This document shows positions 1 to 64,000 of a stretch of DNA of 64,000 nt, piece after piece. Origin of the DNA: Sialis fuliginosa (taxonomy: Eukaryota; Arthropoda; Insecta; Megaloptera; Sialidae). The stretch lies in assembly GCA_961205875.1 (NCBI GenBank), contig OY540816.1:14642701-14706700 (forward strand), in the 5' to 3' direction. The notes below the pieces were generated by a model. The model ran no database searches and was not told the DNA's origin. It worked only from the letters and a program-made list of their open reading frames with translations. Each line of letters begins with the position of its first letter. The stretch's first letter is position 1. The position numbers and the translations under genes were made by a program.

Positions 1-1790
1 ACTTTGATAAAAATTAATTTACATTTTAAATTTAAAGTGATTTTTTGTTATAAAAAAATAATAGAACGGCCCGAGGACATCTGCGCCAATCTAGCCCCTC
101 TTTACTTCGCATATGCGACATCTCATTTGAGAATCACTATATTTTTATGATAAATTAACTGGATTGATGGATAGATTTTCAGTTTTAGAACGGTTTGTTA
201 AATTCAAATTACAATTTTTTACAGTTGTTTGATTTATATATTAGGGCCCCACATATAGCTAAGTACAACCCTGATTCTAGGTAATAAATTGAAAAGCTAT
301 AGGTAATTGTATGTATTTGTAGTTTCTGGGAATATGATTTTTCTTACAAACGCTCAAAAAATATGCCGAACGAATTAAATAATCATGACAACTAAAACAT
401 GTTTATATTTGTTTTTAATAACTAACAATAAGTAAATTTTATTATATACATATAAATGTATAGGGTGTTAAAAAATGGTGGAAATTTTATAGGCACAGAA
501 GTACTAACTAAAAAAAGTAACATGGTTTCGTAAACTAACCCTTCCAGAAAAATGAGCAATTCCAGTCTTGAAAAGTCCAAATTAAATGAGCTAAGGAATT
601 TTATAGTACCCTTGATTAAACAGTTTATAAACAAATAAAGTACCTGCTTGTAAAAAATAACGAAAAATGGAAATCGCTCATATCTCTGGAAGAGTATGAT
701 TGCGGATCCATGTTAATTAAGCATATTAGTTAGTACTATAAGCCCCTAAAATTTCTGACATGGATTAACCACCCTGTATATATAAATTCAATATATTTAT
801 TAATTAAACAAACCTACAATTTTTGTATTTGATTTAAAAACATGAAACCACTTAAATTCAATTGTCAAATAAAAACAAACTGTTGAAAAGTTATATTAAT
901 TTATTTCACACCAATTTATAAATAAATATGGTCTTCTGGGTATAAGACACGTGAATCGTAAAATTTATCCATTACAACTTTATTTTGTGTGTGTCGATAG
1001 AAACGCAGATATATTTAATTATTTAATACATTTTTTACAACAAGAAAAGTGGTCCCTGAAAGAATATGGGTTTCTGTAGTTTCTCAAATCGATTCATAAG
1101 TAAACATTATTAAAGATGTTAGCAGTTTTCAAACATCTGTCATAGTTAATTACCTAAAACTGTATGTACGTTAATTGCACTCAGAAACCCAATACTTAAA
1201 TTACTGTTTTGTTTTTTTTTAATTACGACTACTAATTAATATTAAAATACATATAAATATATTCATAGAAATTTATAAATATATACATAAATGCTAAGCT
1301 TATATAAATATAATAATTGTATTTTAGGAGTTAAGTAAATAAAATACAATTTGTGATAAAGTAATAATTTAAACAATGGTACATTTTTAATCCATAATGT
1401 ATAAAGAAATATATATATGTACAACTGAATAAATTTGGAGGTGGGTTTTTAGATATTATTTCGAAATATATATTATATAAATGTTCAAAAAATAAATTAG
1501 CATAAGTCGTATAAAGGTGATTGCACACGTATAAAGCATATTCTAACTCTGCAGTCGATGGTACAATAATGTATGATTGTAATATAGTTAAATGTCTGAT
1601 CAAATACATTCAGCAGCTTCCTTTGAAGTTAGGTCACCATCCACTGCTCAAACGAACCAAATTAAATCTTATACTAAATCGAATTAAACCATTATAGATA
1701 TATTATTTAAATTTATCATTGATTACTAAACAAAAATAAAATATTGACATTATTTTTATCATTAAAATTAAAACAGTATTTGATAAATAG
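1..1790. other. AT-rich intergenic DNA, no gene seen
   Basis: Very AT-rich sequence broken by stops in all frames. The short open frames here (422-634 and 1331-1609 on minus) are low-complexity, rich in I, Y and L, and have no family resemblance that I recognise. A slightly GC-richer patch at about 65-130 could be the edge of a dispersed repeat cut by the window end, but there is no second end to confirm it. Confidence 0.6.
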
Positions 1791-1792
1791 TA

Positions 1793-2131
1793 CAGTCAAA
1801 GCGTCGTAAAAAATATGGCAAGCGTGCATTTTGGGGGGGTCGGTCGTGAGTCTAACACTGAGTTTTCGGGACTGTGAATGATGCCTTTTTGGCGCAATTT
1901 TGAAAATAAGGGTGGAATTAGTTTTTTTTTTGTTTATCTCCGTAACTGTGAATCTGACAAAATTTTGGTAAAGGGCATTTTTGTAGATATACCGATTTTT
2001 TGTAACTGTTATTAATAATTTCTTGGCGTTTCATTTATAATAAAAAAGTTATGAGCAAAAAACGATGAAAAAAAATAGGAAAAAAAACTAATTGCCTACC
2101 CAAAATGCACAGTTTAATGACGCTTTGACTG
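1793..2131. mobile_element. 339-bp TA-flanked MITE (pogo/mariner type)
   Basis: The ends are inverted repeats. The left reads CAGTCAAAGCGTCGTA and the right, reverse-complemented, CAGTCAAAGCGTCATTA. The element is flanked on both sides by TA (1791-1792 and 2132-2133), the target duplication of Tc1/mariner/pogo transposons. It has no coding capacity, so it is a non-autonomous element. The CAGTC start favours the pogo/Tigger branch, by inference. Confidence 0.8.
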
Positions 2132-4240
2132 TACTAAAAAGTATAAAACAGAAGTGATTGGGATCCATGATAAATTTAAAGATTTTATTTATATTATAAT
2201 CTACAGATGTATTATAAATTATTTTATATATATTGAAATATATGCATTAAAACATCGTGTGCATTCATCTTAACAATAAGTTTTTACTAAGCAATACACT
2301 AGAGTCCTCTATCGATGTTCCTAAATATTAGATTAAATAATATGTTAAACAATATGTAGTCAATTCTAGATGTTGCTTATTGTTTACCTCGATATTTGTC
2401 TTTTAATCTCGAAAAATGATTTTTGTTTCGTTTTATGAAGTGTTTAAATTTAAGTGAAAATTACATTTATCTTTAGGAATACACTATTTTCCTAATATTA
2501 ACACTGTGTTGCCAAAACATATACACGTTTGTGCCAAATGTTACAGAATTTCTCAAAAAAGAGTTATATTTATTTTGAATTTATTAAATTTAAGTTGTGA
2601 TATTTTGATCCTTTTACTAAATTGTTATTTATTTATAATTTATTTGTTTATTTATGTATTTAATATAAAAAATTGTAAAACGTTGAGAAATTCTAATATT
2701 AATCTACAAACTATATTGAATTTGAAACGAGATTGAAGTACGAATTTGGCAAAAGTTAATGTATTTACCTACGTTTAATATAATTGTTATATTTAATTTA
2801 TATCTACATGTATATTATTTTTACACAAACAAATGGATATTTGTTTTAAATTATACGTTTTGTTAAATTATTTAATGATTTAATTGTAGCCAAGTTTATT
2901 TTTAATATCAAGTATGGATACATTTTACTTTATAATGTTTAAATTAAATTATTAAATAATTTAGGATATATTAATCCAACGATACTTAATAATTGAACTA
3001 AAAAACAATTACTTTCAGTGTATAATATAATATATATAAATTATTTATTTTTGAAATAAAATGTATATTTTTATTGTTTTCTATGTAAACTATATGATTT
3101 GTTATTTTATTGTTTAATTAAATTTAAATCAATATTTTAGTATATTATGTATAATCAGTTACTTTATTTTTATTTATATCGAAAACATTTTTATCTATGG
3201 CTCTATCTATACAATTTTAAATTTTTTAAATTGCAAGTCAAAAAATATTTTTTTAAGAAACGTACATAGTTTTAAACTCGTAAAATGTTTGCTCAATAAT
3301 GAGCAATACTAAATAAATATTTTACTCTATACTACCTCCATTTTACAAGAATTATGTTCTAGCCTTTATTTTGACCTACAATTTAAAATAGCCGCCAACA
3401 TAACCGTCATTATAGAGTCATTCTAATGTATTTACCCTGTCATATTCTTATAAGAACGTGAAAAGAAACGATAATCATTGTTGATATATAAATTTTTATG
3501 TAATAAGTAACATATAAAATAATATTAATTAATACACAGCGGTATTTGTGAATGATAATGAAAACTTTTAATCTAATGCAGGACACTCTTGATTTTATTA
3601 CATATTTAATTAATTACTTATTAGAAGAAGGAAATATAAATAAATTTAGTATTGACGATGTTCTCAGTTTTATTATTTATTTAATAATTTTTTGCAATTA
3701 TAAAATTATTAATTTTGTATAAATTAATAAGATACTGACATAATTATTGAAAATATACTTACAATTTAATAAATATGTTAGTATAATATATTTTAGAACA
3801 GAATCAAATACTTAAAAAATAATAGCAATAATTATTTATTTATTTTGCTGTTATACCTATATAAATATTTTACAATTGGCTGGGAAACAAAAATAAAAGA
3901 AGATGTTTAAAGAAATATGTGGACTATTATATTTCTTATAATCCTTCTGTTAATTCAGAGGTAGAATTAGATTGTTTTTGAAAAATAATTTATAAATATT
4001 CTAAATCCACCTCTGCAGTTGTCTGTGTTCCTACATGCCACACTCTTTGTATTCATTTAGTTTATATATGGCTATAATAATTAAATAATATATAATATAT
4101 TCAAGTGTACAGAATGGCAAATGGTTTACGAAATGTGATTGTTTGTGATATAGTTAGAAAGAACTGATTTTAAAATAAATGTCTATTTGAAATCTATAAT
4201 GCTTTTCTTTTTAATTCTTTTATACACCGGATTATAGGTA
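2132..4240. other. AT-rich intergenic DNA, no gene seen
   Basis: Long A/T-dominated stretch. The open frame at 2506-2736 (plus) encodes a run of hydrophobic residues typical of AT-rich random sequence. It has no recognised domain, no splice-site pattern and no strong start context. Nothing else is supported. Confidence 0.55.
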
Positions 4241-5085
4241 GATAAATCACAGAATAATATAAGTGAGGAGCAGCAGAACAAAACCGGATAAAGCCTAGGC
4301 ACTTTACAGAAACGGTCTCCGTCACCGCTTCGACCTTGCAAATCTATTATAATATGTGATTCAATACAAGTGGCATGTTAGCTGCGTCGAAACGGCGCTG
4401 CGTTTTGACGTAGCTAATATAAACATATATAAAGAGGGGGAGGGAAACCTAACAGAACCTGAAAAGCATTAAAACTTATAAACTAAATAAGTACTCGTCT
4501 CAACACCGGCTAAGAAGAGAGCAACTTCGCAATAAGTGTGTTTTTCTGTACCTGTTCTGGAGGGTGTAACCCCAAAGGTAACGCGATATTTTCTTTGAAA
4601 AATCGTAAGTTATTTAACTGAATCTTAATGTAACTAAATATTATTTGAAAATATTTACAAACAAAACCCCTTTAATTTAAAGAAAAGTAATAAATTATTT
4701 TTTTTAATCAAAACAACAATTAATAGTTATAAATCCCCCGATGCCGCCGTGTCTGGAAAACGACACAGCAGTCCTTCCTTAAAGGAACCTGAAATACATA
4801 GATACATAACATATTGTGTGTGTAGGTGTAACGCACCCCCCAAATTAATTCGTAAGTCACAAAACAGATTTCTTTCAACTTATCCATTTGGTGGAATACG
4901 ATACACTGATAAATACACTCGCATTTATTCTTTCGTCATTCGCCAACGGTGGAACTTCTACGGAAGCCCCTAGGACCGCTCAGGGTTTGGATGAAACGTT
5001 GGACCAGGTGTAATACTAGACACACTTTATATAAGACCACGAACCATAGGCTCAATGTGGTTTAAAGTAAAAAAATAACCGACCT
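4241..5085. other. GC-richer island, possible 3' UTR and/or promoter
   Basis: This stretch is clearly less AT-rich than its surroundings and is not obviously repetitive. On minus it lies directly downstream of the stop codon of the candidate exon at 5086-5198, so it may be that gene's 3' UTR. On plus it carries a good TATA-box-like TATATAAAG at 4425-4433, and CCCAAAG followed by GTAACG near 4572 could be a 5' UTR splice donor. The 74-codon plus frame at 4749-4973 has no recognised homology. I cannot tell which strand is functional. Confidence 0.35.
4425..4433 (+). promoter_or_regulatory. TATA-box-like sequence
   Basis: TATATAAAG followed by a purine-rich GAGGGGGAGGG tract, at the upstream edge of the GC-richer island. 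An initiator-like TCTCAAC lies about 70 bases further on. In such AT-rich DNA a TATA match alone is weak evidence, and no downstream gene is assigned to it. Confidence 0.25.
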
Positions 5086-5198
5086 TTAGGGCGCTATCCC
5101 ACCCTGACGTTGGTATACGATTACTGCATAGCAACTCGCTCCATCTATTCCACCAGCTCCAAAATCTGCATAGGAATCGCCTCCATAACTTGCACCAT
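5086..5198 (-). CDS. Candidate 3'-terminal coding exon, glycine/tyrosine-rich tail, gene unknown
   Basis: On minus, an acceptor (pyrimidine-poor TTTTGAAATTAG) is followed by an open frame beginning with the last two bases of a split codon, then GASYGGDSYADFGAGGIDGA, then about 17 residues ending QGGIAP and TAA. The composition (Gly, Ala, Tyr, Ser, Asp; balanced codon use) stands out against the AT-rich background and resembles the low-complexity tails of RNA-binding proteins such as hnRNP or Musashi types. I do not recognise the protein, and that comparison is only by composition. Upstream exons would lie at higher coordinates on minus. None was found before WDR46, so WDR46 may sit in an intron of this gene. 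It could also be chance. Confidence 0.45.
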
Positions 5199-5529
5199 CT
5201 AATTTCAAAACAAATTATTACTTAGTTATTTTTGTTATACACATATAATATGATAAAATTTCCTAACTACATGTATTAGTGCCTGAATAAATAATTTATA
5301 ATTTATACAACTATGTATATAACTCACATTTTAAAAGCAATCTGAAGTTTATGTAACTAATTAATAGTTCCAGAGAATTATGTCGCTAAACATGAGATTT
5401 GTATAATTATGTAATCATTTTTTGTTATAATGCAAACTTTCTGAAGAATTATTCAAGCAGTAAATAAATAATTACAAATAATATATAAATAATTATATGA
5501 TATATTACAATTATATACTTTATGATATA
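5199..5529. other. AT-rich DNA, no gene seen
   Basis: Sequence between the orphan exon and the small TIR element. It would be intronic if the orphan exon is real. Nothing recognisable. Confidence 0.5.
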
Positions 5530-6010
5530 AGGTACTGGCACCAGTTATGGCCGCTATAAGAACAAGGTTTACTGTTTTTGTGATTGGCGGGCTTCTTTCT
5601 TGTAATTCTCATGAACTCATGTTACTAATAAAACAAGTAATCGTCTTTGAAACAATGTAAAGCAATTGCTATGATACTAAACTAAAAATATACACCTTAT
5701 AGCCACAATAAAACAATGTCACTCGACATGTGTTTCGACTTCACAAGAAGTTTTTCCGTTTTTCCAGTAGTAATTGTTATGAGAATATAATAATTAATAA
5801 ATAAATTATACTAACAATTAGTTTAAGTGTCCACCATTTGGCACCTATTGGCCGATTGTCATCAAATCGAGCTGTAAGACAGTTAAATGAATATATAAAT
5901 TAATATTCATAAATTTTATTAATCAAATATCAACAAATATTTCTAATCCAGTACATTTAATTAAAAAATGGCCATTATTGGGGTCATATCCACGACTGGT
6001 ACCTGTGCCT
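5530..6010. mobile_element. 481-bp TIR element with TA flanks
   Basis: Terminal inverted repeats: the left begins AGGTACTGGCACCAGTTATGG, and the right, read in reverse complement, begins AGGCACAGGTACCAGTCGTGG. TA sits immediately outside each end (5528-5529 and 6011-6012). The inside has no open reading frame of note, so this is a non-autonomous element. Superfamily is unassigned; TA duplication suggests Tc1/mariner. Confidence 0.7.
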
Positions 6011-6297
6011 TATAGTTCAATCAATATAAATAAAAGAATTACTTACAAGGGGGCTTCTTTTCACACACACTTTTAATTAGTCGATGCTTTCATGGATGAT
6101 TTTTAACTAAATTAAATTTGTTTCATCTTGTTATATTATTTACAAAGTTATGCAATTAATTTTAAATCTAACATAAAACAGATGTTTGCATTTTATTTTA
6201 TTTGGAAATTATGTAATGGCTTAATTAAAACATATTAATAGGTATATAGAATTACAGATATAGTCATCATGTTTAATCAGTTTATCAATATTTAATT

Positions 6298-6440
6298 GCT
6301 TCCTCGTCATAACGAAGATATGAGAAGCTTAGTGATTGTTTTTCAAAAAAAAAGTTTTCCGATTACGAAATTTTCACTTGATCTTTCCATTTCAGGTCAA
6401 AACAAACAATTTTATTTTTAATTTTTTCCGTGTCTTATCT
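6298..6440. repeat. Dispersed repeat fragment (shared with 36.8 kb)
   Basis: Begins GCTTCCTCGTCATAACGAAG and runs through a region closely similar to 36826-36960: same order of GAAGATA, GAGAAGC, an A-run, and the CAGGTCAAAACAAACA / CACGTCAAGACAAACA block, then a CCGTGTCT junction. In the other copy this junction leads into a GTCT/TCCG microsatellite. Probably an old Helentron-like (DINE/INE type) fragment, by inference. Confidence 0.55.
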
Positions 6441-6797
6441 GAATAAATCAGATTTTTATGTAACTCTAAAATAAACATAATAAAAATAAACGATTATTAA
6501 ATAATCACATTTATTGAAAAAATTAATTAATAAATATAAATAATTATTGTCTTTATATAGGTATGTACCTTGAGTGTCTGCTAGCTTTTATGTAATACCG
6601 CAAAAATATTTAAATCTTTTTAAACATTCACAAAAAATGTAATCCCCTAGCAAAGTAAATAAGTTTATTTTTGTTTTTAATCTATGTTATCTGTCAATAT
6701 TTTGTTGACATTTATTGTAACCTCAAAAATATATGATATCCACGTGGGTTTTCTGAAAGAAATTATTAAGCTTATTAAGCAATATCAGTTATTTACA

Positions 6798-9148
6798 ATG
6801 AGAAAAGTTAAGAAAGTGAGTTTCAATATACTTATTGACATGCAAATACACACACAGTATATTCTAATTGTTATTTATTTCTAGCAAGTAAGATATTTCG
6901 ACAAAAGTGAAGATTCTTTACAGAAAAAATCAAAAGTTCAATTCAAAAATAAAGTAATAAAGAAAACCAAGAACAAAATTAAAAAGGACATTATAAAAAT
7001 TAATGTAAACTTTAACAAAAAACTCAGGCATGATAAAAATAATGAGGTAAGTTTACGAAGTTAATTTTTTTAACAGTTATTAATTTGTTTTTTATTGCAG
7101 CATAATCGTATGAGTAAAAATAATAAATTCCCTGGAAAAGCACCAGTTAAACAAGATGTTTTATTAAAATATAAACGTGGAGATGGTATCAAAAATATTC
7201 AAGCCATTAAAACAAACTTCCACAAAAAGAAAATTAAAAAGAAAGAAAAAGATATTGAATGGAGCACAGAGCAAGCGGCAAGAGCTGAATTATTACTGAC
7301 TGAAGAAAGCGGGTAATTATTTAAATCTTTGGAAATAAATATCATCTTTTTTAACTTAAATTAAATATTTCACAGATTTCTTGAAAATGAACCCGGAGAA
7401 ACAACAACACAATTCACACAACATGAAATTGCATCAAATGTCGATATTACATCAGCGACAAAATACTTTGAATTACACCTTAATGATTTTGGCCCCTACC
7501 GTATGAAATATACTCGCAATGGTAGACATTTACTACTAGGAGGCAAACAAGGCCATGTTGCGGCATTTGATTGGGTCACAAAGAAACTTCACTGTGAAAC
7601 AAATGTTATGGAATCAGTCCATGATGTACAATGGTTACATTTAGAGACAATGTTTGCTGTTGCACAGAAAAATTGGGTTTATGTGTACGATAATCAAGGA
7701 ATCGAGTTGCATTGCCTGAAGAAATTGTATAATGTTAATCGGATGGAGTTTTTACCATATCACTTTTTACTTTCTACTGCAGTAAGTTATATTTGTCTTA
7801 ACATTTTTGTTTTGTCTTATAAGTTCATTTTTTAGAGTGAAGAAGGTTATCTCAGCTGGTTGGACATTTCCATTGGTGAAATAGTGTCTCAATACAATAC
7901 CAAACTAGGCCGATTGACAATGATGACACAAAATCCTTATAATGCACTTCTGTGTGTTGGGCATGCAAAAGGTGTTGTCTCTATGTGGTCTCCAAATGTA
8001 AGAGAACCTTTAGCTAAAATACTTTGTCATAAAGCACCAATGGCAGCACTAGCTGTTGATACTAATGGAACGTATGTATATTTTTATCATTGTCTTTTTA
8101 TAAAATGTACAAAAATCTGCTATAAATTTATGTAATTTCAAATTTTAAATGTATTTTAGGTATATGGCAACATCCTCAATTGATCGTACCTTTAAAATTT
8201 GGGACATCAGAAAGTTGAAGGGCCCCTTGCAAATTTATGTCCCGGCATCTGTAGCTACTAACTTATGTTTCTCTCAAAAACAATTATTAGGTGTTGGAAT
8301 GGGTAATATAGTTGAAGTTTACAGGTAAATATTTATTTAATATTCTCATATTATTAAACAGTAACTACATTGAATAGCTCTTTAATACCAATTTACAATT
8401 TTATAGGGATTGTTGTACTCAATCTGCAAAAAGGGCATATATTAGACACACAATGAATAACACCATAGAAAATATGGCTTTTTGTCCTTATGAAGATGTA
8501 ATGGGTGTTGCAACAGCCAAAGGTTTTACTAGTTTAATTATTCCTGGTGCTGGAGAAGCTAACTATGATGCCTTTGAAGTAAATCCATTCCAAACTAAAT
8601 CTCAAAGACGTGAAGCTGAAGTTAAATCTATACTTGATAAAGTATGCATAAAAATAAATATATGTAGGTATAAATCAGGTATTAATAAAAATATCTTATT
8701 TTATTGTTAGGTACAACCTGAACTTATTACTTTGGATCCATCTACAATAGCAGAAGTTGACGTAGTGACATTAAAAGATAAAATAGAAGCAAAGAAAAAC
8801 CTACTGGTGAGTTTGAATTTTTTAATGTGTCATTAAAATGAATTTTAATTTATTTTCTTCTGATTTAGTATGTACGACCACCTAAATTAAACACTGAATC
8901 AAAGAAAAATAAAAATATTAGTTCAGTAAAACTAGCCAAGGTAAAAAAAATCACACAAGAACAACATAAAAAAGTATGTAATTTTTTTAATTTCTCCTAC
9001 ATTGATTTTAACATAATACTTTTTTTAGGAATTTATTCGCAACATCAAAAATACAAAAATACAAAATACAGACAAGAAGAATAAAAAGAATAAAAAACCT
9101 TATGATGTTTTTGATAGATTTCAAACAAAAAATAAACAGACAAAATAA
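6798..9148 (+). CDS. WDR46: WD repeat-containing protein 46 (BING4/Utp7 family)
   Basis: Ribosome-biogenesis scaffold of the small-subunit processome (yeast Utp7), acting in the nucleolus. Ten exons: 6798-6815, 6885-7046, 7101-7312, 7376-7781, 7836-8071, 8160-8324, 8407-8641, 8711-8806, 8869-8973 and 9029-9148, all with GT-AG borders and consistent phase, giving 584 residues, normal for the family. It shows a lysine-rich N-terminus, then a WD beta-propeller ([38 protein letters not shown]), then the conserved BING4 C-terminal part ([39 protein letters not shown]) and a basic tail ending in TAA. I chose ATG 6798 because it starts the basic MRKVKK segment; an in-frame ATG at 6684 would add 38 hydrophobic residues and is less likely. 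Confidence 0.93.
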
Positions 9149-9189
9149 TTGTAATCTATATAAAAAGCTTTTATATAAATACTAAAAAT

Positions 9190-9195
9190 AATAAA
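9190..9195 (+). terminator. Polyadenylation signal of WDR46
   Basis: AATAAA 41 bases after the WDR46 stop codon, followed by a T-rich stretch. Canonical signal at a normal distance. Confidence 0.6.
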
Positions 9196-9354
9196 ATGTA
9201 CTTTATTTTCCTTACTATACTATACAAATACAAATAGGTAAAGATTGGGGAGTCCAAAGCGTTACTTACATAAGTTTATTCTTTCTAATGTAATATTTCA
9301 AAAACTATTAAGACATACACCTATACCAATTATGTCTGTATGAATCAAATATAG

Positions 9355-9811
9355 CAGTGGTTCTTAAACTAGGGTCCGTAGAACCCCAGGGGTTGCGAAA
9401 CTTTTGCCAGGGGTCTGCGAAACATGTTTGGCATAAATTAAAGCACTTTTACATTTCTATTTACCAGTGATTAATTAATATCTACCAACCTTCTTTGTAT
9501 ATCTGTCAGGGAGGAGGTTCCTGAAAAATAATTGTTCAAAAGGGTGTCCCTACACTACATAAGTTTAAGAAACACTGAAATGTAGGATTCAATAAATTAG
9601 TCCATGACAGCATATTATATTTCTATCCAGTGCTGTAAAAAAAGAATGCCTCTAAAAAAAGAAGCTTAACAACTCAGGGGATAAGCTCAGGGCTTAATGT
9701 TGAAATTAGTGGAGGTGGGGACTTTTATATTTTAATATTAATAAGGTTGAGGTTCTGCAAATTAAAAAAAATCCTGTAAGAGTTCCACGACAATAAGTTT
9801 GGCAACCACTG
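9355..9811. mobile_element. 457-bp hAT-type MITE
   Basis: Left end CAGTGGTTCTTAAACTAGG and right end, reverse-complemented, CAGTGGTTGCCAAACTTATTG. CAGTGGTT starts with AAACT following are typical of hAT-superfamily elements. The inside shows GGGGTTGCGAAAC / GGGGTCTGCGAAAC type repeats and no coding capacity. I cannot find a clean 8-bp target duplication, so the copy is old or its ends are slightly misplaced. Confidence 0.6.
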
Positions 9812-11243
9812 ATGTAGATATACTCGTATGTATATAAATAAGTTAATACGAAGGTGAAATTTAATTATACGTTATGATTATATAGGTCCAGTAATAGTTC
9901 CATCCTGAATCCACAAAGATCCTAATTATTTTTTCTTTATTACACCAGTTTTTAGGGGACTTTCACTGTTAAAAATTTTAAGATGAGAATACTATTTTAA
10001 AATAAACAAATAAAATACTTGCATTTAATTTTTATTATTAACAAATACATATAACGAGTATCACAATATTATATTATTCATTAAAAATCACCTAATTTTA
10101 AAAAGAATATTAATTTAAAAAATTAGATGACTAAAACATATTTATATGTACGTACATATACAAAAAGAAACTTACAAAATTGACTTATTCATATTTTAAA
10201 AAAATATTAGTAAATATAAGTTGTATATAAATTAAAATATGTACAAAACCCATGTGTCAAGAAAATAAATTATTATTATTATATTATGTACAATTATAAT
10301 AAAAGACCTATTTATAATAATAATAATGTTTACATGTATATATATGTTAAACGCTATATTACAGAATACCATGTGACCACCGGAATAATCAGTATACAGA
10401 AAGATAATGAATTTGTTACCTAAAGAAAAATTGATTTTCTATAATTTTTTGTTTACAAAATGCAAAAAAATTTTAAGGTTGCGTTTAACATGTTAATAGT
10501 TTTGCGCCACTACCATTTTGATTTATGGCAAGACACTGAATATCTTTTAAGCAAATCGAATTAAATTATCTCACAATTCCAATTAAATATTTCAACAATT
10601 TTTTTTTGTACTATTATACTATTTAAAATAATTGAAAACTATAGGTTTGTACTAAATTGAATTAATAATAGGAATCAAAACTAAACTTAATCAATTTGCT
10701 AAATTTATTTTTATAATATACATTACCTTAAATAACAATATAAATATTTAAGAACTATTACATACAGAGTTACAGTCTTTGTTATTTAAAAATTATATAT
10801 AAATAAAAAAACTACAACCCTGTTCAAATTTCTAATGTATGTTACCAATTATAAATCAAATACTTAAACATAAAATAAATACAAGATTTCTTGGTAACAA
10901 TTTCTTTTAATCTGTACAATAGTACCAATTACAATTATTATTTGAAAACAACTGTTGTGCTGTAAAAATAATTACAATATTTCAAATTTGATAATGTTAA
11001 TGTTATTTTAAAATGTCCTTCGTACTGCATTTAACAAATATAATATACTCAGTAGGCAAAAAACTTAGACCTTATAAGGGAACATATAAGATATAAAATT
11101 CTAAATCAAGTCTTTTTTTAGTCTACTGAGTACAATATAAAGTTTCTGTTATCTAACAACCATTAACTCATTAATACTTATTTAAAGCGCCAATTTTTGC
11201 TGTACCTGTTTGGTCCCCGTTTTTCTACTATTTAAACATTTAT
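9812..11243. other. AT-rich DNA downstream of the distal dynamin exon
   Basis: No coding signal. If the distal dynamin exon at 11244-11316 is used, part of this would be its 3' UTR. It contains an 87-bp inverted repeat at 11046-11132. Confidence 0.5.
11046..11132. repeat. 87-bp inverted repeat (tiny MITE or hairpin)
   Basis: Begins TACTCAGTAGGC and ends GTCTACTGAGTA. The arms pair over about 10 to 25 bases with mismatches, around an AT-rich centre. Lies just beyond the distal dynamin exon and could be part of its 3' UTR. No target duplication was defined. Confidence 0.5.
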
Positions 11244-11316
11244 TCAATGTTGTCGACCGTTGGTAACACTGTACGGCCTATCAGGTATCCGGGGAGGAAT
11301 ATTTGGCACAGGACGG
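11244..11316 (-). CDS. shi: Distal alternative C-terminal exon of dynamin (proline-rich tail)
   Basis: On minus, a good acceptor (TTTTTTACAG) is followed by a frame that joins in phase to dynamin exon 14 (which ends TC). The joined tail reads PLIPSRPVPNIPPRIPDRPY, then SVTNGRQH and a TGA stop (11244-11246). The PxxP and PSRP spacing matches the proline-rich SH3-binding domain of dynamins, and the patch is GC-rich in an AT-rich background. Using it would give a protein of about 871 residues and extend the gene 4.1 kb past the long-form stop. I infer alternative splicing; no transcript evidence is available here. Confidence 0.75.
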
Positions 11317-14300
11317 CTGTAAAAAACTTGAATTAGTAAATTGTTTTTATTAAAAATTATGTAATACATTTTAGATTCAAATTTCAATGGTATCATGCAA
11401 TACAAAGCAATCATGCCCTCACCTTAGAAATCAGGCACATCAACACTTTTATAAGTAGCTAGCTATATAAAAATAAATTATTTTCAAAATATAGAGTGTG
11501 AAATAAGTACATAAGAACACTCTATAATTTAAAAACAAGATACGTTCTGAAATTAAACAAACAATTATTATATTCACAACACTAATACGTTAGATTTTTA
11601 GGTACTAAATAAAATAATTTCAGAACAAATTGATAATTATTATAAAATTAATATATTATAGGTATATACCATGCGAAAATACAAAAAATTATATAAAATA
11701 AAAACTAAAACAAAATAAAAGAATATTATGATAATAATTAACTAAACCACCACCAAAATTGATAAAAATAATAACTAAAACCCCAATGTGTTAAATTATA
11801 AAAGCATTTAAAAGAAAAACAACTGTTAATGTTTCTATTTACATTTATGAACATTTGTCAATACATTTTTAATGTTCAATAATATTATATGAATTAATAT
11901 TAATTAATAGTTAATATACTTTTCAAACTATTCAATCATCAAATAAAGTAATATTGTTTAAATCAAATAACAAATTTTTAATAGAAAAAAAAACTTATTT
12001 TTTGTGACGCGTATTGTTAGAAAAAAATTAAATAGTTTAAAAAGTAAATAATCTAAATTTTACATTACCAATAAGGTAAATTTTAAACTGCAAATTATTT
12101 TCTCGAATTTAGACTCATTAAATAGAATGTATTTTTATTGGATTTTAAATGAGCCCTACCCAATTCACAGTTTCCATTTTAATTGCCGCGGTTTAGCATT
12201 ACAAATAAAAGCTAATATATTATACAACTGTCAGCAAAATATATATTATATGTATATATTATATTACTTTATTTTTTATAGTATTGGTTCATTTTATTAC
12301 TAATTTAAATTAGTTGAACTTAAAAATACCGTACATCTAAAATTATAAAACATTTTTTTTTTATCTTCCATAGCACGCAATAAATTAAAACAATTATTTT
12401 TCTTAACAGTATTTGAATTCAAATTTTAACTCAATAATTCCGTTATAAATTTTTACTTATGCAAATACATATTCAAAAATTGTAAATACCTGATGACTTC
12501 TTTTTAAAACATAATACAATATTTATATTATAAACTTATTACAGCACTTAGATTGTTTAAATTACAATCTAAATAACAAGTAAGGACTCCAAAATCAGAA
12601 AAAAAGTTTTTCATCCAAGATAAGTATATTTTAGAATAATAATAAATGCTGTTTTACGTTCAAAATATACAATTTATATAATAATATCTTATATAATTGA
12701 CTCGTCCTAATTAAAAAAGAAAACCAAAAAACACATATTTATGCATTAAGTATAGAATAAATACCGGTGTTCAAAATTTACATCCACTTTTTTCAAGTCA
12801 AGAAATCTTTCACGAAGTGACAATAATGTTTATGTATATTTTCGACACCGTGATATGCTCAAACAACATCGAAAAAATCTATCGCAATAACGCTACGCAA
12901 CTTTGCTAGCTACGTCTACGAAGTGCTACAAATATATCTGTTTATTTGGTGCTAGCTTTATGCTCATTATTACTATTAGTACTTGTTTTCTTTGGTTAAC
13001 GTAGCATAATAATTTTAAATCAGTGTACTCTTGATTATATGTGCATAATTTTTTTTTTACAGGTATCTATTTAATAGAAATTATGCACTATGAAAACATT
13101 AAAAAAAGTGGACACTGCATAATCATAATATTAATATTTTCCTGATTTTTCCAGTCTGATGATTCAGTTATAAAGCTGTTAAACATTTTACTTATAAAAA
13201 TGATACCGAAAACATTATAGTTTTAGTCGCAAACATAAATTTGAAAACAAGAGTACACTATATATATGATATACTGAAAATGTGAAACGTGTGTCCAAAT
13301 CATAATTATAAAATTGCTAAATAAAGAATTAATGGAATTCTTTTTGAACAGAAACGTCTAAAAAATATATTTTTTTAAATTATTACTTCATAACTCATTA
13401 AATTGTAAGCTTTATAATGAACCAAAAATCTTTTTTGGTTACACATAACATACACTACAATTTTTTTTTAAATGATACACCAAACAATCGAGAGTATTTT
13501 TGATTTTTTTTCTTCTTACCGATGGAAAATATTTATTTACAAAGCTTTTTACCTTACTTAACAATTGCAATTTATATAATCTACGTCATTTAGCAAAAAT
13601 CTTTTTTTTTTTTAAATAATGTTTTATATCTTTCTGGGGGAAATAAATTATCACCTATATTATCAACAATAACATTTATTAACAGTTAAATTATGTTATT
13701 CAACTATTTGCAAACCAACAATTTATTATATTACTCTATGTGCTTTCTTTTCGAACTCAATTGTCAAATAACACAACTTCTACTGTATTGCACTTTAATA
13801 GCAATGGGTATATGCAATTTATATAATACTATACATATAGACATCGAAAAAAGTTTTACAACCTTGGTTTCTCTAATCAGAAGACTTATTGCATGTGCAT
13901 TTTTATGCAGCACAGTTAAAACTTTTTAGTAATTAACAGCTATCATATTTAAATTCAACAATCAAATATATATAATATATACTGTTTATAAGTTCATAAG
14001 ACTCACACCGCTATAAAAAATATTATTGAAACATTACACACCCATTTAGAAACAAAATTATCAATAAAACGACGACCATATAAAAAATATCAGTTAATTT
14101 TTTTATAAACATTTAAATTAAATAACTAAATAAATCCAATCTTTTAATAGTACAGTAATTATGTGTTGCATGTTTCAATTATATTTATTATTTATATTGA
14201 TTATTAAAAAGCAACACCGTATTTTCCTAACACCAGATTCGAAACAAATTCTTCGTTAAATAACCTCTCAATCCGACATTTTGAAAACCGTCGCCATTTT

Positions 14301-15458
14301 GGAATGTAACTGTATGGAAACTTTTCTGTGCTATAATATATAAAGCGAATTCGAATTTATACTTTATACAGACAAATATGAGATTATATTGTTTTATTTA
14401 TCTGAACAACACGTTAAAATAGAAGAAAATAATATGCATATTTATATATAACTATGTTAACCAAAATGATTGGAACCAAATAAAATGCCGACCTACATAT
14501 TTTTATAATCAACAACATCTTAAATTAGCTTTTCAGTTAATATACAATATATAACAATTCATTTATTATATTAGTTTTATATATATGTATATGGAAATAA
14601 CACATACAGTTATTATCTTCGGTTAGTAAGGTTAAGAAAAATTAATTATTCACACATATTGACCAACCTTGTTGTGATAATACCGATTGCTAAACAAATA
14701 TGGAATATTTCAACTTGTGTTAATAGACGGATAGCTAGCAACATTTTACCCCAAGTCATTTCATAATAAAAAAGTTGATTAGGGATACCTCCTGTTTATA
14801 TGTCCTTACAGTGGAAATTCACTAAGCCTAGAACAGTTGGCATTAATTAATTAAATATATTGTTTTGTAATACTGTAATATAAATGAATGTTCCACTCTT
14901 GGGTAAAACAGTCCTTAACCACAAGAGTGATGGGATGCTAGACTCATGGATTTACAAATTAGGGACACATACAAAAGTATTCCCAACAAAAATTTGTATT
15001 ATGAAATGACGGGGTAAAACGTTGCAAGTTCTTAGACTATAAACTTATTTTATTACAAAAAATACATTTATGATATGTTACCGGAAAAAATATGCATCAA
15101 ACTGAAATATTCCATTATATAATTTAAATTTCGATTATTATTTTTTAATAGCTTTTGGAAGATCCACTAAAATCAAGGCATATTCAATTTTTCACATTCA
15201 CAAAAATATATTAATGCTTCAAATTTAAAATAAAACAATACAAAAATTCTGCTCTATTACAATTTACACATATAATTGCACTTTCGACACTGAAGATACA
15301 AACCACAACAAAGTCGGACAACAGCTTTATCTACATTTATATAAACAGGGTTACTCTGTACACAATACCAATAGATTGCTGAATATTCATTACAGATCAC
15401 CCTGTGTATATACATAGGTGTAAGTAAGCAACGTCTAGATGGTTATCATCTGAACTAT
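11317..15458. other. AT-rich intron and/or 3' UTR of dynamin
   Basis: For the distal isoform this is intron; for the long isoform its right part is 3' UTR. There is no convincing coding signal; the frame at 13693-13929 (plus) is low-complexity. It contains a TIR element at 14738-15025. Confidence 0.55.
14738..15025. mobile_element. 288-bp TIR element in dynamin 3' region
   Basis: Left end GCAACATTTTACCCCAAGTC and right end, reverse-complemented, GCAACGTTTTACCCCGTCAT, each continuing with ATTTCATAATA or similar. Inside, CACTCTTGGGTAAAAC and CCACAAGAGTG form a second smaller inverted pair. No open frame. Target duplication not resolved. Confidence 0.6.
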
Positions 15459-24922
<9,464 letters not shown>

Positions 24923-25899
24923 TTTGAGGCCTGTATTTAAACTTTAATTCACTCCAAAAATTATTTTATATTTGACGACCTCTTCCAACGTAAACTCATC
25001 GACACTGGAATAAAATGGGAGCTCTAAATATTACGTCTGCGCATGCGTCGATAAAATGTCAAATTAACTGACAAATAAATTTTAAATTAATATCAGGAAT
25101 CAATTTAAACTATTTAAAAATTGGGCGTTTTTTATTAGATATTATGTTATTACTTAATAACGTTTCTGATAATGTCCGTAAAAGATTTAACACTTCAACT
25201 GACAACTACTGTTTTTAATAATCAATAGGTTAGCGAATGCGCAAGACTTTTGTTAAAGTATGTCATTTTTAATACAATATAGTGCAGTCATTATGTATTA
25301 ACGCTTGAATTTAATTAATTATTTTCACATACTTCTAGTACTCGACAAACACAAAATAACATATCACAAAAACGCTACAGAATACACAATGTTCTGTGGA
25401 ATACACTGAACGTCACTGATGATTCAGTTTTCTGTCAAAATAATTTTTAGGTGGGGGGTTCAACAAACAAAAACAATGCTAATTGTGAAATTTATTTTTA
25501 TTGTGTTTTATCTCTAATTTATTTATTATTCTGTGCTCTAAACTATTTGTTATAAGATTGTGAATTTAATATTAAACAGATAAATTTAATTAATTGGAAC
25601 CGTGGATTATAATGACTCATACATGTGTCATGTATAAATTATGCTACTTTTCTTATTTTGAAGTACACAGGTGTTCTTTATAAAGTAAACAATGATTGAT
25701 TGGTTGTTACTCCAAGAAAGAACTAATCAATTTTATTATGTTCATATTTAAGTCATTTTTTAAAATAATAAAAAAATATATTAAAAATCTTCAGAAAACA
25801 GTACCTACACAAAGAAAACACAAAATCAAAAATATATGAATGTATATATTTTCACTTTCTTATTTTAAACAATATACAAGTAATTTTTTTTTATAAACA
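24923..25899. other. Dynamin upstream region / YL-1 downstream region
   Basis: Both flanking genes are on minus, so this interval holds the dynamin 5' UTR and promoter (right of 24922) and the YL-1 3' UTR (left of 25900). A YL-1 polyadenylation signal is plausible at 25732-25737 (AATAAA on minus). No other gene seen. Confidence 0.6.
25732..25737 (-). terminator. Possible polyadenylation signal of YL-1
   Basis: AATAAA on minus, 163 bases after the YL-1 stop codon. Reasonable distance, but chance AATAAA is frequent in such AT-rich DNA. Confidence 0.4.
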
Positions 25900-27923
25900 C
25901 TAATTTTGTACCGATATAGATTTATTTGACAATTTAAGAGACAATAAACGGCGTTTCTCTTTCTGCTGTTGCCGCCACTGCAGCCATTTATCAACAGCAG
26001 GAATAGAACGATCGCCACGAGCTTCAAGTTGTTGATAATACGCTTCACGAATTATACGGAAAGCTTGAATTGTACTGTAAGGTAGTTGAGTAACAGGATC
26101 TAAATATTTTGCTGGCATTCTGAAACAAACAAATATGTATAACCTTTCGTCATTCACTATTTTTTTTGTATACTCATCTATGCTTAGCTAATGTAAATAT
26201 TTTTGTTTGATTATTATATTGTAATATTTAAGCCATTCAGATGCCAAAGTGATTGACTTGAATAAATAAATAGTTGAGCAAATCATTGTTAACTATAAGC
26301 ATAATCTCTACCTCTATAAAAGGAAGTTGTATTTTTCTACATGTTACAGAGGCTTACAGGTAAACTCGAAAACTACTGAACTGATTTTAATGTGATTTTC
26401 ACCAATAGTTAGATAATTTCTCAGAGCATGTTCTCAGCTATTAATATTTTATGAAAACCTAAGATTTAACATCAATGAATACTTATTTGAAATTTTTAAA
26501 AATGTAACCACTTTTTTATTAAAATTATTACCTCGTAACAGCACACAGTAATTTCGATGGTGGTTTCGGTATATCTTTCTTGAATATTTCATTAAATACA
26601 ACATCATGCGGATCATTTAAGAATGTAATAAATGTACGTTCACAATTTTCTTCAGGTTTTTTAATATCCTTTGTTATGGTTTCTTGTGCTTCAGAATCAG
26701 GTTTTTCTCTAAAATTATAGAAATTATTAATGAATTTTTATGAATAATAATTTCAAATAGACTTACATTTTAATTTGGATAGTTTCTGTCTTTTCTACTG
26801 GCTGTTTATCTTCTATTGGAACTTCAGATATGAGAGGCATTGTTGTTGAATGGTATCTAATTGTAGGTCCTTCATACACTTTTTTCACAACACGTCTTGT
26901 TTTCTTTTCATTTTCAAGCTTTTGATATTTTTCTACAATAAAAATTTATTAAAATCAGTGTTTCGCCTCACAATCAATAAAACAAAAAATCGAAACGATG
27001 AAAAAGTTATAAATAAATACATTTAAAATATACAGTTACGTTTGACACAGTTTAAGAAAAAATACCTAATGATTTTAAATTTTCTTCTTCCGTCAATTTT
27101 GCTTCTTCTAAAAGCTCCTCCTGCGTAGGCATTTCTTCTTCATCATAATGTCTCTTTTTTTTCTTCTTCTGTTCTTCATGGCGTAAACGTAGCCTTAATT
27201 GAGTAGCTGCTGATTTAGCAGCTGTTGATCGTCGAATAGATTTCCTTTCTGAAAAAAAATAAATAAAAAAAAATAGCATATAAAAATAATTTAAAAATTA
27301 CACAAAAAATATATACCCTGATTGCTGTGCAAATGCAACCTGTCTCTTGAACTCTTTTTCTTAATAATTTTTTGCTTCAAGGGTTTTTGTTTTTGCTTTT
27401 TTTGTTGAGTACCTACAGGTTCCTGAAATTATTTATTTTGATTAGTTTTTATTTATCATGGATTGCATGTTCATTTTGGATGCAGTATAAAAGTGACATA
27501 AGTCTGATTGCAGCACAAAACACAAAACTATAGATAGAGTACACCTAGAGTGAACCTACAATATCCGCCACTGTGTATAATCTGAAATAAAAGGTAATAA
27601 ATATACCTTATATGCTTTTGTTACAAGTCGTCGTTTCTTTTTAGGTCCTTCCTCTTCGTTATCAGAGACAGGTTCATCATTTTCATCAATACTAAAATCA
27701 GAATCCACTTCATCTTCTCCTTCATCTTCCTCACTAGAATAAAATTATTTAATTTAATAATTTTGAATAAAATCGGAATAAAACAAACATACACATAATC
27801 ATTATCTACAGCTTCATCTTCAAAACCTCCATAAGTGTTTTTATAAAATTCATCCTCTTCTTCCTCGTCTAATAACTTTGCCATGCGGTTTCCTGCATTG
27901 GAGCGTTTTTCTCTTTTTGCCAT
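25900..27923 (-). CDS. VPS72: YL-1 / vacuolar protein sorting-associated protein 72 homologue
   Basis: Histone H2A.Z chaperone subunit of the SWR1/SRCAP and Tip60-type chromatin complexes, nuclear. Seven exons: 27923-27793, 27733-27607, 27422-27317, 27248-27066, 26932-26767, 26708-26532 and 26119-25900, all in phase, 369 residues, close to the usual length. N-terminal part: MAKREKRSNAGNRMAKLLDE followed by a long acidic stretch (EEDEGEDEVDSDFSIDENDE), then KKKRRLVTKAYKEP, a lysine-rich region with IRRSTAAKSAATQLR, and VKKVYEGPTIRYHS. The C-terminal YL1_C domain reads MPAKYLDPVTQLPYSTIQAF and ends at about residue 369. Its 5' end lies only 142 bp from the 3' end of ISCA1, on the same strand. 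In flies the gene is called YL-1. Confidence 0.93.
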
Positions 27924-28065
27924 TATGTTTGCTTATGTAAAATAATACACAAGAAAACAATACAAGCACACAAAATCACAGTCTAATAATATATTTACTC
28001 AAAATTGAATATAATAATAAAGTTTAACTACAATTAATTTACTATATCATCTACTAGTTTGAATA

Positions 28066-28458
28066 TTAAACACTAAACGATTCACCGCAGCCACAAGTCC
28101 CTTTAATATTTGGATTATTAAACACAAATTCTGAACTCAATTTATTCTCAACATAATCCATTTCAGTTCCTAATAAAGTGAGTTGTGCTTTTCTGTCAAT
28201 AAACACTTTGACGCCGTCTTGATTTACTTCTTCATCCAACTTGTCTTTAGCTTGGGCAAAATTTAATGTGTAAGATAAACCATTACAACCTCTTTGCTTT
28301 ACACCGACCTTTAAGCCCGAAAATTCTGGTTTGTTTTCTAATAATTGTTTTATTTTGTTTACTGCTGCAGGAGTCAAAACCAATGCAGCTCTTGTAGGAA
28401 TTATTTTACGTCCTTTCACAGCTCTTACCGTCGCAGCTGCTATTATTTTGGTTGCCAT
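28066..28458 (-). CDS. ISCA1: Iron-sulfur cluster assembly 1 homologue, mitochondrial
   Basis: A-type Fe-S carrier of the mitochondrial ISC pathway, helping to mature [4Fe-4S] proteins; the fly orthologue is also called MagR. Single uninterrupted frame of 130 residues, the full length of the family (human about 129). The three cluster-ligand cysteines are present at positions 58 ([10 protein letters not shown]), 122 and 124 ([10 protein letters not shown]). The first ~22 residues are basic and lack acids, as in a mitochondrial targeting sequence. It is intronless, unlike its neighbours, but has no sign of decay or poly-A tail, so I read it as the functional gene, not a retrocopy. It diverges from Rab11 across 684 bp. 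Confidence 0.95.
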
Positions 28459-29142
28459 ATTTATCTTCTTCTGGTTATTCTCCGTTTACCAAACTAACCA
28501 CACAAAAATTCAAAATGATTAATGTTTTCATGGTTTTCATGAAAATAACATAAATTAATGAAAATAAAAATTCATATCAAAATTATATTTGTACCTACCA
28601 TTAAATATATAGATACTCGTATATATTATTTTTCTTCGTAAAAAAATATTGAAACAATTTTGTTAATTTTAAATATTATGTGTTTTAAATCCGTACTTAA
28701 AGCAATGGATTTCTTCCATTTATTTATGTTTTTTAATTAACAAACATAGTAGTTAAAATAAAAACGAAAAATTTTATCATAATGATGACTACTATGACGT
28801 ATTATTTACGTATTTTTTGTCTATTTTAATTCCACATCATGTACATAATGACAATTCACTAGATCATGCGCATGTCTGACAACAAGGGGCGTAGGAAGAC
28901 AGCCATATTGTTAATGTTCTTGTTGAACGCAAAATATTAGATAAACTTAATAAGTTATATCAGTGTTTTATCATTGTAATCCTTTTAATTAATTGTATAA
29001 TTAAATAGTGTGCAAGCTGATATATTTCTGTGATAGATTTTTATATTTGTTTTTGTGTAACCTTTGAGTGAATATCAGTACTTTAGTATCTCCCCTCCCC
29101 GTAAAAATAGTGTTCAGTTAAAGTGAACTCTGAAGTGAAAAA
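28459..29142. promoter_or_regulatory. Shared 684-bp region between ISCA1 and Rab11 starts
   Basis: Contains the 5' UTRs and promoters of two divergent genes. A locally GC-richer patch at about 28855-28930 (CATGCGCATGTCTGACAAC and GGGGCGTAGGAAGACAGCC) is where a TATA-less core promoter and Rab11 start could lie, by inference. No distinct motif can be assigned with confidence. Confidence 0.45.
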
Positions 29143-32026
<2,884 letters not shown>

Positions 32027-32613
32027 CATGACTGGCTTTCAACATTGATATGTTATTAAAGTTCTTCATCACTATCATTGATACGTCTACTCTAAAATAC
32101 AGTAGGCGGATTTTAAAAATGAATAGTTATTTTTTTCGTTAAAAGTGATAAAACAACATTTGGAATTGTATTTTATACCTAGTTGTAACATCATTAAATG
32201 GAAAAAAAAAACACTTTAATGTACATATATATAATATGAACACATACCCTGTTTCCTTTCATTCCTTTAAAAATATCATTATTTTTTTATTCATATTATT
32301 ATACTTTTTCTAATTCAAATAAATTGATTTAATTGATTGTAGTTATAGTAGTGTTATTACTAGGTATAAATTTCCAAATAATTGCAGATGGAAAAATAAA
32401 AGAAATAGTTACGTTTAAAAAATTTAGTGTTAATGTATTACTTGTAATGTAATATTTACTATCTCTTTGTATTTCAAATTATTATTATTATTAATATTCT
32501 TATAATTATGTTATTGGTACATAACAGTGCTTAGTGCGCTTATTCATAAATACAAGTACTATTTTATTTTAATAAAACAATATATACATATGGATGTTCG
32601 TTTTTTTTTTTAC
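32027..32613. other. Rab11 3' UTR and flanking AT-rich DNA
   Basis: Downstream of the Rab11 stop codon. Several AATAAA-like signals occur (for example near 32315), so the 3' UTR end cannot be fixed. No further gene. Confidence 0.5.
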
Positions 32614-32978
32614 CAGTGTTTCTCAAATTTTTTTGCCCATCCAATTAAATTGAACCTTTTATCATACAGTAACTCTAGATTATGTTACAAACTGTGTAGT
32701 AAATTATTTCTATACAAAGATATTTGTGGTTTACATTTTTTTTAATATATTTAATGATTTGTTGTAATTTAATACAATATAAAGCTGATATTGTTCATAT
32801 CTGATCATTGTGCCTTTTTATGTGTTACTCTATTACGTTGTTGATTGTATTAAAGTTTATTGTATTAAATTAGAAATGTTATTTCTTATAACGTGACCAA
32901 ATAATTATATTAGCATGTTAATAATAAATAATTTTATTGGATTTATTTATTTCATCATAAAAAAATTGAGAAACACTG
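32614..32978. mobile_element. 365-bp hAT-like MITE
   Basis: Left end CAGTGTTTCTCAAATTTTTT and right end, reverse-complemented, CAGTGTTTCTCAATTTTTTT. The CAGTGTTTCTCAA start is characteristic of hAT elements. The short plus frame across its left end is not a gene. No clean 8-bp duplication remains. Confidence 0.65.
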
Positions 32979-34770
32979 ATGAATTTTTTTGCTATGGAGC
33001 CATTTTATAAAATTCTTTGACTCAGTAGTTCCTAAGAGAAATATTTATTATAGTTTGAATTTCCAAATGATATATATTATTAGTACAGTAAACACCGATT
33101 AATAAAAAAATATCATTCATTAATTAAAAAAAATAACTAAATATAAAAAAAAATAACAGTATTGCTAGAAAAATTTAATTTAAAAAAACGAATAATGATC
33201 GAAGTTTACTGTATAACATTTGAATAATAAAAATTGTATTCCGTAAAGCTAAAAATACACCAAGAACTGATAGGTAGAAAAATGAATATTAATAGAGAGC
33301 TGAAGCCAAAATGGCTTAGATAAAAGCGTGATAAGTTGCTAAATCCAGCGCCTAATAATAAATAAAAATAAACATCTGTGCAACAATTGTTTCGTCCAAA
33401 AAATTTTCGCTGTTTTAAAATAAATTGGTGTGCTGTATACTTAAATAGTTTCATTAAAATACAGGAAAATAACATTTTCATTAAAAATAAATCAGTAGTA
33501 CTCAAACTAAAATATAAATTGTTAAATTATAACTCCAATGGAAAAGTTTGTGTACAGCTGTTTTAAATTGTTCGTAACTTTTTGCAGGTAGATGATATAT
33601 TCTAAAGTAAAATAAAATAATTGTCATCAATAAGATTTTGTGATTTTATTTATTTAGAATTATTTAAAATTTAATATTTACGTGGCTCTGCGATAATGAC
33701 TGATATTATTGACATTTTTTGATACTGGTGTTTTAAATAAATATTTTTTTGATATTTATATATTCATATTTAGTACTTTTTGACATATATTTAATATTAG
33801 TTTATTCACGGGCCACTTTTCACTTTTATAAAAAAATAATTTTTTACTATCACGTCATGTAAATAAATATACAATGTAGTTTCCCATTATGTTTTAATTT
33901 AATTTTATATTAATTTTTTTCGACATCGAAGATATAAAATTTTTATTCATAAATTATAATTCATAAGTAAAAAAATCTTTTATAGTATCTAACATAAGTG
34001 ATTTTAAATAACTATATTTATATGATTTTATACTTACATATCTTGTTGACTCAATTGTACGATAATTTAAAAAATGTAATTGTCCTGTATCCAGATGTAA
34101 ATATTATTAATAATACACCTGACATTATAAAATATTATTTTTATGAATATTATAGTATTTACATTTTAGATTTAGTGATTTTTAATAACCTGATTGACTA
34201 AAAATTTTCAAAACATAAATGTATGTGAAAATAGAGATTTTAAGGTTAGTTTTGAAGGCGCATAAGTTTGAGGTTAGTTTTGAAAACTAATTTGAATTTG
34301 AGGTTCGGTTTATGTAATAATTGACATAAACAGGGTATAAAATCATAAGGATTTGATTTCATCTGTCATATTTACTCATTTAAATATAGTTTTAATAATT
34401 AGTGCATAAACCATCTATAAAATTACACAATCTCAATCAGGTTAAGTAACTAAAGTGAGTAGGAAAAAATAGACAAGAAATAACTGATTATTATGAATTA
34501 AATGTGCGATACAGCTTTCTTGATTATTATTTTATTTCTGTAAATAAATATCTAACTATTTGCTAGCAAAATCCAACTAATTTTTAATCACGCTTATATA
34601 ATGAGATGTATATTTACTGTCACGATTCCCTTGTAAACCAGATAAATGTTTATTTAACTTTTATTTTAATAAAGGTATTCCAGGATTATTTATCTCTTAT
34701 TTACACCTTATTCATAGAATATTTCAGAAAATACAAATTAAACCAAGTATAACATTTATTTGAAATAAAT
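32979..34770. other. AT-rich intergenic DNA, no gene seen
   Basis: Between Rab11 and MPI, which converge. Frames at 33206-33505, 33378-33566 and 33998-34201 are AT-driven and unrelated to known families. A local partial duplication (GGTTAGTTTTGAA repeated) occurs at about 34245-34310. AATAAA on minus at 34755-34760 is 11 bases beyond the MPI stop codon and is the likely MPI polyadenylation signal. Confidence 0.5.
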
Positions 34771-36410
34771 TCAAGTGCTACAGAATGCCTGGAACATCAA
34801 CAAATCATTTTCAATAGTTATTATCGGATGATCATTTGCAGGAAAGAACAAAATTGTTCCTGGTTGAAGATTTTGTTCACCAATGCTACCTTTTCCGTCA
34901 ATAACTATTATTATGCTTGCAGAAGTACGTGCAATCAAATTATACTGTTTTAATGAAGTAGGTATCTGAAATAATAAAACAATTAATATTTCAAACCCAA
35001 GATAAAAACCACATCGATGTCTATATTATAAATAAAATATAGACTCACAGAAATTTTAGCAACAGCAAAATCAGGAACTGGTGGTTTAAACACAGCAGAA
35101 TAATTGTTTTCAACTGTAGGTTGAAACCTCTTACTGTCCGCAGATTCACATTTATATTTCAACATCTCACACAAAGTTTCAACATCTTTATATTTTGGTG
35201 TCAAGCCGGCTCTTACGACATTATCAGAACATGCCATACATTCTATACAATCTGAAATAAATTTACAACTTAAATTTATATGCAATTATATATGTTAATA
35301 TTTGCAAATGTGATTAAAAAGTAATTTCAATTGTTGAAAATATATTAAGTAAATGTAAATTATGTTTATTGTTTGTAAAATAGTTACCTCCTGAAAGGTA
35401 GGCATGAGGTTCATTTGGTCCCAAATATAATGATTCTCCTGGTTTCAGAGTTAACACATTTAAGAAATATAAGCTGAAGCAACCAACATCTCCTGGGAAT
35501 TCCGTGGCAAGTTTTTCTAAGAGATCAGCATTTATTTTTTCTCTGGTGGACTTATCTATATTTGAAACATTGTATGAGTCAAATATAAGTTAAATATATC
35601 TAACCTATTTAAAAAAATGTAATCTAATCTGTGTACCTATATAAATAAATTAATAATACCTAATGATTTAACTCTCTGCAGTAATGAATTCAACTGTTCT
35701 TTAATATTTTCATCTGGACAATGATACAATGAATGAAAACATTTCTTCAATGCAGATTCATAACTACTGTCAGAAGAACTTAGGAGCACAGCAGAAGATT
35801 CTTCACCGATAACATTTTTTAATTCAGGAATACCTATAAAAAACAATAAATATAAATAATTTAAAAAAAAATGATATAACCGATTTTACTTGTTATATTA
35901 GATTTTATTTGTGCCAAGGGCCTAAATCCACATAATGCTTCAAAAGGTGTTAGAGCAACAGCCAATTCTGGTTTATGATTTGGATCTTTATAAATATCTG
36001 GGCGTTCGGCATGCAGTCTTTCAGCATGTAACTAAAAAACAAAATGTCTAACCTTACTGATACTTTGCGTCACTGCAAAATCAAAAACTCACTTTCTCTG
36101 GGTGTGCTTGAATTGACAGTGCCTTTTCGATAGACAGTACTTTAAACAAAAATGGTAGCTGATTACCAAATTTTTGTGTAACTGAGTCGCCTAGATGTTT
36201 TGGATTTTCTAAAATCCAATCGTTCAGCTTTTGATTTGTGCCTTTGATAATAGAAGGTCCAGATGGATGTGTTCCCATCCATAATTCGGCATATGTTTTT
36301 TTATTATCGATGTTAATATCTGGATTCGAAGCAGTTGCTAATTTAGCTACTGTACTATTAAGACCAAATTTTCCCCATTCGTAATTCTGTACACTGCATT
36401 TTAATTCCAT
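34771..36410 (-). CDS. MPI: Mannose-6-phosphate isomerase (phosphomannose isomerase)
   Basis: Cytosolic zinc enzyme interconverting fructose-6-phosphate and mannose-6-phosphate, feeding GDP-mannose and glycosylation. Six exons: 36410-36093, 36031-35890, 35833-35660, 35555-35388, 35251-35049 and 34965-34771, all in phase, 399 residues. Type I features: YEWGKFG near the start, [20 protein letters not shown] with zinc ligands Gln101 and His103, NHKPELA with Glu128, and [12 protein letters not shown] with His262 (ligands by family knowledge). The C-terminal cupin part shows [18 protein letters not shown] and the TGA follows FQAFCST. I chose ATG 36408-36410 ([13 protein letters not shown]); an in-frame ATG 24 bases upstream would add MHKISKII. 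Convergent with Rab11. Confidence 0.94.
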
Positions 36411-36434
36411 GATAATTTTGCTGATTTTATGCAC

Positions 36435-36825
36435 TTTGTAATTTATATTAATAATAATAAAGTAAATAATAAATTAATAAATTCTAAAATTATTAAATAA
36501 ACATTAAATACTAAATAGGTACTACTTTTTACCAAATGTCACATTGACAGTAGTGTCCTTTCAATGACCTTCTTCAATCATGCCAACTGAATAATTTGTT
36601 AACCATTTATATCGTAGATGATGCCAACAATTTAAGATTATATTTTATCAGGTGTTTCCGGTTCAAAAAAAATTTCCGGTTGATAAAATAGACAAAATTC
36701 AAATAATCAGTTGTTAGAATAGATAAAGATTTTAATAAAAATGAAGAACAATAACATGTTTACATTTACTGTAAAAAATAAACATGTTTACATAATACCT
36801 ATATAAATTTTATTGATAAAATATT
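36435..36825. other. MPI upstream region
   Basis: AT-rich sequence immediately upstream of MPI on minus, presumably carrying its promoter. No distinct element or other gene seen. Confidence 0.45.
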
Positions 36826-37200
36826 GCTTCCTCGCAATATCGAAGATACGAGAAGCTATGTGATCGTTTCAGATTGAAACAAAAAAAAAGTTCTCCAATT
36901 TCAAAATTTTAAATTTATTTATCCGTTTCACGTCAAGACAAACACTTTTCGTTCCGTGTCTGTCTGTCTGTCCGTCCGTCCGTCCGTCCGTCCGTCCGTC
37001 CGTCTGTCCCCTGAATCCTTGTCACACGCATAACTCATGAACCACTGAACCGATATTATTGAAACTTGGTCGGATGGTTGGGTTTGGTTTGAGGACGGTC
37101 CCATTTCAAAATCATCAAAATCGTGTGTAAGGGGGAGGGGTGACACCCCAAAATATTTATTTTTTCAAGATATCTCAAGAACGACACATGTTACGAGAAA
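36826..37200. repeat. Dispersed repeat with GTCT/TCCG microsatellite (Helentron/INE-like)
   Basis: The left part matches 6298-6440. It then runs into a GTCT and TCCG tandem tract (about 36957-37008), and continues with AACTCATGAACCACTGAACC and a GGGGGAGGGGTGACACCCC patch. Insect non-autonomous Helentron-like elements (DINE-1/INE type) often carry such a GTCY microsatellite; assignment here is inference. The minus frame at 36928-37146 is a translation of this repeat. Confidence 0.5.
36957..37008. repeat. GTCT then TCCG microsatellite
   Basis: About three GTCT units followed by eight or so TCCG units. Perfect tetranucleotide repeat, likely length-polymorphic. Confidence 0.9.
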
Positions 37201-37354
37201 ATTTTATAGAATATTTTTTGTAGAGAATTAAATTTCCTATAATATGGGTCTACTACGTTTGTTGTAAAATATTCCCTTACAAAGATTTATCTAAATTAAT
37301 TTTAAAAATTCGTGTTTTGTTTTTCTAAATTGATATTTGATTGGATATATTAAG

Positions 37355-37434
37355 TGTCATTTTGACGTTTTAAATGTCACTTTGGCGTTTTAAATGTCAC
37401 TTTGATGTTTTAAATGTCATTTTGACATTTGCAT
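37355..37434. repeat. Four tandem 20-bp repeats
   Basis: Unit TGTCATTTTGACGTTTTAAA occurs four times in a row with one to several changes per copy (variants TGTCACTTTGGCG and TGTCACTTTGATG; the last copy is degenerate at its end). Confidence 0.85.
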
Positions 37435-37680
37435 AAATTTAGATTTAGATTGAAATTGTCAAAAAATTAAAAATATATGAAAAAATATTCAGGTGCGTTT
37501 TAAGAAAAAATTCGAACTAAGATTTTTTAGTAAAATTTGTATAAAAATTAAATGGTTAACCAATGCCAGGCAATTTATCTGAACACAATCGGTTTTAGTG
37601 AATTTAGCACGAGGAAGCACTGTGCATTTACTTGGCAGAAGTTTTTTTTTTTGTAATCAATATCAATGCTAAAATTTGTA

Positions 37681-37890
37681 TGTACAATGGCGCCGATGCC
37701 TGGAGGGGACAGAGGGGGGGGGGGGAGCAATTGCCCCCTCAACATTTGAATCCTGATTTTAAGGCGGGTTTGAAGCGACGTGAAATTATAAAAAAAAAAC
37801 CTCGTTAGTACGTTGTTTCTTTTTTTAGGTCCCGGCATTCTATAAGACTTCATGTTAAAATATTTCGTTAGTATGTTTTTCTCGTTAATA
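37681..37890. repeat. Composite repeat, copy 1 (partner at 42.3-42.7 kb)
   Basis: First module: ATGGCGCCGATGCC, a G-run, AGCAATTGCCCCCTCAA and GGCGGGTTTGAAGCGACGTG. Second module: CCTCGTTAGTACG, CCCGGCATTCTATAAGAC and ATGTTAAAATATTTCGTTAG, a truncated version of the pogo-like MITE at 42563-42713. Both modules occur in the same order in the other copy, but closer together here. The minus frame across it is not a gene. Confidence 0.65.
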
Positions 37891-39542
37891 CATGTTTTCT
37901 GTCTACAGACAGACAGACGCGGATATAGATGATAGATTCATTTCTACAAACAGCAAAGTTAGAAAAAAAAATCAAATTAACATATTACCTATCCTATATA
38001 ATATTAATTTACTATTTTACTAGTATATTAATATATTATATACAAAATAAAATAACATACACGTTTTTGAACACAATGTTTAGTACCTACCTATTTCATG
38101 CTTCAAGTGTATTTATTATTTTATTTTCATAATAACTATATATATTATATTAATTTGAATTACTTTCTATCGTTCCATATGCAATGTAAATATCGTGCGT
38201 TACAATAGATTTAATCTTATAATTTTATTGAAAGTCCATTATAACAATTAGAACAATAATATAAGTAATTACATAATTATATAAGTATCAAATATCAACA
38301 ATAGCACTTTTTACTAATTATTGTGCCTACTTAAGCAAAATGGTCATTAGAAAAATATCAAGATTAGAAATTAATTTAATGAAATCCGATTATGTATTTA
38401 TCATTCATAATAAATATTAAATATATAATATACTTATGCATACATATAGAGGAAATACATTTCTGTTCTATGCAATCGTTAATATCGCCTTAAACCTATA
38501 AACCTATACTCTATACTTATAATAATATGTATTTTCTTGTATGATAGAAGTTTATTACGGTTTAGCAAGACTTAATTCATTTTATGGTGTATTAAAAGAT
38601 TAGAACCCTACTACATATTCTATATCACGGTGTTCAAATGACGACATTAAATAAAATGCTTTTGCAGGCGAAATTTTTTTCATTGGGGTGATTCTTGGAT
38701 GTGTTCCTAGTGTTTTTCTATAAAATTTTTTTAAATCCATTGGGCAGTTTGGAAAAAATAAATAAAAAACATTTTTTTAGCAAATTTTTCAACATAAATT
38801 AATATATATTGTATATACTATATTGTATATACTATGTAAATTTTTATTTTTTTAATGTTTTTAATCTTTCGCTATCTATACAATAAAAAAAAATGTTTTT
38901 GACTCAATTCTGCTAACGGTGGTAATAACATGTGTACTGAAGGTATATACACAGCAAATTTGAAGTCAATTGGTTCAGTAGATCTTGTGATATTATGGCA
39001 GCCATTTTCAGTTTCGAGAAAAGCGCGTTCAATGTTTATACATAGCTGGCTATTTAATGCTACACATCATCTTCAAATCGCTGTAACTCCGTCAGTTTTT
39101 GGAATTGAGGTATAGGGATTTGAACACATATTTTTGAAACCCTGGTTATTGATAAAATGCAAAAATTGATATTTTCACATTTTTAGACTAGAATACCCTC
39201 TTAATAAGCGAAAACGATTACTTCTACGAAAAAAGTTGTAAGATCTTTATTGTAGGTAATTTTCTAAATGTTATATTTGATAATAACTATTTTAGTCATA
39301 GAACCAATAGATACAGAGATATTTACTTAAAACTAATTGTTAGCACCTTTTGTGGGCTGTAAAAAAGTATGCTCGCATGGGATTGTTGGGGACTTTTGGT
39401 ACCTTATTTATGTAGACAAAATGAAGGTGTATACAAAAATTCAGATTATTGCGAATTTTTCCCCAGACACAGCTATTTTTCGTCTAAATGTACTGGACTA
39501 AATTATGTAATTATAAACAAAAAACAATTATCACTGTTTCAT
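37891..39542. other. Gene-free DNA, unclassified
   Basis: AT-rich at first. From about 38640 to 39540 the sequence is somewhat less AT-rich and carries a 61-codon plus frame, with phrases such as GATGTGTTCCTAGTG and GCTGTAACTCCGTCAG that look like decayed repeat DNA. A short tandem of TTGTATATACTATA is at about 38809-38836. No TIR pair or family could be assigned. Confidence 0.4.
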
Positions 39543-39857
39543 TTAATAGGGTAGGATAGATAGCAAAATAGTCACTTTGGATATAATTATAAATTGGATA
39601 TAATTGTTGTCATTATTAACACACATTATTGTATATAATATAAAGATGAAATACAAGATAAAATATATGATAATTATTAAATAAAGGAAGTTTCCAAATT
39701 CTGAACCATCGACGCATAAAATTTGTGCGTTCATGAAATTAATACCTACATTAGAACTTCCATGTACAAATAGTCTTTTGTGTTCTCCGTATGTGTATGA
39801 GAAAGAAACAATGATAAATACTAATATATCTATAAAAATAACTAAAATATATTGCAT
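39543..39857 (-). CDS. Weak candidate: secreted small protein exon
   Basis: A 104-codon minus frame starts with a convincing hydrophobic leader (MQYILVIFIDILVFIIVSFS), followed by a hydrophilic stretch containing INFMNAQILC. The F-x-x-A-x-x-x-C spacing is reminiscent of the first helix of C-type lectin domains. The second half is an AT-rich hydrophobic run that looks non-coding, and I see no good splice donor to end the exon earlier. It may be a degenerate first exon or chance. Confidence 0.2.
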   Translation of the reverse strand: MQYILVIFIDILVFIIVSFSYTYGEHKRLFVHGSSNVGINFMNAQILCVDGSEFGNFLYLIIIIYFILYFIFILYTIMCVNNDNNYIQFIIISKVTILLSILPY

Positions 39858-40079
39858 TGTCCTCTAAAATTTAGAACGCACACGCATTCAAAATTTCTCT
39901 TCAAAATTGACCCATTTATTCATTTAACCTTTTTTTATATCATAAAAAAATATGTTGTGAATAATATGTAGACCTTCTGCTTCTATTATTACCTAATAAA
40001 AATTCTAATTTTTTTTTAAAACTTCGCCATAAAAAATAGAGCCGGGGGTGGGGCGCAAATATATCGTGACTGAAGGGTT

Positions 40080-40372
40080 AAAATCAAAAGGTCCTAAGAT
40101 ATTTTTTGTTGCATTTTAGGAGACCTATCTAAAGATCCCGCTCAATGGATTAAGTGAAAAAAAATTTTGAATATACTTTTCAGTCCATGGGAAAGGGGTT
40201 CAAAAAAATTTTTTCAAACATCTCATAATTTCTGTTTTTGGGTTATCAATCTACGTCCGTATACCAAATTTCATTTTAATCGGTATAAAGTTTATAAAGA
40301 CAGACAGACAGACGGGCAGAGCGAAAATATAAGGGTTCCTAGTTTTCTACGGAACCCTAAAAAATACGTTCG
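40080..40372 (+). repeat. Dispersed repeat ending in ACAG run and hairpin
   Basis: The sequence leads through TACCAAATTTCATTTTAATC to a short ACAGACAGACAG run, and ends in AGGGTTCC..GGAACCCT, a 9-bp hairpin followed by an A-run. This TTTCAT-AATCGG-ACAGACAG-GGGTTCC..GGAACCCTAAAAA arrangement is a common insect repeat 3' end; family not determined. The plus frame at 40167-40385 is a translation of it. Confidence 0.55.
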
Positions 40373-40953
40373 GAACTATCCATAAAACAATTTAAGTGCC
40401 TAAAAACCACAACAAAATAATAACTTTTTATATCAATATCGCAAGAGTTGAGAAAATTAAAATTTACATTTAAACGAAGATTGGGAAGAATGAAAAGTTG
40501 AGTCTTATTGTTTTATTCTCACGAACAATAATTCATTTCGAAGATGCTTTCAATATGTCACGTGATTACACGCAACGGCACGCAAAAGAAATAAACCTTA
40601 CCGAAAGGAGAAGTGCACAGGTAGAGAGGGTAATCTGAGGCAGGTGAGTTTTTAAGAGTATTTAGGAAAGCCATATCAAAACCAGTATTATCTAAACTTC
40701 AGCCATCGTAACATTTGAAATTGTCAAGCACACTTTATATTGTTTAAAATCTTTGTCTAAACAAAATGGTGGTTGAAAATTTTCAACAATCGAAGGCTTA
40801 GAAAGTCAAAATGGGAACATTGTTGAAGAAAATAATAAATAGAATAATCGTTGTACAGAAATATAAATGACAGTGGATTTTATTAATGCGTATTCATAAA
40901 ATTTCATAGTTGTGATAATTAATAAAATAAACATTACAAATACAATTCGCAAA

Positions 40954-41344
40954 ATGGCGGTTATAAAATTAATATATTGTGTAGTTTTAATTATTTGTTC
41001 ATTAAAATCTATAAGTACATCAAATTCAACGACAGAAATGGACTATAACGATGGAATAACAATGGACACTATAAATAGTGACGTAATATTGAATGGTTAT
41101 ACCGAAGAAGATAGCATAAATAGTTCGAATGTGAAAGAAATTGACATTAGGGAAATGAAAAGTGTAAAATTAAATTTTAATAACAAAGGAATCTATAGTT
41201 TGTCGAGGATTCTAAACTTCTACGATAACCAGAAATTGGTGGATAATTGGGATACAATCAAACTATTGTTGAGTGAACAATGCAAGACTGACGTGAACGA
41301 GTATATTGAAGGACTGAAAAGAGGCGAAACATGGGCATTTAAAA
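40954..41344 (+). CDS. First coding exon of a probable NRF-6-like (nose resistant to fluoxetine) protein
   Basis: NRF-6-like proteins are multi-pass membrane acyltransferase-3 relatives with an extracellular N-terminal NRF domain. This exon starts at ATG 40954 (context CAAAATGG; an in-frame ATG at 40912 is less good) with a signal peptide, MAVIKLIYCVVLIICSLKSI, then a Ser/Thr/Asn/Asp-rich spacer. Next comes SEQCKTDVNEYIEGLKRGET followed by WAFK, the cysteine and Trp-Ala motif that opens NRF domains. It ends at a good donor (AAAA|GTAAGA) in phase 1; family members continue with Met, for which only TG is needed from the next exon. I found no such exon in the 22 kb downstream, so the intron is very long, the next exon is short and missed, or the gene is broken. 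Confidence 0.6.
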
Positions 41345-42246
41345 GTAAGATTAATTATTATTTACTTGACTTAATTAAAATAACGAATAATTGAAAAGAT
41401 ATTAAACTTAAATATTGGCAAGGTATCATTTACAAAATATATTTATTTATAAAAAAAATCTTAACATGTAAAAATTAGTTTTACAAACATTATTTTTAAC
41501 TATAACATATGTATACAAAATTTGGTTACTTCTTCTTTAAGATTCATACGATTATTCTTCCTTAATTAAAAATTAATTTAATTAATTAATGTTGCATCTT
41601 GGCTTCTGGGTGTAAGCCGCGTAGATTTGGGCGTGTTATCGGCCAACGTTTCGTCACACATTGCAGTGGACAGAAGAAGAGCCCTGAAGATATCAAGATC
41701 ACCGCGAAAACCTCAAGACTTGTTAATTAATGTTACTTATATAATTTTATCTTCATGAACATTATCAAAATTTTGTCGTATGTAATACCTAAGTAAGAAA
41801 TACAAAATTAAAATGAATTTTCATCGAATATAGTATCAATGAGACTACGATAATAAGTAAAAGTTACAAATATTATTATTGCATATAATTATTTATTTAT
41901 TAGAAATACCGTTAGTTATTTAAATTTTTCACGGTTAATAAAATATCATACAATTAAACAAATGCAGTACACGCAATACGCATGTTAACCTTTAATGGAT
42001 CCGAGTAGAATACTATTTAATTGTTTAAATTTACATTTAAGACAATTAATTACGCACTTTTCTTTGTTTTTATATTATTAATAATAAACAAAGTCTCTCT
42101 AGTCCGGACGTTTCAAAATATCAACATATTTTCAAGCATTACAATATGCAATGTGTTAAAAAAGCGTTGTCAAATTTAATTGACTAAACTGTCTCTAATT
42201 AACTTTGGTTCTCTCCTTAAACCAACCCTTCCATAGATATGTGAGC
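41345..42246. other. Downstream of the NRF-like exon (intron?), with a repeat relic
   Basis: AT-rich, except for 41595-41735, described separately. No coding exon was recognised on plus. Confidence 0.45.
41595..41735. repeat. GC-richer repeat relic with CGAAACGTTGGCCGATAA (minus)
   Basis: On minus the order is TCTTCAGGGCTCTTCTTC, CACTGCAATGTGTGACGAAACG, TTGGCCGATAACACGCCC, GCGGCTTACACCCAGAAGCC. Phrases of the type 'TTCAG ... CGAAACGT' recur in insect dispersed repeats. Origin unassigned; a tail piece of a non-LTR or Penelope-type element is one possibility. Confidence 0.35.
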
Positions 42247-42432
42247 AGTGGTGCCAGATCCGGGAGGGGGGGAGATAAATTGGCTACTGTCAGATAATCA
42301 GTGGCGCCGGAGCCGGGAGGGGGCAGTTGCCCCCACAAATTTTTCAGTGGGAGAACAATGACTACTTTTTGTCCACTCAAAATTTGGATCCTGTTTTTTA
42401 GAGCGGGTTTGAAGCGACGTGCATTTATAAAA
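42247..42432. repeat. Composite repeat, copy 2, first module
   Basis: Two CAGTGG starts lie close together (CAGTGGTGCCAGATCCGGGAG at 42247 and CAGTGGCGCCGGAGCCGGGAG at about 42299), followed by GGGGGCAGTTGCCCCC and GCGGGTTTGAAGCGACGTG. The latter part matches 37681-37790. CAGTGGCG starts suggest hAT ends, but no partner end was found. Confidence 0.55.
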
Positions 42433-42562
42433 ATCTGTTTTCTGTACTTTTTTTACTCTTAAAAATTCTTTAATTTTTGTAAACTGACGTTTAAGCTCAC
42501 AAACAAATTATAAAATGTAACCACGAGTCTAGTCAGAGACAAAGAAAAATAAAAAGTGAGTA

Positions 42563-42713
42563 CAGTCACTCCTCGTTAGTACATTTTGCTTTAGTACGTT
42601 TTTTTTTCTTTTTTAAGATCCCGGCATTCTTCTATAAGACCCCATGTTAAAATATTTCGTTAGTACGTGTTTTCCCCCAATTCCTTTAAAAACGTACTAA
42701 CGAGGTTCCACTG
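42563..42713. mobile_element. 151-bp pogo-type MITE with TA target duplication
   Basis: Left end CAGTCACTCCTCGTTAGTAC and right end, reverse-complemented, CAGTGGAACCTCGTTAGTAC. TA flanks both sides (42561-42562, 42714-42715). The CAGTSnAnCCTCG pattern is typical of pogo/Tigger elements. Internal CCCGGCATTCTTCTATAAGA is shared with the truncated copy at 37.8 kb. Confidence 0.85.
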
Positions 42714-42896
42714 TATTTCTACTATTTTTAAAATAAATAATACGATATTAATCAAGTCATATTTAAGTCAATTTGGATTTTAAGAACGCCAAGTATATCA
42801 GTTTAATTCTTAAGGTTCGTATATTTCAAAACTTTATTTATTAGATAAGAATAAGATATATTTTTTTTAGAAAACAATTTTCAAGAGATCATTCTC

Positions 42897-42937
42897 GGTC
42901 TCGTATCAGTATCGGACACGGTTTACGATACGAGACC
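42897..42937. repeat. Perfect 11-bp inverted repeat
   Basis: GGTCTCGTATC and GATACGAGACC flank a 19-base spacer. Similar GTCTCG-rich sequence recurs near 55727-55800 and 61670-61790, so this may be a trace of a dispersed family. No target duplication seen. Confidence 0.55.
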
Positions 42938-44096
42938 AAAATGAGATGGCTTCAATTTTCACGAGACGAAACTGTCAGATGTAAAATTCGGTCTGATATG
43001 AGTTCGAAATCAATACTTTTTTGTATTGTACGAATTAATTTTTTTTACATGTGTATAATGAAACTTAATTTTTGCAGTCAACCATTCTTAAAAAAACATT
43101 TAGTAAATATAATTTATATTGTATCCTTTTATATTACATCATGTTGAAATACTCGTCTCATAAAAATTTAACCCGGTAGTCTTGTATTCATAATTAACCT
43201 TTATGTGAAATTTATGTGTATATGTGATTCTAATTAATTATTTAAAAATTTAAAATTCGACAATTTTTATCTAAAATTCTTATTTCAAAAATAATTTACA
43301 AATGACAAGTGTAAACGTCCATTTCTGGTTTAGTGGTCGTTTTAAAATGTAGGTGGTGGTCTTCCTAGACAAAAATTAATCCAAAATATAAAATTTCACC
43401 TTTTTATCGTTTCATTTGATACATGTTGTATACGAACTAGTTCCTCTAATTCTCGTGTGGAAGCGCTCCTTTGAACTAGCTCGTTCTATAACCGTTAGTA
43501 TTTACAATTTATCTACGTAATTACCATACCTACTTAATATTAAAGTGGAATATAATAATAATATTGAATTACTTACTTTGATTTATTATATTTTAACAAA
43601 AACAGTAACAAAATTTTGTTTTAAAATACCCATTTTTTGTTGATTTTTTCATAAAACAAAATAAGCAAATCAACAAAAGATATTAAAAATCAGTATTAAA
43701 CCTTGCTAGATACTTTCAAAAACATTTTCTTTGCTCAAATTACGTTCATTGTCGTAAAAAATCTGCCAAATAAAAACCGGAATAGTTAGTATATTGTCGC
43801 TACAGTTTAATTTAACCTATGAATATAAACAAAACAGATGTAACTTAAAAAAACAGAACATTTTGAAGGACAACTGAAGATAAATTGTTCAATTATATTA
43901 ATAATTTATAGTATAATAATAATATAGTAAAAAAAATAATTTGACAAAAAATTATAAACACATAGGTAGAGATTTGAATTTGATGTATTGATTAGTGATA
44001 AATTAAATTCATAATAAGGATATTAAATATTGTATAATAATTCGAACCAGTTTTCTCCACAATTTTACAAATATTTTTATTAACTGAACCGACGTA
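42938..44096. other. AT-rich DNA, no gene seen
   Basis: No coding signal on either strand; the plus frame at 42941-43147 lacks any recognisable feature. Confidence 0.5.
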
Positions 44097-44667
44097 CAGT
44101 GGGTCAAAAATAATCTTTTCCCAAAATGATTTTTTTTCAAATTTGGAATGTGATAGAACTATTTATCTTAATCGTATAAGATGTATTATACAGAGTCTGT
44201 ATCAGACATAAATTAAAACCAGTGCTTTGCGTCAAGTATTTTTTTTAATCATAAAAGTTACCTAACAACTACTGTAACATTATTTTAACATTTAATGATT
44301 TTGAACTGTTTTTGCTTATCATGACAAAAAAAATCGGTCCTATTTTTAAGTGCCGCTATTGCTATAATCTCAATATAGAAATACCAATATTTTTATATAT
44401 TTATTAAAAATTTGCGTCATTAAAAAAAATTATAACTTTTTTTATATTGTCTACCATCTTGGAACCGTCATCTTGAATGTATATTATATAAAAACTTAAA
44501 AGTATACTACCATCCAAGATCTATTAATATACCAAATTTCAGCTAAATAGCTCAACAGGAAGTGGATGAAATTAAAGTTAAAAATTATGTAAATTATAAA
44601 CATTAAATATTAAATTACTCATACAAATTTTTATTTTTTGGAAAAGATTATTATTTTTGGCCCACTG
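44097..44667. mobile_element. 571-bp mariner-like MITE
   Basis: Left end CAGTGGGTCAAAAATAATC and right end, reverse-complemented, CAGTGGGCCAAAAATAATAA, both continuing into TCTTTTCC. TA precedes the left end; the right flank reads TG, one change from TA. The CAGTGGGTCAAAAATAAT pattern fits Tc1/mariner ends. No intact transposase frame. Confidence 0.75.
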
Positions 44668-45059
44668 TGTGCCGCTTAGTCAGTTCGTCTCTTTATATAT
44701 GTCCTATTATTACCTGTGATTAATGATGTAACAAGAAAAAATATTGGTAAAAACTACTACGAATACTCATTATGTATATTTAAGGTACTATTCTATACAC
44801 TCATTGAAGTCTCTTCGTTTTTATTTATGATATAAGAACTGTTAGGAATTCAAAGTTAATAACTCCATTTCTAATTTTGTTTGATGAAATATTTGGGTTA
44901 CCGATTTTTTTTGTTATTCAATTTGTGAGTAAACTTTTTTTTTTACTTTAAATTTTTTGTCGATCAGTTAAACCCGATTAAGCAAAAAATATAGCTAAGT
45001 AAAAACAATGTTAATTTGTAAAAAAAATCGATTATTTGATAGCTGCTAACTAACAAATA
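44668..45059. other. AT-rich DNA, no gene seen
   Basis: Short gene-free interval between a mariner-like element and a local duplication. Confidence 0.5.
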
Positions 45060-45605
45060 CTTATTCAGAAACCCAGAAAACCTTTAATACGGTATTAGCT
45101 GAGATATTAACTAATAACCTTTATTTGTTGATTTATCAATTTTAATTTGTTCATAATAGGAGAAGGAAGTCTCGACATTTGATAGTCTTATGCCGTGTTC
45201 AGACCGAAAAAACAAAACAGCAACATCGTGTCTTTTTGACAAAAGTGCAATAAAGCCTATGTATTTTTAAATACGACGTGTTTTCAAACACCGTGTTGCT
45301 GTTTTGTTTTCTTTGGCGTGAACACCGGATTAAAGTTAATGATGTAAGCTACATATATTTAAAAAAAAGTTTGAGTCTGTAGGATCGCGCCAAGCTGAGA
45401 TATGAATTATTCAACTTATTTGTTAATTTATCAATTTTAATTTGTTCATAATAGGGGAAAGAGGTCTCGATGGTCTTAGGGCATTTGATAGTCTCAAAGT
45501 TAATGATGTAAGCTATATTTAAAAAAAAGTTTGAGTCTGTAGGATCGCGCCAAGCTGAGATATGAATTATTCAACTTATTTGTTAATTTATCAATTTTAA
45601 TTGAC
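45060..45605. repeat. Local tandem duplication, three partial copies of a ~165-bp unit
   Basis: Copy 1 (older, about 45085-45190, resuming at 45333), copy 2 (about 45333-45496) and copy 3 (45497 to about 45605, incomplete). Shared landmarks are AAAGTTAATGATGTAAGCTA, AGTTTGAGTCTGTAGGATCG, CGCCAAGCTGAGATATGAAT and TTTATCAATTTTAATTTGTT. Copies 2 and 3 are nearly identical. A MITE interrupts copy 1 at the point matching the copy 2/copy 3 junction. Confidence 0.85.
45191..45329. mobile_element. 139-bp PIF/Harbinger-like MITE, TTA duplication
   Basis: Left end TGCCGTGTTCAGACCGAAAA and right end, reverse-complemented, TCCGGTGTTCACGCCAAAGA, with the arms continuing through ACAAAACAGCAACA for about 40 bases. 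TTA on both sides (45188-45190 and 45330-45332) is the target duplication expected of PIF/Harbinger elements. No coding capacity. The neighbouring copy of the host duplication gives the empty site. Confidence 0.85.
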
Positions 45606-45900
45606 ATTTTCGGATTTTTTAACATTTTTTAGGGGGAGAGAGGGTGAAAAAATAAATCTCGCCCAGGGCGCCAGATTTGTTAAGGCCGGCACTGAATACA
45701 CTATATCATTGTGTTAATTGTAAGCGTCCTGTAAAAGGAACATTTTCTCATTACAGAAAATAAAATTTCTGATTGAGCGTGTCGAGAGGGTAACATTTTA
45801 CATTTTGTTATTCTAGCTTCCATTATGATTAGACACTATTGCAATTATGTTTTGTAATAAATCTTTCATACAATGTAAACAATATAATAATGAACACTTT

Positions 45901-46302
45901 CAGTGGCGTAGTAAGAAAAATTTTCGGGGGGGGGGGGGGGGTTAAGCTCGGGGCTCCCAAAATATGTAAAATTATTTTACATATTTTTAATTATACAATA
46001 TTTTTAATTAAATGATCCAAAATTTTATCTTATAACTAAAAAAAAAAAAAGGTCACACAATTAAAATTTGAAAACCTTTTTTTTTTAGTCACATATGCAG
46101 ATAAATATATTCATTCATTTCAAAATTATTATAATTATTTCGCATACTTTAAGAACATTGAACATTTTGGGGGGGGGTTATAATCACAAAAAAGGTCATT
46201 CAATTCAAAATTGTAATAATAATTGTATATATTTTAAAAACATAAAATATTTCGGGGTGGGTTTAGACCCCAAACCCCCCCCCCCCCGTTCCTACGCCAC
46301 TG
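45901..46302. mobile_element. 402-bp hAT MITE with perfect 8-bp target duplication
   Basis: Left end CAGTGGCGTAGTAAGAA and right end, reverse-complemented, CAGTGGCGTAGGAACG. AACACTTT occurs exactly outside both ends (45893-45900 and 46303-46310), the 8-bp signature of hAT transposition. Just inside the left end is a run of 14 G and inside the right end a run of 14 C, so the element can fold back; two further inner blocks (GGTCACACAATTAAAATTTG and GGTCATTCAATTCAAAATTG) repeat each other directly. The plus frame at 46095-46358 is a chance translation. The perfect duplication suggests a fairly recent insertion. Confidence 0.92.
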
Positions 46303-46310
46303 AACACTTT

Positions 46311-46960
46311 GAACACACATACAAAATATCTAGAAAAACTCACGAGAAGCAACTTTAACCCTGTGTGTATCGATAAATTGCAAACTATTTTTCTATATTT
46401 CCTACAATTCTATTTTTAAATTATAAATACCTAAGTATCTGTTTCGTTGGCTATTTTTTGTGATGTAAGTAAGTTGTTTATGTCGTTTTGTATCTGCGGT
46501 ATGAAAGCATTTAATTTGATAGGCAATGAACTTGTTTTCTGATATATTTATAGAAATCTCTGTAAATTCAAGATTCTTTTTTTAGATCGCTAATCAATAT
46601 TTTTATTTAAATATTACAATAAAATACATAAATGTAAAGAAAGATAAATCACGCCCTATATCCATAAACCATAAAACATATTTAAATACCAGTATTTTTC
46701 TTTATATTATAATTACGCAACGTTAACATTAAATTAATGCAATATGTACAATAATGTTCAATTGAGTACCTATTATTACTTTTTTCTATTCATTGTAATC
46801 AGTACGAATATAATAAATAAATATAACAACAAAAAAATCAAGGTTATAAAAAAGCAGTCAGTTAAACATGTTAACTAAAATATATAGTAAGTGTATATAT
46901 ATATTTGTAAAAAATAATACGAAACGACTACAATGTATTCTTAATATTTATAAAGCTCAA
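46311..46960. other. AT-rich DNA, no gene seen
   Basis: No coding or repeat structure recognised, apart from short AT microsatellite runs near 46890-46906. Confidence 0.5.
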
Positions 46961-47790
46961 TGTCTCTCAGTCTGTCTGTCCGTTAGTGCGCTTATAACTC
47001 GAGAACCACTTATCCGATTTATTTGTGTTTTTTTTTAATTCATAGATATATTCTCTGGCCAGGTTATAAGATATATTTTGTTACGTTAGGTAACATAAGT
47101 AACGATAATAGTAAATCAAGTCGGAAAAAAGTTTACCGCCAACGGGCTCTTTTGCAATATGCTGTCTAAACTGTTCAATATTGAACAAAATAATGTGATA
47201 AATAATTGTGTAGAATCAAAAGATCTAAAAAAAAGTCTGGGATGCTATATGTCTAACTTTTATATTTAAGCCATAATGACTGATTTTATGTTATAAAGAA
47301 AATTAAAAATGTTTGGGTTGTGTTTACGTGGACTTATGATCTGCAAAACATTAATCCATATCGAAATATAATAAATGATTTCCTCATCATAAGTACTTAA
47401 TGTACATATTAATTGTTTATTTTGTTTTCAATAATTAACTTAGGGTCGATCCAGACTATTGTGCTGGTCCCGGTCCGGTCTCGCTCCAATCAAATATAAA
47501 TAAACAATAAACAATGAAAGCATTCACATTATAGGTATTATACAGTACATTATACAGTATTTACTATACTGAATATTTGACTGGAGCGAGATCGAACCGG
47601 GACTAGCACGATAGTGTGGATCAATCCTTAAACAGAACAAATATTATTTGTACTTTTTGTTCTGATTCGTTTTTGTTAGGTAATTTAGGTGTTGATTAGT
47701 TATTATTACAATAATAACTAATCGTGTTTGTACTTATGTTAATTCAACTATATTTTTCAAAAATCCCAAACAATAATTCACAGCTAGTGT
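46961..47790 (+). repeat. Helentron/INE-like dispersed repeat, copy 1
   Basis: Closely similar to 58866-59550. Landmarks in order: GTCTGTCTGTCCGTTAGTGC, ACTCGAGAACCACTTATCCG, TTTTGTTACGTTAGGTAACA, AGTAAATCAAGTCGG, GTTCAATATTGAACAAA, TTGTGTAGAATCAAAAGATC, GTTTACGTGGACTTATGA, CATAAGTACTTAATGTA and, near the end, AGGTGTTG..TAGTT and TTCACAGCTAGTG. The GTCT microsatellite and CAGCTAGT end are typical of Helitron/Helentron-like non-autonomous elements in insects; class assignment is inference. Interrupted by the MITE at 47443-47627. Confidence 0.6.
47443..47627. mobile_element. 185-bp MITE with ~55-bp TIRs and TTA duplication
   Basis: Left arm begins GGGTCGATCCAGACTATTGT and the right arm, reverse-complemented, GGATTGATCCACACTATCGT; the arms continue through CCCGGT..CGGTCTCGCTCCA to about 55 bases, leaving a short centre. 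TTA flanks both sides (47440-47442, 47628-47630). PIF/Harbinger-type by duplication. Inserted inside the Helentron-like repeat copy 1. Confidence 0.85.
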
Positions 47791-49019
47791 AATAATAAAA
47801 CAGATATTCACAATAAATTTCAAATGAAGTCATCCTTTAGATTTGGGTGTAATGTACGATCTTTTTGATTTTTTAACACGTGTTTATAAGTGCATAAATA
47901 ATTATCTGATATAAGTATGCAAATAAATTTTTTAACTTGTGGGTGTGAGATGTACTTTCATGGTCAAATATTTTAATAATTTTTTTTATTTATTTATTGC
48001 TTATAATGGCTTATATGAAATTTATCAAAATATTATTTTATTGGGGTTATCTATGAAATCTGTTGGTCGTTTTAGATAGCTTGCTCATGTTTTTAAAATA
48101 CAGATTATTTGTTAAATATTAAAAAAAAATTCGCACTACTCCATTCGAATTACAAACTTAAGAGTTAAGCAGTTACTTCCTCTGTTTCAAAATGGCTGTC
48201 AAAAAAAACTACAAACAAGAAAAATTCGAAGAAAATAGAAACTTTTAGTTATTTAACGTAGTTAACCAACTATCTCTGATAATTAAATGGCATTTAACTT
48301 TGTTGGGTTGTTTAAAACGTCACGATATGAAGTTTTTATTAGTTCAATTTGAATCATTATTCCAAATCAAACATAAATTTTACTAAATAACACAAAAAAG
48401 ATTCCCCTTTCTACACTACCTACCATAAAATAGTGTTTTAAAATTAGTGAAAGAGTCAAGGTTTTACTCACCAATTATTTTGGTCCATGAACGATGCACT
48501 ATACATTTATTATATAGAAAGTATCCTTGTAAGAAAAAAGAGTCATTACCCGGTTAATTGCGACCAAAGAAAGATTATCGGTTTAATAGTCATATATATT
48601 TTTTAAATGGTTATTTAATAAGATAACTTAAGTAAAGGGTTAGTCGTTTATGTAAATATTTTTTAAATACTTGAACTCTGATAATGCTTCTTCCAAAAGT
48701 ATTTCAAGGTTGGTTCAGATTTTATATTGAAAACGAAAGTGGTCCAACTTTCTATCACGGAAACAAATCTTTGGCATACTTTAATGTCTCATTACTATAT
48801 TTGTCATTAACTAATAATAAGTAAATATTGTGTTTTAAATCATGCAATCTTATGCGAATGAATGTCGAGAGAATTTCAGTGCTAAAATAAACAATCCGTG
48901 GGTTCGACTCTTGAGGTCCATACAACCAATATGGCATGACTATAAATATTTGAATACTGATTATTTTATTGTTTGTGTGAATTATTATTTTTAATATGTA
49001 TGCGTATAAAAGTTTTAAT
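47791..49019. other. Gene-free AT-rich DNA
   Basis: Nothing coding recognised. The minus frame at 48755-49075 overlaps a dispersed repeat and is not believable as a gene. At 48897-48925, GTGGGTTCGACTC resembles a tRNA B box but no cloverleaf is present. Confidence 0.5.
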
Positions 49020-49190
49020 GGAATTTTTTTACACCCCTTTTTACCCCCGTAGGGGTTGAATTTCGAAAAATCCATTCTTTCAGAGCATATTCACGTTAAG
49101 ATGCTTTAATTGGCAACACAACATTAAACATATGTTGAAATTTTTGATTTTGATTTTCGAACCGATTACAATAACTTCCTATTGGGAAGT
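49020..49190. repeat. Dispersed repeat fragment
   Basis: Reads ACACCCCTTTTTACCCCC, GTAGGGGTTGAATTTCGAAA, AATCC and, further on, CGAACCGATTACAATAAC. This 'CCCCTTTTTACCCCCnTAGGGGTTGAATTT' phrase is common in insect interspersed repeats. No ends defined. Confidence 0.45.
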
Positions 49191-50845
49191 TAAAAATATT
49201 TATTTTTCAATTAAATTAATGATATAAATATTGTTGTCTTTAAGAAGATCGTGTTTATAGATTATAATAGGTAATAATAAAAGTAGAAACACACAAAGGT
49301 CTTCTCTGAAATAATCAGTCAACTCAAACAATAAAATATCATTCATTTCGAAATAGTTACTGCTCTTTACAGTCATCGAAGTCATTTATTTATTTTTGAA
49401 TTATTTGATAATAGAATGTAATGTCTGCCCTATTCACTTTTTTTTATCCTATATATATGTACTTTCTTCTTTGTTTGGTGAATGCTGTTATGTTTTAACT
49501 GGATACACGGGCGTCCACAGAAAAGTTTTCAAGGAGGGTCAAAGCTTGTACACAAATAATTATATCAATAAATATTTATTTCAATTTTTGTTTTGCGCGA
49601 TCTCAAGAAGGAGGTAGCTAATCAGTCAAAAAATTAAAATAAAATAAAAAGATTGACATAGTTTTCTTACCAAGCTATAAATTTGGGTTATTTTACTGGA
49701 AGGTCTTCCAAGAATTACTTTTGGATTGCTAAAATATTTGAGTAGGTATTAATTATATATAAAAAGTAGATTTGACGATATTAAATATGCAATTTTTCGA
49801 GGAATAAAAGCTATTAAAAAACAAAAAGCAAAACAAACACCATTTCTTATCTAATCTACAAATTTCTCTATATAAATAACTCAAAACAAATTATGAAATA
49901 TCATTTTCATATCAAATGTCAACATCTTAAATATTGTCTAAGAATTTACGCTAATTGGGTTAAGACGAAAACTAAGATAAATTAATTAAGACTTCAATGA
50001 ATCTTGCTCAAATGTCTGGTCCACGAGTCAAGCTTCGACGAACAGATAATTACATAATATTTCACCTATTTTAATCATCGTTGATATTGGTCTAATAGAA
50101 AGTGATAACGCTAGGAAAGTTCAATGTAAATGTGGATTTATTCTCTCTTTCTTTCGTGTTTATAACTCCGTACAGATATGTGTTACATACGAATATCATA
50201 AACGTAACTATTGTTTGACTATCGAGAAAGTAAAATTGAGTTTGTTTGTAGATAAATATTACGTTACAGATGGTATTTTCAATTATATAGTTAATAATTA
50301 ATGATTCATGGATCATTTGTAAATGAAACCAGAGTAAATTTAGAATATATCTTGACATACATACGTTTTTTCATTAGGAAATTTAAAATAATAAATTAAC
50401 ATTGATGGTAAAACTACATACACGTCAAATACATATGTGATATTTTTATACCATAATAAAATCATAAATTTTGTCACATACTATTACCTTATGATTTTTA
50501 TGTTAATTGTATTTTACGTAATTTTTTAATGATATTGAACATTAAAAATGTAAGTTATGTTAAAAAATGTTATGACATAAAAAGTATTAAACGTTAATAT
50601 TTAAAAAAATAAAAATAAACAGAAAAATATAACGTTTCACTTCTCGGAAAGATTACATAGTATTTCATAGGAATATGACACATGTGGGATTGTATAATTT
50701 TCTATATTTGCGTAAGATTTCGGTACATGGGATATTCAAATATCTGCAGTGATACTGTAAATATAATTAAATATACGTATGTGCATTGTACACAATATAG
50801 TATAAAGATACATACACAATACTTTCTCTCAAGTTAAATATACAT
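49191..50845. other. Gene-free AT-rich DNA
   Basis: Open frames at 49200-49385 (minus), 49396-49617 (plus) and 50092-50358 (minus) have AT-driven composition and no recognised domain. A patch at about 49503-49545 (GGGCGTCCACAGAAAAG) looks like a repeat fragment. Confidence 0.45.
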
Positions 50846-51405
50846 ATAGGGTCGAGCGGGGTAAATATGAAACACCAAAAAAATGGGGTAAGAGTGAAAC
50901 AAGCTTGCAACTAAAAAACTATTTTTTTTATAGGAGAATTATAAAAACTGACATCATCATTAAAGGTTTGTTAAAGCGACCTGAAAATATGAATCGCCTA
51001 ATAAGTGATGTGTCACCCCTACAGATTTTCCTGTTAGTCGATGTCAAAACGTGTGAATTAAATTTTTATTCTTTGCACATAACTTTCTGTATAGCTCAGA
51101 TATTAATTAAAGTTACAATTTCATATTGATATGCCACAAATAAGATAAATCAAAGTTGCCTTTGTAGCTTTTCTTTTAATTTTTCGATAAATATTTTCCA
51201 TTAAAAGCCTGTTTCACCTTTTCCCTTACCTGTTTCATTTTTTCCAAATTAGAGGTTAAAAATGAAACACACTTTTTTCATTTTTAAAGTCTGTGTTGTA
51301 TCGTACAGTTCAAATGACGTAAGTATTTAAAAAAGTATGAATTTGTATCGTTAACTGTCAAAGAACATGAAAGATTTGTACTTTGTTTCACTTTTACCAT
51401 ATATA
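50846..51405. repeat. Possible ~560-bp TIR element rich in GTGAAAC / GTTTCAC
   Basis: Left end ATAGGGTCGAGCGGGGTAAA followed by TATGAAAC; right end, reverse-complemented, ATGGTAAAAGTGAAACAAAG. Inside are several more GGGTAAGAGTGAAAC, TGTTTCACC and AATGAAACAC motifs in both orientations. The pattern is suggestive of a repeat, but the arms are imperfect and the ends are uncertain. Confidence 0.4.
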
Positions 51406-52616
51406 TAACTAAAAACTCAAAAATAAATTATTAATTTTGGAATTTAGTTTATATACAGGCACGTTTACCTTGTTTTGGAGTCCAACCAAAATTCAAAATT
51501 TAATCCACATGTTGTGTCCTTATATGTTCAGTAAAAATTAACAACAAATGTCTTATATAATTTTTAATATTTTGAAATTACTGTTGTTGAGATATTCTGG
51601 TAAAAAATAAATACAAGAGGGTTCAATTTCAGAAACGTAAAAAAAAGTTATAAAATACAGATATTTTGATGGAAAAACAAAAAGATTCAAAAATTTTGAA
51701 AATAAATAAAACTACTTAAAAAGCATTAAAGAAACATGTATTATATAAATAAATTACCCATTACCCAGAACATGAAGTATTTTTTGGTCTGGCTAGACAA
51801 CAAAGCACATGTTTTAAGATAAAAGTGCCGAACTAGACAATACTCAATGCACTAGCACCTATATAATTATTGTATCAAAGTTCTTTATTAAGTGTTGGCG
51901 CAGGTGCTAAGGAATTTCGCCCGCCACACTTTCTCGATTTCCATGAAACTTTTAATACATGTTACCATTAAAAGTATAATTTTTATTTATTATTCCTCCA
52001 TATAAAGTTTTTATGTTCAAAAACAGTATTAATTAAAATTGTTTATTCTCAAAAAAAAAAAAAACATTAAATTATGTAAAATTAATAAAAAACGAACAAT
52101 AGAAAACTAAAGATACATATTGCAATTGTAAATTTTTAAACAAATCTATTTCCATTTTAGGGTTAAACAAACTAGAAAAATTAACAAGTAAATGTGAAAC
52201 TATGTACATATGTTTGTTCACACTTTGTCAAAGTTACACAACTACTCTAAACGACGCTAACTCCTGAAAGTTAATTGACAGGATCAAATAATATTTTTTA
52301 AATATAGCACATATTCTGTATAAATAAAATTCTGCATAAATATGAATCCGACAATTGTAACTTGAGTTTTCATGATTCCACGGTGATCTAACACAGGGTA
52401 GCTGGACTGGCAAAATTAAGCTCTTTTTGGTTACTTCCTAATAATTAATTAATACTTCATTGCGGCCGGTAAATATTTCAATTATTTATAATATACCATC
52501 AGAACTGGTTCGTGGATTATATTTATTCTATTATTTCTAGTGTCCCTTAAATAATAATATATTTATTTTTGAATTTACGCTATTATATTATTTACTGACC
52601 TAATTAGTCCTATATT
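51406..52616. other. AT-rich DNA, no gene seen
   Basis: No coding or structured signal recognised on either strand. Confidence 0.5.
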
Positions 52617-52764
52617 AGAGGTCATATCAAATAACTTTGAAATGGATCTAATCTGAAATTTCCCCAGAATTGAAAATAATGACGTCACAGTATACAGACG
52701 TAAATTAATATTGACTATTGCGCATATCCGGTATATTCTGAAGTTATTTGATATGAACTTCCTA
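52617..52764. mobile_element. ~148-bp inverted-repeat element
   Basis: Perfect 15-bp inverted arms CATATCAAATAACTT (52623-52637) and AAGTTATTTGATATG (52741-52755), extending imperfectly outward to AGAGGT and ACTTCCT. Small size and no coding suggest a MITE; target duplication unresolved. The minus frame at 52575-52781 spans it and is spurious. Confidence 0.6.
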
Positions 52765-52877
52765 GTGGGGATATATTTCACAACGAAGACTACTTCAAGA
52801 AATACGGTAAGTATGCGGCCTGCTTATTATTTTTAAATTTAAATGTGGCCTTCTATGATAAAAAGGTTCCCCATCCC

Positions 52878-52910
52878 AGAGTGTGGGATTAGGTCTTAAT
52901 CCCACACTCT
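52878..52910. repeat. Perfect 14-bp palindromic hairpin, 5-base loop
   Basis: AGAGTGTGGGATTA and TAATCCCACACTCT enclose GGTCT. GC-richer than its surroundings. Could be a tiny foldback relic; too short for a typical miRNA precursor. Confidence 0.8.
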
Positions 52911-55254
52911 AGAGGGCTTTATGGTTACGTCCCTGTCATTTATTAAGAATTATGTATATGTATACCTAAAAAGTATGTCTATATTATATATTTTATTTAG
53001 GGGGGGTACAGTATGAAAATACTTTTCAAATCTGTTCCAAAACGATAGAGTTACTCATAATAAGAGTATAGACAACCCGAATCGATTTCTGATTGACTGT
53101 AGTAGCCAAGTCTCACTCATAGCCGTATTTTTTTATTTTATCAATCAATGTTATTTTACTTCATATTATTACATGATGTTCAATGTTTTGTGTTTACTAA
53201 AAATAATACATAAATGAATTTTTAATAATTTGTGTCATCGCCGGTTTGGCTAAAAATGGCGACATTGTCGAACTTCTTACTGGAGAGACTTTAAAGTCTA
53301 AGCCCTAAGGCTATCAAAGTAACCCTTGTGCATGGGTTAACTTTAACAGTCCAAATTTTATTTATTTATTTTTAAATGGGTTATCGAATTTATCCACAAT
53401 AGTAGACAAAAAACCGATACATAAATATTTTTTTATTAAAAATACACAATAGTTATAACTAAGTTATTCAAAGATAAAGTTTAAAACTAATCAAAGTAAC
53501 CCCTTTTGACGGTTTCTAAAATGTCTGTTTACAAATATTTTTCAGTTTGAAAAAATATATAGTTTTTAAGATAAGAAACAATATAAAAAATAACATTTGT
53601 AATAAAAATAAGAATTTAAAATAACAATGGGTTGCGTTATGTGTGAATTTTAAACGGGGTCGTTTGTATTTTTTTTTGCATGAGAAGTAAACTGTAAAAA
53701 TTAACGATCCATTTAAGAGACACGTTAAATTTGTTAATTCAAATTAATGAATAAAATTAGTACGAATGTTTAAAGTACCACTTTTAATTTCTAATACTTT
53801 CGTTGAGACATATTCATTACCTTTTTCGTAATACATATTAGACAGTGAAATTTCATCTTACAATTAGAATTAAAAAATAATTTTATTAGTAGTGTTCTAT
53901 ACAATACTATAATAAAAAAAAGTAATTTTACTTAAAAATAATACCGATACGCTCTTATATAATTACACATTAAAACGTAATTATGTATCAAAAAATGTAA
54001 ACGTTTTTTAAAGCAGTGATTCTAACGTAATATTTCGATAGTAATTGGTTTTGGAGAATTTTCAAAAGAGACGCAAAATTTTTAAATAAATTTTATAAGA
54101 ATCAATTAAGATTTTTAAGGAATATTTTATATTAAATTCTAATTTATGTTAATATGATTAAAAATAAGAAAATATTTTTTTGAAAATAATAGCAATGAGA
54201 CCATACTGATTTAAAACCAAAAGTAATTTTTGTATTATAATTATTGTAATAGGGTCGAACAATCTTGTCACGATAGCTTCTCTGCAGAAATACACCGATT
54301 TTGATTTTTTTTTTTGTAAAATGTTCGTCTCAGTGAGAACCCAATTGATTTTGGTGTCAGAGGTTCTGAAAATATTCGCATTATATATAGTTTCAAGAGT
54401 TTTCTGGCAAATTTCACTAAAATGTTGTATATGAATAATTATAATAATTATACCGATAATTTCTTATGCAACGATATTTAGTTTGGTACTAATTTTATTT
54501 TAATGAGTAGATAGTAGCTAGATATCATGACAAAAAGTAATTTCTAATTCAACAATTATATTTACTTCACATAATCAAATTCTTGCATTGGTAAATATTT
54601 TGGGAACATTTCGCAAGTTGGTACTTACTGGTGTACCTATTAAAACAATACTGAACAATTGTTCAACTCATACTTATGTAGGTATGTACGGTATGCTAAT
54701 GCACTAACTGACTAACTCATTTGTTTTTTATTAGGTGTATTTGTGTAATACTAACTTGTGTAACCAGCTGATGAGATTTTTTATTTGGTGTTAGATTAGA
54801 AACTGTTATTCTGTCTCTTGTATTGATGCAATTCATGAATCAAGTAGTAATTCTATAGATATTAATTTATGATTATTAGTTTTGTAAGATTTTGATGATT
54901 CTACGTGTTAAATAATATACAATCACAATTATTTGATGCTTTCATGATCTTTCAATAGAAGTAATTGCAATATTTCTTCTATAAACAAAGTTTTGAAATA
55001 AGGATAAAATAACATAAATTATAATACAAATAAAAAACAGATTAAGGTGAAATGCAACCAAGTAAATAATTTTTATTGCATTTTTGGTGAATTTTTGATT
55101 TACAATCAAGAACTATAAAATATTTTACCATCAATATTTTTCGAAACTTCTTACAGTAAAAAAATTAAAACTACAAAATTTCCTTAAAAGAATAGTTAAA
55201 TAATAAAAAATTGAGTTTGTAAAAAAATACAATTCGTATGAAACGAGTATTTTT
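52911..55254. other. Gene-free AT-rich DNA
   Basis: No coding signal. A short imperfect hairpin around CAAAGTAACCC / GGGTTAACTTT lies at 53315-53345, and CAAAGTAACCCC recurs at 53494. Confidence 0.5.
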
Positions 55255-55260
55255 TCGATC

Positions 55261-55672
55261 TCGTCTCGAAAGCGACCTATATAGCATTGTAGTATTGGTT
55301 GAGCATAGTCGAAATTCAAAATTTTGGAATTTTCTGCTTACGAGTTTTTTTTATTTGAGCTTGAATTATAGGTTTAGGTTGTATTTTTCCAAGTTGGCTA
55401 AATCCAAAATTTAGGCTCTAATAAAAAAATACTGGTAAGCGAAAATTCCAAAAATTTGGATTTCAACTAACAATAAGTATGCTTGACCAATACTACAAAG
55501 CTATATAGGTCGCTTTTTAGTACCCCCCCCTTTTTTTTTGAAAAATTCATCCTAAGCCCAAATTCAAGCTCAAATTAAAAAAAACTGGCAAGCAAAAAAT
55601 TCCAAAAATTTGGATTTCGATTATGCTCGACCACTACTACAATGCTATATAGATCGCTTTTCTGGTTCCGCA
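55261..55672. repeat. Three copies of a ~118-bp module, one inverted
   Basis: Copy a (minus, 55373-55261), copy b (plus, 55403-55520) and copy c (plus, 55551-55672). Shared blocks are AATTCAAGCTCAAAT, AAAATTCCAAAA, TTTGGATTTCGA or equivalent, GACCAATACTACAATGCTAT and ATAGGTCGCTTT. Because copy a is inverted, both strands show a similar chance peptide (FDYAQPILQCYIGRF and FDYARPLLQCYIDRF). Probably a foldback or rearranged repeat; no transposase. Confidence 0.8.
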
Positions 55673-57560
55673 CTTTTTTTGTGTAGCTGTGTTATTTATA
55701 ATCTTTTAAAACCAAGATGTAAAATTGATATCGTTTCGGTCTCGTCCTTTCCGAATTTATGGCAGTCTCATCTCGGTCCAGATCTAGTTTCGAGACCGAG
55801 AAAAAAATCTAGTCTCAGCGTGCAGCCCTAGTCTAATCATCTATTCATAAATTTCCATTTTATGCATCGAATGCGGAAAACATATCAGATTCAACGTTCA
55901 GATACAGAGAGTATTGTCTTCTTCAGACGACATCAATCTTGACATACTTATAATGGTGGGGTAAGGGGGGGTTACGTCACTGTTATGTCTGCGCTCCGGG
56001 CAGTACGTCATCGACTTTCACCTATTCGATCTTCAACACATCTCATGGGTAGCTGATCTGTTTTTTAATACTGTCGGTTAAAATTATAAACAGGAAATGC
56101 AGATCACTGTTTATGTTTTTGTTTATTAAACTTTATTTAGGTTAGAATGTGGTATTATTTCATGACGTTGATAAGACGCGTACATATTTTTATATCTAGT
56201 TTTATCTGCATATAGTTATTTTATGTATTTATTTTTATGAATAATATATAATATATTCGGATTAAAATCCTTTGAAAAAATTGGTGACCTACCATGATTA
56301 GCGAAAATAAATAGTCAGTGGAAATCTTGGACCCTTAGTAGTAAGAAAATAATTTGGATTCCCCTTGTTGAGAAATTTTATTCGATAATTTCGTTAACAA
56401 AAAATGAAGTTGTCTTTCAAAATTTTGTTTTTCTAAATAAAAGGAAATAAGTTTGTTATTAGGGCTTCCTTTGGATTTCTTTCCTCCCGCCGCTCATTTA
56501 GGTCAGGGCCTTAGACACTTACCTAATTTTTTGGGGGGAAAATATTATAACAATGATTTTTTCGTATGTTCTATCTGTTTAAGACGATATTTTACACTTT
56601 TCAACTAGCGAAAATTACAGTACCTTTTGCAAATAATTATATAAAGTATGTGAATTTAAGAATGTCACACTGACTATTTTTAGAACAATATCAAATTAAA
56701 ATAACAGGTTATTGACGTAATTGAAGAGGTATCATCTTCATATAAAGACAATATAATAATTTATTTGACAATAAAAATATTAAATGAATTAATGAAATTT
56801 TTTTTTTAAAAGTCACAAAAATAAGTTGGTATTGTTAATTACAATGAAACTTCTGAACCGGTATTAAATACGCTTCCTAGTTTAACATGTTTGATATATT
56901 TATAATTTTGATTTAAATATGAAAGTAGAATAATTCAGCAAGGACTACGAATTATTTTTTATTAAATTTTAATATTTAAAATAACTTTTTTCTATACTTT
57001 GCTGTAATAACGCCTTTAACAAGTAGGTACATTATTTTCAAATAAAAATATGATCAATATACAACCATACATTAAAGCCTCAATTGATCCATGTCTGTCA
57101 GAGATTAATCATAGATAATTGCGTAATACATCATACATTACACTTATATAACTCATGTCGAGATTTTTTTATTGACCATCTTGTGTAACGAGGAAATAAC
57201 TTAAATATAAATGACATTTTAAAAACGATATTTTGGCTAATAATGTTACAAAATAAAATTTTGTTTAATATTTAATATGTATGTACGATGAGTTAGTATA
57301 AAGTGAAAAAAAAATAGTTGAAAATTGCACACATTTTCATTCATCAGGAGATAATTTAAGAATTATTTTCAATTGCAAATACTTTTTTTTTGCTTTCCAC
57401 TTTGTATATTTCTCTCTTACAAATTTTAGTGAAGCACACTTACACTTTTTTTATATTTTTGTTTCTATTCGCCATTTTTCAACTACACAAATTAGCTTTA
57501 ACAACTGCAGTTTTCATTTTTGGAACTGCAGAATGAAGTAGAAATCAGCGATCTAAAAGC
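55673..57560. other. Gene-free DNA with a GC-richer patch
   Basis: A GTCTCG-rich stretch lies at 55727-55800 (related in style to 42897 and 61670), and a more balanced patch at 55960-56060 (GTTACGTCACTG, GCGCTCCGGGCAGTACGTCA). No exon could be supported in it. The rest is AT-rich. Confidence 0.45.
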
Positions 57561-57561
57561 A

Positions 57562-57625
57562 GTGGTGACAAATGTACACCATAAAATGCGTAGCATTTAC
57601 AATACTATACATTTATTATCACTGC
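57562..57625. mobile_element. ~64-bp hAT-like mini-element in a repeat
   Basis: CAGTGGTGACAAATGTA on the left and TACATTTATTATCACTG on the right form inverted arms. The surrounding sequence (CAGCGATCTAAAAG ... AATTTATAACGATTTAACAC) recurs at 59646-59718. Related CAGTGGTAATAAATGTA is at 63254. Confidence 0.45.
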
Positions 57626-58377
57626 TGTAATATTCCGTGCAAATTTATAACGATTTAACACCTCGCAGATAGTATTAACTTAGCTTTTGCTCTAGAGAAA
57701 ATTCTGTATAATATCCGACATTAGGCTGCATATGAATTTCCCTTTTTTGAACTAAACGACGAAGTTTTATGATCACTTTTTTGATAATCCTAATATTATT
57801 AATTCGAAATTTCTCAACAATATTGACAATTTCGTGAGGTCTATCTCAGTAACCGGCTCTGAGCTTAAATAAATATTTATTTATTCATTCTTCAGGTATT
57901 GTCTTCTTATAAAGGTCAAAGTTCAAGGTTGAATCATCTCATTCACATCTTTTCACGTTTGAGATTCTTTTTTTTAAATAAGCTTCTAAACTTCTTAAGT
58001 CTACAAATTTTTTGCGGGTTCTTTACTCATTGTGAGATCGTTTTCTTATTACTGAGAACAAAATAAGTATCATTAAATAGAATTATTTTTTTGTTTCCTG
58101 GTAATATTGTGAAATTTAAAGACATGTAATTTTGTTTTTCTGTATACAAATTGCGTATTGTTATGTTTTTTTTTCAACTTCACGATTATTTTCATTGTTT
58201 ACTTTATTTAGAAAATCAGTAGCTAGTAATTTAATTTACCGGATATAAATTATTTGAAACATAACTTATTGTTAGACATAAAGAGATTAATTGTTTCATC
58301 AGTTAGTATGGTAAAAAAAATATGTATATAATTTGCTCTCGATCAAAAATTAACGCTTTCTGCGGAGTATCTATATA
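57626..58377. other. AT-rich DNA, no gene seen
   Basis: Nothing coding or structured was recognised. Confidence 0.5.
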
Positions 58378-58849
58378 CACCAATACCTCACTTTGCGTCA
58401 TGGTTACGTTCCAAAAAAACACGCAAAGTGAATTATGATTTTCTATAGCAAATCATGTAAAGATCGAAGATAGGTTCCAGGGTTACGAAAATACTACTGT
58501 TTAAAAAGAAAATTGAACAAAGTAAACATTTAAAAAACAAAAATAATATAAAATTTTATTACATACATACAAAAAACAAAAAAAAACAAAAAGCACAACA
58601 CACTAATTGAAACTGAACTCTAAAATTAGCAAAACAAAGTGAAAATAAAACTGTATTAAAATTGCGTTGATTTTCAGTTAGAAAGGGAATCCCCGAGTTT
58701 TGATGGCATGGCGCCAAAATTAAAGACTCGAACCCAAAACAACGCAACTTCGAAAATCTAACGACGCACAGTGAAAATTAGTACTAATTCAGCAGCGACG
58801 CATTTTCGAAAAAACGCAAAACGAAACGACGCAAAGCGAGGTATTGGTG
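58378..58849. mobile_element. 472-bp TA-flanked MITE (pogo/mariner type)
   Basis: Left end CACCAATACCTCACTTTGCG and right end, reverse-complemented, CACCAATACCTCGCTTTGCG, with TA on both sides (58376-58377, 58850-58851). Inside the left arm the unit CGCAAAGTGA recurs in inverted orientation (GTTCCAAAAAAACACGCAAA). No intact transposase frame; the minus frame at 58559-58747 is spurious. Confidence 0.85.
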
Positions 58850-58865
58850 TATACATATATAAACG

Positions 58866-59550
58866 TGTCTCTGTCTGTCTGTCTGTACGTTAGTGCGCTT
58901 ATCACTCGAGAACCACTTATCCGATTTACGTATTTTTGTTATTCTAGCCAGGTTAAAGGTTAATTTTGTTACGTTAGGTAACATAAAAACTAATCAGTGA
59001 CGATATAGTAAATCAAGTCGGAAAAATGTTTGCCGCCGGTGCGCTCTTTTGCGTTAGGAATGCTGTTTAAACCGTTCAATATTGAACAAATTAATGTAAT
59101 AAAGAATTGTGTAGAATCAAAAGATCTATAATAAAGTCCGCAACATCATATATCTAACTTTTATATTTAAGTCATAATAACTGCTTTTATGTTACAAAGA
59201 AAATTAAAAATATTAGGGTTCTGTTTACGTGGACTTATGACCTGCAGAACATTAATCCTTATCGACATAAATGATTTCATCGTCATAAGTACTTAATGTA
59301 GATATAATTTGCCCTTTACAGCATCCAATTTGGTCATATAGTTTAGGAAATATATTTAAATAAGTTTATCAACAACAACGCAGCGGGATACAAGGAAAGG
59401 CATTTAGATTCCATCGGCTCGGCTATTATGTTTTTATCGTCATTTGTTTAGGTGTTGGATAGTTTTTATTACAATAATATCTAACTATATAATCATGTTT
59501 GTACTTAATTCAACTATATTTTTTTTAAATCCTAAACAATAATTCCGAAA
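58866..59550 (+). repeat. Helentron/INE-like dispersed repeat, copy 2
   Basis: Same landmarks and orientation as 46961-47790, including GTTAGTGCGCTTATCACTCG, TTTTGTTACGTTAGGTAACA, GTTCAATATTGAACAAA and TTACGTGGACTTATGA, with a different middle insert (about 59312-59440, containing CAACAACGCAGCGGGATACA). It lacks the 185-bp MITE. It directly abuts the TA-flanked element at 58378-58849. Confidence 0.6.
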
Positions 59551-59832
59551 TCCACGCGAGTGAATATAAATGACAGCCCACTGACAGGTGTAATCAATGG
59601 TTTGGTATATAAATGAATGGCCTTGACGCTAAGCTTAGTACAATTCAGCGATTTAAAAGAAGTGGTGACAAGTGTACATCATAAAATGCATACGGGAAAA
59701 TTTATAACGATTTGACACATTAAAAACTAAAGACAACTTCACATTTCCTTGTTTTTCTAATCTATGAATTTTTAACATTATTATGTTTTCTTTGTTTTGG
59801 TTTCTGATCATTACTAGAGTAAAATAATAACG

Positions 59833-60437
59833 AAAGCCTGGTTTACACGCTACGATAAATCGTAACAATTTATCGTAGCGATCGAATTGTTACGATTTAT
59901 CATTGCGTGTAAACAGGACATTGTAGCGATTTATTGGAATTGGAATTGGATGATTGATGCCGCCCGGCATCAATTTCTGCAAATCGTAACAATAAGTTGG
60001 AACGTGTAAACAAGTAGCAGCCATTCATTGTTACGATAACAGTATCATTTTTCACAATAAACGGAGAAACTAACCTTAACAACTCAACATAAGTCTCTTC
60101 ATCCATTCTTAAATAATTCCGCCAGTCATTGGATTCATTTCGCAATTCTTTCAATAATTTTATATGAGAAAATACCCTTTTCTTCAGCAACCACTGGCGG
60201 CTCCACTTTCTTCTTGGTTTTCGTGACCTTTTCACTTTTCTTGCTAAACAAACGATATATAACGACCACAACAGTACTTCCTCCATGGCAAAAGCTAACT
60301 GAGTGTACCGCGGTCGACAATGAATATTGGACAAGAAATCGTTGCATGTAATCAGTACACACTCTTTCGATTTATCGTAACAATTTATCGTAACGATCGA
60401 ATTGTTATGATTTATCGTAGCGTGTAAACCATGCTTT
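59833..60437 (-). mobile_element. 605-bp PIF/Harbinger deletion derivative with partial nuclease gene
   Basis: Ends are inverted: left AAAGCCTGGTTTACACGCTA and right, reverse-complemented, AAAGCATGGTTTACACGCTA, both continuing CGATAAATC. Each end carries extra GTAACAATTTATCGTA / CGATCGAATTGTTACGA motifs, and the left ~85 bp (59837-59920) is itself palindromic. Between them, minus encodes the N-terminal part of a HARBI1-like nuclease (separate entry). The catalytic region is missing, so this is a non-autonomous, internally deleted copy. No clean 3-bp duplication was found at the ends. Confidence 0.75.
60035..60286 (-). pseudogene. N-terminal fragment of a HARBI1-like transposase
   Basis: From ATG 60284-60286 the frame reads MEEVLLWSLYIVCLARKVKR, then SRKPRRKWSRQWLLKKR, HIKLLKELRNESNDWRNYLR, MDEETYVELLRLVSPFIVKN and DTVI, about 84 residues. 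The R-x-W-x-x-x-W-L and F/Y-R-N-Y-L-R-M-x-x-x-x-Y-x-x-L-L-x-x-V-x-P-x-I spacing is that of PIF/Harbinger nucleases before their DDE catalytic domain. After DTVI the frame enters terminal-repeat sequence, so the catalytic domain is absent. Ordinary DNA-transposon remnant. Confidence 0.75.
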
Positions 60438-61320
60438 AGAAAAATAAATCTATAAACTATATAGGAAAACAAATCTAGATACGTAGTCTTTTTTGTTATC
60501 TTTTAAACCTTTTTTAATTACAACATTTCTATAAAGGGGAGATGATGAATATAAATCAAATGTTTGCATAATATGTTAGTCTAAATAACAAAATAAAAAT
60601 AATTTGTTCTGGGTGATTCACAGTTTTTATACATATAATTAATTACTATACATACCTATAATATACATATGTAATAATAAGTAGGTAGCAGGTGATATTA
60701 ATATTAAAATTGAAGTATAAATGTAAATAACAAAATAATAAAAATTAGTTCTAGGTGATTAATACTTAAGTAATTAATATACAAATATACATGTATATTT
60801 ATATTTAACATTATTTAATTACTTACACACGTGAAGTAATAAATATAAATATTTATATTAAACAATAAGTGTTAATAACAATATAAAATAAAATTGTTCT
60901 GGGTGATCGATTATAATTAAACACTTTATTTAATAACTAATAAAATGACAGAATTTAACTATGTATAAAATATTATAATTTTTAAAATGTAAATCATTGT
61001 CGTCATCAAATAGGATATATGTAAAATTATTCATAATTCTTTCTAAAGAAAAATGTATATATAAAACACATGTGTTCGTATATTATACCGTTCATACTGA
61101 AGATGACCCAGCCTACAAAATTATTATAATTGAAAAGACTCAGATCCGGTTATACATAGTCAAGAAGAGTCACGGAATAATATAAATCGGTGGTTCTTAT
61201 TTTTGAGTAAAATTTGTAAATTTTTTTATGAAAAAATGTTTAATTTTTTAACTCAAGTAAATAAAGTTTGATTGTTTAATCTTGTATTTTTTTAAGTAAA
61301 AAAAAAATTCGCATAAGATC
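60438..61320. other. AT-rich DNA with a TTCTGGGTGATTCA repeat
   Basis: A phrase of the type GTTCTGGGTGATT recurs at about 60606, 60750 and 60897, each preceded by AACAAAATAA, a degenerate tandem of about 145 bp. The plus frame at 60997-61185 has no recognised homology. Confidence 0.45.
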
Positions 61321-61357
61321 TGGCTCAGTTACATATAGCCTACATGTAACTGAGCCA
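61321..61357. repeat. Perfect 14-bp hairpin, 9-base loop
   Basis: TGGCTCAGTTACAT and ATGTAACTGAGCCA enclose ATAGCCTAC. Isolated in AT-rich DNA. Possible foldback relic. Confidence 0.85.
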
Positions 61358-61694
61358 TATTAATTTTTAACATTTGTTTCTTAAATTTTCTACAATAATA
61401 AATAGAAGTTTAAAATTTTTAAACAAACATTTTTAATTAAAATAGTAATTCTTATAATTTTAGATAGATATATGCATGTACATATGTAATTAATAAAAGT
61501 AAGTTTGCAATTATTTTTGAAATGTGATACTAGTAAAAAAATATATCAATCAATCAGAACAGTTCGAATAGTTACAATCCGAAGAAAATCATAATTTTTT
61601 TGTAGACATCATAATTTCTTAAAGAATGACATCATAATTTCTCGTTGGACAGTTGGTAACGCTGCATGTAGGTACGAGACGAAATTACTTGTAT

Positions 61695-61791
61695 CTTCAT
61701 ATAAGACGATACTTTCGGTTGTAAAATTCAAGATCGAGACAAAAAACAACGAGATTTATTTAATCTTAATCTCATATCGTCTAGTATGAAG
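61695..61791. repeat. Inverted repeat, ~97 bp
   Basis: CTTCATATAAGACGATA and TATCGTCTAGTATGAAG are inverted arms with two mismatches, in a patch containing TACGAGACGAAATT and AAGATCGAGAC. Possibly a small MITE. Ends unclear. Confidence 0.5.
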
Positions 61792-64000
61792 ACCTACCTC
61801 TCTCTTGGTATATTTATTGATTTTAACAAAAATTAACAATGAGCAAGTTTTTCTTGTTATGGAAAATTGTATATACTGTTTTTATTAAAAAATATTAAAG
61901 AGATTCATATATCACAGTTTGAGAAATACTGTGTTAAATATTTTTTCTTACTTTTTACAATTGTTTTTTTTATATACATACATCCAAAATATATCATTAA
62001 AAATATATTAACTCGTAAAAGAAGATCAGGTTTATAATTTTTGTTTTATTTTGGTTGTGATGTCAAACACGTGACCTCAAAGAAATATACCATATACAGT
62101 TTTAAAACATTACAAGTTATAGAAATATAAAATATAAATTGTTTCTTCCAAAAGATTCCTTATAATAAAAATATTATTCTTTTAATTTCTCTGATTGTTA
62201 ATTTTGTTGTAGCATTTTATAATAATACCGCCCTAAAGTTTTTATTTTTGCAAATTCATTAAAGAAAATCAAATGTAAATTGAAATGTTATATTTTTGAG
62301 TATAGCTACATAAAATACTTTTTGATTGCTGGAATTTTAATTTTTTTTTGTTCGCAAAAAATTTTTTAGGAGAATTTTTTTAGATTGAATGCGGTGGCCC
62401 ATGTTGTATGACAGTATGACACCACTGCTTTAAATGAACCTAGTATTTTAGTTTATAATTAAATTGATACTTGTTTTATTTTTATTATACAAGTAGTAGA
62501 ATTTGTTGATTTCGGCTGATTATGTAAAACTATTTAAATTACAATAAAGATAAAATAAAAATGTTAATTATTAACGTCGAGTCGATGACTGACATTTAAA
62601 AAAATATCAAATAATTGCTTTTGAGGATAATTATACATTTTTTACAGATTTGTCAGTTATTTAAATATTTATTATTTTATAATTCCGATTTTTAAATAAT
62701 CGCTATAATATTTTGTTATAAGTAGGTACCAAAAAAAAAAAAAAGCTATGATTCAGCAATATTTTAGCGACATATCGTAAAATAACTCTATGAATTAAAA
62801 CTGGTTTTTTATAACAAGTGTTATTGAGTAAAAAAAACATAAACAAGCGGTGTAAAGAGACCAACAGGTTTCATAGATATCCCTCCAGTTTAATAAAAAA
62901 AATAATAAGTGGTACAAATGGATGATTTAATACAACATCAATTTTTAATATATATATTTTTTTTTTATGACATATATGTCGACTGGTATTTGGCCTTTTC
63001 CGACAGCTCTTCGTGTTGTATTTTTAATATTCATCTAAACACATTATAACTATGACAATGCAATTATTAAAGTTCTTAGTTTAAATTAAAAGTGTGTTTT
63101 TATGAAAGGAAAACGAGAAACTATTTAATAATCCATTAATATTCTTATGACCGGTATTATAAAGAATTTGCTCGAGAGGAAAGCTAATTAGATTTTGGCT
63201 AATGCTATCTGTAATGTGTTAAATCGTTATGAATTAGTTGGGGATTCTAGAGCAGTGGTAATAAATGTATAATAATGTTTATGAGATATACTTGGCAGCA
63301 TTTATTTTAAGCTGCTGATTTCTTTTTAAAGCACATTTATATGAAAATGTAGGCTTTAGTAATACTTATCGTTTCAACCATGTTTCTGACAGTTAATTTT
63401 TAAACATTTAGGTTTATTCAATATTTAATGTATTTAATCTTTAATGCATACCTACAAGTACTCAGTGAATGTAATAAGAAGTATTAAATATAAAGTATTA
63501 AATAGCATAACATATTTATTATAGGTACTTATGTACTATCACCTGTAGAAGTCATCTGCCACCGTAAAGGCCAGAATCGCTTACAACGTATTAGAAATAT
63601 AGAAAAACAAACTTCATCGGTTAACTTTCTCTAGGGCAGAACTTATATAGTAATATCATTTTAAATAAAACCAGAAATATACTTCCATTTCATTAATAAA
63701 TTTTATATCAAGTTTAACATATTTAAATCCTCAAATTCGGAATATCAAATATTTATTACCACAAAATTTATTTATACAATGTTCAATAATAGATTAAATA
63801 ATAATTTAATCACACATGCAAATATATATATATATATGAGTACTATAAACGAAGAGTAATTCTTTATCTAGAAAATGAATTTCAAAATATCTGTCTTTGT
63901 TTAGTACATGGAGAAATGATTTAAATATTATAATAATCAAATGGGAGGAGTCTATTAAGTTTGTGATAAGCGAATATGAATGAAAACTGGAAGACCACTT
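61792..64000. other. AT-rich DNA, no gene seen
   Basis: No coding signal on either strand to the window end. Contains an AT dinucleotide run at about 63821-63836 and a lone hAT-like start CAGTGGTAATAAATG at 63254 without a partner end. Confidence 0.5.

Follow-up and report, generated by a model that had tools for sequence, protein, structure and literature searches.

A 73-bp patch (stop included) on the minus strand of the window is very probably an alternative last exon of the dynamin (shibire) gene of Sialis fuliginosa; from the anatomy of the sequence we put the probability of this reading at about 0.85. The window is the whole 64,000-nucleotide stretch of DNA that was analysed, and all positions given below are positions within it. 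The patch, called exon c here, possesses an acceptor, a frame that matches the shared donor and a stop of its own, and would give dynamin a proline-rich tail of 24 residues, counting the Ser at the junction. It would be the third candidate end of the protein, since two further terminal exons, a and b, fit the same donor. We consider it reasonably likely, though with less confidence, that exon c is both real and a source of additional SH3 docking. Existing annotation of the species may already include this exon.

The dynamin locus and three candidate terminal exons

The dynamin gene was rebuilt from the sequence with 14 shared coding exons, separated by 13 GT-AG introns that are all in phase (Table 1). 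In the rebuilt protein the Pfam models Dynamin_N, Dynamin_M, PH and GED all scored over their cut-offs, and dynamin-1 chains in the PDB aligned with residues 6-860 of the 871-residue protein. The GTPase, middle, PH and GED regions were found in that order and are followed by a proline-rich domain, as in a classical dynamin (shibire/DNM). Only one classical dynamin gene was found in the 392-Mb assembly. The other matches, on contig C2, show 37-58% identity and by their appearance are presumably a Drp1-type relative. Relatives of the GED exon (71 aa) were also sought elsewhere, and none of the 135 pattern-matching stretches in genome contigs, nor any of the 26 in viral contigs, was confirmed.

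Table 1. Features of the dynamin gene and its candidate ends, in window coordinates (a slash marks a splice boundary)
Feature	Position	Strand	Basis
Coding exons 1-14, common to all isoforms: GTPase, middle, PH, GED and start of proline-rich domain	24922..16669	-	In-phase GT-AG exon model
Last of the shared exons (exon 14), with the end ...LPAPLIP + TC in phase 2 and the donor ATC/gtaagt	16822..16669	-	Exon model
Candidate terminal exon a, SRR-stop	16511..16502 (10 bp)	-	Exon model
Candidate terminal exon b, FKFK tail, SRVGGGG...NAFKFK-stop	15585..15459	-	Exon model; alignment with the presumed sequence of the fly long tail
Candidate terminal exon c, SRPVPNIPPRIPDRPYSVTNGRQH-stop	11316..11244	-	Exon model, acceptor score, background and simulation, motif scan
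Acceptor of exon c, with a branch-like TACTAAT whose first base lies 22 nt upstream, then a run of T and ACAG	11338..11317	-	Direct reading; score 7.8 bits

All three terminal exons fit the single donor of exon 14 in phase 2, and each begins with an Arg codon after a split Ser, which at the junction of exon 14 with exon c reads TC/C. The predicted isoforms a, b and c have 850, 889 and 871 residues, respectively, isoform a being 39 residues shorter than b. Tail b is rich in Gly, Gln and Ala and poor in proline. Exon a has a tandem acceptor, CAGGAG, and use of the second AG, 3 nt further on (16508), would give SR-stop. If the intron after exon 14 were retained (16669..16511, minus strand), the protein would end in IPS-stop and the SH3 motif at the junction would lose its closing Arg.

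The coordinates, strand, phase and translation of exon c, as well as the presence of a good acceptor, agree with the initial annotation. That annotation had also placed the patch 4.1 kb beyond the usual stop, which is the distance from the FKFK stop at 15459 to the acceptor, and had extended the gene to about 13.7 kb, which is the span between the ATG (24922) and the distal stop. Its proposal of a distal dynamin terminal exon with SH3-type motifs is well supported by the anatomy of the sequence, but it does not mention exon a, and the candidate tails number three. A search for further hidden tails at phase-2 acceptor-like sites between 16660 and 9100 (acceptor score of at least 4 together with a tail of at least 6 residues, or a score of at least 5) brought out only b and c as coding-looking in our judgement; others stay open for 20-49 residues but are poor in Pro and show nothing else that suggests coding. 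The sequence of exon c was found once in the assembly.

Downstream of dynamin lies a BING4CT-domain gene (about 6798 to about 9150, ends taken from a reading of the frames; Pfam E 2.9e-31), which we take to be of the WDR46/UTP7 type. As this neighbour is on the plus strand and ends near 9.1 kb, the two genes converge, and a distal 3' UTR would have about 2 kb available. Signals of the AATAAA type abound across the region and do not discriminate in DNA this rich in AT. An exon with a YL1_C domain (VPS72/YL1 type; 25900..26187, Pfam E 4.3e-9) lies a short way upstream of the start of dynamin, also on the minus strand.

Several observations were made elsewhere in the genome. The carotenoid-desaturase model TIGR02734 had 11 matches, none of them over the cut-off, and the best of these has the look of what is presumably an LSD1-type protein. 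A cluster of TIGR02734 matches at G000:C13:8747243-8782469, all under the cut-off, includes two that we take to be amine/polyamine oxidases; the three matches read thus show no sign of a carotenoid desaturase of the aphid type. Of four contig ends that were read, three (L027, L028 and L029) carry TTAGG telomere arrays, which suggest an arthropod and probably an insect, and the fourth begins with N. The 3-kb stretch at L028 has TTAGG at its far end too, next to other sequence.

SH3-type motifs at the junction and in tail c

Class I and class II SH3 patterns were scanned with VILMPFWYA accepted at the hydrophobic positions, a match being a match of pattern and no measure of binding. Tail c contains one class I match (RPVPNIP) and two overlapping class II matches (VPNIPPR and PPRIPDR), whereas no class I or class II pattern was found in tails a and b by the same scan. 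The initial annotation had the FKFK-type tail give way to a different set of SH3-binding motifs. This does not hold; because the FKFK tail is without a class I or class II motif, tail c would add motifs and there is no exchange of sets.

The form xPx[IV]PxR occurs four times in the 871-residue isoform c: once in the shared region (816), once at the junction (843) and twice in tail c (851 and 855). The match at 843, APLIPS/R, spans the splice boundary; its Arg is supplied by each of the terminal exons, so that every isoform has the whole motif. Isoform c has IPSR, then IPPR, then IPDR in succession. When the residues of tail c were shuffled 200000 times, both extra IPxR motifs appeared together in 141 cases, for a pattern that was spotted post hoc. 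The shared region holds a motif of the same xPxIPxR class II type, APAIPNR, but in tail c two such motifs stand in overlap close behind the one at the junction. We considered whether tail c could derive from this APAIPNR stretch and rejected the idea, since the best match between tail c and the shared proline-rich region was not above shuffles (754/3000 tail shuffles, 904/3000 shared-region shuffles). The same result counts against the reading of c as a real exon with an SH3 role. A PDB search with tail c and 10 upstream residues returned one chance-level match, to a mitochondrial ribosomal protein (E 1.1).

We infer the transcription of exon c, its tissue, its partner and its effect from this anatomy. 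Where the pre-mRNA is not ended at a or b, the donor of exon 14 would be spliced to exon c, 5.35 kb downstream, to yield the 871-residue dynamin. Every tail would complete the class II SH3-type ligand at the junction. Tail a would stop there, tail b would add its proline-poor end and tail c would add motifs. The motifs of tail c would probably give the isoform a higher avidity for SH3-domain endocytic proteins, endophilin A first among them, and in this way change the place and speed of its recruitment to membrane necks. Amphiphysin, intersectin/Dap160 and syndapin are other candidate SH3 partners. An endophilin A-type BAR fragment is present in the same genome (best PDB match SH3GL3, E 4.5e-39), so that a plausible candidate partner exists.

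Exon c could instead be real and expressed with a tail that is functionally neutral, what matters being its 3' UTR (through stability, localisation or distal polyadenylation) and not the SH3 motifs. Distal last exons frequently carry long 3' UTRs, and the 2 kb or so that are free before the end of the converging neighbour would accommodate one. We regard this as rather unlikely, given that the class I and class II matches are confined to tail c among the three tails and that shuffling of its residues, by a measure chosen after the fact, seldom produced the IPxR pair.

Exon c against decay and chance

Acceptors were scored with a matrix built from the 13 constitutive introns of the gene, each of these being left out in turn when its own score was taken. 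The score of exon c, 7.8 bits, exceeds 9 of the 13 leave-one-out values (-5.1 to 9.8), and the acceptors of tails a and b score lower, at 5.2 bits each. For comparison with the genome we used 20 arbitrarily placed 10-kb stretches, read on both strands with genes unmasked. Exon c has a GC content of 52% relative to 29% in this background, where 1.9% of 19860 windows of 73 bp were as rich. Its 24 codons have a log-likelihood of +7.9 bits by a codon table taken from the shared exons of the same gene, a value reached at 1847 of 397120 background positions (0.47%).

The acceptor of exon c is by itself not distinctive. Acceptors that score as high numbered 388 in the 400 kb of background strand, or about one per kb, and between 16660 and 9100 its score is equalled or exceeded by at least 14 further listed sites. 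Two stronger AGs lie about 145 nt upstream of it (11462 and 11458). These observations count against exon c, as does the path to it, which passes exons a and b and many AATAAA/ATTAAA sites, and the length of the intron that it would require, 5.35 kb, where no other coding intron exceeds 2.36 kb. The rarity lies in the combination of acceptor and proline-rich tail. With a threshold that was set post hoc, the tail having already been seen, at least six Pro in the first 25 tail residues were found behind none of the 388 equally strong background acceptors. Third-order simulation gave three such cases in 58 Mb of genome composition and none in 28 Mb of local composition, and predicts about 0.0004 of these acceptor and six-Pro tails in 7.4 kb. 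When the acceptor threshold was made very lax, six Pro were present in 8 of 10917 background tails and both SH3 classes in none of the 10917; the six-Pro threshold and the IPxR count both stem from inspection of the tail.

A second alternative is that exon c served an ancestor as a genuine last exon but has since fallen wholly or largely out of use, too recently for its sequence to have been lost. Its location far past the other two terminal exons, beyond many poly(A)-like signals, would suit such a history. However, the 24-codon frame, the stop, the acceptor and the branch-like site all remain intact. The genome is AT-rich (29% GC), and an open run of 24 codons was seen at only 75847 of 397120 background positions. 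We judge a decayed exon to be improbable. That an acceptor-like site happens to precede an accidentally proline-rich open stretch of noncoding DNA is very unlikely; the abundance of acceptors of this strength would allow it, but the proline-rich tail behind one is too rare in both background and simulation.

Comparison with mammalian and fly tails

The reading of exon c as a functional last exon can be set beside the C-terminal splice variants of mammalian dynamin-1, the dynamin of the brain. According to one report, Dyn1xA (long) and Dyn1xB (short) share one sequence as far as Pro844, the splice boundary falls at Ser845, and R846 together with a 20-residue extension gives Dyn1xA a second, stronger endophilin A1 site that is needed for ultrafast endocytosis, a process mediated by Dyn1xA and not by other variants (PMC11329700). 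Recruitment to the membrane is likewise reported to differ between short and long dynamin tails (PMC11094030). The candidate tails of Sialis diverge at the corresponding place in the proline-rich domain, LIP/S-R compared with the Pro/Ser-Arg of the mammalian case in the first report, and the alignment with the dynamin-1 PDB chain puts PSR on PSR at the boundary. The long tail of Dyn1xA brings extra PxxP motifs, again by the first report, and tail c adds class I and class II pattern matches.

The two systems also differ. There are three candidate tails here, all with Ser-Arg, whereas Dyn1xB is without Ser-Arg. Serines like the phospho-regulatory S851 and S857 are absent from tail c, which has one Ser past the junction (YSVT) and no Ser-Pro. 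When tail c, a very short sequence, was aligned with the Dyn1xA tail, 3056 of 5000 shuffles scored as high locally and 3589 of 5000 globally; no similarity was detectable, a further point against the reading of c as a real exon with an SH3 role. The Dyn2 tail, in its presumed sequence, gave 274 of 5000 locally and 1287 of 5000 globally, which is at best marginal. Common descent of tail c with vertebrate tails was considered and is unsupported, the alignments not beating shuffles, although the tail is too short for alignment to exclude descent in common with that of Dyn1xA. Because the tails do not align and Ser-Pro sites are lacking, our claim goes no further than that tail c probably works like Dyn1xA; descent from the same exon is not claimed.

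Tails a and b probably correspond to the short and long C-termini of fly shibire. None of 5000 shuffles reached the score of tail b against what we take to be the sequence of the fly long tail, either locally or globally. The 'short' fly form is described as being without 49 C-terminal residues, and fly rescue experiments as employing six isoforms, a series of them 'short', in a Bactrocera paper (PMC10926519). In Sialis, isoform a is without 39 residues of b, compared with the 49 of that account. No description of a third insect dynamin tail was found in open-access text, such isoforms often being present in sequence databases alone. We know of no fly counterpart of tail c.

A more specific possibility, which we offer tentatively and think rather doubtful as a whole, is a three-way C-terminal switch in which each tail completes one SH3 motif at the junction and the distal tail alone multiplies it (IPSR-IPPR-IPDR). 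Tail c might then be an independently evolved counterpart of Dyn1xA, probably favoured in neurons, that would recruit endophilin-type proteins for fast synaptic endocytosis. To our knowledge a three-way switch of this kind has not been examined by fly genetics. Dynamin isoforms that differ in a short C-terminal tail alone are reported to behave differently at mammalian synapses (PMC11329700). If arthropods have a motif-multiplying distal tail at the corresponding junction, the switching of tails would be a means of adjusting vesicle fission that has come up more than once.
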